From assembly GCA_016870775.1 (NCBI GenBank), contig VGAK01000014.1, positions 1 to 46,600 on the forward strand: a stretch of DNA of 46,600 nt, written 5' to 3'. This document shows positions 1 to 46,600 of this stretch, piece by piece. The translations under genes and the position numbers were made by a program. Position 1 is the stretch's first letter; each line of letters starts with the position of its first letter. Source of the DNA: Actinomycetota bacterium (GTDB taxonomy: Bacteria > Actinomycetota > Acidimicrobiia > Acidimicrobiales > Ilumatobacteraceae). The notes under the pieces were generated by a model. It ran no database searches, had not been told where the DNA came from, and worked only from the letters and a program-made list of their open reading frames with translations.

Positions 1-3000
1 ACCACCACCGCCGACATCACCGCCAAAGCACTCACCGTCACCGGCATCACCGTGGTCTCGCGCCCCTACGCACCGGCCGATGTCTCGGCCACTCTCGACA
101 CATCCCAGCACGTGCTGACCGGCGTGATCTCGGGTGACGGTGCGATCCTCGACGATGGCTCCTATAGCGCGAGCTTCGCCACCGCGGTCACTGGAACCGG
201 CAAGACGGTCACAGTCTCGGGCCTCACGACCACGGGAACCGACGCGGCCAACTACTCACTCACCCAGCCCTCACTCACGGGCACCATCACGAAGGCGTCC
301 GCCAGCGTCACATTCACCGGAGCCGCATCGGTGGTCTACAACACGTCCTCGCAGGCCCGGTCCACTTCGACCAGCCCATCGGGGCTCACCGTGACCTACT
401 CGTACTCGGGCACCGGGTCCACCACCTACGGCCCGACACCGTCGGCACCGACGAACGCGGGCACCTACACCGCGATTGGCACGATCGATGACCCGAACTA
501 CCAAGGTTCTGCGAGGGCTCCGTGGACGATCACGAAACAGACCCTCGGCGTGACCATCGACTCGTCGAACCTCAGCACCGTCTTCGATGGACTACCCAGG
601 ACCGTCTCGACAACGGTGTCGCTCGCCGGCCGCAACATCGTCGTTGCGTACGCGGGAACGGGATCAACGACCTACAACTCGGCGTGGGCACCGACGAATG
701 CGGGCACCTACACCGTGACCGCCACGGTGACTGAACAGAACTACGACGGCTCGGCGAGCGCATCGATGACAATTGTGCCCGCTTCACAGGCGGTGCTGGC
801 GCTGGTGAACCCGTCCACCGTGCGCTTCGATCGCGTGCTGCAGTTGATCGCCTCCGGGGGTTCAGGTAGCGGCGCGACAGCCTATGAAGTGGTGTCCGGT
901 CCGTGCACGGTGAGCACCGCGTCGGGTCTGCTCTCGCCCACCGATCCCGGGACGTGCACCGTGCGCGCCCAGCGTGCTGGGAGCCCGAACTACACCTCGC
1001 GCACGAGCGCGAATCTCGCCGTCGCCGTCACCAAGGGTGACCAGAGCGTCGCATTCACGACATCGCCCCCCGCCATGCCACGTGTGGGGGCCTCGTATAC
1101 GCCGTCGGCCTCTGCGTCCAGCGGCCTGCCCGCGACCGTGTCGATCACCGCAGGGTCGGGGACCACATGCTCCCTCGCCTCGGGAACCGTCACGTTCCTG
1201 TCCTCGGGAACCTGCACAATCTCGGCGACACAGGCCGGAAACGCACAGTGGAACGCCGCGACGCAGGTCTCCCAGACGATGACCATCGGCAAGCTCTCCC
1301 AGACGATCACCTTCGCCCAGCCAGCAGCCCAGCTGCATGGCGGTGCCCCGTTCGTGCTCGCGGCCCACACCTCGAGCGGCCTCGCACTCGGCTTTGCCGT
1401 GACATCGGGAGCATCGGTCTGCTCGGTCACGACCGATGGCACCGTGTCGACCACCGGCACGGGTCAGTGCACGATCTCTGCCTCGCAGGTCGGTGACTCG
1501 ACGTGGGGTCCCGCTGCCAGCGTGTCGCGCACGGTCGACGTGACACCCGCAGCCGCCTCTGCTCCCCACATCACCTCGATCTCGGCCGGCAACGCTGCGG
1601 CCACGATCGGCTTCGACGAGCCCGCCTCCGACGGCGGATCTCCGATCCTGTCCTACAAGGTCGCAGCAACCTCGGCGACGGCACCCACGGTGTCGCGCAC
1701 CGACTGCGACGCACTCGTTCTCTCCTGCACCTTGATCGGCCTCGTCAACGGAGCGACCTACTCGCTCACCGTGGCGGCCATCACCGCAGCAGGTGTGGGC
1801 TCGGCATCGGAGGTCGCGACTCTCCTGGTGCCGAGCCCGAATGTGGACGCCCCCGTGTCTGTGGTGGGCACGCGGGCGTCCACAACCCTCGACATCGAGT
1901 GGACGGATTCACCGTTGCTCGACCTCGCCACCTTCCAGCGCTACGAGGTCTCCGTGCGCGAGGAGGGGGGCTCCTTCACCCCACCGGTCACCATCTCGTC
2001 GCTCGGTGCATTCTCGATCGGCCGCCCAGGTGTCGGGACGATGTCGTTGCGACGCCGCACGGCACAGATCCCCGGCGTCGATCCGGCCGTGCGCCACGAG
2101 GTCAAGATCGTCACGATCACCACGACCCGACCCACGGCAGCGAGCGACAACACCACGATCGCACTCGTGATGCCCCTGTCGGTGCCCGGTGTTCCCCGCG
2201 ACCTCGGGGTGGAGGGTGCTGGTGCGACCTCGGCAACGGTGTCATGGCGGGTCCCGCTCGAGAACGGTGGGAGTCCGATCACCGCGTACGTGGTGACCAC
2301 CTCGGCCGGGTCGTGCACGCCTGCGACGGCGACATCGACGCGCTGCGCCCTCACGGGTCTCTCGGCGGGCCAGAGTGTCACCGTCGCGGTGAAGGCGCGC
2401 AACCTCCGCGGTGACTCCCTGGGTGTCTCGACCGCATACAACGTGCCGACTGTGCCGGGTGCACCCTCGATCTCGACGGTGAGCCTCTCCCAGAGCTCGG
2501 CCACGCTCACGTGGCAGGCACCCTCGGCGAACGGTGGCCGATCGGTGACCTCCTACACCGCGATCGCGACCGCGGCGGGCACCGAGGTCGGTCGCTGCAC
2601 CACCGCGGCCACCACATGTGAGATCACCGGCCTGAGAACCGGCACCAGCCATGTCTTCACCGTGCGCGCGCACAACTCCGTCGGTGCGGGTGCGAACTCC
2701 CCTGCCTATGGCGCGGGGTCTGGAGCAGTGCCCGTGGCCGCCTCGCCCCAGACCCCGGTCGCCGCCACACCGCGCGCACCGACCAAGACACCGGCGGTCG
2801 GCACTCTCGCGCTTCCCCCGCCGCCCGCACGCGTGATCACCGCATCGGCCGGCTCGGGGCGCACGCGAATCTCTGCGGTCCGCTCGTCGTCGGGCACCGA
2901 TGTGCCGGTCAACGAGGCGATCATCTCGGTGATGACGCGCGGTGGACGTCTGCTCGCACGCATCCGCGTCCAGGTCGACTCGGCCACGCCCCTCGTCTCG

Positions 3001-3486
3001 GTCACAGTGCCCTATTCGGCACGCGAGGTGAAGGTGGCGGTGCAGTTCGCGAACGACTACGGGATCTCCGAGGGCGGCCCCGTGGGCGTAAACGTGGCGG
3101 AGGCTCGCACACTCGAGCCCGTCGTTGTGACGAACCAGGTCAAGGTCGTGGGAACCGAGGTGGGTGTGCAGGCCTACTTCAGCCACGGATCTGCCACCCT
3201 CACCAAGGCGGGTAAGGCCGCCCTCGCCAAGTCGGCCGCCGAGGCGAAGGTGCGTGGCGGTCTCGTCTATGTGAGCGGCTTTGCCACCACGACCGAGGTG
3301 CGCAGTGTGTGGCTCGTCGGCTCGCTCGCCCGCAAGCGGGCCGAGAACGCAGCCAAGTACCTGTCGTCGCTCGGCGTGCGCCAGTGGATCTATTTCTCGG
3401 GAACCGTGTCCCCGCGCTTCCCGTGGGACGAGGCCCGCATGCGCAGGGTCGTCGTGTCCACCAGTACCGTGCCGACCAGAACCTGA
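1..3486 (+). CDS. Large surface/secreted protein with MBG, Ig-like and Fn3-like repeats and a C-terminal OmpA-like domain (5' partial)
   Basis: The frame is open from base 1, so the N-terminus and any signal peptide lie outside; about 1,161 codons are visible. In order I read a YDG/MBG-type repeat (nt 1-290), two MBG-type beta repeats (290-780, each with a NAGTYT turn), three Ig-like repeats each with a Cys pair (790-1545), fibronectin III-like modules (1550-2740, with DGGSP/NGGSP turns), a Pro/Ala-rich linker (2740-2830), a beta domain, and an OmpA-like domain (about 3160-3486). In that last domain the RKRAENAAKYL helix and a terminal MRRV are kept, but the GHTD-type loop reads SGFATTTE, so the usual diaminopimelate-binding Asp is not evident. 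Such proteins are usually extracellular adhesion or matrix proteins; the exact role is unknown. The next gene begins 10 bases downstream and also ends in an OmpA-like domain, which suggests a joint envelope function. Confidence 0.85.
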   Translation, partial: TTTADITAKALTVTGITVVSRPYAPADVSATLDTSQHVLTGVISGDGAILDDGSYSASFATAVTGTGKTVTVSGLTTTGTDAANYSLTQPSLTGTITKASASVTFTGAASVVYNTSSQARSTSTSPSGLTVTYSYSGTGSTTYGPTPSAPTNAGTYTAIGTIDDPNYQGSARAPWTITKQTLGVTIDSSNLSTVFDGLPRTVSTTVSLAGRNIVVAYAGTGSTTYNSAWAPTNAGTYTVTATVTEQNYDGSASASMTIVPASQAVLALVNPSTVRFDRVLQLIASGGSGSGATAYEVVSGPCTVSTASGLLSPTDPGTCTVRAQRAGSPNYTSRTSANLAVAVTKGDQSVAFTTSPPAMPRVGASYTPSASASSGLPATVSITAGSGTTCSLASGTVTFLSSGTCTISATQAGNAQWNAATQVSQTMTIGKLSQTITFAQPAAQLHGGAPFVLAAHTSSGLALGFAVTSGASVCSVTTDGTVSTTGTGQCTISASQVGDSTWGPAASVSRTVDVTPAAASAPHITSISAGNAAATIGFDEPASDGGSPILSYKVAATSATAPTVSRTDCDALVLSCTLIGLVNGATYSLTVAAITAAGVGSASEVATLLVPSPNVDAPVSVVGTRASTTLDIEWTDSPLLDLATFQRYEVSVREEGGSFTPPVTISSLGAFSIGRPGVGTMSLRRRTAQIPGVDPAVRHEVKIVTITTTRPTAASDNTTIALVMPLSVPGVPRDLGVEGAGATSATVSWRVPLENGGSPITAYVVTTSAGSCTPATATSTRCALTGLSAGQSVTVAVKARNLRGDSLGVSTAYNVPTVPGAPSISTVSLSQSSATLTWQAPSANGGRSVTSYTAIATAAGTEVGRCTTAATTCEITGLRTGTSHVFTVRAHNSVGAGANSPAYGAGSGAVPVAASPQTPVAATPRAPTKTPAVGTLALPPPPARVITASAGSGRTRISAVRSSSGTDVPVNEAIISVMTRGGRLLARIRVQVDSATPLVSVTVPYSAREVKVAVQFANDYGISEGGPVGVNVAEARTLEPVVVTNQVKVVGTEVGVQAYFSHGSATLTKAGKAALAKSAAEAKVRGGLVYVSGFATTTEVRSVWLVGSLARKRAENAAKYLSSLGVRQWIYFSGTVSPRFPWDEARMRRVVVSTSTVPTRT

Positions 3487-3496
3487 CGGAGCCGCC

Positions 3497-5056
3497 ATGT
3501 CGTCCTCACCTTCCACACCGCGTCCCGCGACGCGCATCGCACTCGCCGCAGCCCTCGTGGGTGCGGCTCTGGCACTCGGCCCGGCTCTGACGAGGGCGAG
3601 CCAGTCGGGGCCCTCGGGCGCGAACGTGGGATTCGACTTCTCCTGGGATGACGCGAAGAACCCCGCCGGCCACAGTGCCTCGTTCCTCGAGGCTGACGGC
3701 ATCACGGCGAACAACTGCTCGGGTGGCCCGTTGACCGCCACGACCAAGACCTGCAACTTCGTGTTCGACTACCAGATCGCCGGCGCCGCACAGCCCTCGG
3801 CTGCGCACGCGGCGCGCTTCATCACGTTCTGGACCAACCCGACGAGCTACGTCTCGGGGGCCCCGGCCGCCAACACCGGGTGCAACTCACCGACCAACGG
3901 CGCGGGAGATCTCGGCAAGGCCCCGCTCACACTCTTCGACTGCTTCAACTCGAATGCCTTCGGTCAGGTCTTCCGTGCGGCCTCGGCAGGTCCGCTCACC
4001 CAGTTCCGTGCCTCGATGACCTGCCTGGCGCCGGCGGGGACCAAGTACGAGTTGTATGCGCTCCTCTACGAGATGTCCACCGACGGCTCGACAATCGCGG
4101 GCACGGCACCCCTCGGGGCAACCCTCGTGAATCTCACCTCGTGCCCGTCTGCCACCACATGGAAGGGCAAGGCCTTCACCGCGAAGGATTTTGCGATGAT
4201 CCCGGTGAATCTCGGCTCTCCGGCGCTCCAGGCCGGCAAGTTCTACGGCGTCTACTTCACCGGTCCGTCCGTGCCCGGCACCGCGCCTGCCGGCGCGGCC
4301 GATGCGATGCAGCGTGCCAAGTCGGCCGCCACCACGACCACCACCACGACCACCACCACCCCGTGGAGTTCGTTCCGGAACCAGAAGAACACCAAGACTC
4401 CGGCTTCGACCACGACGACTCCCCGCACACCCGCTGCGGCGGCGACCACGACCACCACCGTCCCGGCAGCGCTGTTCCCGGGGAACGTCCCCCTCGAGAG
4501 CTCGGTGATGACCGCGATCCGATTGATGACCCCGGGTGCCGAGACGACCTACGTGGTCGACTCACTGACGCCGGCCACGTGCGTGGGGGCGGGTCGCAAC
4601 ATCGTGCTGCTGCGCACGGGACGGTGCCGCGCCCAGATCGCGCTCCGGTCGAATGGTCGCGTGCAGAGCACCGTGAGCACCACCATCACCGACTCGACAC
4701 CCACGATGTCCGATGTGATCGTCGCCGTCGACGAGCCCACCGTGGTCTACTTCCGCAACGGCACCGCGTTGTCGACCGATGCCTCGCGCAAGAGGGTCGC
4801 CGGCATCGCCTCGGCGGCACGCCGCGCCAATGCCGTGTTGGTCACCGGACACACGGGCAATGCCGGTGGTGAGACCTCGAAGATGCGGTCGCTGTCCCAG
4901 AAGCGCGCCAAGGCCGCACGGTCTCTGTTGCGGGACCGCGGGGTCACGGGCGTGATCGCGATCCAGAGCTACGGCGCCACCCAGGTGGTGTCGAACTCGA
5001 AGAAGGACGCCCAACAGGCCCTCAACAAGCGAGCCGAGATCTTCCTCATTCCCTGA
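3497..5056 (+). CDS. Secreted protein with Thr-rich linker and C-terminal OmpA-like domain
   Basis: 519 residues. I chose ATG 3497 because GGAG lies 5 bases upstream and a signal peptide follows at once: an Arg-containing n-region, then an Ala/Leu-rich core (about residues 13-30) ending near LTRAS. The next ~240 residues are a Cys-containing beta-rich region I do not recognise. Two Thr runs (nt 4327-4360 and 4405-4460) flank a basic segment and look like a wall-spanning linker. The last ~110 residues (nt 4728-5054) are OmpA-like: a VVYFRNGTALS strand, VTGHTGNAGG, LSQKRAKAARSLL, and a terminal NKRAEIFLI. In the GHTD loop the Asp is Gly, so peptidoglycan binding may be changed. It is probably co-transcribed with the preceding repeat protein. 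The function beyond cell-envelope association is unknown. Confidence 0.85.
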   Translation: MSSSPSTPRPATRIALAAALVGAALALGPALTRASQSGPSGANVGFDFSWDDAKNPAGHSASFLEADGITANNCSGGPLTATTKTCNFVFDYQIAGAAQPSAAHAARFITFWTNPTSYVSGAPAANTGCNSPTNGAGDLGKAPLTLFDCFNSNAFGQVFRAASAGPLTQFRASMTCLAPAGTKYELYALLYEMSTDGSTIAGTAPLGATLVNLTSCPSATTWKGKAFTAKDFAMIPVNLGSPALQAGKFYGVYFTGPSVPGTAPAGAADAMQRAKSAATTTTTTTTTTPWSSFRNQKNTKTPASTTTTPRTPAAAATTTTTVPAALFPGNVPLESSVMTAIRLMTPGAETTYVVDSLTPATCVGAGRNIVLLRTGRCRAQIALRSNGRVQSTVSTTITDSTPTMSDVIVAVDEPTVVYFRNGTALSTDASRKRVAGIASAARRANAVLVTGHTGNAGGETSKMRSLSQKRAKAARSLLRDRGVTGVIAIQSYGATQVVSNSKKDAQQALNKRAEIFLIP

Positions 5057-5074
5057 CGGGCCTCATGGCTCGTC

Positions 5075-5093
5075 AACCCGGACATCCGGGTTT
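5075..5093. terminator. Hairpin terminator after the OmpA-like gene pair
   Basis: AACCCGG, a 4-base ACAT loop, CCGGGTT and one further T form a perfect 7-bp stem 19 bases after the stop at 5056. It lies between convergent coding material and may act in both directions. The U-tract is short. Confidence 0.6.
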
Positions 5094-5099
5094 GCCACA

Positions 5100-5290
5100 T
5101 CAACCGGAGTAGGTGAACTTCTTCGTCACGGCAACTGTCCTCTTGTTCACCGTGCAAAGTGCGGTGACACCGGCTGTTCCACCGCTGTTGACACCCGACT
5201 CGAGGAACGCCTTCAGGCGATCACCCGTCAGGACCAGATCCGTGCGCCCATTGGCTGCCGCACGGCTGGCACCGATCTCAGATGTCTCTT
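5100..5290 (-). pseudogene. Orphan C-terminal coding remnant of unknown origin
   Basis: On the minus strand, after the stop of the GH84 gene, a different frame stays open to TGA at 5100 and encodes about 62 residues. These contain RTDLVLTGDRLKAFLESG, a GVTALC segment and a final VAVTKKFTYSG. Codon choice, with mostly G or C in third position, looks coding. No start codon with a ribosome site exists in this frame before it runs into the GH84 gene. The end of the piece resembles a beta-sandwich tail, but I do not recognise the family. It is most simply the 3' remnant of a lost gene; a frameshifted extension of the GH84 protein or chance are alternatives. Confidence 0.35.
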
Positions 5291-6510
5291 CATGCCGTGG
5301 AACTAGCCCGATCGAACGTCCGGCTCGCGAGCGCATCGACGAGCGAGGCCGTATCCGTGGCGACACCCGGGCGGGGCACGAATCGGGTGGTCTCATCCTG
5401 CGAAAAGATCGGTCTCACCCGCGGCCCGCGACCCAGCACGCACGGCCCGGCCGAGGTGCGCCAGGCTCGCCATGCAAGCGCGGCTGCCGCGCTGGATTGT
5501 GCTGCCCTCGCACCACCGGCTCGGTCGCCGGCATCGAGGACCGCGAGCGCCGCTCGGGCACCCTCGCGTGCTGCGATCACCCATGGTGCGAGTCGTTCAT
5601 CACCCGGATCACCGAGCGTGCGAACCCGCTCCCACCACTCGCGGTCGGGTTCGTCGCCGGGCCAGTGCGGATCACCGGGGAACGACGTCGCCTCTGCCAG
5701 CACCGCGAGCCCGAGGGACTCGACCTCGTCGCGCCACTCGGCGAGGTGGTCTCGTCCGTGCGCCCACGCCATGGCACTGCGAACGGTGGGCCGCGACGAC
5801 ACCGCGAATTCCATGGGATTCACGAGCACACCCGAGACGACGGACCTGAGCCCCGGCGATCGTCCGGCATAGGGGCCGAGATGCAACAGGTCGCGCATCA
5901 TCGCATCATTGACCGGAGTGTTGTCCCACAGGAGCGGTGCACGACCCCCGCATGCGCGCGCACGATCGGTCGCATGGTCGGCCTCGATCCGGTCGCACAC
6001 CACCGTCTCCCCCGTCCACATGACCTCGATCGAGGGGTCCAACTCGGCGCACAGCACATCGAGATACGACGAATGTGCAGAACCCGCATAGTGGGTCGGC
6101 ACCAGCCACACGGGACGTCCGAACGCGCCGAGGACTCCGTTCGCGAGCAATGCGTGCCGCTCGGCAGCGTCTCCCTCCTCGAGGTCATCGACGCACAGGG
6201 TGAAACCATCGGCCGACTCCTCCACCCCGGACAACTTCACGACGACATCGGCAACGGTGGCATCTGCACCAGGTGTGAGGCCGACCGAGATCGCCACTCC
6301 TGCGCCCGTGAGCGAGGCGAATCCCCCCCGCTCGTCGGCTTCGAAGGGTTCGCGCCATGAGTCACGATGGCGGGGCGCGCTCTTGGGAGCCCAGACCCAC
6401 CAGTTCCCGCCCCAGTCGGCAAGCGCCTCGATCAACTCATGGCGCTCACGCCACGTCCACGGAGGCCCGTAAAAGCCCTCGATCACGCCGGTAATGAACG
6501 GTGTGGCCAC
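5290..6510 (-). CDS. GH84-family beta-N-acetylglucosaminidase (NagJ/OGA-like catalytic domain)
   Basis: 406 residues with a GTG start at 6510. The N-terminus carries the GH84 strand GVIEGFYGPPW (residues 8-18), then WGGNWWVWAPK with the WREPF segment. The adjacent Asp pair in CVDDLEEGD (D108, D109) matches the catalytic pair used in the substrate-assisted mechanism of GH84 hexosaminidases. PLLWDNTPVND near residue 205 fits the family's substrate-binding region. There is no signal peptide, so it is predicted to be cytoplasmic, acting on GlcNAc-containing sugars or possibly glycosylated protein. A TAGTGT box lies 6 bases before the GTG, which implies leaderless transcription. The C-terminal third has low complexity (Ala/Arg-rich) and is less certain. 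Confidence 0.85.
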   Translation of the reverse strand: MATPFITGVIEGFYGPPWTWRERHELIEALADWGGNWWVWAPKSAPRHRDSWREPFEADERGGFASLTGAGVAISVGLTPGADATVADVVVKLSGVEESADGFTLCVDDLEEGDAAERHALLANGVLGAFGRPVWLVPTHYAGSAHSSYLDVLCAELDPSIEVMWTGETVVCDRIEADHATDRARACGGRAPLLWDNTPVNDAMMRDLLHLGPYAGRSPGLRSVVSGVLVNPMEFAVSSRPTVRSAMAWAHGRDHLAEWRDEVESLGLAVLAEATSFPGDPHWPGDEPDREWWERVRTLGDPGDERLAPWVIAAREGARAALAVLDAGDRAGGARAAQSSAAAALAWRAWRTSAGPCVLGRGPRVRPIFSQDETTRFVPRPGVATDTASLVDALASRTFDRASSTA

Positions 6511-6516
6511 GAGCCC

Positions 6517-6522
6517 ACACTA
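6517..6522 (-). promoter_or_regulatory. -10 box TAGTGT of the GH84 gene (leaderless)
   Basis: TAGTGT on the minus strand ends 6 bases before the GTG at 6510, so transcription would begin at or next to the start codon. Confidence 0.5.
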
Positions 6523-6593
6523 AACGCGACCACCCCGACAGCCGCGCTGCACACCGCGGTCTCCCGCCCAGTGCGCTCGCCAATCTGCGCACC

Positions 6594-7346
6594 GTGACCA
6601 CTGTCGACCACACCCTCGGGGACCCGGTGCCGATCGTCGCCGCGGTGACCGGTACGAACTGAGCGACCCCGAGATCGAGTCGTTCCACCGCGACGGCTGT
6701 GTCCACCTGCGTGGCGAGATCGCCGTCGAGGGCAAGGACTTCAACGACATGACCACGGGTGAGCACGGCACCGACCCCCGCGGGTATGCGGTCGTCAACG
6801 TGATGTTGCCGCGGCGCTACCACCCCGAGTGGCAGGGAAACCTCTACGAACAACGGTATGACGATCGACTTCGATCAACTGCTCGCCAAGTCACAGGCTC
6901 GACCCGACGCAGTGTTCCACTGGCACCAGGACCAGGCGTACTGGATCGACACCGAGGACCGACGCACCGCCACGTGCTGGCTCGCCGTCGACGACTCGAC
7001 GCTCGAGAACTGCTGCATGCAGTTCCTGCCCGGGTCGCACCTCGAGCCGGTGCGGCCGCACCGTCCGCTCCACGGGGATCGCTCGGCGAGCCACACTCTC
7101 GTCACTGATCTCGGCCCGGACGACACGATGCGCCCCGTCGAGATTCGACGCGGTGACATCACCGTGCACAACGAGGGCGTGCTCCACGAATCTGGCGGCA
7201 ACACATCGGCCTCCAATTACCGGCGTGCCTACATCGTGGTGCTGCGCAGCCAGAGCACGGTGGCAAAGGAACGGCGACGCGGATCCACGCACAGCCACAA
7301 CGATGCGGGCGAGGTTCTCGAGAGCGTCGACGGCCTCCACGCCTGA
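6594..7346 (+). pseudogene. Phytanoyl-CoA dioxygenase (PhyH) family gene broken by at least two frame changes
   Basis: Three pieces of one Fe(II)/2-oxoglutarate dioxygenase-like protein lie in two frames. GTG 6594 opens a 22-codon piece that stops at 6660. The PhyH-type N-terminal part (ELSDPEIESFHRDG, then RGYAVVNVMLPRRYHPEW) runs in the next frame from about 6641 to 6857. The C-terminal half runs back in the first frame from 6858 to TGA 7344-7346. That half keeps HWHQD (the HxD iron ligands), the distal His in HNEGVLHESGG and the Arg of RRAYIVVL. The ATG at 6858 has no ribosome site, so the C-terminal piece is not a plausible gene on its own. Between LYEQR and MTIDFDQLLAK some residues also seem to be missing. 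It is a pseudogene, or two sequencing/assembly errors in a real gene. Confidence 0.75.
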
Positions 7347-7367
7347 GCGATCGCCCGGTCTCGCGGC

Positions 7368-7373
7368 TACAAT
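7368..7373 (+). promoter_or_regulatory. -10 box TACAAT of tRNA-Gly
   Basis: TACAAT ends 20 bases before the mature tRNA 5' end at 7394, leaving a short leader for RNase P. I see no good -35 box. Confidence 0.5.
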
Positions 7374-7393
7374 CGCAGAACGACTTCCGTCGC

Positions 7394-7467
<74 letters not shown>

Positions 7468-7468
<1 letters not shown>

Positions 7469-8232
7469 TGACACTGGCTCTCGTGCGTCGCCCCAGCATG
7501 CGGCTCGCCGAGGGTCTCGTGACCCACATCGAGCGCCAGCCTGTCGATGTGGGGGTCGCCCTCGCGCAGTGGGAGGACTATGTCGCGTGCCTCCGGGCAC
7601 GCGGATGGGAAGTCGTCGAGGTGCCCTCCCTGGAGAGTGCCCCCGATTGCGTGTTCATCGAGGACACCGTCGTCATGCACCGAGATGTCGCGGTGATCAC
7701 CCGCCCCGGGAGCGATGTGCGCAAGCCCGAGACGGCCGCCGTGGAGGACACCGTGCGTGGACTCGGGTGCCGCATCGAGCGCATCGAGGCCCCTGGCACA
7801 CTCGACGGGGGTGACGTCCTCAAGATCGGTGACACCATCTATGTGGGTCGGGGCGGACGCACCAACCAAGACGGCATCGACCAGCTCGCCGCGATCCTCG
7901 CGCCACTCGGTGCCACCGTGGTCACCGTGCCGGTCGAGAAGGTGCTGCACCTGAAATCCGCCGTCACGGCCCTGCCCGACGGCACGGTGATCGGGTGGGA
8001 TCCCGCGGTCGACGATGCATCGGTGTTCCCCGCGTACCTGTCGATGCCCGAGGAGTCCGGTGCACACGTGGTCGTGCTCGACGACCGGACCGTGCTGATG
8101 GCCGCCGATGCCCCCCGGAGTGCCGATCTCGTGCGCTCGCTCGGCTGCGAGGTGATCTGCGTCGACATCTCCGAGTACGCAAAGCTCGAGGGTTGCGTCA
8201 CCTGCCTGTCGGTGCGGTTGCGCGACCGGTAG
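7468..8232 (+). CDS. ddaH: N(G),N(G)-dimethylarginine dimethylaminohydrolase (dimethylargininase)
   Basis: 254 residues; the family hydrolyses methylated arginines to citrulline and an amine in the cytoplasm. Residues at the positions known from Pseudomonas DDAH are visible: D60, E65-D66 (CVFIEDTVV), R85, DGGDVL (113-118), H161 in VLHLKSAV, and the nucleophile C246 in EGCVTCLSVRL. Length fits the family (~255). I chose ATG 7468 because the N-terminal ALVRRPS strand belongs to the fold; the alternative ATG 7498 would remove it. The start codon begins on the last base of the tRNA-Gly gene, so no separate 5' leader exists. The gene is either expressed from the tRNA transcript after 3' processing or is leaderless. 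Related arginine deiminase-fold enzymes cannot be fully excluded. Confidence 0.87.
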
Positions 8233-8265
8233 ATCCCGGGGCGACGGCCCGCCACCGCCTCTCCG

Positions 8266-8271
8266 TATCCT
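8266..8271 (+). promoter_or_regulatory. -10 box TATCCT of ppa (leaderless)
   Basis: TATCCT ends 7 bases before ATG 8279, so transcription is expected to begin at the start codon. Confidence 0.55.
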
Positions 8272-8278
8272 CTGGGGC

Positions 8279-8758
8279 ATGGAGATCGAGATGATCGTGG
8301 AGATCCCGCAGGGATCCCGCAACAAGTACGAGATGGACCACGGGACCGGCGCGATCTGGCTGGACCGGAACCTCTTCACCGCAACCCAGTACCCGCTCGA
8401 CTACGGCTTCTTCCCGAACACCCTCGGCGAGGACGGTGACCCGCTCGATGCGCTGATCCTGCTCCCCCAGGCCACGTTTCCCGGGTGCCACGTGTGGGCC
8501 CGACCGATCGGGGTGTTCTGGATGAGGGACGAGAAGGGCCCCGACGCCAAGGTGCTGTGCGTGCCCTCGCGTGATGCGCGCTACGAGCACCACCGGGATC
8601 TCGACGATGCACCCGAGTTCCTGCTGGCCGAGATCGCGAACTTCTTCGAGGTCTACAAACTCATCGAGCCGGGCAAGGAATCGACCGTCGGCGCGTGGGC
8701 GAACGCCGCGTCCGCCGAGGAAGAGATCCGCGCGGCACTCGCACGCCACGCGCACTGA
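8279..8758 (+). CDS. ppa: Soluble inorganic pyrophosphatase (family I)
   Basis: 159 residues, the normal bacterial length. The enzyme hydrolyses pyrophosphate to two phosphates with Mg2+ and pulls biosynthetic reactions forward. Visible hallmarks are EIPQGSRNKYEMD (substrate-binding Lys and Glu), YPLDYGFFPNT, the signature DGDPLDALIL with its metal-binding Asp residues, and the C-terminal FFEVYKLIEPGK. There is no ribosome site before ATG 8279; the TATCCT box 7 bases away argues for a leaderless mRNA. The gene converges with the DedA gene, with three bases between their stops. Confidence 0.97.
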   Translation: MEIEMIVEIPQGSRNKYEMDHGTGAIWLDRNLFTATQYPLDYGFFPNTLGEDGDPLDALILLPQATFPGCHVWARPIGVFWMRDEKGPDAKVLCVPSRDARYEHHRDLDDAPEFLLAEIANFFEVYKLIEPGKESTVGAWANAASAEEEIRAALARHAH

Positions 8759-8761
8759 GTC

Positions 8762-9376
8762 TCAGACCGGCTCGACCGCCCTGTTGCGGCGGGTTCTGAC
8801 GACGAGCCACACGAACACCACCGCACCGATCGCGATCGTGGCGTACTGGATGCGGTCACCCCACACTCCGGCGTCCTCCCAGCGGTCCCCGAGTCCCCAC
8901 CCGACGGCCACCCAGATCGCGTTCCACACGGTGGAGCCGGCCGCGGTGAGGAGACAGAACTTCCCGACCGGCATCTTGTCGGCACCCGCCGGGATGCTGA
9001 CCACTGACCTCACGATCGGCACCAGGCGACCGAAGAAGACCACCAACGTGCCGTGGCGCTCGAACCAGTCGAAGCCCTTGTCGATGTCACGGCGTTTGAA
9101 CCCGGCGAACCGACCCACGCCAGCGAGCAGCCACTCGAGGCGTTCCTCATTCAACCAGCGACCGAGTCCGTAGAGCACGAGCGCCCCGCCGACCGATCCC
9201 GCGGTCGCGAACACCACACCACCCACGTAGCCGAAGCGCCCCTGGCTCACGTTGAAGCCGGTGAGGAGCAGGATCAACTCCGAGGGGATCGGCGGGAAGA
9301 TGTTCTCGAGCGCCACGAGCAGCGCGACACCCACGACCCCGATCGAGTCGATGAAATCGGTCGCCCAGTCGATCAT
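8762..9376 (-). CDS. DedA/VTT-family integral membrane protein
   Basis: 204 residues. DedA proteins are polytopic inner-membrane proteins, several of which act in undecaprenyl-phosphate or phospholipid flipping and membrane potential homeostasis. Features seen: an ALENIFPPIPSELIL re-entrant motif near residues 22-36, a Gly-rich helix GSVGGALVLYGLGRWL, the FFGRLVPIVRSVVSIPAG motif around residue 120 with its conserved Arg residues, and a final hydrophobic helix followed by a basic tail. Its ATG overlaps the TGA of the upstream SDR gene (ATGA), so the two are translationally coupled. The substrate cannot be read from the sequence. Confidence 0.9.
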   Translation of the reverse strand: MIDWATDFIDSIGVVGVALLVALENIFPPIPSELILLLTGFNVSQGRFGYVGGVVFATAGSVGGALVLYGLGRWLNEERLEWLLAGVGRFAGFKRRDIDKGFDWFERHGTLVVFFGRLVPIVRSVVSIPAGADKMPVGKFCLLTAAGSTVWNAIWVAVGWGLGDRWEDAGVWGDRIQYATIAIGAVVFVWLVVRTRRNRAVEPV

Positions 9377-10185
9377 CGCAGCAGCGATCCACCGTCACAG
9401 GTGACGACCTCACCCACCGTGAACTGACCGGCGCGCGAGCACAAATAAATGGTGAGACCGGCGATGTCCTCGGCGCTGCCGACGCGGCCGCTGGGGTTGG
9501 TGCGACCGACCGCATCCCAGTCGGTGCCGTCCACGTCTCCACCAGTGCCGACGCCGGTGGAGAGCATCCATGTGGGGAAGGGGCCGGGTGCGATCGCATT
9601 CACCAAGATGTGGCGCTTCGTGAGCTTGGCGGCCAGCACCTTGGTGAGCGAGTGCACCGCGGCCTTGGACGGACCGTAGGAGAAGGTCTCGAACGACGGG
9701 GTCTTGATGCCGTCGATCGAACCGATGTTGACGACGCGCGACGGATCGCTCGAGGTGGCGCGGGCCGTGAGCAGCGGGAGCAACTTCTGGGTGAGGAAGA
9801 AGACCCCCTTGACGTTGGTGTCCATCACCTTGTCCCAGCCCATCTCGGGGAACTCCTCGATCGGTGCACCCCAGGAGACACCGGCGTTGTTGACGAGGAT
9901 GTCCAGGTGCGACTCACGCGTCGAGATCTCGGCCACCAACGACTCGATCCCGTCGAGGTCGGCCACGTTGGCCGGGAGCGAGACGCACTCGCCGCCATAG
10001 GTCGCAGCGAGGCGCACGGCAGTCTCGTCGCATGCCTTGGCCTTGCGCGACGACACATACACCTTGGCGCCGTTCACGAGGAGCCCCGCGGCGATCATCT
10101 CGCCGATCCCCCGGGACCCGCCCGTGACGAGGGCGACTTTCCCCTTCACGGAGAACAGCGAGTCGATGGACAGATCCTGGGTCAT
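9373..10185 (-). CDS. Short-chain dehydrogenase/reductase (FabG/RhlG-like)
   Basis: 270 residues from ATG 10185, chosen for the ribosome site GGAGG 5 bases upstream; an in-frame extension to 10284 lacks such support. Classical SDR features: cofactor motif TGGSRGIG, NNAGVSWG, catalytic Ser in NIGSIDG, the Tyr-Lys pair in YGPSKAAV, and NAIAPGPFPTWM after the active site. SSRKAK after the second strand suggests NADPH preference. The family reduces or oxidises carbonyl/alcohol groups; the substrate is unknown. It is coupled to the DedA gene by an ATGA overlap. A perfect palindrome sits between its likely -10 box (TAGCCT, 10229-10234) and the ribosome site. Confidence 0.9.
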   Translation of the reverse strand: MTQDLSIDSLFSVKGKVALVTGGSRGIGEMIAAGLLVNGAKVYVSSRKAKACDETAVRLAATYGGECVSLPANVADLDGIESLVAEISTRESHLDILVNNAGVSWGAPIEEFPEMGWDKVMDTNVKGVFFLTQKLLPLLTARATSSDPSRVVNIGSIDGIKTPSFETFSYGPSKAAVHSLTKVLAAKLTKRHILVNAIAPGPFPTWMLSTGVGTGGDVDGTDWDAVGRTNPSGRVGSAEDIAGLTIYLCSRAGQFTVGEVVTCDGGSLLR

Positions 10186-10204
10186 GTTGCCTCCGGTGGG
10201 TGCG

Positions 10205-10221
10205 CCACACCCGGGGTGTGG
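10205..10221 (-). promoter_or_regulatory. Palindromic operator candidate upstream of the SDR gene
   Basis: CCACACC, 3 bases, GGTGTGG is a perfect 7-bp inverted repeat. It lies just downstream of a TAGCCT -10 candidate (10234-10229) and 20 bases before ATG 10185, where a repressor would block initiation. It could also act as an mRNA hairpin. Confidence 0.4.
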
Positions 10222-10242
10222 ACCCCCGAGGCTAGGTGTTTG

Positions 10243-10259
10243 GCCGATCCCGGATCGGC
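10243..10259 (-). terminator. Palindrome between nitroreductase and SDR genes
   Basis: GCCGATCC, one base, GGATCGGC is a near-perfect palindrome 41 bases after the nitroreductase stop. It may end the upstream transcript or bind a regulator; no U-tract follows. Confidence 0.35.
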
Positions 10260-10299
10260 TCGACCCCGCCCCGGGATCGCCCACACCCGCCGCTGCGCA

Positions 10300-11010
10300 C
10301 TACTTCTTGTTCTTGAAGGCGCGGACGATCGTGGGCGTACCGGGCGGATCCACGGCCCACTCTGGTGACTCGCCCCATGTGTCGCCAAAGACGAGATCAC
10401 CCATGGGAAGTCGACGCACCGGACCGTGACGACCGGCGGGCTTGCCGAGCGTGATCGTGGCAGCGAGGAACGTGCCATCGGGGATCCCGAGGAGCCGGCG
10501 CAGGTCTTCCTCGACGAAGGCATGGAACCCCGTGAGCACGCCCCCGTATCCGAGCGCACGCGCTGCGAGCAGGAGGTTCTGGCACGCCGGATACACAGAC
10601 GCGCCCTCGGTCGGGGTGGGCGCGCGGTACCTCACCAGGAGCGCCAGGATCAGCACCGGCACGTGCTCGAAGTTGTCGACATAGGACTGCATCGCGGACG
10701 CCATGCGCGCCTTCGGGCTGTCGGGCGCGGTTCCGGAGCCCTCGTCGTAGCCATCGGAGGTGCGCTTGGCACCCCAGATGTCGCGCGCGCCGTCGGCGAT
10801 CAGTTGCTTGGCCTCCCGCGCGCGCTCGGAGTCGACGAGCACCATGAATCGGAACGGTTGGCGGTTCGACCCGCTCGGGGCACGGGTGGCGGCGAACAGG
10901 ATGTCGCGCAGCACCTCGCCCGGCACCGGCTCGTCGAGATACCGACGGATCGCCCGGGTGGTCGCCATCCCCTCGAGCAGTCCGACCTCGTCGGGCGGCA
11001 CTGCGCTCAT
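10300..11010 (-). CDS. Nitroreductase family protein (FMN-dependent)
   Basis: 236 residues from ATG 11010; longer readings run into the upstream DinB-like gene. Family marks: TTRAIRRYLDEPVP near residue 18, APSGSNRQPFRF with the FMN-phosphate Arg/Ser contacts (about 43-54), a dimer-forming central region, and ALGYGGVLTGF around residue 160. Members reduce nitro groups, quinones or flavins with NAD(P)H in the cytosol. The start overlaps the stop of the DinB-like gene (ATGA), so both are one transcription unit. An insert of ~20 polar residues near residue 85-105 (GYDEGSGTAPDSP) is longer than in minimal nitroreductases. The substrate is not predictable. Confidence 0.9.
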   Translation of the reverse strand: MSAVPPDEVGLLEGMATTRAIRRYLDEPVPGEVLRDILFAATRAPSGSNRQPFRFMVLVDSERAREAKQLIADGARDIWGAKRTSDGYDEGSGTAPDSPKARMASAMQSYVDNFEHVPVLILALLVRYRAPTPTEGASVYPACQNLLLAARALGYGGVLTGFHAFVEEDLRRLLGIPDGTFLAATITLGKPAGRHGPVRRLPMGDLVFGDTWGESPEWAVDPPGTPTIVRAFKNKK

Positions 11011-11540
11011 TTCTCGAGCACCCCCGCGTCGCGCGACCATTTCCAGTGCATGCGCCCGTGGTCGGCGTTGGCGGCCAACACTCCCCCGACCGTGCCGTCG
11101 GCCCACGGCGCACCGGGGAGAACCTGCGTGAGTTGCTCGTCGGTCAACTCGCTCAGCAGCTGCAGGGTCACCGCACGGGCCTCGGCACCGAGGGCGACCA
11201 CCTCGTCGAAGGACTTGCCGTGATGACGCTGCTGCCACTCGTCGGTCATCGCGTGCACCGAGGCCATGATCTCGTCCCTCGTGCGGGGGCGGCCGTCGGA
11301 TCCGTTGACGAGACCGACGGGGTTGTCGTGCCCCGCGACGTGGCGGCGCACCATCTGGGCGAAGTTGTGCTCGATCAGGGCAAGGTGCGCCAGGTGGTCG
11401 AGCGCGGACCACCAATTCGAGGGGTCGTGCTCGCTCGGGGTGAGGTCGGCGTGCATCTGCTCCTCGGTGAGGTCGGCATAGGCGGCGAGCAACCATGCCC
11501 TGTCCCCGTGGAGTTTCTCCTCGATCTCCCACCGCTTCAT
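11007..11540 (-). CDS. DinB/YfiT-superfamily four-helix protein
   Basis: 177 residues, largely helical. The pattern WSALDHLAHLALIEHNF in the second helix and NADHGRMHWKW near the C-terminus supplies the His residues that form the metal site in DinB-superfamily enzymes. That superfamily includes thiol-S-transferases and mycothiol-dependent maleylpyruvate isomerases. Actinobacteria use mycothiol, so a mycothiol-dependent detoxification or transfer role is possible but unproven. It forms an ATGA-overlapping pair with the nitroreductase and is divergent from the F420-type oxidoreductase across 77 bases. Confidence 0.75.
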   Translation of the reverse strand: MKRWEIEEKLHGDRAWLLAAYADLTEEQMHADLTPSEHDPSNWWSALDHLAHLALIEHNFAQMVRRHVAGHDNPVGLVNGSDGRPRTRDEIMASVHAMTDEWQQRHHGKSFDEVVALGAEARAVTLQLLSELTDEQLTQVLPGAPWADGTVGGVLAANADHGRMHWKWSRDAGVLEK

Positions 11541-11605
11541 CGCCGATGCCCCGTCCGTGTCGCTCCCCTGTGCGGGGCTCTTTCGGTGCGAACCTACAAC
11601 CCCGT

Positions 11606-11611
11606 TACTGT
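11606..11611 (+). promoter_or_regulatory. -10 box TACTGT of the F420-type oxidoreductase gene (leaderless)
   Basis: TACTGT ends 6 bases before ATG 11618; no ribosome site is present. Confidence 0.5.
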
Positions 11612-11617
11612 GCGGAC

Positions 11618-12658
11618 ATGACCGGTGCTCCCCGCCACCCGCGGCTCGGCTTCTACACGCTCGCGGGCGCCCCCCGGAGCCCGCGGGACATGCTCGACGA
11701 GCTCACGGCCGCCGAGTCGCTCGGGCTGGGAGCCGCGTTCATCTCGGAGAGATTCAACATCAAGGAAGCCGGCGCCTTGACCGGTGCCGCGGTCGCTGCG
11801 ACGTCATCGCTGCAGATCATCACCGCGGCCACCAACCCCACCACGCGCCATCCCGCGGTGACGGCCTCGTGGGCGAGCACCCTGCACCTTCTCTCGGGTG
11901 GGCGGTTCACACTCGGTCTGGGTCGCGGGATCGATGCGATGTTCCGGGCCTTCGGGATGCCGCTGGCAACCACGGAGTCACTCGAGGAGTTCGCACACCT
12001 CATGCGCCGCCTGTGGCACGGCGAGACCGTGTTCAACTGGTCGGATCTCACCGGCACCTATCCCGTGCTCCGGCTCGATCCCGCATTCGACCTGGACATC
12101 CCGCTCGGGATCACCGCCTTCGGCCCGCGCACCCTCGAGATGGCGGGTCGCTCCTACGACACAGTGATCCTGCACACGTTCTTCACCGACGAGACCACCG
12201 CGCGCGCCGTGCGGACCGTGAAAGACGCCGCCGTGCGCGCCGGCCGCGATCCGGGCACGGTGCAGGTGTGGTCGTGCTTCGCCACGGTCGGCGACCACAT
12301 CGAGCCCGCACTGCGGCTGAAGAAGACGGTGGGTCGTCTCGCCACCTACCTTCAGGCCTACGGGGACCTGATGGTGCGCACCAACAACTGGGACCCGGGC
12401 GTGCTCGCTCGGTTCCGCTCGGACGAGTTCGTGCGCACCTTCCCCGGCGCGCTCGATGCCTTGGCCACCACCGGGGAACTGGAGCGAATCGCTCCGTTGA
12501 TCCCCGGGGAATGGCTCGCTCCGGCGGCAACCGGATCACCCGAGCAGTGTGCGCGGGCCGTGCGGGCCCAGTTCGACCTCGGGTGCGACGGAGTGATCAT
12601 GCACGGCGCCACACCCGCCGAGTTGGCACCGATCGTGGCGGCGCTCGAGGCGATCTGA
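11618..12658 (+). CDS. LLM-class (luciferase-like) F420-dependent oxidoreductase
   Basis: 346 residues from ATG 11618. A luciferase-like TIM barrel is evident: GFYTLAGAPRSP start, AAFISERFNIKEA, AATNPTTRHPAVTASWASTLHLLSG split across residues ~70-95, GRFTLGLGRGID, and PLGITAFGPRTLEMAG. LSGGRFTLGLGRG is typical of F420-binding members. It resembles the mycobacterial TIGR03857-type group, whose substrates are unknown. An F420 route is consistent with the FO synthase gene at the end of this window. FMN-dependent monooxygenases share the fold, so the cofactor is inferred. A leaderless promoter precedes it. Confidence 0.85.
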   Translation: MTGAPRHPRLGFYTLAGAPRSPRDMLDELTAAESLGLGAAFISERFNIKEAGALTGAAVAATSSLQIITAATNPTTRHPAVTASWASTLHLLSGGRFTLGLGRGIDAMFRAFGMPLATTESLEEFAHLMRRLWHGETVFNWSDLTGTYPVLRLDPAFDLDIPLGITAFGPRTLEMAGRSYDTVILHTFFTDETTARAVRTVKDAAVRAGRDPGTVQVWSCFATVGDHIEPALRLKKTVGRLATYLQAYGDLMVRTNNWDPGVLARFRSDEFVRTFPGALDALATTGELERIAPLIPGEWLAPAATGSPEQCARAVRAQFDLGCDGVIMHGATPAELAPIVAALEAI

Positions 12659-12678
12659 CCGGGCTCTTCGGCCCGGTC
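12657..12678. terminator. Bidirectional hairpin between convergent genes
   Basis: GACCGGGC, loop TCTTCG, GCCCGGTC is a perfect 8-bp stem that starts inside the stop codon of the F420-type oxidoreductase and faces the convergent hydrolase gene. There is no U-tract. Confidence 0.6.
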
Positions 12679-12713
12679 ATGCCCAATGCGCGACTAAGAC
12701 AGTTCGTGCGCGA

Positions 12714-13463
12714 TCAACGAGACCAGTGCGCGATCAACGCATCTGCTGCATCAGCGGGCTTCTCGATCATCCACCAGTGACCCGCCTCGGGGATCCTGAG
12801 CACCCGCGCACCGACCGCCGCCGCGATGCTCTCGTGCATCTCCGACGATCCCGCGAAGTGGTCGTTCTCGGCGATGATCACCACGCCGTTGCCCGGCCGC
12901 GCCGCAGTGAAGGCACGGCCGAGGGTGCTCATCTCGGGTTGTGCCGCGCTGCGATAGAGCGAGAGCACGCAACGACCCGTCTCATCATCCAGCCCCAGAC
13001 GCACGGCGCGCGCGATCGCATCGGTCATGCCGAGCGAGGTGAAGACCGCCGCGAACGCGTCCGGATCGAGCGAGAGCATCCCCGCGATCGCCCGCTCCCC
13101 CACCCCGGGGGTCTGCCATGCCTGGGCGGCGTCGTGCCACGCATACTCGGCGTGGAGCAGGCCCGCACAGTCGCTCGCCCACGTGCGCACGATGGTCGGC
13201 TCGGCCGCCAGCACGCCGAACACGTGTCCCGCTCCCCAGTCGTGTCCGACGAGGTCGATCTCACCGCCGATTGAATGCAACTCGCGTGCGAGCCACGCGG
13301 CGTACTCGGTGCGTGTCGCACCCCATCGGTCGGGCACCGGAGCACCGAAACCCGGGGGTGAGAGGCGCACCACGTCGTCGACACCGCGATCGGCGAGCTC
13401 GACGACGAGGTCGTCCCAGATCGCGGCGGTCTCGGGGTTGCCGTGGACGAACACCTTGGGCAC
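12714..13463 (-). CDS. Alpha/beta hydrolase with Asp nucleophile (haloalkane dehalogenase / epoxide hydrolase-like)
   Basis: 249 residues. The oxyanion-hole turn is HGNPET (7-12), as in haloalkane dehalogenases. The nucleophile elbow GHDWGAG puts Asp at 75 followed by Trp 76, a Trp that binds halide in dehalogenases. The catalytic His is H229 in EAGHWWMIEKP, and an acid near 199-201 (AENDHF) can complete the triad. The protein is shorter than typical dehalogenases (about 290-310) because the cap between strands 6 and 7 is reduced. It starts 3 bases after the enoyl-CoA hydratase stop, so it is its downstream operon partner. Dehalogenase versus epoxide hydrolase cannot be decided: the cap residues that differ are not recognisable here. 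Confidence 0.8.
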   Translation of the reverse strand: MPKVFVHGNPETAAIWDDLVVELADRGVDDVVRLSPPGFGAPVPDRWGATRTEYAAWLARELHSIGGEIDLVGHDWGAGHVFGVLAAEPTIVRTWASDCAGLLHAEYAWHDAAQAWQTPGVGERAIAGMLSLDPDAFAAVFTSLGMTDAIARAVRLGLDDETGRCVLSLYRSAAQPEMSTLGRAFTAARPGNGVVIIAENDHFAGSSEMHESIAAAVGARVLRIPEAGHWWMIEKPADAADALIAHWSR

Positions 13464-13466
13464 GGC

Positions 13467-14279
13467 TCAGCGCCTCTTCTTCGACGCCAGGTACGCCGCA
13501 CTCGCGGCCCGGCTCTCGTCGTCGTGGGTGGCGAACACGAGCGCATCGGCGTCGGCGGCGTTGCGGCCCGTTCCCGCCATCTCCTCGGTCACCGCGTTCA
13601 CTTGTTGCTTGGTTGTGCGCAGCGCATAGCCGGGCTTGGCGGCCAGTTGCGCCGCCAGGTCATCGACATGGGCCGCGAGACGCGCTGTCGGGACGACACC
13701 GTTCAGGAATCCGATCGACGTGGCCTCCTGCGGCCCGAACCGCCGGCACGTGAGGACGAGTTCCTTGGTGAGCGCCGGACCGATCTCGCGCACGAGTCGC
13801 GGGATGCCGCCCCACGCGAGCGGGATCCCGAGGTCCACCTCGGGGATCGAGAAGATGGCGTCATCTGCGCCGTACCGGAGATCGCAGGCGGCCGCGAGCA
13901 CCAGACCTCCACCCACGGCGTGGCCGTGGATCGCCGCGATCGTGAGGGCCCGCATGTTCGTGACGGCCTCTGCCATCACCCGGCCGAGGTCGGCGGTGTC
14001 GCGCGGTGACCACTGCGGGTCGCGCGTGGTGAAGTCGTCGAGGTCGAATCCCGCGCAGAAGGACCGACCCGCACCCGACACGACGACGACCTTCAGTGCA
14101 CGGTGACCGTCGAACCAGCGCGCGGCATCGGCGAGCTCGCGCAACATCGTGCGCGACAGGGCGTTCAGGCGTTCCGGTCGCGCGAGCATGAGACGCCCGA
14201 TGGCGCCGTCGACGGTCACCTCGAGCGTTTCGAAGATCTCCTCGTTGCCGGCACCGACGGTCGCACCACCACCCGACAT
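13467..14279 (-). CDS. Enoyl-CoA hydratase/isomerase family protein (crotonase fold)
   Basis: 270 residues from ATG 14279, preceded by GGGAGG 5 bases upstream. Crotonase marks: RPERLNALSRTML, VVVSGAGRSFCAGFDL (first oxyanion region), AAIHGHAVGGGLVLAAACDLRY (second oxyanion region) and IPEVDLGIPLAWGGIPRLVREIG. The usual first catalytic Glu next to GGG appears as Val in VGGGLVLA, while Glu is present in the later IPEVDLG loop; the hydratase mechanism is therefore uncertain and an isomerase or hydrolase is possible. Acts on acyl-CoA thioesters in the cytosol. First gene of a two-gene unit with the hydrolase, divergent from the thiolase across 104 bases. Confidence 0.85.
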   Translation of the reverse strand: MSGGGATVGAGNEEIFETLEVTVDGAIGRLMLARPERLNALSRTMLRELADAARWFDGHRALKVVVVSGAGRSFCAGFDLDDFTTRDPQWSPRDTADLGRVMAEAVTNMRALTIAAIHGHAVGGGLVLAAACDLRYGADDAIFSIPEVDLGIPLAWGGIPRLVREIGPALTKELVLTCRRFGPQEATSIGFLNGVVPTARLAAHVDDLAAQLAAKPGYALRTTKQQVNAVTEEMAGTGRNAADADALVFATHDDESRAASAAYLASKKRR

Positions 14280-14383
14280 GTCCGCCTCCCGTCCCGATGG
14301 AGCCACCCGACCGTGGCTGCCATAAGGTTCTACTCCACCGTCCCCCCGGGGCGTCACCCGCCCCCGCTCAGAGAAGGCACACC

Positions 14384-15613
14384 ATGGACAGACAAGCCTG
14401 GATCATCGACGCAGTCCGTTCCCCGCGGGGCAAGGGCAAGGAATCGGGCTCGTTGCACAACGTCCACCCGCAACGGGTCCTCGCCCAGGTGCTCAACGGT
14501 CTCCGCGACCGGATCGGCTTCGACACCGGCGACGTCGACGATGTGGTGATGGGATGCGGCGCCGGCAGTGGCGACCACTCCATGGACATCGCACGCATGG
14601 CGGCCCTCGATGCCGGGTGGTCCCTCGATGCCCCCGGCGTGACCCTGAACCGTTTCTGCGGCTCGGGACAGCAGGCCGTCAACTTCGCCGCGATGGGCGT
14701 GCTCTCGGGCATGCAGGACGTGGTCGTGGCGGGTGGCGTGGAATCGATGTCGCGACCCTCGCCCATGCACGTGGACGGATTCACCGCCAACAACGCCCAC
14801 CTGCGCGAGCAGTTCGACATGGTTCCCCAGGGCATCTCGGCCGATCTCATCGCCACGCTCGAGGGCTTCTCGCGCGAGCAGTGCGACGCGCTCGCCGTCG
14901 AGAGCCAGCGGCGCTGCGAGATCGCGATGCGCGAGGGCCGCTTCGAGCGCTCGTTGATCCCGATCCTCCACGACGACGGCACGCTCGCTCTCGCGATCGA
15001 CGAGCACCCGCGCCCGGGCACCACCATCGACGACCTCGCCAAGCTGACGCCGAGTTTCGAGCAGATGGGCGCCTACAAGAAGGATCCCGACGGTCCCTCG
15101 ATCGACCAGACCGCACTCAAGGCGTATCCGCAGTTGACGGGCATCAACCACGTCCACCACGGCGGCAACTCCTCGGGCGTGGTCGATGGTGCGGGCGCCG
15201 TCCTGGTCGCCTCCCCCGAGTGGGCGAGGGCGAATGGCCTCAAGCCGCGTGCGCGGATCATCATGACCGCGGTCGCGGGCACCGAGCCGGTGATCATGCT
15301 CACCGCCCCCGGTCCGGCCGCCAAGCGCGTGGTCGCAAAGGCCGGCATGACCTTCGATGACATCGACCTGTTCGAGGTGAACGAGGCATTCGCCTCGGTC
15401 GTGCTCAAGTTCTTCAAGGACACCGGCGTCGACCCGGCCAAGGTGAACGTGAACGGCGGTGCGATGGCACTCGGTCACCCGATCGGGGCGACCGGGGCGA
15501 TGTTGATCGGCACGCTCGTGGACGAACTCGAGAGGCGCGATCTGACCACCGGTCTCGTCACGATGTGCACGGGCGGCGGCATGGGCACTGCCACCGTCAT
15601 CGAACGCATCTGA
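14384..15613 (+). CDS. Thiolase (acetyl-CoA C-acyltransferase, FadA-like)
   Basis: 409 residues from ATG 14384, with a weak AGAAGG ribosome site. All three thiolase active-site blocks are visible: the acyl-enzyme Cys in LNRFCGSGQQAVNF (about residue 90), NEAFASVVLKF and NGGAMALGHPIGATGA with the catalytic His, and the second Cys in VTMCTGGGMG near the end. VAGGVESMSR is also typical. It cleaves 3-ketoacyl-CoA with CoA, or condenses acetyl-CoA, in fatty acid metabolism. The divergent neighbour is an enoyl-CoA hydratase-like gene, which supports a role in acyl-CoA breakdown. Chain-length preference cannot be read. Confidence 0.95.
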   Translation: MDRQAWIIDAVRSPRGKGKESGSLHNVHPQRVLAQVLNGLRDRIGFDTGDVDDVVMGCGAGSGDHSMDIARMAALDAGWSLDAPGVTLNRFCGSGQQAVNFAAMGVLSGMQDVVVAGGVESMSRPSPMHVDGFTANNAHLREQFDMVPQGISADLIATLEGFSREQCDALAVESQRRCEIAMREGRFERSLIPILHDDGTLALAIDEHPRPGTTIDDLAKLTPSFEQMGAYKKDPDGPSIDQTALKAYPQLTGINHVHHGGNSSGVVDGAGAVLVASPEWARANGLKPRARIIMTAVAGTEPVIMLTAPGPAAKRVVAKAGMTFDDIDLFEVNEAFASVVLKFFKDTGVDPAKVNVNGGAMALGHPIGATGAMLIGTLVDELERRDLTTGLVTMCTGGGMGTATVIERI

Positions 15614-15685
15614 CCTCGGACCCATCTCGCATCGTGCGCACGCGACGGTGGGGCGGATCTCCCGTTGGGGCCCCGGAGCCGGACC

Positions 15686-15691
15686 TAGGCT
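15686..15691 (+). promoter_or_regulatory. -10 box TAGGCT of the aminotransferase gene (leaderless)
   Basis: TAGGCT ends 7 bases before ATG 15699, with no ribosome site in between. Confidence 0.55.
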
Positions 15692-15698
15692 GGGATCG

Positions 15699-16916
15699 AT
15701 GACGGGCAAGTTCCTGCACTCCTTCGCCAAACCATCGAGCGAGTCGTTCGTCAACATCGTGCGCGGCGACATGGCGCGGCTGTGGGACGACGCGGGAACC
15801 CGCTACATCGACGCCATCGGATCGCTCTGGTACTGCCAGATCGGCCACGGACGCCGCGAGATGGCAGAGGCCGTCGCGGCCCAGATGTCCACGCTCGAGA
15901 CCTACTCGACCTTCGATCCCTTCACGAACCCCCTCGCCGACGCCACGGCCGAGCGGATCGCGGGGCTCTCGCCGATATCCGATGCTCGCGTGTTCCTCTG
16001 CGGGAGCGGCTCCGAGGCGATCGACACGGCGATGAAACTCGCCCGCGTCGCCCAGATCCAGGCCGGGCACCCCGAGCGGGGCGTCATCATCGCCCGCGAT
16101 CGGGGATACCACGGCACCAACTACGGCGGCACCTCGGCACAGGGGCTTCCCCTGAACAAGGTCGGCTATGGGCAACTCCTCGAGGGGGTGGTCCAGGTCG
16201 ACGCCGATGACATCGAGGCGATGTCGGTCGAGATGGAGCGCCACCGCGGTCGGATCGCTGCCGTCATCGCCGAACCCGTGCAGGGGGCCGGAGGGGTCTG
16301 GCCCGCCACCACCGAGTACCTGGCGGGCCTGCGCCGGCTGTGCGACTCGCACGGTGCCCTGCTCGTCTTCGACGAGGTGATCACCGGGTTCGGTCGACTC
16401 GGCGAGTGGTTCGGTGCCCAGTACTACGGGGTCACACCCGATCTCATCACCTTCGCCAAGGGTGTCACCAGCGGGTACCAACCCCTCGGTGGCGTCATCT
16501 GCGGGCGTCGCGTGGTGGACGCGCTCGAGGATGATCCGTCGTTCTTCCTGCGCACCGGGTACACCTACTCGGGTCATGCCACGGTGTGCGCGGCGGCACT
16601 CAAGAACCTCGAGATCATCGAGCGCGAGGGTCTCATCCACCGGGCCCGCCACGTCGGTGCGCGCATCGAGGCGGGGCTCGCGGCACTGGCGAGCGACGGC
16701 ACCATCGCGGGACTGCGCGGTGCGGGGGCGATCTGGGCCGGCATCCTGCATCCCCATCAGGACGCCACCGTCATCAGAGATGCGATGATTCGCGAGGGTG
16801 TGATCGCCCGCTCAATCCCGGGGTGCAACGCGTTCTGCCCCCCGCTCGTGATCACCGACGCCGAGATCGACGAGGTTCTCGACACCTTCGCCCGCTGCGC
16901 CTCGCGCGCGGGCTGA
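15699..16916 (+). CDS. Class III PLP-dependent aminotransferase
   Basis: 405 residues. Features: N-terminal GSLWYCQIGHGRREM, the phosphate-binding GSGSEAIDTAMKLAR near residue 105, RDRGYHGTNYGG, AVIAEPVQGAGGVWP, LLVFDEVITGFGRLGEWFG with the PLP Asp, and the Schiff-base Lys in ITFAKGVTSGYQPLGGV (about residue 260). The class transfers amino groups between omega-amino acids, diamines or beta-alanine and 2-oxo acids. The exact substrate is not determined; omega-amino acid:pyruvate transaminases are close in motif pattern. The next gene, on the opposite strand, is a beta-hydroxyacid dehydrogenase, a common partner in beta-amino acid or malonate semialdehyde metabolism. Leaderless start. Confidence 0.92.
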   Translation: MTGKFLHSFAKPSSESFVNIVRGDMARLWDDAGTRYIDAIGSLWYCQIGHGRREMAEAVAAQMSTLETYSTFDPFTNPLADATAERIAGLSPISDARVFLCGSGSEAIDTAMKLARVAQIQAGHPERGVIIARDRGYHGTNYGGTSAQGLPLNKVGYGQLLEGVVQVDADDIEAMSVEMERHRGRIAAVIAEPVQGAGGVWPATTEYLAGLRRLCDSHGALLVFDEVITGFGRLGEWFGAQYYGVTPDLITFAKGVTSGYQPLGGVICGRRVVDALEDDPSFFLRTGYTYSGHATVCAAALKNLEIIEREGLIHRARHVGARIEAGLAALASDGTIAGLRGAGAIWAGILHPHQDATVIRDAMIREGVIARSIPGCNAFCPPLVITDAEIDEVLDTFARCASRAG

Positions 16917-16925
16917 GCGCCGCGA

Positions 16926-17792
16926 TCAGCGCAGACGCCGGATCAGCGAGCTGGTGTCCAGCCTGTTCCCGCCGCGCTCGGCGAGTTCGCCATAGAACCC
17001 CAGCACGATCTCGGCGACGGGCAGCTGCGAGCCGTTGCGGCGCGCCTCGTCGATGCAGAACCCGAGATCCTTCACCATCCACTCGACGGCGAACCCGAAG
17101 TCGAACGCGTCGTCGATCATGGTGTGGGCACGATTGTCCATCTGCCACGACTGCGCGGCCCCCTTGGAGATCGCCTCGACGACGGCGTGCGCGTCGAGTC
17201 CGGCATGCTGGGCGAAGGCGAGACCCTCCGAGAGGCCCTGCACGATGCCGGCGATGCAGATCTGGTTGACCATCTTGGCGAGCTGGCCGGCGCCGGCGCC
17301 ACCGAGACGCACGCACGAGCGCGAATAACAGTCGGCGACCGCGGCGAAGCGGTCGAAGACGTGCTCGGAATCGGCCCCGCACATGACCGTGAGCACGCCG
17401 TTCTGGGCACCGGCCTGTCCGCCCGACACCGGGGCATCCACGAACCCCACGTCGCGGACCTCGCAGGCCCGGGCGATCTCACGGGCCAGTTCGGCACTCG
17501 TCGTGGTGTGGTCGACCACGATCGCGCCCGGGGCGATGCCCGCGAGCACGCCGTCGTCACCGGTGACCACGGCACGCACGTCGTCGTCGTTTCCCACGCA
17601 GAGCATCACGATCTCTGCGGCCGCGGCGACCCCCCGCGGGGTGGAGTGGGACTGCCCGCGATGCTCGGCGAGCCACGCGTCGGCGCGGGCCTGCGTGCGG
17701 TTGTGGACGTGAACCTCGTGACCGGCCGAGGCGAGATGTCCCGCCATCGGGTATCCCATGACACCGAGCCCGCAGAACCCCACGCGGGCCAT
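16926..17792 (-). CDS. NAD(P)-dependent beta-hydroxyacid dehydrogenase (HIBADH / tartronate semialdehyde reductase family)
   Basis: 288 residues. Rossmann motif GFCGLGVMGYPMAGHL at the N-terminus; VHNRT after the second strand suggests NADP binding. The substrate signature DAPVSGGQAGAQNG lies near residue 120, and the catalytic Lys is in GAGAGQLAKMVNQ (about residue 170). NPxxPALRDK-like features for a specific substrate are not evident, so 3-hydroxyisobutyrate, tartronate semialdehyde and related 3-hydroxy acids remain candidates. It starts 3 bases after the carD stop and so is probably transcribed from the carD promoter, an unusual pairing of a core transcription factor and a metabolic enzyme. 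Confidence 0.92.
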   Translation of the reverse strand: MARVGFCGLGVMGYPMAGHLASAGHEVHVHNRTQARADAWLAEHRGQSHSTPRGVAAAAEIVMLCVGNDDDVRAVVTGDDGVLAGIAPGAIVVDHTTTSAELAREIARACEVRDVGFVDAPVSGGQAGAQNGVLTVMCGADSEHVFDRFAAVADCYSRSCVRLGGAGAGQLAKMVNQICIAGIVQGLSEGLAFAQHAGLDAHAVVEAISKGAAQSWQMDNRAHTMIDDAFDFGFAVEWMVKDLGFCIDEARRNGSQLPVAEIVLGFYGELAERGGNRLDTSSLIRRLR

Positions 17793-17795
17793 CGG

Positions 17796-18371
17796 TCAGT
17801 CCTCGTCGTCGTCGTCGGAGGTGGACTTCGTCGCCGCGACCGCCGCCGCGGGCTTCTTGGCCGCCTTGGCGGGCTTGAGGACACCCCTCTCGAGCGCTCT
17901 GTTCAGGAACTCCTCGGCCTCCTCGCGGGTCACCCGCAGCGCCGGCTGGATCTCAGAGATCAGGTTCACCCGGGCGCGGTCGTACATCGTGCGCTCGGCC
18001 GCCGAGAGCGACGCGTCGCGGTTGCGCGCCGCGAGATTGCGCACGACCTCTGCCACCTGGTACACGTCACCGCTCTTCAGTTTCTCCTGGTGGTTCTTGA
18101 ACCGGCGCGACCAGTTCGAGGGCACCCGCGGATCGGGCTTGGAGAGCACCGCGACGAGGTCCTCGAGTTCGTCGGCGTTCACCGGGGGCCGCACACCGAC
18201 GTCGCCGAGTTTTGCGACGGGGACCTTCAGTTCCATCTCGTTGATGACCGTCACGAGCAGGAGGTACTCCTCCTTCTTCCCCGTCCCGAAGGGGTCGAGC
18301 TTCTTGATCGCCCGGACGCGGCAGGCCCCGTGCTGGGGGTAGATGACGATGTCATCCTTCTTGAAATCCAC
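17796..18371 (-). CDS. carD: CarD-family RNA polymerase-binding transcription regulator
   Basis: 191 residues from GTG 18371. The N-terminal Tudor-like RNAP-interaction domain begins FKKDDIVIYPQHGACRV and continues with EEYLLLVTVINEMELKVPV. The helical DNA-binding part includes SNWSRRFKNHQEKLKSGDVYQVAEVVRNL with the conserved Trp that stabilises the open complex at the -10 region. CarD is a global activator, chiefly of rRNA and housekeeping promoters in actinobacteria. Unlike the ~162-residue mycobacterial protein it has an Ala/Lys-rich tail ending in SDDDDED. The longer upstream reading is unlikely: a TACACT box lies 6 bases before this GTG, indicating a leaderless mRNA. Confidence 0.95.
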   Translation of the reverse strand: MDFKKDDIVIYPQHGACRVRAIKKLDPFGTGKKEEYLLLVTVINEMELKVPVAKLGDVGVRPPVNADELEDLVAVLSKPDPRVPSNWSRRFKNHQEKLKSGDVYQVAEVVRNLAARNRDASLSAAERTMYDRARVNLISEIQPALRVTREEAEEFLNRALERGVLKPAKAAKKPAAAVAATKSTSDDDDED

Positions 18372-18377
18372 CGTCTG

Positions 18378-18383
18378 AGTGTA
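18378..18383 (-). promoter_or_regulatory. -10 box TACACT of carD (leaderless)
   Basis: TACACT on the minus strand ends 6 bases before GTG 18371. The rest of the gap to the tRNA at 18550 shows no clear feature. Confidence 0.55.
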
Positions 18384-18549
18384 CGGCGAGGGAGACTCAG
18401 AGCCACGTTTTGTGGTGCCGGGGCAACCTCGCACGCACCGAGTCAGCCGCGTGCGACGAACTCGCAGGCCCCGAGGTCCTCCGATGCGAGGAGATCGCCG
18501 AGCCGCGCCCCGGGCGGGGTGACCCGGTGGACGTGGCCACCCGTCTCGA

Positions 18550-18626
18550 TGGCGCCCCCGGCAGGAGTCGAACCTGCGACCTGCGGATTAGAAGTCCGTT
18601 GCTCTATCCAACTGAGCTACGGGGGC
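18550..18626 (-). tRNA. tRNA-Arg (anticodon TCT), CCA encoded
   Basis: Read on the minus strand, the acceptor GCCCCCG (18626-18620) pairs with CGGGGGC (18560-18554), discriminator G 18553, CCA 18552-18550. The D-loop is TAGCTCAGTTGGATAGAGC, the anticodon stem CGGA/TCCG frames loop CTTCTAA with anticodon TCT, and the T-arm has GGTTCGACTCC. Confidence 0.95.
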
Positions 18627-18635
18627 CACCAGCCG

Positions 18636-18641
18636 ATGCTA
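18636..18641 (-). promoter_or_regulatory. -10 box TAGCAT of tRNA-Arg
   Basis: TAGCAT on the minus strand ends 9 bases before the mature tRNA 5' end at 18626. No clear -35 box. Confidence 0.4.
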
Positions 18642-18677
18642 CCGACGTCACCGATGCGGCGTGGTGGACGATGCGCG

Positions 18678-19910
18678 TCAGCCGAGACGTCGGCGAAGGA
18701 AGTCGAGTGCCGAGATCACCGACAACTGACGCACCTGGTCGCGCACTCCCGGCAGCATGAGTCGCGCCGCCTCTGACCGCCCGTCGGGCAGGACCACGCC
18801 GACACACAACGTGCCGACGGCTTGACCGTCCTGCTCGTCGGGCCCCGCGACCCCGGTCAGCGCGAGGGCGACATCGCACCCGAGGACGCGCCGAGCCCCC
18901 TTCGCCATCTCGAGTGCGGCGCGCTCGGACACAACCGGTCCACGCTCGACTCCCAGCACGTCGAACTTGACTTCACTCGCATAGGCGACGACGCCGCCAC
19001 GGAACACCTGCGAGGCACCCGGCACGCTCGTGAGGCGACCCGCGACGAGGCCACCCGTCACCGATTCGGCGACCCCGAGGGTCCAGCCCCGGGCGGCGAG
19101 GGCACCGAGCACGACGGTCTCCATCGTGTCGGCATCGACGCCGAAGATGATGTCGCCGATCACCGAGCGCACCCTGCCCTCCCACTCATCGAGCAGTCGG
19201 GCCGCCGCCACCGAGTCGGTGGCCTTGGCGGTGAGCCTGACCTTGATGCCCTCCCAGCCGCTCGCGAGGAATGCGAGCGTCGGGTTCCCCACCGTGTCCA
19301 ACTCGGTGATGACCGCCTCGAGACGCTCGTTCAATCCCGATTCGCTCTCGCCCCAGGTGCGCAGAACGCGGCTCTCGATCACGGCGCGCTCACCGGACCG
19401 CGCGAGGAGATCGGGGATGACGGCGCGCTCCATCATGTCGTGCATCTCGTGGGGCACGCCGGGCACCGCGTAGATCACCTTGTCGCCCACCGGACAGACG
19501 AGCCCGGGCGCGGTGCCCCGTGTCTGGGGGATCACCGTCGCACCGATCGGCACCAACGCCTGACGCAGGTTGTTGCCGGCCATCGGACGGTTCCGCCTCG
19601 CGAAGAGATCGGCGATCACGGCCACGAGGCCGTCGTCCTGCACGAGTTCGGTGCCCATCACCTCGGCGATCGCCTCCCGAGTGAGGTCGTCGTGGGTGGG
19701 GCCGAGCCCACCGCACACCACGATGGCGTCGGCGCTCTCGAGCGCGGTGCGGAACGCGGTGGCGACACGGCCGAGATTGTCGCCGACTTTCAGTTGGAGA
19801 TGGGACTCGATCCCGGCGGCTGCGAGGTGCTCACCGATCCACGTCGAGTTCGTGTCGACGATCTGGCCGAGCAGCAGCTCGGTCCCGACGGCCACGACAT
19901 TGCACTTCAC
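18678..19910 (-). CDS. cinA: CinA-like protein: MoCF-biosynthesis domain plus nicotinamide-nucleotide amidase domain
   Basis: 410 residues with a GTG start at 19910. The N-terminal molybdopterin-binding-like (COG1058) domain starts VVAVGTELLLGQIVDTNSTWIGE and has VVCGGLGPTHDDLTREA and VPGVPHEMHDMM. The C-terminal PncC-type domain (about 250-400) shows LAVAESVTGGLVAGRLTSVPGAS split around residue 270, FRGGVVAYASEVK and ALALTGVAGPDEQDG. CinA proteins deamidate nicotinamide mononucleotide and repair oxidised NAD derivatives. In actinobacteria the gene commonly follows pgsA; here an MFS gene lies between them. It has its own leaderless promoter. Confidence 0.95.
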   Translation of the reverse strand: MKCNVVAVGTELLLGQIVDTNSTWIGEHLAAAGIESHLQLKVGDNLGRVATAFRTALESADAIVVCGGLGPTHDDLTREAIAEVMGTELVQDDGLVAVIADLFARRNRPMAGNNLRQALVPIGATVIPQTRGTAPGLVCPVGDKVIYAVPGVPHEMHDMMERAVIPDLLARSGERAVIESRVLRTWGESESGLNERLEAVITELDTVGNPTLAFLASGWEGIKVRLTAKATDSVAAARLLDEWEGRVRSVIGDIIFGVDADTMETVVLGALAARGWTLGVAESVTGGLVAGRLTSVPGASQVFRGGVVAYASEVKFDVLGVERGPVVSERAALEMAKGARRVLGCDVALALTGVAGPDEQDGQAVGTLCVGVVLPDGRSEAARLMLPGVRDQVRQLSVISALDFLRRRLG

Positions 19911-19917
19911 GTCCCCA

Positions 19918-19923
19918 ACCCTA
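19918..19923 (-). promoter_or_regulatory. -10 box TAGGGT of cinA (leaderless)
   Basis: TAGGGT on the minus strand ends 7 bases before GTG 19910. Confidence 0.55.
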
Positions 19924-19937
19924 CGGTCGGGGACGGT

Positions 19938-21206
19938 TCAGGTGGCGGGACGCACGGCCGGTTGCCAGCGACGCGACGCGACGAGGGCTCCGACGAGCAG
20001 TAGACCGGCCCCGATCATCGCCGCCATCGACAGCAAGTGGTACCCGACGGCGCTACGGACGAAGCCGGAGGAGAGTCCAGCCATCCCACCGAGGAAACTC
20101 ATCATGAGGTCGGCTGCTCCCTGCACGGTGACGCGCTTGTCGGGGTCGACCGACTCGATCAACATCGACGACCCGCCGATGAGCCCGAAGTTCCAGCCAA
20201 CACCCAGCATCCACAGCGCGGGGAACAGGATCGGTGCGCTCTCGCCCGAGAGAGATGACAGCAGCAGACCCGCGACCAGCATCACCGACCCGGCGAGCAC
20301 CGCACGCACCGTGCCCCGACGGTCGACGAAGCGCCCGACGAGTGGACTGAAGGCGAACATGCCCGCGATGTGGAGCGACACCACGTACTGGCTCATCGTC
20401 TCGTGGCCGTGGATCTTCATGTGGACCGGTGTCATCGTCATCACCGCGACCATCGCGGCCTGCGACACCACCATGGCGGCGAGTGCGAGCCGACCCCGCC
20501 GGGTCGCCAGCACCACTGACAGGGCCTCGGTGATGCTCGGAAGCCTGCCCTCGGCCTTCTCGCGCGTGCCGCCGGCGAGCACGAGCGGGTCGGGACGCAG
20601 GCGAATGGCGGTGTTCAGGAACGCGAACAGAAGGACTGCGCCGGAGAACAACCAGGGACCGGTGTATTGGTGCAACCCGAACCACTGCTCCCCCGCCCTC
20701 TCGGCGGGCTGGATGAGGAGCGGGCCGAACACCGCACCGAACGTCGAGGAGAACACGATCCGGCTCATCGCCCGGGCGCGCTCCTCGGGCAGCGCGAGAT
20801 CGGTCGCGGTGTAGCGCGCGAGCAGGTTCGAGGCCTGGCCGTTGCCGAACAGGAACAGCCCGGCGAGGAACACCGGCAGCAGCGAGGTCTCCGCCCCGAC
20901 ACCGGCGACGAAGGCACCGGTGGCAGCGAGCGAGTACCCCAGTTGCAGGCCCGGCCTGCGACCGCGCCGCACCATCAGGCGCGACAGGACCTGCGACATG
21001 ACGGCGGTCCCGGTGGTGACGGTCGCGGTCGCGATGCCCCCCCACGGGGTCTGCTGGCCGAGGATCTCCTGGATCACGAACGCCCCGACGGTCACCGACG
21101 ATGCGAGCGCCGCTGCGCCGATGATCTGGCCGGTGACGAGTGTGCGCAACGTGCGCCTCTGGATCCGGCCCCTCGTCGCGTCGTCGAGGGGCACCGCGGT
21201 CGTCAC
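19938..21206 (-). CDS. Major facilitator superfamily transporter
   Basis: 422 residues from GTG 21206, whose GTGA overlaps the pgsA stop; an in-frame ATG at 21239 would add 11 residues. About 12 hydrophobic helices can be counted, with the MFS A-motif-like loop SRLMVRRGRRPGLQLG between helices 2 and 3 and its repeat GRFVDRRGTVRAVLAG in the second half. A central cytoplasmic loop (about 190-230) separates the two six-helix halves. A short NTAIRLRPDPLVLAGG segment marks the middle. The substrate is unknown; drug or metabolite efflux is typical. It is inserted between pgsA and cinA. Confidence 0.88.
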   Translation of the reverse strand: MTTAVPLDDATRGRIQRRTLRTLVTGQIIGAAALASSVTVGAFVIQEILGQQTPWGGIATATVTTGTAVMSQVLSRLMVRRGRRPGLQLGYSLAATGAFVAGVGAETSLLPVFLAGLFLFGNGQASNLLARYTATDLALPEERARAMSRIVFSSTFGAVFGPLLIQPAERAGEQWFGLHQYTGPWLFSGAVLLFAFLNTAIRLRPDPLVLAGGTREKAEGRLPSITEALSVVLATRRGRLALAAMVVSQAAMVAVMTMTPVHMKIHGHETMSQYVVSLHIAGMFAFSPLVGRFVDRRGTVRAVLAGSVMLVAGLLLSSLSGESAPILFPALWMLGVGWNFGLIGGSSMLIESVDPDKRVTVQGAADLMMSFLGGMAGLSSGFVRSAVGYHLLSMAAMIGAGLLLVGALVASRRWQPAVRPAT

Positions 21207-21757
21207 GCCGTCATCCGTGTGCGTCGCAAGCCCTGCCATGCGTATTGCAGACCCGAGGCGATGGTGAGCCCGACCGCCAACCACAGGCACACCGTGAAGG
21301 TCCACGTGACGTCGTTGACGGTGGCGGGCATGATCGCGAAACCCACGGCGAATTGTTGACTGACCGTCTTGACTTTTGCGAGCCGGCTCGCGGGCATCGA
21401 AACGCCCTTGGAGCCGACGAAGACCCTGTAGAGACTCACGATGATCTCGCGCGCCGCGATGATCACGACGGGAACGATCCAGAGCACCTCACGCTGGACG
21501 AGGGTGAACATTGCCCCGAGAACGAGAATCTTGTCGGCGAGGGGGTCGAGGAACGCACCGCTGCGCGTCAGGCCGTGGCGGCGCGCGAGGTAGCCGTCGA
21601 AGCCGTCACTGACGCACAGGACGACCCACACCACGAATGCCGACCACGACCCCAGCCCGTCGGAGGGGATCATCAGGAACAGAAACGGTGAGGCGAGCAC
21701 GCGTCCGACCGTGACCATGTTGGCCCATGTGACGATCGCGGTCTCATCGACGGGCAC
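21203..21757 (-). CDS. pgsA: CDP-diacylglycerol-glycerol-3-phosphate 3-phosphatidyltransferase
   Basis: 184 residues from GTG 21757; an ATG at 21784 would add 9 residues inside rimO. The full CDP-alcohol phosphotransferase motif is visible: DGFDGYLARRHG, then G-AFLDPLAD, with all the Asp, Gly, Ala and Arg positions. Four or five membrane helices surround it. The enzyme makes phosphatidylglycerol-phosphate, the first committed step to PG and cardiolipin. The start overlaps the rimO stop by 14 bases, matching the usual rimO-pgsA order. Other CDP-alcohol transferases share the motif; context makes PgsA most likely. Confidence 0.92.
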   Translation of the reverse strand: MPVDETAIVTWANMVTVGRVLASPFLFLMIPSDGLGSWSAFVVWVVLCVSDGFDGYLARRHGLTRSGAFLDPLADKILVLGAMFTLVQREVLWIVPVVIIAAREIIVSLYRVFVGSKGVSMPASRLAKVKTVSQQFAVGFAIMPATVNDVTWTFTVCLWLAVGLTIASGLQYAWQGLRRTRMTA

Positions 21758-23042
21758 GCGACACCTCGCCCCCGGCGCCATCACGGACGGGCACCGCCAT
21801 CAGATCCGGTCCGAGGACCTGCTCGACCACCACGTCGTGGAACTCCCCGACAGCCAGTGTCTCGGTCACCTGCACGACGCCGTCGATCTCGGGGGCCTCG
21901 CGGTGCGAGCGGGCGATGCCGGGCTCGTCGACCAGCACGGTGACCGTCTCGCCCAGCAGTCGGTCGCGACTCGCGGCAGTGATGCGATCCTGGATCTCGC
22001 GCAACTCGGCGAGGCGCTCGGCCATCAAGTCCGCGGGAACATGATCCGGGAGTCCGAGGGCGTGCGTGCCCTCCTCGGGGCTGAAGGCGAAGAACCCGCA
22101 CCAGTCGAGTTGGGCCCTCTCCACGAAGTCCAACAACTGGTCGTGGTCCTCCTCGGTCTCGCCCGGGTACCCGACGATGAAGTTGCTGCGGAACGTCGCC
22201 TCGGGCGAGAGCGACCGGATGCGAGCGATGCGCTCCAAGAACCGCGCCCCGTCGCCCCAGCGGCGCATGCGCCGCAGGTGCTCCCTGGACACGTGCTGGA
22301 GCGACAGATCGAAGTACGGGACACCGGTGGACAGGATCGCATCGACCAACTCGTCCGACAGATCACTCGGGTACAGGTACAGCAACCTCGTGCGGTCGAC
22401 GCGGTCGGCCACGGCACGCACCAGCGGCACGATCGAGCCCGCGCCCATCTCGCCCGGGCGGTCCTTGCCGTAGGACGCGAGATCCTGGGCGACCAGCACC
22501 ACCTCCCGCACGGCGAGCGCATCGACCTCGGCCAGGATGTCGGCCGCGTCGCGACTGCGTTGGGGGCCGCGGAACGACGGGATGGCGCAGAACCCGCAGG
22601 TCCGATCGCATCCCTCTGCGATCTTCACGTAGGCCCACGGTGCCGCCGATCGCGGCCTCGGCAGGTTCAGCAGGTCCAGCGTGGGGAGTCCAGCCGATAC
22701 CGCGAGCGGCTTTCTCCCGAGGTGGACGGGCACGCCGAAACCGGCCACCTGGTCCGCCTCGGGCAGGGCCTCTGCGAGCTCGTCGCCGTAGCGCTCGGCC
22801 ATGCATCCGGTCACCACGAGCCGCGACCCGCGCTTTCGCTCCCCGTCCAGGTGCAGGATCGTGTCGATCGACTCGCGGCGCGCCTCGTCGATGAAGGCAC
22901 AGGTGTTCACCACGACGACGTCGGCCTTGGTCGGGTCGTCGGTCGGCTTCAACCCGTCGGCCAGCAGCGTTCCGGCGATCTTCTCGGAGTCGACGGTGTT
23001 CTTCGGGCAGCCCAACGTCTCGATGTAGTACCGCTGAGCCAC
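21744..23042 (-). CDS. rimO: Ribosomal protein uS12 (S12) methylthiotransferase RimO
   Basis: 432 residues, GTG start at 23042. Domains: an N-terminal UPF0004 domain beginning RYYIETLGCPKNTVDSEK with three Cys for the second FeS cluster (CPKN, NTCAF, TGCMAERYG); a radical SAM core with CDRTCGFC (around residue 150); and a C-terminal TRAM domain (about 365-425). RimO adds a methylthio group to an Asp of ribosomal protein S12. GCPKNTVDSE is the form typical of RimO rather than MiaB. Its -10 box TAGGCT contains the UAG stop of the upstream gene. Confidence 0.96.
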   Translation of the reverse strand: MAQRYYIETLGCPKNTVDSEKIAGTLLADGLKPTDDPTKADVVVVNTCAFIDEARRESIDTILHLDGERKRGSRLVVTGCMAERYGDELAEALPEADQVAGFGVPVHLGRKPLAVSAGLPTLDLLNLPRPRSAAPWAYVKIAEGCDRTCGFCAIPSFRGPQRSRDAADILAEVDALAVREVVLVAQDLASYGKDRPGEMGAGSIVPLVRAVADRVDRTRLLYLYPSDLSDELVDAILSTGVPYFDLSLQHVSREHLRRMRRWGDGARFLERIARIRSLSPEATFRSNFIVGYPGETEEDHDQLLDFVERAQLDWCGFFAFSPEEGTHALGLPDHVPADLMAERLAELREIQDRITAASRDRLLGETVTVLVDEPGIARSHREAPEIDGVVQVTETLAVGEFHDVVVEQVLGPDLMAVPVRDGAGGEVSRARR

Positions 23043-23049
23043 CGGATTG

Positions 23050-23055
23050 AGCCTA
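23050..23055 (-). promoter_or_regulatory. -10 box TAGGCT of rimO, overlapping the upstream stop codon
   Basis: TAGGCT on the minus strand ends 7 bases before GTG 23042; its first three bases are the TAG stop of the SMP-30 gene. Confidence 0.55.
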
Positions 23056-23973
23056 CTGCCAGTTGAGTTTGAGCCCCGGCCGTGGCCACTGCATGCGCAT
23101 GAGGCGCCCCGTCGATGAAACCGTGATCCATGCCGTGCGCATGTCGGGCCCGCCGAAGCAGATGTTGGTCGTGATGCGATCGTCGGTTTCGATGAAATCG
23201 ATCACCTCGCCCGCCGGAGAGATCACGGTGACACCACCGTTCACGAGTGTGGCCACGCAGATGTTGCCCTCGCCGTCGACGGCCAGCGAGTCCAACAACT
23301 GGAACCCGGGCAGGCCGCACAACACCGACGGCACGAGTGGATCAGCCGGAGCGAGCACACCGGGCGATGCGATCGTGCGCTGGAACACGCGACCCGTGTG
23401 GGTCTCGGCCCAGTAGACGCGATCACCCGTCGGTGACAGTCCGATCCCGTTCGGGGAGTCGACCGGGAACACCACCTCCTCGATGTGAGAGCCGTCGGCC
23501 CTGGCGTAGTAGATCCCGGTGCGGTCGGCGGTGCGATGGTGGCGCAGGCCGTGGTCGGTGAACCAGAAGCCACCATGGGCGTCGAAGACCAGATCATTCG
23601 GTGCGCGCAGGGGCAGGTCACCGCAGTGGGTGTAGAGGTCGGTCACCGCGCCGCTGGCGATGTCGACCGTCTGGATGCGACCACCGATGTAGGCGTCGGG
23701 ATCGAACTCGCCGGGGAAGAGGTACTCGCCCAGGTGCAGGGGCGTGAATGCACCGCCGTTGTTGCACAGGAAGAGGAGCCCGCCGGGTCCGAGAGCGAGC
23801 CCGTTCGGGAGCCCGTCGATCTCTGCGACGGTGGTCTTGGTGCCGTCGGGGGCGACACGGGAGAGGCAGTGACCGAACATCTCGGTGACGATCACCGACC
23901 CATCGGACATCGCAACGGGCCCCTCCGGGAACGACAATCCCGCACAGACTTGTTCCAACCGCGCGTCGGCCAT
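23053..23973 (-). CDS. SMP-30/gluconolactonase/LRE-family beta-propeller protein
   Basis: 306 residues from ATG 23973, with GGGAGG 5 bases upstream. Six-bladed propeller features: GLSFPEGPVAMSDGSVIVTE (the metal-binding Glu in FPEGP), IDGLPNGLALGPGG, APNDLVFDAHGGFWFTDHG (metal-binding Asn), DSPNGIGLSPTGDRVYWAET, and LDSLAVDGEGNICVAT with its catalytic Asp. The family are Ca2+- or Zn2+-dependent lactonases; substrates differ widely. The gene begins one base after the ftsK stop, so it is probably read from ftsK, though there is no functional link I can name. Confidence 0.9.
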   Translation of the reverse strand: MADARLEQVCAGLSFPEGPVAMSDGSVIVTEMFGHCLSRVAPDGTKTTVAEIDGLPNGLALGPGGLLFLCNNGGAFTPLHLGEYLFPGEFDPDAYIGGRIQTVDIASGAVTDLYTHCGDLPLRAPNDLVFDAHGGFWFTDHGLRHHRTADRTGIYYARADGSHIEEVVFPVDSPNGIGLSPTGDRVYWAETHTGRVFQRTIASPGVLAPADPLVPSVLCGLPGFQLLDSLAVDGEGNICVATLVNGGVTVISPAGEVIDFIETDDRITTNICFGGPDMRTAWITVSSTGRLMRMQWPRPGLKLNWQ

Positions 23974-23974
23974 G

Positions 23975-26428
23975 TCATCCTCCCAGGGCTTCGAGTTCCT
24001 CCACAGTCATTAGCACGGCACGCGCCTTGGAGCCCTCACTCGGGCCAACCACACCGCGCTCCTCCAACTCGTCCATGAGGCGACCGGCGCGGGCGAATCC
24101 CACCTTCAACTTGCGCTGCAGGAGTGAGGTCGACCCGAGACCCGAGCGCACCACGATCTCCATCGCCTGGCGCACCATGTCGTCGTCGCCGGAATCTCCA
24201 AACAGGGGGCCGCTGCCCGAGCCCGGGAGGCCCTCGTTACCCTCGATGCCCGAGACGTAGACGATCTCGGGGGCCTGGCGACGCCAGTGCGCCACGATGC
24301 GACGGACCTCCTCCTCGTCGACGAACGAGCCCTGCAGCCGCTGGGTCACATTGGAGTTGCCGGGCAACAGGAGCATGTCGCCCTTTCCGACGAGCCTCTC
24401 GGCGCCGGGTTGGTCGAGGATGACGCGGCTGTCGGTGAGGCTCGAGACCGCGAAGGCGATGCGCGCGGGGATGTTCGCCTTGATGACACCGGTGATCACG
24501 TTCACGCTCGGACGCTGCGTGGCGACGATGAGGTGGACACCCACCGCGCGGGCCTTCTGGGCGATGCGCGTGATGCACTCCTCGACGTCTCGGGCCGCCA
24601 CCATCATCAGATCGTTCAACTCATCCACCACCACGACGATGAACGGCAAGCGGTCGTACTTCTTGGCGGTCGGGTCGTTCGGGTCGTTCAACTCCCCCTT
24701 GTCGAAGGCGGTGTTGTAGCCCCCGATGTCGCGGAACCCGACCTCGACCAGCAGGTCGTAGCGGCGCTCCATCTCCTTGACGGCCCAGCCCAGGGCGTTC
24801 GCCGCCTTCTTCGGGTTGGTGACCGGCGCAGTGAGCAGGTGCGGGAGGCGCGCGTACTGGCCCATCTCGACCTGCTTCGGGTCGATGAGGATGAGGCGAA
24901 CCTGATCCGGCGTCGACCTCATCAGCAGCGAGGTCAGGATCGAGTTGATGCCGCTCGACTTGCCCGCACCGGTGGCACCGGCGATGAGCAGGTGTGGCAT
25001 CGCCGCCAGGTTCAAGAAGACGGCGCGACCGGTGATGTCCTTGCCGACCGCGACATCGAGTGGATGGTTCGCGCGCTCGGCCTCGGGGGATGCCATCAGA
25101 TCGCCGAGCGAGACAAGTTGACGGCTCTCGTTGGGCACCTCGACACCCACGGCCGACTGTCCGGGGATCGGGGCGAGGATGCGCACATCGGTGGCGGCCA
25201 TTGAATAGGCGATGTCGCGGTTCAGGCTGGTCACCTTCGACACCTTCACGCCCAAACCGAGCTCGAGCTCGAAGCGGGTGACGGTCGGTCCCACGGTCAT
25301 GCCGATGAGGCGCGTCTCCACGCCGTGGGAGGCGAGGGCTTCCTCGAGCAACTGACCGCGCTCGGCGACACGGGCCTTGTTCACCTCGTGGATCTCGGTG
25401 AGCGAGAGAAAGTCGGCCGGGGGCAGGATCCACTCACCGGGGCCGGTGGGCGCCGATGTCAATCCGTTCTCATCGGCGGGTGTGTGCGCCATCCCCGGCT
25501 TGCCCACGAACTCGGGCTCCCCCACGACCGTCGGCTGGGCCGGCCGCTCCTCGGCCCTGCGCGCACGGTGCTTGGACGGCTTGGCGGGGCGCTCGGGACG
25601 CAGATCGTCGTCGTCGGCTGCGTCATAGATCGGCACGTCACGCTGACGCCCGGGGTGGCCGCGATCGGGCCGGGAGTCGGGTCCCGGCGGAGCAACGCGC
25701 TCACCGGGCACCTCGACGAGGTCGTCCAGGTTGCGGCGGGCACGCTCGCGCTCCTCGCGCGCCTCCACCACGCGCTCCGACACCGAGGTGATCCACCTGC
25801 GCACGAGCACGACCAGTTCGGGCAGCGTCGTGTCGGTGATCAACATCGTGCCACCGAGTGCGACGGCGAGGAGGATCACGACCGTGCCGACCCACCCCAC
25901 GGTGGTGCGCAGGGGTTCACCGAGCAGCGCGCCGAACCAACCACCGGCGTTCGACATCGCATCGACGCTGCCCACGATGCTGTCCTCACCGTTCGCGAGG
26001 TGCAGCAGGCCGAGTGCTGCGAGCACCACGACGGTCCACCCGACGGTGAGGCGGAGTCGGTGCTCGACGCTGCGTCGGCGCACGAGCGCCACCCCGATGC
26101 CGATCGAGACGGCCGGCAGGAGGAATCGACCCAGGCCGAGCAGCCACCCGAAGGTGGTGTCGATCGCCTCCCCGAGGGGGCCGGCGGTCTGGAGGTACAT
26201 GGAGAGCACGAGCAGGATGCCGAGCGAGACGAGACCCACACCCCAGAACTCGACCTCGCGGCCCTCGACCACGCGCCTGACCGCCGACGCCCCCTCGGGC
26301 TCCCGGCTCCGGGTGGGCTCTGCCTCGGGGCGCCGACTGCCCCTCGAGGGGGTCTTCACGCCCGCGCGACCCCCACGGGAGGAGCCACGAGAGGAGGGGG
26401 AATTCCTCCCGGAAGAGCGGTCAGACAT
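23975..26428 (-). CDS. ftsK: DNA translocase FtsK/SpoIIIE
   Basis: 817 residues from ATG 26428. A basic, Ser/Arg-rich tail (1-60) is followed by four membrane helices (about 63-200), a charged linker (about 205-340), the alpha/beta ATPase motor and a gamma winged-helix domain. Walker A is GATGAGKSS (about residue 480); Walker B is FIVVVVDELNDLMM (about 600), with Asn where many homologues have Ala. The last ~65 residues (DMVRQAMEIVVRSG to VGPSEGSKARAVL) form the gamma domain that reads KOPS-type sites. It pumps DNA at the division septum. TACCTT 7 bases before ATG shows a leaderless start; a longer upstream reading is excluded by this. Confidence 0.97.
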   Translation of the reverse strand: MSDRSSGRNSPSSRGSSRGGRAGVKTPSRGSRRPEAEPTRSREPEGASAVRRVVEGREVEFWGVGLVSLGILLVLSMYLQTAGPLGEAIDTTFGWLLGLGRFLLPAVSIGIGVALVRRRSVEHRLRLTVGWTVVVLAALGLLHLANGEDSIVGSVDAMSNAGGWFGALLGEPLRTTVGWVGTVVILLAVALGGTMLITDTTLPELVVLVRRWITSVSERVVEAREERERARRNLDDLVEVPGERVAPPGPDSRPDRGHPGRQRDVPIYDAADDDDLRPERPAKPSKHRARRAEERPAQPTVVGEPEFVGKPGMAHTPADENGLTSAPTGPGEWILPPADFLSLTEIHEVNKARVAERGQLLEEALASHGVETRLIGMTVGPTVTRFELELGLGVKVSKVTSLNRDIAYSMAATDVRILAPIPGQSAVGVEVPNESRQLVSLGDLMASPEAERANHPLDVAVGKDITGRAVFLNLAAMPHLLIAGATGAGKSSGINSILTSLLMRSTPDQVRLILIDPKQVEMGQYARLPHLLTAPVTNPKKAANALGWAVKEMERRYDLLVEVGFRDIGGYNTAFDKGELNDPNDPTAKKYDRLPFIVVVVDELNDLMMVAARDVEECITRIAQKARAVGVHLIVATQRPSVNVITGVIKANIPARIAFAVSSLTDSRVILDQPGAERLVGKGDMLLLPGNSNVTQRLQGSFVDEEEVRRIVAHWRRQAPEIVYVSGIEGNEGLPGSGSGPLFGDSGDDDMVRQAMEIVVRSGLGSTSLLQRKLKVGFARAGRLMDELEERGVVGPSEGSKARAVLMTVEELEALGG

Positions 26429-26435
26429 GGGGAAA

Positions 26436-26441
26436 AAGGTA
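26436..26441 (-). promoter_or_regulatory. -10 box TACCTT of ftsK (leaderless)
   Basis: TACCTT on the minus strand ends 7 bases before ATG 26428; it is divergent from the methyltransferase promoter. Confidence 0.5.
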
Positions 26442-26518
26442 CTCCCGAGGTGCGAGCAGGTTCGGGATACCCCTGCCACGACAGGGTGAGCGCCCGATCG
26501 CGCCCGCGTCGACCCAAC

Positions 26519-26524
26519 TACGGT
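26519..26524 (+). promoter_or_regulatory. -10 box TACGGT of the methyltransferase gene
   Basis: TACGGT ends 9 bases before ATG 26534, slightly farther than in the other leaderless starts here. Confidence 0.45.
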
Positions 26525-26533
26525 GGGCGTCTC

Positions 26534-27112
26534 ATGTCTCGTTTCGGTGCCGAGTACTACCGCCGCTTCTACGGTAGGGACGCCGTCCACAACAGACGCC
26601 AGATCGCCTCTCTCGCATCGGCCGTGCACAGCATGTGCACCTGGTGGGGGGTCGCCCCGCGTTCGATGCTCGATGTCGGCGCCGGCCCCGGCTACTGGCG
26701 CGATTGGTACCGCAACGAGCACCCCCGCGTGAGGGTCTTCTCGGTGGACATGAGCGAGCATGCCTGTGCCCGGTTCGGCCACGAGAGGCGCGACATCACA
26801 GAGTGGAGGCCCGCGCGACCGTTCGATCTGGTGGTGTGCCACGGGGTTCTCCAGTACCCGGACGATGCGGCCGCGACGCGCGCGATCGACAACCTCGCGG
26901 CGGCGTGCGCCGAGGTCCTCTACCTCGAGGTGCCCACCACCCACGACTACGACCACACCGTCGATGCCGCCTCGACCGACATGGATGTCCACCATCGATC
27001 CGCGAGGTGGTACCGCGCACGACTGGAGAAGCACTTCGTCCAGGCCGGGGCCGGGCTGTGGGTGCGCCGCGGCGGGCGCGTGCTTCTCTACGAACTCGAA
27101 CGCACCCGCTGA
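26534..27112 (+). CDS. Class I SAM-dependent methyltransferase
   Basis: 192 residues from ATG 26534. The SAM-binding motif I is MLDVGAGPGYWRDWY (about 45-59), followed by the acidic strand VFSVDMSEH and the motif IV region FDLVVCHGVLQY. The N-terminus (FGAEYYRRFYGRD) is Tyr/Arg-rich. The C-terminus ends with VRRGGRVLLYELERTR. The substrate cannot be told; members of this broad group act on small molecules, lipids or tRNA. It is divergent from ftsK and convergent with the ThDP enzyme, so it stands alone. Confidence 0.88.
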   Translation: MSRFGAEYYRRFYGRDAVHNRRQIASLASAVHSMCTWWGVAPRSMLDVGAGPGYWRDWYRNEHPRVRVFSVDMSEHACARFGHERRDITEWRPARPFDLVVCHGVLQYPDDAAATRAIDNLAAACAEVLYLEVPTTHDYDHTVDAASTDMDVHHRSARWYRARLEKHFVQAGAGLWVRRGGRVLLYELERTR

Positions 27113-27131
27113 TCCGGGCGCGCCCGATCAG
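27109..27131. terminator. Palindrome holding both stop codons of convergent genes
   Basis: CTGAT, C, CGGGCG, CGCCCG, ATCAG forms an inverted repeat with one unpaired base. The TGA of the methyltransferase (27110-27112) and that of the ThDP enzyme (27130-27128) both lie in its arms. It probably ends both transcripts. Confidence 0.5.
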
Positions 27132-28672
27132 AGGCGCGCCTCGATGAGGCGCGGTCCGCGCTGTCGCATCGCCGACGAGAACGCGGCCTCGAACGACTCG
27201 GGTGTCTCTGCGCGCACGGCCTCGACACCCATGCCCCGGGCGATCTGCACCCAGTCGATCGTCGGGTCGGACAGGTCCAGCATCGCGCGTGCCTTTGCCC
27301 CCGGCACTCCAGCGCCCGTGCGCTGCAGCTCGATGTTGAGGATCGCGTACGACCGGTTCGCGAAGATCACAGTGGTCACATCCAGTCGTTCGCGGGCCTG
27401 GGTCCACAGCGCCTGCACCGTGTACATCGCACCGCCGTCACCGTGCAGACACACGACCTTGCGGTCGGGCGCTGCGACCGCGGCCCCGGTCGCCACGGGG
27501 AGACCCTGACCGATCGAGCCACCGGTGAGGGAGATCTGGTCGTGCGGGACGCACGTGGCGAGGGACGCCTGCGCCCCTCCGCCGGAGGTACCGCCCTCGT
27601 CGGCGATGATCGCACCCTCGGGCAGGTGGCGCGCGATCGCGCGACCGATCGCCCACCCATCGAACTTGTCGCCGACTGTGTCGTCGATGCGCAGATCCGC
27701 CACGACCGGCGCGGCCGACGCGACACCGAGGGTCTCGGCGAGCGCCTCGAGGGCCCCGACTGTGTCCTGGTGCGCAAGCGCGAGATGGATGATCTCGGTG
27801 TGCTCGGCCGCTCCCCAACTGGGCTTGCCGGGGTAGGCGAAGAACGTCACGGGTGGTTTGGTTCCCACGATCACCAGCACCTCGAGGTCGGCCAGATACT
27901 CGACGAGCTGTTCGGCGAAGTACGGGAGCCGGGTCACCTGCACGCGGCCCGCCCCCTTCTGGATGCGCGGCGAGAACGTGTCGGCCATCAACCGCACATC
28001 ACCGGCTGTTGCGACACGACCGGCGGCAGTGAGCCCGCGCTGCTTCAGGGCCTCGCCACGCATCAGGATGCCGACCCGGCGTCCGGCGCGCACGGCATCG
28101 GCGACGGCACTGACGCGACCTGCGTCGAACGGTGCGGCACCCGCCACCGGGAGGGGTGGTGCGGGCACCCCTCCCTCGGTCCATGCGACGTCGGCGGGGA
28201 GGATGAGGGTGGCGATCTGCCCGGGGTGCTGGCGCGCGGCTTGCACCGCGCGCGCCGCGTCGGATCCCACCGAGAGCTGGTGGGTCGCGGTGTGGACCCA
28301 CCCCGACACGGGTCGCGCGAACCCGACGATGTCGGAGGTGAGTGGTGCGTCCAGTTGCAGGTGGTGCGTCGCGTGATCGCCGACGATGTTGACCACGGGT
28401 GACGACGCGCGTCGTGCGTTGTGCAGGTTCGCCAGGCCGTTCGCGAGCCCCGGGCCGAGATGCAGCAGCGTCGCGGCCGGCTTCTCGGCGATGCGCGCGT
28501 ACCCGTCGGCCATTCCAGTGACCACGCCCTCGAAGAGACCGAGCACCGCACGCATGCCCGGTGTCGTGTCGATCGCTGTGACGAGGTGCATCTCTGACGT
28601 GCCGGGGTTCGCGAAGGTGACCTCTACCCCGGAGTCGACGAGGGTGCGGACCAGACTCTGAGCGCCGTACAT
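27128..28672 (-). CDS. Thiamine-diphosphate enzyme, acetolactate synthase large-subunit-like
   Basis: 514 residues, three-domain ThDP architecture. The N-terminal PYR domain carries the catalytic Glu in LFEGVVTGMADGYAR (about residue 49). The C-terminal PP domain has GDGGAMYTVQALWTQARERLDVTTVIFANRSY, the classic GDG...N ThDP/Mg2+ motif near residues 415-445. The central domain resembles those without a firm FAD motif. Length is shorter than true acetolactate synthases (about 560-600), and no regulatory-subunit gene is nearby, so decarboxylase or lyase activity on a 2-oxo acid is more likely than valine/isoleucine synthesis. TAAGTT 7 bases before ATG suggests a leaderless mRNA. Confidence 0.88.
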   Translation of the reverse strand: MYGAQSLVRTLVDSGVEVTFANPGTSEMHLVTAIDTTPGMRAVLGLFEGVVTGMADGYARIAEKPAATLLHLGPGLANGLANLHNARRASSPVVNIVGDHATHHLQLDAPLTSDIVGFARPVSGWVHTATHQLSVGSDAARAVQAARQHPGQIATLILPADVAWTEGGVPAPPLPVAGAAPFDAGRVSAVADAVRAGRRVGILMRGEALKQRGLTAAGRVATAGDVRLMADTFSPRIQKGAGRVQVTRLPYFAEQLVEYLADLEVLVIVGTKPPVTFFAYPGKPSWGAAEHTEIIHLALAHQDTVGALEALAETLGVASAAPVVADLRIDDTVGDKFDGWAIGRAIARHLPEGAIIADEGGTSGGGAQASLATCVPHDQISLTGGSIGQGLPVATGAAVAAPDRKVVCLHGDGGAMYTVQALWTQARERLDVTTVIFANRSYAILNIELQRTGAGVPGAKARAMLDLSDPTIDWVQIARGMGVEAVRAETPESFEAAFSSAMRQRGPRLIEARL

Positions 28673-28679
28673 GGAGCGA

Positions 28680-28685
28680 AACTTA
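28680..28685 (-). promoter_or_regulatory. -10 box TAAGTT of the ThDP enzyme gene (leaderless)
   Basis: TAAGTT on the minus strand ends 7 bases before ATG 28672. Confidence 0.45.
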
Positions 28686-28765
28686 CGCCATCGGCGGATG
28701 GTGTGGGTCGGGTGCGACGCGTGCCGCGCGAGCGGATCGGATCCGGGGAGGTGAATCGGTTCCCG

Positions 28766-30427
28766 TCAGGTGGCCATCACGACGGGCACGATCATCGGGC
28801 GCCGCTTGGTGCGGTCCGACACGAAGCGCCCGGCGGCCCGGCGCACCTCGCGCTCGAGCGAGTCCACGTCGGTGACGCCGTCGTCGAGCGCCGCCACCAG
28901 TGCCCGCGAGATCGTGTCCTCGGCTTCGTCGAGCAGGTCGTCGGCCTCCGGCGCGTACACCCACCCGCGGGTGATGATCTCGGGGCCCGTGAGCACCGAG
29001 CGCGACTCGATGTCGACGGCCGCGACCACGACGACCACTCCCTCCTCTGCCAGGGCACGCCTGTCGCGCAACACCCCCTGACCGACATCTCCGACGATCC
29101 CGTCCACGAAGAGGTAGTGGGCCGGGACCTTGTCGACCAGGGCGAGCCCCCCATCGGACAACTCGAGCACGTCGCCGTCAGCCGCGATCAGGACATGCCC
29201 GGGATCGGCGCCCATCTCGACCGCGAGATCGGCGTGGGCCTTCATGTGGCGGTACTCACCGTGGATCGGCACGAAGAACTCGGGCCCGCAGATCGAGTGG
29301 TACGTCTTCAACTCGTCGGCCTGGGCGTGCCCCGTGGCGTGGACGTCGGCGGTGCCCGAGTGCACGACCCGCGCTCCCGCGCGCACGAGACCGTCGATCA
29401 CGCGGTTCACGTTCCCCTCGTTGCCGGGGATCGCATGGCTCGACAGGATCACGGTGTCGTCGGGCCCGACCTTGATCCACCGCGACTCCCCGCGCGCGAG
29501 CAGAGACAGCGCCGACATCGGCTCCCCCTGCGAGCCGGTCGAGATCACACAGACCTCGCGCGGTGCATGGTCGCCGATCTGCTCGACGGCGATGAACGAG
29601 CTCGCCGGCACGTCCAGCAGTCCGAGCTCGATCGCGAGTCGCACGTTGTTCTGCATCGAGCGACCCATGAGTGCGATCTTGCGACCGTTCTCGATCGCGA
29701 CCTCGATCACCTGCTGGACGCGGTGGATGTGGCTGGCGAAACTCGCCGTGATGATGCGCCGGTCCCGGTGCTGGTGGAACAGGTTGTGCAGCACCGCGCC
29801 CACGCTGCGCTCGCTCGGTGCGTGGCCGTGCTCCTCGGCGTTGGTGGAGTCGCACATCAGCAACCGGATGCCCACCGTCGAGGCCAGCTCGCCGAGGCGC
29901 GCCAGATCGGTGCGCCTGCCGTCGACGGGGGTGAGATCGAGTTTGAAGTCACCCGAGTGCACGATCACCCCCTGGGGCGTGTGCACGATGATCGCGTGCG
30001 CGTGCGGCACCGAGTGCGTGACGGGCAGGAACTCGACATCGAAGGGGCCGATCCCGACGCGCTCGCCATCGGCGACCGGCACGAGACTCGTGCGGTCCAT
30101 CAGGCCCGCCTCCTCTATCCGGTTGCGAGCCAGACCGAGGGTGACTGGCGAGCCGTACACCGGGAACGACAACTCGCGCAGCAGGTACTGGAGGGCACCC
30201 ACGTGATCCTCGTGGCCGTGCGTGGCCACGCACCCCACGATGCGGTCACCGTTCTCGATGAGCCAGGTGAAATCGGGCAGCACCAGATCGATGCCGTGCA
30301 TGTCGGCGTCGGGGAACATCAAGCCGCAGTCGATCATCAGCAGAGCACCGTCCTGCTCCAGGACCATGCAGTTGCGTCCGATCTCGCCGAGACCCCCGAG
30401 GAAGACGATGCGAACCGGTGCTGCCAC
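28766..30427 (-). CDS. rnj: Ribonuclease J
   Basis: 553 residues from GTG 30427, giving the expected N-terminus AAPVRIVFLGGLGEIGRN; the longer frame to 30538 lies within dapA and is rejected. The metallo-beta-lactamase Zn site THGHEDHVGAL is present (about residue 75), with later motifs HSGDFKLD, CDSTNAEEHG, TSFASHIHR-like ASFASHIHRVQQ, STGSQGEP, and HASGHA-like HATGHAQADEL of the beta-CASP domain. RNase J degrades and matures mRNA and rRNA as 5'-3' exonuclease and endonuclease. It follows dapA by 11 bases, a common actinobacterial order, and probably shares its promoter. Confidence 0.97.
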   Translation of the reverse strand: MAAPVRIVFLGGLGEIGRNCMVLEQDGALLMIDCGLMFPDADMHGIDLVLPDFTWLIENGDRIVGCVATHGHEDHVGALQYLLRELSFPVYGSPVTLGLARNRIEEAGLMDRTSLVPVADGERVGIGPFDVEFLPVTHSVPHAHAIIVHTPQGVIVHSGDFKLDLTPVDGRRTDLARLGELASTVGIRLLMCDSTNAEEHGHAPSERSVGAVLHNLFHQHRDRRIITASFASHIHRVQQVIEVAIENGRKIALMGRSMQNNVRLAIELGLLDVPASSFIAVEQIGDHAPREVCVISTGSQGEPMSALSLLARGESRWIKVGPDDTVILSSHAIPGNEGNVNRVIDGLVRAGARVVHSGTADVHATGHAQADELKTYHSICGPEFFVPIHGEYRHMKAHADLAVEMGADPGHVLIAADGDVLELSDGGLALVDKVPAHYLFVDGIVGDVGQGVLRDRRALAEEGVVVVVAAVDIESRSVLTGPEIITRGWVYAPEADDLLDEAEDTISRALVAALDDGVTDVDSLEREVRRAAGRFVSDRTKRRPMIVPVVMAT

Positions 30428-30438
30428 GGACAGAGTCT

Positions 30439-31341
30439 TCAGATCCCGAGCACCGCGCGAGCGGCCCGCAGGTTGGCGTGCACGGTCGCGGCGCGCTCGG
30501 CGAGCCCGGCCGGCGGGGGACCCATCGGGAGCCTGCATTCCCCCACGGAGAATCCGAGATGGTTCATCATCACCTTGCTCGGGATCGGGTTGGGGTTTTC
30601 ATCACCCGTCTCGTAGGAGTACGACTCGAGGAGTGCGTCATTGATGCGACGGGCGCGCGCGTGATCACCCGACAGGAACGCAGAGATCATTGCTTGGTGC
30701 TCGATTCCGCTCCAGTGCGTGGCGACCCCGATCACGCCCACACCCCCATGGGCGAGGAACGACAGAGTCAAGCCGTCGTCGCCCGAGTAGAGCTCGAAGT
30801 CGGACGGGACCTGCACCATGAGATTCGCGGTCTCGGCGGGAGCGCCCGCGGCATCCTTCAGTGCCTTGACGTTCGGGACGGTGTTGGCGAGTCGCGCGAG
30901 CGTGGCGGTGGAGATCTTGCGTCCCGTGCGCACCGGGATGTCGTAGACGACGACGGGCAGTGTCGTCGCGTTCGCCATCGCCGTGATGTGGGCGGCGAGC
31001 CCAGCCTGCGAGGGTCGGTTGTAGTACGGACCGACCGCGAGGATCCCCGCGACTCCCAGCTTGGTCGCCTCGCGCGTGAGATGAACCGAGTGGGCGGTGT
31101 CGTTCGACCCGGTGCCGGCGACGACGGGGATCGTCACGGCACCCGCGACCGCCTCCCACAGGGACAGTTTCTCGGCATCGGTGAGGGTCGAGGATTCGCC
31201 CGTCGTGCCCGACACGACGAGACCGTCGTTGCCGTTGTCCTGGAGCCAGCGGGCCAGCCGCTCAGCCTCGTCGAGGTTCAGTGTGCCGTCGGCATCGAAC
31301 GGCGTGATCATCGCGGTGAGAACATGCCCGAAGAGCGCCAT
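30439..31341 (-). CDS. dapA: 4-hydroxy-tetrahydrodipicolinate synthase
   Basis: 300 residues from ATG 31341 (MALFGHVLTAMITPF); an upstream ATG at 31359 would add six residues. The enzyme condenses pyruvate with aspartate semialdehyde in the lysine/diaminopimelate pathway. Visible: VSGTTGESSTL (about 44-54), the Tyr of GPYYNRPSQAG, VVVYDIPVRTGRKI, and the Schiff-base Lys in NVKALKDAAG (around 163). AATAAT 6 bases before the ATG may serve as a weak -10 box. dapB lies about 7 kb upstream on the same strand instead of adjacent. Confidence 0.96.
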   Translation of the reverse strand: MALFGHVLTAMITPFDADGTLNLDEAERLARWLQDNGNDGLVVSGTTGESSTLTDAEKLSLWEAVAGAVTIPVVAGTGSNDTAHSVHLTREATKLGVAGILAVGPYYNRPSQAGLAAHITAMANATTLPVVVYDIPVRTGRKISTATLARLANTVPNVKALKDAAGAPAETANLMVQVPSDFELYSGDDGLTLSFLAHGGVGVIGVATHWSGIEHQAMISAFLSGDHARARRINDALLESYSYETGDENPNPIPSKVMMNHLGFSVGECRLPMGPPPAGLAERAATVHANLRAARAVLGI

Positions 31342-31395
31342 GCCCTGATTATTGCCCATCCGGGGTGCCCGACACCCCCTCGGTTGCGGGGGGGA

Positions 31396-32532
31396 TCAGT
31401 GATGCTCGCCGGCGGCGAGCACGTCCTTTCCGATCTCGAACTGCGCGTACTCCTCGCCGGTGTCCTGCCAGTCCTCGAACTGGATCACGCCCATCTCCTC
31501 GAACTTGCGACGCAGCCACTTGTCGTTGCGGTCGAGGATCCCGAGCTTCTTGCAGTTCGGCACGATCTTGGAGAACAGCATCTGCTGGAACATGAGCCGC
31601 GACGGGTCGGCCAGCATGAGCGGAGCAATCTCCTTGGTGTCGATCCCGAGGCGGTCCCAGACCTCCTGCTGCATGAACCGGTCGCGCATGCGCACGCTCG
31701 CCTCGTAGGCGAACTCGATGCGGTCCTTCATCTCGGCATCGGACATCTCGGCGTAGACCTCCTGCAGGCTCAACACGCCGAAGGCGACATGGCGGGCCTC
31801 GTCGCTCATCACGTAACGGAGCAGTTTCTTCAGCAACGGCTCGTTCGTGAGCTGATGAAGGAAGCCGAAGGCAGCGAGGGCCAGACCCTCCACCATGATC
31901 TGCATGCCCATGTAGGTCATGTCCCAGCGACTGTCGTTGATGATGTCGTCGAGCAGCATCCGCAGGTGGGCGTTGATCTGGTACTCGCCACCGAGTTTCT
32001 CGTCGAGGTACCTCGCGAACACCTCGACGTGGCGGGCTTCGTCGACGACCTGGGTGCTCGCGTAGAGCTTGGCGTCGTACCACGGCACCGTCTCGGTGAT
32101 CTTGGCGGTGCACAGCAACGCGCCCTGCTCACCGTGGAGGAACTGACTGAGCTGCCAGCGGCGGCTCTCGATGCCGAAATCGAGCCACTCCTTGTCGCCC
32201 CACTTGGCGAGCTGGGTGCCGGCGTACAACGAGGGATCCATCCCCGGCCCGAGCAGGGCCTGGTCCTCGGCGACGACCTTCTCGACGTCGACATCGGTTC
32301 CCCACTCGAGATCGGTCGCGCCGTTCCACTGGCCGGTCTTGGCCTTCTCGTAGAGCTTTCGCAGTGCCGGCCGGGCGAGCGAGTAGTCCCAGGTGAACAG
32401 TGTGTCGGCATTGTGCTTGACCACGTGTTCCACGGCGTCGACATCGGTGTTGGTGATCGCCAGGATCGCCTCGACGTCGTTGATCTCGTCGCGCCCGATG
32501 ATGTCGGCGTTGGTTCTCTCGGTGAGGCTCAC
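31396..32532 (-). CDS. Ferritin-like diiron-carboxylate protein (R2-like/AurF-like oxygenase candidate)
   Basis: 378 residues from GTG 32532, with ribosome site GGGAGA 5 bases upstream. A four-helix diiron site can be read in full: Glu in FLHGEQGALL, DEARHVEVF (ExxH), Glu in QIMVEGLAL, and a second SDEARHVAF (ExxH). This E-ExxH-E-ExxH pattern is that of ribonucleotide reductase R2-like ligand-binding oxidases, AurF-type N-oxygenases and related enzymes. Several neighbouring helices are Trp/Met/Tyr-rich. It is not a ribonucleotide reductase: there is no partner large subunit nearby. It sits 86 bases downstream of a same-strand TetR gene, which is probably its regulator. The substrate is unknown; fatty-acyl or aromatic amines are possible. 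Confidence 0.82.
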   Translation of the reverse strand: MSLTERTNADIIGRDEINDVEAILAITNTDVDAVEHVVKHNADTLFTWDYSLARPALRKLYEKAKTGQWNGATDLEWGTDVDVEKVVAEDQALLGPGMDPSLYAGTQLAKWGDKEWLDFGIESRRWQLSQFLHGEQGALLCTAKITETVPWYDAKLYASTQVVDEARHVEVFARYLDEKLGGEYQINAHLRMLLDDIINDSRWDMTYMGMQIMVEGLALAAFGFLHQLTNEPLLKKLLRYVMSDEARHVAFGVLSLQEVYAEMSDAEMKDRIEFAYEASVRMRDRFMQQEVWDRLGIDTKEIAPLMLADPSRLMFQQMLFSKIVPNCKKLGILDRNDKWLRRKFEEMGVIQFEDWQDTGEEYAQFEIGKDVLAAGEHH

Positions 32533-32618
32533 GGTGTTCTCCCTGTCGTTCTTCCTCTTTGATGTTCCAGTGCGTCCGGTTGTGTGTCTTTTCGATCGTG
32601 TGGCCCGCGCGCGAGGCG

Positions 32619-33218
32619 TCAGTTGCGCGCACCCTCGGGGACGAGGTGGCGGCGCACGAATGATCTGATGTCGTCCTCGCGCGTGAAGTCGAGGCGGCTC
32701 GAGGGGGCGAGGAACACCGAGATCACCATCCGGCACATCACCTCGATCGTGTCCTCGGCTGCGTCGGCCGACAGGAACGGCGCGGCCAGCGGCGCGAAGA
32801 ACGCGGTGGCCACCGAGACGATGCGCGACACCCCGCTCACGGTGAGATCACCGAGCGTCTCACCGGGCGCGGTCGCGAGCATCGTCGCGAGCTGCTCGTC
32901 GGCCACCAACTCGGCGTGCGCGACCGCGATCGAACGAACGAGGAGACTCTCGAGTGTCTCGGCGCCCTCCACATGGGCACGCACCACCGTGAAGAACTCG
33001 GAGAGGCGCCGCACCCTGAGCGCCTCGAAGACAACATCCCGGCCGCCGGGGAAGATGCGATAGAGCGTGGCCCGGGAGATGCCCGCCTGCCCGCAGACAT
33101 CGTCCATCGTCACCCGGTCCCACCCATGGCGGTCCACACAGAACGAGGCCGCATCGAGGATGCTCGCCTCTGCCTCGTTGAGGACCGGAAGCACGAACGC
33201 ACGGGGAGTGGACGCCAT
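32619..33218 (-). CDS. TetR-family transcriptional repressor
   Basis: 199 residues from ATG 33218. An N-terminal HTH is seen: ILDAASFCVDRHGWDRVTMDDVCGQ then AGISRATLYRIFPGGRDVVFEAL, typical of TetR. The C-terminal two-thirds are helical ligand-binding material with no recognisable ligand. Its promoter (TTGACA, 18 bases, TAGTGT) is filled by a perfect 8-bp inverted repeat, so it very probably represses itself. The diiron gene downstream would be read through from, or co-regulated with, this promoter. The divergent neighbour is an ABC substrate-binding gene, whose promoter is about 25 bases beyond the operator. Confidence 0.92.
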   Translation of the reverse strand: MASTPRAFVLPVLNEAEASILDAASFCVDRHGWDRVTMDDVCGQAGISRATLYRIFPGGRDVVFEALRVRRLSEFFTVVRAHVEGAETLESLLVRSIAVAHAELVADEQLATMLATAPGETLGDLTVSGVSRIVSVATAFFAPLAAPFLSADAAEDTIEVMCRMVISVFLAPSSRLDFTREDDIRSFVRRHLVPEGARN

Positions 33219-33223
33219 CGCAT

Positions 33224-33250
33224 TGAGACACTAAGACGCGTTGTGTCTCA
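33224..33250. promoter_or_regulatory. TetR-type operator palindrome in the tetR promoter
   Basis: TGAGACAC, 11 bases, GTGTCTCA: a perfect 8-bp inverted repeat 6 bases upstream of the tetR ATG. It covers the -10 box and most of the spacer. Confidence 0.75.
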
Positions 33251-33257
33251 CTGTCAA
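33228..33257 (-). promoter_or_regulatory. tetR promoter (-35 TTGACA, -10 TAGTGT)
   Basis: On the minus strand, consensus TTGACA (33257-33252), an 18-base spacer and TAGTGT (33233-33228), 9 bases before ATG 33218. The operator lies over it. Confidence 0.65.
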
Positions 33258-33274
33258 CCGATCAATCCTGAGTC

Positions 33275-33303
33275 TTGTGGTCATCAATCCCAACGGCTAC
33301 GGT
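33275..33303 (+). promoter_or_regulatory. Promoter of the amino-acid ABC importer operon
   Basis: TTGTGG (33275-33280), 17 bases, TACGGT (33298-33303). The same TTGTGG -35 with 17-base spacing occurs before rpsO. It would give a leader of about 60 bases before ATG 33372. Confidence 0.5.
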
Positions 33304-33371
33304 TTTTCCCCTGTCCGACGGTCGTTCGGCCGATTGGCAGTTTCCGAATAGTCAGCATGAAAGGAACGACC

Positions 33372-34274
33372 ATGCGTCGCCGTCCCCTCAGTCTCGCCGT
33401 GCCCCTCGTGGTCGCGGCCTCTCTCGTCCTCGCCGCGTGCGGCGGCGGGAGCGGAGACTCCGCCTCTGACGAGGCAGCCACCGACACCACGCCCGCGGGC
33501 GCAACCATCGACCCCGCCGAGTGCGCCAAGGGCAAGACCCTCAAGGCCGATGTCCTCACCGTCGCGACCGGCAACCCGGCGTACTCACCGTGGGTGGTCG
33601 ACGACAAGCCCGAATCCAAGGAGGGCTTCGAGGCCGCCGTGGCCTACGCGGTTGCGGCCCAACTCGGCCTCGGCGACGACCAGGTGGAATGGGTGCGCAC
33701 CAATTTCGACGAGGCGATCCAGCCGGGGGCGAAGAACTTCGACTTCAACCTCCAGCAGTTCACGATCACCGAGGAGCGCAAGGCGAACGTGTCGTTCAGC
33801 GATCCGTACTACTCGACGAACCAGGCCATCGTGGGTCTCGCCGACTCCAAGGCCAAGGGAGTCACCTCCGTCGCCGACCTGAAGGGGTTGAAGTTCGGCG
33901 CCCAGGCCGGCACGACCAGCCTCGAGTACATCACCAAGGTGATCCAGCCGACCGCCGAGCCCTTCGCCTACGACGACAACGCGGGGGCCAAGGCCGCGCT
34001 CGAGGCCGGACAGGTCGATGCGATCGTGTTCGACCTGCCGACGGCGCTGTATGTCTCGGGGGTCGAGATCGAGGGATCCTCGGTGCTCGGCCAGTTCCCG
34101 CTCACCGACCAGGTGGCAGCCGACAACTTCGGTCTCGTCTTCGACCTGGACAACCCGTTGGTCGAGTGCGTGAACGCGGCCCTCGCGAACATGAAGTCAG
34201 ACGGGTCACTCGACGAACTGACCCTGAAGTACCTCTCCACCGACGCTGAGATCCCGGTCATCCAAGTCGGCTGA
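33372..34274 (+). CDS. Amino-acid ABC transporter substrate-binding lipoprotein
   Basis: 300 residues from ATG 33372, chosen for the AAGGA ribosome site; ATG 33357 is five codons upstream. A basic n-region and hydrophobic core lead to the lipobox LVLAAC with lipidated Cys (about residue 22), then a Gly/Ser/Thr-rich linker. The rest is a family 3 periplasmic-binding-type fold: DVLTVATGNPAYSPWVVDD, FDFNLQQFTITEERKANVSFSDPYY split near residue 140, GLKFGAQAGTTSLEYI and AALEAGQVDAIVFDLP. It captures a small polar amino acid or similar solute outside the membrane and delivers it to the permease encoded next. First gene of a three-gene import operon. Confidence 0.93.
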   Translation: MRRRPLSLAVPLVVAASLVLAACGGGSGDSASDEAATDTTPAGATIDPAECAKGKTLKADVLTVATGNPAYSPWVVDDKPESKEGFEAAVAYAVAAQLGLGDDQVEWVRTNFDEAIQPGAKNFDFNLQQFTITEERKANVSFSDPYYSTNQAIVGLADSKAKGVTSVADLKGLKFGAQAGTTSLEYITKVIQPTAEPFAYDDNAGAKAALEAGQVDAIVFDLPTALYVSGVEIEGSSVLGQFPLTDQVAADNFGLVFDLDNPLVECVNAALANMKSDGSLDELTLKYLSTDAEIPVIQVG

Positions 34275-34293
34275 GCCGGGCGCTCAATCCCGC

Positions 34294-35142
34294 GTGGCAC
34301 GCGGAATGGCCGTGGCCGACGGTCGCCGTGCCGCGTGGGAGCGCGAAAAGAGACGACGCTCGATCGCGGTCGCTGCCGCCAGTTCGCTGGTGGTGGTGGC
34401 CGCGATCGTCGCTCTCGTGCCCCGCATGCCCCGCTGGGACAGGGTGCGAGCCTCGTTCTTCGACGGCGCACAGTTCCGTGATTCCCTCCCCCGGCTGATC
34501 GATGCATTCTGGTTGGACGTGCGCATCTTCTTGTGGTGCACACCGGCAATCGTCGCGCTCGCACTTCTCGTCGCGATGGCGCGCAACTCCCGGTCGGCCG
34601 CGCTGTTCCCCCTGCGGGTGATCAGCGTCGCCTACACCGACGTGATGCGCGGGGTGCCGATCATCCTGTGGATCTACCTCATCGGTTTCGGCGTGCCGGG
34701 TCTTGGCATCGCTCGCCCGTGGAACAGCCCGCTCCTGTGGGGATCGGTGGCGATGGTGCTCACGTACTCGGCGTACGTGGCCGAGGTGTTCCGCGCCGGC
34801 ATCGAGAGCGTGCACGAGTCGCAGCGTGCGGCCGCGCGATCCCTCGGTCTGTCGCACTGGCAGTCGATGCGGCACGTGGTCCTGCCCCAGGCCGTGCGCC
34901 GTGTCGTGCCCCCACTGATGAACGACATGGTCTCGCTGCAGAAGGACGTCGCGCTCGTGAGCCTCATCGGTCCGATCGAGATCCTCCGCCAGGCCGGGGT
35001 CGACAAGGCCAAGTTCGCCAACTTCACCCCCTACATCGCGGCTGCGATCGTGTTCCTGTGCGTCACGATCCCGCTCACCCGCCTCACGGATTGGATGATC
35101 GACCGCGAGCGTCGTCGCACCCAGGGAACGAGGATCGGATGA
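34294..35142 (+). CDS. Amino-acid ABC transporter permease
   Basis: 282 residues from GTG 34294 (ATG 34306 is an alternative). An N-terminal basic tail precedes a membrane helix (about 25-42), then an external loop and five helices. The EAA-type loop that docks the ATPase is readable: ESVHESQRAAARSLGLSHWQSMRHVVLPQA split near residues 168-198, followed by PPLMNDMVSLQKDVALVSLIG, the His/Glu/Gln-type permease signature. It forms the membrane channel, probably as a homodimer since only one permease gene is present. Its TGA overlaps the ATG of the ATPase gene (ATGA). Confidence 0.93.
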   Translation: MARGMAVADGRRAAWEREKRRRSIAVAAASSLVVVAAIVALVPRMPRWDRVRASFFDGAQFRDSLPRLIDAFWLDVRIFLWCTPAIVALALLVAMARNSRSAALFPLRVISVAYTDVMRGVPIILWIYLIGFGVPGLGIARPWNSPLLWGSVAMVLTYSAYVAEVFRAGIESVHESQRAAARSLGLSHWQSMRHVVLPQAVRRVVPPLMNDMVSLQKDVALVSLIGPIEILRQAGVDKAKFANFTPYIAAAIVFLCVTIPLTRLTDWMIDRERRRTQGTRIG

Positions 35143-35888
35143 CCGCGCCCCGGTTCTCCCTGCGGGGCGTCCGCAAGTCTTTCGGCGACCATCTCGTGCT
35201 GGACGGCATCGACCTGGAGATCAACGTGGGCGAGGTGGTCACCCTGATCGGACCGAGTGGTTCGGGCAAGAGCACCCTCCTGCGGTGCCTGAACCTGCTC
35301 GAGCCGATCGACGACGGTGAGATCCTCCTCGACGGGGTCGACATCTCGGTGCCCGGGATCGATCCGAACCCGGTGCGCCGCCGGGTGGGGATGGTGTTCC
35401 AGAGCTACAACCTCTTCCCCCACATGAGCGTTCTCGACAACGTGACGCTCGCCCCCGTGCGCGTGCTCGGCCAGGAACACAGCGTTGCCCGGGAGCGCGC
35501 CGGGGTCTTGCTCGAGCGTTTCGGTCTCGCCGACAAGGCCGCCTCCTACCCCGACAGGCTCTCGGGTGGTCAGCAACAGCGTGTGGCGATCGTGCGCGCG
35601 CTCGCACTCGAGCCCGAGATTCTGCTGCTCGACGAGATCACCTCGTCACTGGACCCCGAGCTCGTCGGCGAGGTGCTCGATGTCGTGCGCGAACTGAAGG
35701 CGACGGGCATGACACTCGTGCTCGCGACGCACGAGATGGGATTCGCCCGCGAAACGAGCGACACCGTGTGCGTGCTCGACGGCGGCCGAATCATCGAGCG
35801 CGGGGCACCCGAGAGGGTCTTCTCGCAGCCCGACTCGGCGCGCGCGCGCCAGTTCCTCGAGCGCGTGATCCGCTCGGGTCGTCTCTGA
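35139..35888 (+). CDS. Amino-acid ABC transporter ATP-binding protein
   Basis: 249 residues. Walker A GPSGSGKSTLL (about 40-50), Q-loop VFQSYNLFPHMSVLDNV, signature LSGGQQQRVAIVRAL (about 145), Walker B ILLLDEITSSLDPE and switch His in LATHEMGFAR. The Q-loop and switch segments are those of the polar amino-acid (GlnQ/HisP) subfamily. DEITSSLD has Ile where most have Pro/Thr, a minor change. ATGA overlap with the permease shows coupled translation. The operon ends here, 3 bases before the convergent acyl-CoA ligase stop. Confidence 0.96.
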   Translation: MTAPRFSLRGVRKSFGDHLVLDGIDLEINVGEVVTLIGPSGSGKSTLLRCLNLLEPIDDGEILLDGVDISVPGIDPNPVRRRVGMVFQSYNLFPHMSVLDNVTLAPVRVLGQEHSVARERAGVLLERFGLADKAASYPDRLSGGQQQRVAIVRALALEPEILLLDEITSSLDPELVGEVLDVVRELKATGMTLVLATHEMGFARETSDTVCVLDGGRIIERGAPERVFSQPDSARARQFLERVIRSGRL

Positions 35889-35891
35889 CGC

Positions 35892-37523
35892 TCAGGCGTC
35901 GGGGAGCTGGAAGTCGGCGTAGCGTTCGCGGAGAGTCTTCTTGGAGAACTTGCCGACCGAGGTCTTCGGCACCTCGTCGATGAAGATGACGTCATCGGGG
36001 AGCTGCCACTTGGCGAGGCGCGGCTTGAGGTGCTCGAGCACCTCGTCCTTGGTCAGTGTCTCGCCGGGTTTGACCACCACGCAGGCGAGTGGGCGCTCGC
36101 TCCACTTCGGATGCGCAACCGCGATCACGGCCGCCTCGGCGATCTTCGGGTGGGACATGAGTTCGTTCTCCACGTCGACGCTCGAGATCCACTCGCCACC
36201 GGACTTGATGAGATCCTTGGTGCGGTCGACGAGCCGGATCCGGCCCCTCGAGTCGACCACCGCGACGTCACCGGTGCGCAACCATCCATCCGGGGTGAAG
36301 CTCTCGCGCGAGCGCGGGTCGTTGAAGTAATCGGCCGCGATCCACGACCCCGCCACCTGGAGCTCACCGCTCGACTCGCCGTCCCACGGCAACTGATCGA
36401 CGGTGCCCGGCTCGACGACGCGCATCTCGACACCGAAGGCGATCTGGCCGACGGTGGTGCGCAACTCGGCCTGTTCCTCCACCGACAACTTCTCGTCGGC
36501 CGCCGACAATCGGCACACCGCCGCGATGGGACTGGTCTCGGTCATGCCCCACGCCTGGAGGATGGGGAGTCCCAACTGCTCCCGGTATGCCTCGCTGAGC
36601 GCCTTGGGCACCGCGGATCCACCGCACGGGATCGCGCGCAGCGACGAGGTGTCGCGGCCCTTCAACTCGGGCAGCACCGCCATCCAGATCGTCGGGACAC
36701 CGGCTGCGACGGTGACCTTCTCATCAACGATGAGATTGGCGACAGCGGGACCGGAGAGATCCGGGCCCGGCATGACCATGCTCGCACCGCTCGCCACCGC
36801 GGCGTGGGCCAGACCCCAAGCATTCGCGTGGAACATCGGAACCACCGGGAGGATGATGTCGCTCTCGCGGACACCGAGGGAGTCGACCATCATCGCGCCC
36901 ATCGTGTGCAGATAGGTGCTGCGATGGCTGTAGACGACACCCTTGGGATTCCCCGTGGTGCCACTCGTGTAGCACATGCTCGCCGCGAGGTTCTCGTCGA
37001 TGCCGGTCGGCCACGTCTTCGGTGTCGCCTCGGCGAGCAGCGACTCGTACTCGTGCACCTCGAAACCGTCGACCGAGTCGGGCACCGCGCCCTTGCCATC
37101 GTTCATGAAGACGAGGTGCTTGACAGTCTCGAAGGTCTTGAGCAGTGGCTCGATCAGCGGATAAATGGAGGTGTCGATGAAGATGACCTCGTCCTCGGCG
37201 TGGTTCACGATGTAGGTGAGCTGCTCGGGGAACAGGCGGATGTTCAGTGTGTGGAGCACGCGACCCGAGCAGGGTGCGGCGAAGTAGAGCTCGAGGTGGC
37301 GCGCAGTGTTCCAGGCGAACGTTGCGACGCGACCTTGGTCGGAGATGCCCAGGTCGTCGAGCACGGTGCCGAGGCGCCGCGTGCGGTCCGCCCACTGTCC
37401 ATAGGTGACGGTCTGTTTGCCCGTGCCGGTCGCCGTCACGATGGTCTTGTCCGGGTGGTACTTCTCGGCCCGGTCGAAGACATAGTTGATCGTCAACTGG
37501 GTCGACTGCATCAAGCCTCTCAT
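35892..37523 (-). CDS. Medium/long-chain fatty acyl-CoA ligase-like AMP-forming enzyme
   Basis: 543 residues from ATG 37523 with GAGGGG upstream. Adenylate-forming motifs in order: P-loop YTSGTTGNPKGVVYSHRS (about 190), AWGMTETSP (about 335), GWLRTGDVAVVD, DRTKDLIKSGGEWIS and the C-terminal catalytic Lys in KTSVGKFSKKTLR (about 525). It activates a carboxylic acid to an acyl-adenylate and then acyl-CoA. LPVVPMFHANAWG is typical of the FadD3/AlkK-like medium- and long-chain group. Substrate not predictable in detail. It links to the thiolase and enoyl-CoA hydratase elsewhere in the window by pathway only. Confidence 0.93.
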   Translation of the reverse strand: MRGLMQSTQLTINYVFDRAEKYHPDKTIVTATGTGKQTVTYGQWADRTRRLGTVLDDLGISDQGRVATFAWNTARHLELYFAAPCSGRVLHTLNIRLFPEQLTYIVNHAEDEVIFIDTSIYPLIEPLLKTFETVKHLVFMNDGKGAVPDSVDGFEVHEYESLLAEATPKTWPTGIDENLAASMCYTSGTTGNPKGVVYSHRSTYLHTMGAMMVDSLGVRESDIILPVVPMFHANAWGLAHAAVASGASMVMPGPDLSGPAVANLIVDEKVTVAAGVPTIWMAVLPELKGRDTSSLRAIPCGGSAVPKALSEAYREQLGLPILQAWGMTETSPIAAVCRLSAADEKLSVEEQAELRTTVGQIAFGVEMRVVEPGTVDQLPWDGESSGELQVAGSWIAADYFNDPRSRESFTPDGWLRTGDVAVVDSRGRIRLVDRTKDLIKSGGEWISSVDVENELMSHPKIAEAAVIAVAHPKWSERPLACVVVKPGETLTKDEVLEHLKPRLAKWQLPDDVIFIDEVPKTSVGKFSKKTLRERYADFQLPDA

Positions 37524-37578
37524 GGCATCCCCCTCGAGTTGCGGCGCCTAGCGCCGTGGTGGCGGGAACGGTAGCAAG

Positions 37579-37584
37579 TACCCT
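37579..37584 (+). promoter_or_regulatory. -10 box TACCCT of the VTT-like gene (leaderless)
   Basis: TACCCT ends 6 bases before ATG 37591. Confidence 0.5.
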
Positions 37585-37590
37585 GCGCTC

Positions 37591-38244
37591 ATGCGAAAGG
37601 TCCTCCTCGTCCTCGTGACGGTTCTGTTCGCCGCGGGCACCATCGGGACGAACATCGGTCCCGCGCTCGTGGATGACCGGCCCCTGTTGGTGCTGCTCCT
37701 CTCGTCGAGGAACAGAAATCTGCTGGGTGCGAGCCCCTACGTGGACACCCACACGTTCTTCCTGGTCGGTTTCTCCCGTCTCCTGGTCGCCGCCATCGCG
37801 TTGTACTTCGTGGGTCGCTGGTTCGGTGAGCGGGCCCTGCGATGGACCGAGTCCCAGGTCGGCGAGATGCCCAAGATCTACCGCTGGACCGAGCGGATCG
37901 CCGCGCGCGCGGGCTGGCTGGCGGTGCTGCTCATGCCGGGATCGAACATCGTGTGCCTCCTCGTGGGCCACATGAAGATGTCCCCGCGCCGGTTCGTGAC
38001 CCTGGCCTGCACCGGGATCTCGCTCCGCCTCGTTGTGCTGTGGAACGCGGGCAAGGCCGTCGAGGACGAGATCGAATCGGTGGTTGGCTGGATCAACCGG
38101 TACCAGTGGTGGATCGTGGGCGCCTTGTTCGCCGTGACACTGCTCCAGTCGGCGCGGCGGCGGACCCCCGGGCCGCCCGATCCCGGCTCACCGGACCCGA
38201 ACACGGCGGATCCCGGTGAGCCCGCGACGGAGCCCCAGCCCTAG
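37591..38244 (+). CDS. Integral membrane protein, VTT/DedA-like
   Basis: 217 residues with about four or five membrane helices. After a first helix (residues 4-22), a SSRNRNLLGAS loop precedes a second helix with GRWFGERALRW, reminiscent of the DedA GRWLG pattern. AVLLMPGSNIVCLLVGHMKMSPRRFV matches the region where DedA proteins carry their R-x-P-G segment. LRLVVLWNAGKAVEDEI and a last helix follow, then a Pro/Asp-rich cytoplasmic tail (about 190-217). Similarity to VTT proteins is by eye and moderate. Its stop codon TAG forms the -10 box of tpx. Confidence 0.75.
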   Translation: MRKVLLVLVTVLFAAGTIGTNIGPALVDDRPLLVLLLSSRNRNLLGASPYVDTHTFFLVGFSRLLVAAIALYFVGRWFGERALRWTESQVGEMPKIYRWTERIAARAGWLAVLLMPGSNIVCLLVGHMKMSPRRFVTLACTGISLRLVVLWNAGKAVEDEIESVVGWINRYQWWIVGALFAVTLLQSARRRTPGPPDPGSPDPNTADPGEPATEPQP

Positions 38245-38247
38245 GCT
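38242..38247 (+). promoter_or_regulatory. -10 box TAGGCT of tpx, overlapping the upstream stop codon
   Basis: TAGGCT ends 7 bases before ATG 38255; its TAG is the stop of the VTT-like gene. Confidence 0.55.
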
Positions 38248-38254
38248 CGCGCCC

Positions 38255-38752
38255 ATGGCACAGACATCCTTCGGCGGCAACCCCGTCAACACCAACGGCG
38301 ACCTCCCCGCACCGGGCGCGTCGCTCCCCTCGTTCTCGCTCACCGGCGGCAACTTGCAGGACTTCGGCAATGCGGACATCACGGGCAAGCGCGTCATCTT
38401 CAACATCTTCCCCTCCGTCGACACTCCGGTGTGCGCCACCAGCGTGCGCAAGTTCAACGAACTGGCCTCATCGCTCCAGAATGCCGTCGTCTACTGCGTG
38501 AGTGCCGACCTCCCGTTCGCCCAGGGACGCTTCTGCGGCGCGGAGGGGCTCGCGAACGTCCAGACCGCGTCGTCGTTCCGCGGGGGATTCGGCGAGGCGT
38601 TCGGCGTGCAGCTGAACGAGGGCGCCTTCAAGGGGCTGCTCGCGCGCGCCGTCGTGGTGGCCGACGAGACGGGCAGGGTGCTCCACACCGAACTCGTCGA
38701 CAACATCGGCTCCGAGCCGAACTACGACGCGGCGGTCGACGCCCTCAGGTGA
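38255..38752 (+). CDS. tpx: Thiol peroxidase (atypical 2-Cys peroxiredoxin)
   Basis: 165 residues, the normal Tpx length. The peroxidatic Cys is in PSVDTPVCATSVRKFN (about residue 60) and the resolving Cys in GRFCGAEG (about residue 94), the Tpx-specific spacing. The N-terminus FGGNPVNTNGDLPAPG and C-terminus LVDNIGSEPNYDAAVDAL also fit Tpx. It reduces peroxides in the cytosol using thioredoxin. A leaderless promoter starts within the stop of the preceding gene. Confidence 0.96.
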   Translation: MAQTSFGGNPVNTNGDLPAPGASLPSFSLTGGNLQDFGNADITGKRVIFNIFPSVDTPVCATSVRKFNELASSLQNAVVYCVSADLPFAQGRFCGAEGLANVQTASSFRGGFGEAFGVQLNEGAFKGLLARAVVVADETGRVLHTELVDNIGSEPNYDAAVDALR

Positions 38753-38756
38753 GCCT

Positions 38757-38775
38757 TCGCGCCGTGTCGGCGCGA
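38757..38775. terminator. Hairpin between convergent tpx and dapB
   Basis: TCGCGCC, loop GTGTC, GGCGCGA: a perfect 7-bp stem 4 bases after the tpx stop and 2 bases before the dapB stop, positioned to end both transcripts. Confidence 0.6.
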
Positions 38776-38777
38776 TC

Positions 38778-39536
38778 TCAGAGAAGTGAGTCGATCCCGA
38801 GCGTGAGCCCGGGGACAGTTGCGACACGGCGGCATGCGAGCAGCACGCCGGGCATGAACGACACCCTGTCGCTCGAATCGTGTCGGATCACGAGAGTCTG
38901 CCCGGCGGTGCCGAGCACCACCTCCTGCGAGGCGGTCATTCCCACCATGCGCACACCATGGATGCGGATGCCCGCCGGCCCCTGGCCCCCGCGCGCACCG
39001 GGGAGAGTCTCGTGCGCGGTCGGATCCGGAGCCCACTCGCTGCTGGCTGATGCCATCCGGCGCGCGGTCGCCAGCGCCGTTCCACTCGGTGCGTCAGCCT
39101 TGCCGTTGTGGTGGAACTCGATGATCTCGGCGGTCTCGAACCAGGGGGCGGCCTGCTCCGCGAAGCGCATCATCAGCACCGCACCGATCGCGAAGTTCGC
39201 AGCGATCAGGCAGTTCGACCCGGAGAAAGCCTTGCGGAACGACTCGACGTCGTCGTCACCCAGACCGGTGGTGCCCACGACCGCGTGCATGCCGTGCAGA
39301 GCGAGCCACGGGAGGGTGATGCGCGCGGCCGCCGCCACGGTGAAGTCGACGACGACCTCGCATCCGGCATCGGCGAGCGTCCTCAACTCCGACGAGACCG
39401 TGAGCCCGTGGACTTGCCCCCCGGTTCGGGCGGTGTCGACCGCGGCGACGAGATCGAGGCCCTCGGCAGCGGCGACCGCGTCACAGACCGTTGAACCCAT
39501 GCGTCCGGCGGCCCCCACGACACCCACGCGAATCAT
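38778..39536 (-). CDS. dapB: 4-hydroxy-tetrahydrodipicolinate reductase
   Basis: 252 residues from ATG 39536, giving the family start IRVGVVGAAGRMG (nucleotide-binding motif). The upstream GTG at 39545 is rejected because the -10 box TACGGT lies between. Other signatures: VDFT, VVGTTG, and EIIEFHHNGKADAPSGTALATA (active-site His and Lys). It reduces the DapA product with NAD(P)H in the diaminopimelate/lysine pathway. The gene follows pnp, as in many actinobacteria, but has its own leaderless promoter. Confidence 0.96.
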   Translation of the reverse strand: MIRVGVVGAAGRMGSTVCDAVAAAEGLDLVAAVDTARTGGQVHGLTVSSELRTLADAGCEVVVDFTVAAAARITLPWLALHGMHAVVGTTGLGDDDVESFRKAFSGSNCLIAANFAIGAVLMMRFAEQAAPWFETAEIIEFHHNGKADAPSGTALATARRMASASSEWAPDPTAHETLPGARGGQGPAGIRIHGVRMVGMTASQEVVLGTAGQTLVIRHDSSDRVSFMPGVLLACRRVATVPGLTLGIDSLL

Positions 39537-39543
39537 GGGCGCC

Positions 39544-39549
39544 ACCGTA
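39544..39549 (-). promoter_or_regulatory. -10 box TACGGT of dapB (leaderless)
   Basis: TACGGT on the minus strand ends 7 bases before ATG 39536. Confidence 0.55.
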
Positions 39550-39611
39550 GCCGCCGGTCGACGGAGGATTCCCTGGTTATGCGCGGGCTGTGATCAGTGC
39601 CGGGGGCCGCA

Positions 39612-39655
39612 CGGGCGGCGATCAGCGCTGACAGCGGAGCGGGCGTCGATCAGCG
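39612..39655. repeat. Imperfect 16-base direct repeat at the pnp 3' end
   Basis: CGGGCGGCGATCAGCG (39612-39627) and CGGGCGTCGATCAGCG (39640-39655) differ at one base. The second copy contains the pnp stop codon. It may be a small duplication of the gene end. Confidence 0.5.
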
Positions 39656-42154
39656 ACGGTTGCCGCGCGGGCCCAGATCGCCGAAGTCACGCGACAACTC
39701 GCTGTCGAACTCTGCCTCGAAGGACACCTCGACGGGCGCATCAGCCGACGACTCCGACCGCGGCTCGCGACGCTCGCTGCGATCGCGGTCACCGCGTCCG
39801 CCGCGATCCCGGTCACGGTCGCGACCTCCGCGGTCACGGTCACGGCCACCGCGGTCACGACCGCCACGGTCGCGGTCACGGCCGCCACGATCGCCGCGTC
39901 CACCGCGGTCGTCGTCACGGTCGCGACGCTCACGGCGCTCGCCACCGCCGCCGCCGCCGGGGAGGGGCTCCCCGTCGGGTCCGACCGGTGTGAGGCTGAC
40001 CTTGCCCTTGTCGTCGATGTCGTCGACGCGGACCTTGATCACCTGACCGAGCTCGAGCACGTCCTCGACGTTGTTCACGCGCTGACCGTTGCCGAGCTTG
40101 GAGATGTGCACGAGTCCGTCACGACCCGGGAGGATGTTCACGAACGCACCGAACTTGGTCATGCTGACCACGCGGCCGTCATAGATCGCACCCAGGTCCG
40201 CCGTCGGCGGATCGACGATCGCCAGGATCCGGGCCCTTGCCTCCTCCACGCGGAAGTTGTCGGGCGAGCCGATGGTGACGATGCCGACGGCTCCGTCGTC
40301 GTCGACGGCGATGTCCGCACCGGTCTCCTGCTGGATCGTGTTGATGACCTTGCCCTTCGGTCCGATCACCTCTCCGACCTTGTCGAGCGGGATGTTGAAC
40401 GACACGATCTTCGGAGCGGTCTCTGCGACCTCCGAACGCGGTCCCGCGAGGGCGGTGGCCATGTTGTCCAGGATCGCCATGCGCGCATCGCGCGCCTGCT
40501 GGAGCGCTGCCGCGAGCACGTCGGCCGGGATGCCGTCGATCTTGGTGTCGAGTTGCAGGGCGGTCACCGCGTCGCGGGTTCCGGCCACCTTGAAGTCCAT
40601 GTCCCCGAAGGCGTCCTCGGCACCGAGGATGTCGGTGAGGGTGAGGTAGGTGCCCTCGGCATAGATCAGGCCCATCGCGATACCCGCGACGGGGGCCTTG
40701 ATCGGCACACCGGCATCCATGAGCGAGAGGCTCGAGGAGCACACCGAGGCCATCGAGGTCGACCCGTTCGACGACAGCACCTCGCTCACGAGGCGGATCG
40801 CGTAGGCGAACTCCTCCTGGCTGGGCACCACCGGCAACAAGGCGCGCTCGGCGAGCGCACCGTGGCCGATCTCGCGGCGCTTCGGCGAACCGACGCGACC
40901 GGTCTCGCCGTTGGCCCACGGAGCCATGTTGTAGTGGTGGATGTAGCGCTTCTCGGCGTCCGGCCCGAGCGTGTCGAGCATCTGGTTCATGCGCGGCATC
41001 GCGAGCGTGCACACGTTCATGACCTGGGTTTCTCCGCGCTGGAACAGGCCCGTGCCGTGCGCGGTCGGCAGGACGCCGACATCGGACGACAGGGGACGAA
41101 GGTCCCTTGGTCCGCGGCCGTCGATGCGGACACCCGCCTCTACGACGCGCTTGCGCACGAGCTTCTTGGTGAGGCTGCGTACCGCTTCCTTCACGGCCTT
41201 GTCCTGGCCGGCGAAGCGACCACCCTCCCCGCAGAGCTCCGAGACCGTCTCTGCGGCGGCTGCGTCGGTGGCAGCGTTGCGCTCGGCCTTCAGCGCGATC
41301 GTGACCGCGTGGGCAAGTTTCGCGGTGGCGACCCGCTCCACCTCGACGAAGATCTCATCGGTGTAGTCGAGGACGGGGGTGTAGGACAGCGGCGCGATCG
41401 GACCTCGGGTGGCGATCACACTCGCAACCAACTGGCGCTGCAGTGCGATCGACTCCTTGATCCAGGTCTTGGAGGCCTCGAGCCCGTCGGCGATGACGGC
41501 CTCGGACACCTTCGGTGCACCGGACTCGTAGAACTCGAACGCCTTCTCGGTGCCGCCGGCTTCCACCATCATGATGGCGACGTCACCGTTGTCGAGTTCG
41601 CGGCCGGCCACAACGATCTCGAACGTGCCCTGCTCGCCCTGCGTGTAGGTGGGATGGGGCACCCAGGTTCCATCCTGGTCGTAGGCCAGGCGGACCGCCC
41701 CGATGGGTCCCTCGAACGGGATGCCCGAGATCATGAGCGCCGCCGACGAGGCGTTGATCGCGATCACATCGTGCGGGTTGGCCATGTCGACACCCACGAC
41801 GGTGATGACGACCTGGGTCTCGTTGCGGTACCCGTCGGGGAAGGCGGGACGCAGCGGCCGGTCGATCAGGCGACAGGTGAGGATGGCCTGCTCGCTCGGG
41901 CGACCCTCGCGTCTGAAGAAGGCTCCGGGGATCTTGCCGGCGGCATAGGCGCGCTCCTCGACGTCGACCGTCAGCGGGAAGAAGTCGATGCCGTCCCGAA
42001 CTCCGCGGGCGGCATTGGCGGTTGCCAGCACCGTGGTTCCGCCGATTGTGGCGAGCACCGCACCCTGGGATTGGGTGGCGAGCTTGCCGGTCTGGAATGA
42101 AATGGTCTTGTCCGTGCCGGACACCGGCGCGGACACTCGAATGGCGTCAGCCAT
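39650..42154 (-). CDS. pnp: Polyribonucleotide nucleotidyltransferase (PNPase) with long RGD/RDRGG-type tail
   Basis: 834 residues from ATG 42154, preceded by AAGGAG. Two RNase PH-like domains are present (TGKLATQSQGAV at the start; GTGLFQRGETQVMNV in the second), then a KH domain (VGEVIGPKGKVINTI, about residue 590) and an S1 domain (GRVVSMTKFGAFVNI to DKGKVSLTPVG, about 653-723). The last ~110 residues form a low-complexity tail of repeated Arg, Asp and Gly. PNPases are usually 700-740 residues; the tail accounts for the excess. PNPase degrades RNA phosphorolytically. It follows rpsO with a 136-base spacer, the classic rpsO-pnp pair. Confidence 0.97.
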   Translation of the reverse strand: MADAIRVSAPVSGTDKTISFQTGKLATQSQGAVLATIGGTTVLATANAARGVRDGIDFFPLTVDVEERAYAAGKIPGAFFRREGRPSEQAILTCRLIDRPLRPAFPDGYRNETQVVITVVGVDMANPHDVIAINASSAALMISGIPFEGPIGAVRLAYDQDGTWVPHPTYTQGEQGTFEIVVAGRELDNGDVAIMMVEAGGTEKAFEFYESGAPKVSEAVIADGLEASKTWIKESIALQRQLVASVIATRGPIAPLSYTPVLDYTDEIFVEVERVATAKLAHAVTIALKAERNAATDAAAAETVSELCGEGGRFAGQDKAVKEAVRSLTKKLVRKRVVEAGVRIDGRGPRDLRPLSSDVGVLPTAHGTGLFQRGETQVMNVCTLAMPRMNQMLDTLGPDAEKRYIHHYNMAPWANGETGRVGSPKRREIGHGALAERALLPVVPSQEEFAYAIRLVSEVLSSNGSTSMASVCSSSLSLMDAGVPIKAPVAGIAMGLIYAEGTYLTLTDILGAEDAFGDMDFKVAGTRDAVTALQLDTKIDGIPADVLAAALQQARDARMAILDNMATALAGPRSEVAETAPKIVSFNIPLDKVGEVIGPKGKVINTIQQETGADIAVDDDGAVGIVTIGSPDNFRVEEARARILAIVDPPTADLGAIYDGRVVSMTKFGAFVNILPGRDGLVHISKLGNGQRVNNVEDVLELGQVIKVRVDDIDDKGKVSLTPVGPDGEPLPGGGGGGERRERRDRDDDRGGRGDRGGRDRDRGGRDRGGRDRDRGGRDRDRDRGGRGDRDRSERREPRSESSADAPVEVSFEAEFDSELSRDFGDLGPRGNRR

Positions 42155-42256
42155 GGGAACTCCTTGGATGAGTGTGATGTGTTGTTCCGTCGACACCACG
42201 CCGGTTCCCAGTCGGCAACCCCGCCCCATGGCGCGGGATCCTCGACTGACAACCGA

Positions 42257-42277
42257 CGACTCTGTGTAGGGGAGTCG
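42257..42277 (-). other. Hairpin in the rpsO-pnp spacer
   Basis: CGACTC, 9 bases, GAGTCG lies 13 bases after the rpsO stop. A second weaker GC stem, CCCGC/GCGGG, is at 42220-42237. Together they suggest a processing or attenuation site between rpsO and pnp, as known for RNase III in Escherichia coli; this is inferred from position only. Confidence 0.4.
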
Positions 42278-42290
42278 GCGGAGCCTGGCC

Positions 42291-42545
42291 TCAGCGGCGT
42301 AGACCGAGTTGTGCGACGAGCTCGCGGTAGCGGGCGATGTCGCGGGCGCGGACGTAATCCAGCATGCGGCGACGACGGCCAACCAGCATCAGCAGACCAC
42401 GACGGCTGTGGTGGTCCTTCGGGTGCTCCTTGAGGTGCTCCGTGAGGTGGTTGATGCGGTCCGTGAGAAGTGCGATCTGCACGTCGGGCGAACCTGTGTC
42501 GGTGCCGTGCTGCTTGTACGCAGCGATTGTCTCGTTTTTCGTCAT
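42291..42545 (-). CDS. rpsO: 30S ribosomal protein uS15 (S15)
   Basis: 84 residues from ATG 42545; the open frame extends upstream but the S15 N-terminus [20 protein letters not shown] begins here. [21 protein letters not shown] and [22 protein letters not shown] are the conserved S15 helices. It binds 16S rRNA early in 30S assembly. The protein is a few residues shorter than the common 89. First gene of the rpsO-pnp unit, with a long leader of about 85 bases after a TTGTGG/TAGCCT promoter, in contrast to the many leaderless genes nearby. Confidence 0.97.
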
Positions 42546-42638
42546 CTGAGACGGCCTCGTCCTTGCTTCAGAGGGCGCCGGTCGCGGCCTGTCCGCTGCC
42601 GGCATCTCACGCGCGCCGGAGCCCACGTGGACCCCTTC

Positions 42639-42667
42639 AGGCTACGACACACTCCGGTTGTCCACAA
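42639..42667 (-). promoter_or_regulatory. Promoter of rpsO-pnp
   Basis: On the minus strand, TTGTGG (42667-42662), 17 bases, TAGCCT (42644-42639). It is divergent from the ribE promoter. Confidence 0.55.
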
Positions 42668-42696
42668 CCCCCCGTTCACTTGGGGTCTTCGGCAGT

Positions 42697-42702
42697 TAGT
42701 GT
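42697..42702 (+). promoter_or_regulatory. -10 box TAGTGT of ribE (leaderless)
   Basis: TAGTGT ends 8 bases before GTG 42711. Confidence 0.5.
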
Positions 42703-42710
42703 TCGCGTTC

Positions 42711-43277
42711 GTGTTCACCGGCATCGTCGAGGAGAGGGGCTCGGTCCGGTCCCGCGACGGGTCCCGCCTCGTGATCTCGGCCCGGACGGTGCTCGAGGAC
42801 TCCGGAATCGGAGCGTCGATCGCGGTGAACGGCTGCTGCCTCACGGTGGTCGAGCGCGGCGATGACTGGTGGAGCGCGGACGTCTCCGACGAGACCTGGT
42901 CGCGCACGAACCTGGGGGATCTCGCCGCAGGCGACCCCGTCAACCTCGAGAGGCCGATGGCCGCCGGTGGACGCTTCGGCGGCCACGTGGTGCTCGGACA
43001 CGTCGACGCGGTCGGCACGGTCGTGGCACCGGCACCGGGTCTTGTCGTGCGGATCCCGCGCGAGCTGATGCGCTACGTGGTCGAGAAGGGGTCGTGCACG
43101 GTCGATGGCATCAGCCTCACCGTGTTCAACCTCGGCGCGGACACCTTCGAGGTGGCGGTGATCCCCCACACCGCCGATGTGACCACCCTCGGGGTCAGGC
43201 ACGCGGGAGACAGGGTCAACATCGAGATCGACGTGCTCGCCAAGCACGTCGAGAGACTGCTGAACGAGCGTGACTGA
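42711..43277 (+). CDS. ribE: Riboflavin synthase (alpha chain)
   Basis: 188 residues from GTG 42711, giving the invariant N-terminus FTGIVEERG. Two lumazine-binding repeats are visible: SIAVNGCCLTVV with SDETWSRTNLGDL and NLERPMAAGGRFGGHVVLGHVD in the first, and KGSCTVDGISLTVFNLG with AVIPHTADVTTLG and VNIEIDVLAKHVERLL in the second. It dismutates two 6,7-dimethyl-8-ribityllumazine to riboflavin plus 5-amino-6-ribitylaminouracil. The latter is also a substrate of the FO synthase encoded two genes on. A little shorter than usual (~200-215). The stop lies 5 bases past the next start (8-base overlap), so the pair is coupled. Confidence 0.96.
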   Translation: MFTGIVEERGSVRSRDGSRLVISARTVLEDSGIGASIAVNGCCLTVVERGDDWWSADVSDETWSRTNLGDLAAGDPVNLERPMAAGGRFGGHVVLGHVDAVGTVVAPAPGLVVRIPRELMRYVVEKGSCTVDGISLTVFNLGADTFEVAVIPHTADVTTLGVRHAGDRVNIEIDVLAKHVERLLNERD

Positions 43278-44049
43278 GTTGTCCGATCTTCGCGGCAGGA
43301 TCGATGCGATCGATCGTGCGATCGTGAACCTGCTCGCCGATCGCATGCAGGTCTGCCGCGAGGTCGCCGAGATCAAGGAGAAGTCGGGCACCACCGTCAT
43401 CCAGCCCCAGCGTGTCCGCGACGTGCTGGCGAGCCGCCGCCAATGGGCGATCAACGCCCGCGTGGAACCGGACTTCGCAGAACAGTTGTTCCGCACCCTG
43501 CTCGCGGAGACCCACCGCATCGAGGTCGCGGGCTCGCTCGATGTGCCCGCCCCCGACAAGTCGGCCGGTGATGGCGCACGCAGTGAGCTCGACACGGTCG
43601 CCTGCCGCATCGACCACGTCGTGGTGGCCGTCGCCGACCTCGACGCCGCGAGCGGATTCTTCGCCGGCATGGGATTCGTGGTCGCCACCACCGACGACCC
43701 GAGCATGCGGGTCGCCTCCGCTGGCGGGGTCACGGTCGTGTTGGTGTCGGGCGATCACAACCCGGCCGTGCACCGCCGACTCGCCGAGCACGGCTCGGGG
43801 GTCCAGCACATCGCGATCGAGGTGCTCAACGCCACCTTCACGCGCGATGCGCTCGATGCCGCGGGGGTGCCGCGCCTCACCGATGTGGTCGTCGACGGGG
43901 CCGGCCACGAGCAGGTCTTCACCGTCGCGGATCCGGTCACCGGGGTGCAGTTGAGCTTCATCAGCCGCACGGGTCACCGGGTCGCGATGGGGAGCCACAA
44001 CGTGCGCGCCATGTTCGAGGCGATCGATCGCGCGACCGGCGGGGGTTGA
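43270..44049 (+). CDS. Fusion: AroQ-type chorismate mutase/PchB-like domain + HPPD-like VOC domain
   Basis: 259 residues, GTG start at 43270 overlapping ribE by 8 bases. Residues 5-88 form an AroQ-type helical domain: LRGRIDAIDRAIVNLLADRM with R10 and R25, K36 in EIKEKSG, and QPQRVRDVLASRRQWA with R48. The Glu that follows this Arg in E. coli chorismate mutase is Val 49, as in the isochorismate-pyruvate lyase PchB, and the RRQWA helix is also PchB-like; the Gln used late in both is Thr 81. After a linker (90-110), residues 112-250 form a VOC domain most like the C-terminal half of 4-hydroxyphenylpyruvate dioxygenase: H116 in RIDHVVVAV, H180 in GVQHIAIEV, and the end VRAMFEAID. The third ligand Glu (FFEIIQR in HPPD) is Ser 229. 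Catalysis of the VOC half is doubtful; ligand sensing is possible. The fusion is clear, the reactions are not. Confidence 0.85.
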   Translation: MTELSDLRGRIDAIDRAIVNLLADRMQVCREVAEIKEKSGTTVIQPQRVRDVLASRRQWAINARVEPDFAEQLFRTLLAETHRIEVAGSLDVPAPDKSAGDGARSELDTVACRIDHVVVAVADLDAASGFFAGMGFVVATTDDPSMRVASAGGVTVVLVSGDHNPAVHRRLAEHGSGVQHIAIEVLNATFTRDALDAAGVPRLTDVVVDGAGHEQVFTVADPVTGVQLSFISRTGHRVAMGSHNVRAMFEAIDRATGGG

Positions 44050-44052
44050 TCG

Positions 44053-44092
44053 CCCCGGCACCGGACCCGTCGAGTGTTCCCCGCCGCCGGGG
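44053..44092 (+). terminator. Long-loop hairpin after the AroQ-VOC gene
   Basis: CCCCGGC (44053-44059) and GCCGGGG (44086-44092) can pair across a 26-base loop, 4 bases after the stop. It may separate the ribE unit from fbiC. No U-tract. Confidence 0.35.
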
Positions 44093-44130
44093 TCATCGCC
44101 CCGATGGTGCCCCCGAGGTCCGCACCCCAG

Positions 44131-44136
44131 TAGAGT
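44131..44136 (+). promoter_or_regulatory. -10 box candidate TAGAGT for fbiC
   Basis: TAGAGT lies within CCCC...GGGG arms, giving a leader of about 100 bases before ATG 44246. Start site AGGTAGGT near 44231 acts as ribosome site. The rest of the 196-base gap shows no further clear element. Confidence 0.35.
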
Positions 44137-44245
44137 GGGGTTGCTCGATCGTTCAAGATTTCGGTGGCTCCTATAGCTCTCGCCGGCGGGGTCTGATCGG
44201 CACTGGCACAACACACAGGCTCGATCCACCAGGTAGGTGCACGCC

Positions 44246-46600
44246 ATGACTCGCCAGTTCGCGAGAGCTGATCTCGTTCCCGACCAAGTGCTCGCCATGC
44301 TCGTCGGCGAGTTCGAGACCGCCCGGCTCGACGATCTCCTGCCGCGTGCGCGCGCGGTGCGCGACGCCGCCCGAGGGACCCGGATCACCTACTCGCCGAA
44401 GGTCTTCATCCCGCTCACGATGCTCTGCCGCGACAAGTGCGGCTACTGCACCTTCGCCCAGCCACCCGCGCGACTGGACAAGCCCTACCTCGAGCCCGAC
44501 GATGTGCTCGCCATCGCCAGGCTCGGTGCGCGCAACGGCTGTCACGAGGCCCTCTTCACCCTCGGTGAGCGCCCCGAGTTGCGCTACGGGGCGGCGGCCG
44601 ACTGGCTCGGCGCCCACGGCTACGACTCGACGGTGCACTACCTCCACGACATGTGCGCGCTGGTGCTTGACGAGACCGGCCTGCTCCCGCATGCCAACGC
44701 CGGCGCGCTCCATGCCGACGAGCTCGCGATGCTGCGCCGGGTCGCGCCCTCACAGGGGATGATGCTCGAGTCACTGCGCGGCGATCTCTCGTGCCACCGC
44801 GGCGCACCCGACAAGGATCCGCAGCGGCGCATCGACACCCTCTGTGCCGCCGGCGAACTCGCAATCCCGTTCACGAGCGGAATCCTCGTCGGGATCGGCG
44901 AGGACCGCCGCGACCGCATCGAGGCCCTCGCCGTGCTCGCAGCCGCGCACCGGCGCTGGGGCCACCTGCAGGAAGTCATCGTGCAGAACTTCCTCCCCAA
45001 GCCCGGCACGATCATGTTCCGCTCGCTCCCCTGCCCCGAGGACGAGTACCTCTGGTCGATCGCGGTAGCCCGGCTGATCCTTCCCCCCTCCATCCACCTC
45101 CAGGCGCCGCCGAATCTCTCGGACGACTTCGGCGTGCTGCTCGATGCGGGTATCGACGACTGGGGCGGGGTCTCCCCGGTCACGGCCGACCACGTGAATC
45201 CCGAGCGACCGTGGCCCGCGCTCGACCGCCTGCGAAGCGTCACCGAGGAACGCGGGTTCGCGCTCGCACCGCGTCTCACCATCTACCCCGAGCATGCGAA
45301 CGCGCCCGAGACATGGCTCGACGGGGCGCTCAGATTCCCGGTGCTCGATCGAAGCGACGCCGAAGGACTCGGCCGCGACGACCCCGGTGCAGTGTGGCCC
45401 GAGAAGGTGACCCCGGCCGACGTCGTCCACGACGGCGCCGAGGTCGTTCTCGTGGGCCACAAGTCGACGCAGTGGTACTCGGGCTCGAACCTCGCACCAC
45501 CGATCCTGGTGCCGCACCCGGCACCGGCCGTGCGCGGACGCATCGCCGAGATCCTCGAGGGACACCGTGCCGGACACGAGATCGGCGAGTCCGAGATCGT
45601 GGCGTTGTTCACCGCGCGCGGCCCGGAAGTCGGCGCGATCGCCGAACACGCCGACGAACTGCGGCGATTGGCCGTCGGCGACACGGTCACATGGGTGCAC
45701 AACCGCAACATCAACTACACGAACGTGTGCACCTACAAGTGCCGCTTCTGTGCGTTCTCGAAGGGTCCCCTCTCGCTCAACCTGCGGGGCACCCCGTACC
45801 TGCTCACCCTCGACGACATCGCCGAGCGCGCACTGGAGGCATGGGAGCTGGGCGCGACCGAGGTGACTCTCCAGGGTGGCATCCACCCCGACTTCGACGG
45901 CGATTACTACATCGAGGTGACACGCGCGGTGAAGAACGCCGTTCCCGACATGCACGTCCACGGCTTCACCGCCCTCGAGGTGACCGAGGGTGCGCGCCGC
46001 AACGGCGAGTCGCTGCGCGACTACCTCGTGCGCCTGAAGGCTGCCGGTCTCGCCTCGCTTCCCGGCACGGCCGCCGAGATCCTCGACGACGGGGTCCGCG
46101 CGATCCTGTGTCCCGACAAGGTGAACACCGAGGAGTGGCTGGAGTGCCACCGTCAGGCGCATGCGGTGGGACTGCACTCGAACATCACGATCATGTACGG
46201 CAGCATCGAGCATCCCATCTCGTGGGCGCGCCACATGGTGGCCACCCGTGACCTCCAGCGCGAGACGGGTGGCTTCACCGAGTTCATTCCGCTGCCGTTC
46301 GTCCACATGGCCTCGCCGATCTACCTCCAGCGCAGGTCGCGGCGCGGACCGACCTTCCGCGAGACGGTGCTGATGCATGCGATCGGGCGCATCGTGTACG
46401 ACGGATTGATCGACAACGTGCAGGTCTCGTGGGTCAAGATCGGCACTGCCGGTGCAACCCAGTTGCTGCGTGCCGGGTGCAACGACCTGGGCGGCACGTT
46501 GATGGACGAGAACATCTCGCGCGCAGCCGGGGCGAACCACGGTCAGGGCATGACCGAGGGACGCTTCGCCGAGATCGTGGCGCCCGTCGGGCGCCGCCTC
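44246..46600 (+). CDS. fbiC: FO synthase, fused CofG-CofH (7,8-didemethyl-8-hydroxy-5-deazaflavin synthase), 3' partial
   Basis: 785 codons are visible from ATG 44246 and the frame is still open at the window end; mycobacterial FbiC has about 856 residues, so some 70 are missing. The CofG half (about 1-370) has the radical SAM cluster CRDKCGYC in PLTMLCRDKCGYCTFAQ (about residue 65) and GILVGIGEDRRDRIE. The CofH half starts near residue 470 with NINYTNVCTYKCRFCAFSKG, its own CxxxCxxC cluster, then EVTLQGGIHPDFDG and NITIMYGSIEHP. The enzyme joins tyrosine and 5-amino-6-ribitylaminouracil to give FO, the chromophore of coenzyme F420. Lying beside ribE and an AroQ gene places both substrate branches together. 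Confidence 0.97.
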   Translation, partial: MTRQFARADLVPDQVLAMLVGEFETARLDDLLPRARAVRDAARGTRITYSPKVFIPLTMLCRDKCGYCTFAQPPARLDKPYLEPDDVLAIARLGARNGCHEALFTLGERPELRYGAAADWLGAHGYDSTVHYLHDMCALVLDETGLLPHANAGALHADELAMLRRVAPSQGMMLESLRGDLSCHRGAPDKDPQRRIDTLCAAGELAIPFTSGILVGIGEDRRDRIEALAVLAAAHRRWGHLQEVIVQNFLPKPGTIMFRSLPCPEDEYLWSIAVARLILPPSIHLQAPPNLSDDFGVLLDAGIDDWGGVSPVTADHVNPERPWPALDRLRSVTEERGFALAPRLTIYPEHANAPETWLDGALRFPVLDRSDAEGLGRDDPGAVWPEKVTPADVVHDGAEVVLVGHKSTQWYSGSNLAPPILVPHPAPAVRGRIAEILEGHRAGHEIGESEIVALFTARGPEVGAIAEHADELRRLAVGDTVTWVHNRNINYTNVCTYKCRFCAFSKGPLSLNLRGTPYLLTLDDIAERALEAWELGATEVTLQGGIHPDFDGDYYIEVTRAVKNAVPDMHVHGFTALEVTEGARRNGESLRDYLVRLKAAGLASLPGTAAEILDDGVRAILCPDKVNTEEWLECHRQAHAVGLHSNITIMYGSIEHPISWARHMVATRDLQRETGGFTEFIPLPFVHMASPIYLQRRSRRGPTFRETVLMHAIGRIVYDGLIDNVQVSWVKIGTAGATQLLRAGCNDLGGTLMDENISRAAGANHGQGMTEGRFAEIVAPVGRRL

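Follow-up and report, generated by a model that had tools for sequence, protein, structure and literature searches.

A lineage-specific ribE-AroQ::VOC-fbiC cassette with a structured fbiC leader in Ilumatobacteraceae-type actinobacteria

In the window (the whole stretch analysed, an entire contig of 46,600 bases), the genes for riboflavin synthase (ribE), a chorismate mutase fused to a VOC domain (AroQ::VOC) and FO synthase (fbiC) lie side by side. The initial annotation read them as a coordinated three-gene module, which raises the question of whether they are expressed as one unit or several. In the present study, we give a probability of about 0.6 to a lineage-specific cassette, located between ribF and rpsO, that would comprise two neighbouring expression units: ribE-AroQ::VOC, and fbiC with its own promoter and a leader controlling its translation.

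Gene content and chromosomal slot

42291..42626, minus strand: rpsO, divergent neighbour of ribE, with pnp next (named by Pfam on the copies at locus L038)
42697..42702, plus strand: predicted ribE -10, TAGTGT, a consensus match 8 bases ahead of the GTG
42711..43277, plus strand: ribE, riboflavin synthase with two lumazine-binding domains, GTG start (NCBIfam profiles)
43270..44049, plus strand: AroQ::VOC, CM_2 domain fused to a VOC domain, GTG start, 259 aa (Pfam)
44246..46600, plus strand: fbiC, FO synthase (CofG-CofH fusion), ATG start, cut at the contig end

Gene identities were computed from profile matches. The ribE product scored 206.5 bits against PRK09289 (cut-off 155) and 186 bits against TIGR00187 (cut-off 156.6), and it was the only PF00677 match in its own genome, which is about 80% complete. 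In fbiC, the CofG and CofH equivalog domains (443.8 and 489.4 bits, each over its cut-off) were found in one chain; the full-length FbiC model fell slightly short (1001.3 vs 1018) because the 3' end is missing at the contig end. These matches upheld the identities and the consecutive plus-strand order given in the initial annotation.

The AroQ::VOC fusion was found at 54 public loci. It was preceded by ribE in 53 (the exception, L051, begins at a contig edge) and followed by fbiC in 49; four of the remaining five (L037, L055, L067 and L075) reach the contig end, and L077 carries 2.2 kb of other sequence. Because the order recurs across these loci, the adjacency is not due to chance. The conserved adjacency that the initial annotation had proposed to look for was thus found, but within a single family of Ilumatobacteraceae-type MAGs. 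In a phylum sample, 6 of 396 genomes carried the fusion, every one from this family, which argues against a single module. Among 32 genomes, ribE and fbiC were a few kilobases apart only in G271, G348 and G375, an observation counted in favour of the module. The older order, ribF-rpsO-pnp, is broken by the cassette, whose three genes lie on one strand between divergent rpsO and convergent ribF; this conserved same-strand arrangement speaks for a single module.

The contents of the ribF-rpsO slot were set beside a PNPase tree. Two f43 genomes held ribE together with ABC genes there, two g31 genomes had ABC genes and no AroQ::VOC, g33 and g37 combined ABC genes with AroQ::VOC, and ribE-AroQ::VOC-fbiC was found elsewhere. 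In genus g33, AroQ::VOC occupied this slot as part of an ABC-importer operon, and neither ribE nor fbiC adjoined it; AroQ::VOC was placed in this way in two genomes. The importer (L125) matched PF09084, PF00528 and PF00005 over cut-off, corresponding to an NMT1-type binding protein and a sulfonate/nitrate/taurine-class permease. Neither ribE (one-protein search) nor ribH (family search) was found in G134, G253, G061 and G333, so flavin import would fit these genomes. Such variable content is consistent with positional hitchhiking, in which the slot gathers flavin-supply genes (ribE or the NMT1-type importer) and AroQ::VOC and fbiC arrived without functional linkage. We regard this as a serious contender at somewhat less than even odds, since the order afterwards became fixed across several genera and the fbiC leader described below was found at clustered fbiC only.

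The ribE-AroQ::VOC pair and the VOC domain

The 8-base overlap of AroQ::VOC with ribE (43270-43277) was confirmed. The initial annotation took it to mean co-translation of the two genes. The spacing, which ranges from -8 to +23 across loci, fits translational coupling, but the 8-base overlap is peculiar to the window genome and is not kept elsewhere; from the spacing, ribE and AroQ::VOC look translationally coupled. Inspection by eye of the 11 aligned loci revealed TAnnnT 6-8 bases ahead of the ribE start, suggesting that the ribE transcript is likely leaderless.

In AroQ::VOC, the CM_2 domain covers residues 7-85 (8.4e-22, 77.6 bits, cut-off 27). Residues R8, R25, K36, R48 and E85, which we take to be the conserved Arg/Lys active-site positions of AroQ mutases, were invariant in 52 rows. 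By profile and active-site positions, the protein belongs to the AroQ (CM_2) chorismate mutases, and its activity is predicted. It was the sole CM_2-type mutase found in each carrier genome checked (the window's own, which is about 80% complete and may hold a second one, and 19 relatives), and on this ground we place it on the route to tyrosine. This uniqueness, together with the precursor common to ribE and fbiC, is in favour of one co-transcribed unit balancing riboflavin, tyrosine and F420 supply. F420 takes very little tyrosine relative to protein synthesis, so that balancing tyrosine supply is weak ground for grouping the genes.

The VOC domain spans about residues 113-235, with Glyoxalase_4/Glyoxalase profiles at about 113-228, and both fold and profile place it in the VOC superfamily. 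It resembled HPPD/hydroxymandelate synthase and methylmalonyl-CoA epimerase; most HPPD matches fell in the N-terminal half and some sequence matches in the C-terminal half. The model of the whole protein was poor (mean pLDDT 59.5). We read the ligand positions on the assumption that His/His(Gln)/Glu is the VOC metalloenzyme triad. H116, the first ligand-type His, was invariant and H180 nearly so, and the triad was incomplete: the usual third-ligand Glu position, located by eye via a strand motif, is S229 here and Ser/Gly in the alignment. An active metalloenzyme using a mutase product would agree with the conserved histidines and with the substrate of HPPD, a tyrosine-pathway keto acid. We nevertheless consider it improbable, given the Ser/Gly at the third position, the two VOC-type domains of HPPD, and the predominance of matches to the HPPD N-terminal half, whose role is non-catalytic. 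The likeliest role of the VOC domain is that of a module for binding or stabilisation; its ligand may be an aromatic keto acid or amino acid further down the pathway.

The predicted promoter and the leader of fbiC

44131..44136, plus strand: predicted fbiC -10, TAGAGT, conserved in aligned gaps
44143..44201, plus strand: leader hairpin, P1 GC-U-CGAUC / GAUCG-GC, 5-nt bulge GUUCA, stem P2/P3 and 13-nt apical loop, UCCUAUAGCUCUC
44227..44239, plus strand: second hairpin over the Shine-Dalgarno (SD) region, CACC AGGUA GGUG

The gap between AroQ::VOC and fbiC is 196 bases in the window and about 60-190 or 720-795 elsewhere, some of these lengths being extrapolated from the aligned region. All 12 aligned gaps kept the T-A---T of the fbiC -10, a rule-based search located the element in 41 of 42 distinct gaps, and its distance to the leader GC was 6 or 7 bases in 40 of 40 measured. 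In 7 of the 54 loci, a PemK-type toxin-antitoxin pair lay between AroQ::VOC and the fbiC leader (positioned in five of these by the leader model). Thus fbiC appears to be transcribed from its own promoter, apart from ribE-AroQ::VOC. Of the coordinated module, the conserved order, the ribE-AroQ::VOC spacing and the sole CM_2 gene stood; the conserved -10 and the leader that fbiC has to itself, the toxin-antitoxin pairs and the g33 arrangement weighed against it, as did the narrow distribution of the fusion and the small tyrosine demand of F420. On these grounds we set aside the single operon as the leading view and judge it to be quite unlikely.

The first leader hairpin begins at the inferred fbiC transcript start. 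Its apical loop is conserved (8-13 nt across leaders) and its bulge is mostly 5 nt. Five relatives' leaders were added to the leader set, and 36 distinct rows of 44 entered the feature table (L069 was skipped). Counted with patterns of fixed segment ends, the topology occurred in 40 of 41 distinct leaders versus 27 of 8,200 shuffles, a comparison that overstates significance because the leaders are kin; the count excluded from the outset L052 (no -10 by rule), L086 (truncated) and duplicate rows. A model-free scan with no fixed ends, requiring a GC start and TCT in the loop, found the hairpin in 41 of 42 clustered fbiC upstreams and in 1 of 18 unlinked ones (20 before L182 and L183, not alignable to fbiC, were dropped). 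The sole unlinked hit (L187) overlapped that gene's own -10. The leader appears to be missing from unlinked fbiC genes and so is no general feature of FO synthase.

Hairpin stability was modest in the window (z -1.33), with a mean z of -2.56 over 41 leaders. P1 was present when the window segment was folded alone and was outcompeted by another pairing in the full-length leader. L069 did not adopt this fold in per-sequence folding, and L052 was negative in the model-free scan. RNAalifold on the automatic alignment gave 4 pairs only, and stem lengths vary; since automatic alignments mis-register the variable stem, we used per-sequence folds and equal-length row alignments. The fbiC leader is a conserved covarying RNA structure.

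The seed of leader model R1 (9 near rows) held almost no covariation alone, and R1 also matched minus-strand mirrors plus one site elsewhere (L144, E 0.046). Model R2 matched in 11 of 32 genomes (first 150 candidates scored), with a single match beside AroQ::VOC in eight (G000, G001, G003, G007, G011, G021, G026 and G031). The remaining four matches (E 0.06-0.37) were in G035 (two), G040 and G061, and R2 gave no match in the cassette carriers G009 and G025. Both models miss some leader groups of the family. Where well matched, the leader occurs once per genome, at fbiC; that further copies are absent is weakly indicated, given the 150 candidates scored and the leader groups missed by R2.

A local hairpin including part of the SD region was computed in 25 of 25 distinct leaders, and its native arms were stabler than permuted ones (0 of 2000 permutations equally stable). 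It covaries and lies near the fbiC start codon, as expected of a riboswitch expression platform, making switching a candidate function. A loop-SD pseudoknot was not supported (native -4.75 vs permuted -4.58; 1269 of 5000 permutations and 163 of 2000 letter-shuffled loops were as good). An FMN riboswitch was rejected, being absent among Rfam matches at 38000-46600 of the window and at seven relatives' loci.

Because a bulged hairpin and an SD hairpin open the fbiC transcript, the leader probably controls FO synthase translation, and it is possibly a riboswitch. A new class sensing a branch-point metabolite (FO, F420, a flavin, the shared ribitylaminouracil, or tyrosine), setting FO synthase translation and having arisen when fbiC moved beside ribE, is a speculative and rather unlikely proposal. 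We put only slightly below an even chance on a 5'-terminal mRNA stabiliser or protein-binding site instead of a ligand-sensing RNA: the hairpin lies at the inferred transcript start, is single and small for a riboswitch, and occurs once per genome where well matched. The conserved loop, the mostly 5-nt bulge and the covarying SD hairpin, on the other hand, suggest more than stabilisation.

In the preferred two-unit reading, ribE-AroQ::VOC would probably be read from a leaderless promoter, yielding both riboflavin synthase and the one chorismate mutase of AroQ type in the cell, the latter fused to an HPPD/epimerase-like VOC domain with an incomplete metal triad. The fbiC unit would have its own promoter and a transcript opening with the bulged hairpin, followed by the hairpin over the SD, and FO synthase translation would probably be set via this leader, independent of the first unit.

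Comparison with known systems

The fbiC leader shares with FMN riboswitches and other Rfam leaders a structured 5' region ahead of a flavin-related gene and a hairpin at the SD; it differs in being a single bulged hairpin with no credible Rfam match, none reaching the gathering score. In the retrieved portions of the open-access PMC literature (including PMC8498797 and PMC12855090), no RNA control of F420 biosynthesis was found. With a defined leader on FO synthase, reporter assays could address how the split between flavin and deazaflavin is controlled.

The relatives' slot importer, found where neither ribE nor ribH was, resembles the RibXY-type riboflavin ABC importer in its NMT1-type binding protein and SsuC-like permease, as described in the portion of PMC4418817 consulted. 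It differs in that the seven loci scanned gave no Rfam match and hence no FMN riboswitch, and its substrate is putative.

Compared with HPPD/hydroxymandelate synthase (2r5v, 1t47, 3isq) and methylmalonyl-CoA epimerase, AroQ::VOC has one VOC unit, is fused to a mutase and does not have the third metal ligand. No description of an AroQ-VOC pairing was found in the retrieved portions of the open-access PMC literature. As the only AroQ-type mutase found, with an unexplained extra domain, the protein raises a question of aromatic amino-acid control in freshwater actinobacteria. Chorismate mutase fusions described in the consulted part of PMC10520331 include PheA (CM-PDT-ACT), TyrA (CM-PDH) and exported CM-CDT. 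AroQ::VOC is like these in joining an AroQ domain to a partner domain, and it is distinguished by the partner itself, a VOC domain.

Conserved order of the cassette

The window was one complete contig of 46,600 bases from a 1.74 Mb MAG of about 80% completeness. Its public relatives were also MAGs, and most of them carried the label Actinomycetota, Ilumatobacteraceae, Acidimicrobiaceae or acIV. The gene calls agreed with the initial annotation on three genes:

42711-43277, plus strand: ribE (riboflavin synthase), GTG start
43270-44049, plus strand: AroQ::VOC, a CM_2-type chorismate mutase fused to a VOC domain
from 44246, plus strand: fbiC (FO synthase), truncated by the contig end

Among 54 loci encoding AroQ::VOC, ribE was located upstream of the fusion in 53, and the remaining locus started at a contig edge. 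Downstream, fbiC was found in 49; four of the other five loci reached the contig end, and L077 carried other sequence. An ORF-by-ORF listing of six long loci showed the cassette flanked by convergent ribF-truB-rbfA and divergent rpsO-pnp-dapB; these names were assigned by eye at first, and Pfam matches of the L038 copies then confirmed them. Of 347 genomes in the order, 12 gave fusion-level scores (11 in the window's family and one, G040, in another), and the fusion was present in 6 of 396 genomes of the phylum sample, every one in the window's family. These results indicated that the fusion is restricted in distribution. Of 32 genomes checked, only G271, G348 and G375 carried ribE and fbiC within a few kilobases.

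In G271, an extra 301-aa ORF (L127:10671-11576, minus strand), which had no Pfam match, separated ribE from AroQ::VOC. For several acIV-type loci (L037, L038, L049, L056, L060, L084 and others), the public MAG record bore the title Bifidobacterium breve, Ferrithrix thermotolerans or Acidobacteria, and these titles look wrong. The rpsO-ribE intergenic region was strongly conserved. Towards rpsO, on the minus strand, a TAGCCT -10 was followed by GGGCTC...GATGCC-hairpin-GGCGCCCTC; this rpsO 5' leader (42527-42680, minus) is possibly an S15 autoregulatory leader, and Rfam gave no credible match for the region. The PNPase ORF terminated in a long tail of repetitive sequence rich in Arg, Gly and Asp (about 39650-39900, minus strand).

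The AroQ::VOC fusion protein

A single CM_2 gene was found in each of 26 genomes, fused in 19 and stand-alone in 7, and one was found in the window's own genome (about 80% complete). Because each genome yielded exactly one CM_2 gene, in either form, the fusion substitutes for the ordinary CM_2-type mutase. The best NCBIfam model for the CM part was a CM-like subfamily, at 67.5 bits and below its cut-off of 73.35, and this part also matched solved CM and PchB chains. Its catalytic-type residues, which we take to correspond to the E. coli mutase positions, were unchanged across 52 aligned rows.

Matches of the VOC part to hydroxymandelate synthase, HPPD and methylmalonyl-CoA epimerase were of roughly equal strength. 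In the alignment, H116 was invariant, H180 was nearly invariant, and Ser or Gly occupied the position that is usually Glu; because of this replacement, we favour a binding or structural role. By analogy with its HPPD-like kin, an aromatic keto acid would be the natural guess for this part.

A leader RNA and probable separate control of fbiC

The initial annotation proposed that the three genes form one coordinated module. The conserved neighbourhood stood, and fbiC itself looks like a separate unit on sequence evidence: a fixed -10, its own leader and, in some loci, an intervening toxin-antitoxin pair. A T-A---T pattern was unchanged in 12 of 12 aligned gaps before fbiC, with variable flanks, and a rule located a -10-type hexamer in 41 of 42 distinct gaps. 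In gaps of such length the bare presence of a hexamer carries little weight, and the evidence is its fixed position, 6 (26 rows) or 7 (14 rows) bases upstream of the leader's initial GC in all 40 rows measured. In 7 of the 54 loci (L061, L070, L072, L074, L075, L078 and L080), AroQ::VOC was separated from the putative fbiC promoter by a PemK-type toxin with an antitoxin-like ORF. The toxin was of PemK/MazF type (PF02452, scored in L070), and the 86-aa antitoxin-like ORF had a common position in all seven. A search with R1, one of two leader models, placed the leader beyond the pair in five of five loci (L070, L072, L074, L078 and L080); it was seen there by eye in L061, and the L075 sequence ended too early. 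Upstream of ribE, TAnnnT preceded the start by 6-8 bases in 11 aligned loci, which points to a leaderless ribE message.

The leader shared one topology in 40 of 41 distinct segments folded singly: the stem P1, a bulge of 4-7 nt (5 in most) on the 5' side, and a long stem closed by a loop of 8-13 nt, whose core was YTCTWRC-like in most leaders and CCTATAGC in the window. Compensatory changes were observed in 13 of 20 pairs across six equal-length rows including the window, and sliding this alignment abolished the signal. Each of 25 distinct leaders also had a second hairpin, which included some of the Shine-Dalgarno region. In the controls, which are not exact probabilities because the rows are related, 27 of 8200 dinucleotide shuffles reached the topology, none of 500 shuffles equalled the compensatory signal, and the Shine-Dalgarno hairpin had -4.28 kcal/mol vs -3.39 with permuted arms (0 of 2000 as stable).

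A search of 776,507 bases from 62 chosen sources with the six-row model (R2) gave 15 matches with E <= 1; all lay at the leader position, and nine were outside the seed. Covariation was seen in 15 of 20 pairs when these 15 matches were aligned, an alignment biased in favour of the model. Other leader groups in the family escaped R2, and R1, built from nine other rows, recovered some of these. A scan without fixed segment ends found the leader in 41 of 42 clustered gaps vs 1 of 18 upstream regions of non-cassette fbiC. For the latter sample, 20 stretches were fetched, 18 of which aligned to fbiC; neither R2 (best E 1.4) nor R1 (best E 2.2) found the leader in the 20, and several of the 18 aligned genes had a -10 immediately ahead of the start. 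No Rfam family matched the leader, the listed matches being at chance level. Since neither model found it in the 20 non-cassette stretches, the leader looks like a local innovation of clustered fbiC. The simplest reading of its anatomy is that it would control fbiC translation. The two units ribE-AroQ::VOC and fbiC are neighbours, probably under separate control, and the branch-point control of the initial annotation may survive in changed form, with RNA, rather than an operon, as the control device.

The ribF-rpsO slot in relatives

In genus g33 (G134 and G253), the slot held ABC ATPase - permease - AroQ::VOC - NMT1-type binding protein, with neither ribE nor fbiC; the genes around AroQ::VOC were spaced within about 10 bases in G134. 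G061 and G333 had the importer and lacked AroQ::VOC. In all four genomes, ribE was not found by a one-protein search and ribH was not found by a family search, and these organisms are possible flavin auxotrophs. In two f43 genomes, the slot contained ribE alongside ABC ATPase and permease genes. ABC importer genes adjoined ribF in L125, L126, L128 and L141-L144, and five of these seven loci also encoded an NMT1-type binding protein. G348 looks mosaic: ribE and fbiC lay on one side of rpsO and importer genes on the opposite side, and a further contig carried permease - AroQ::VOC - binding protein. In a PNPase tree, g33/g37 and g31/g32/g35 fell in the same family as the clustered genera, and the tree did not settle the order of gains. 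The slot's importer is of the same transporter type as the RibXY riboflavin importers (PMC4418817). From this likeness and the slot contents of the relatives, the slot therefore appears to be a flavin-supply position at which AroQ::VOC and fbiC arrived later.
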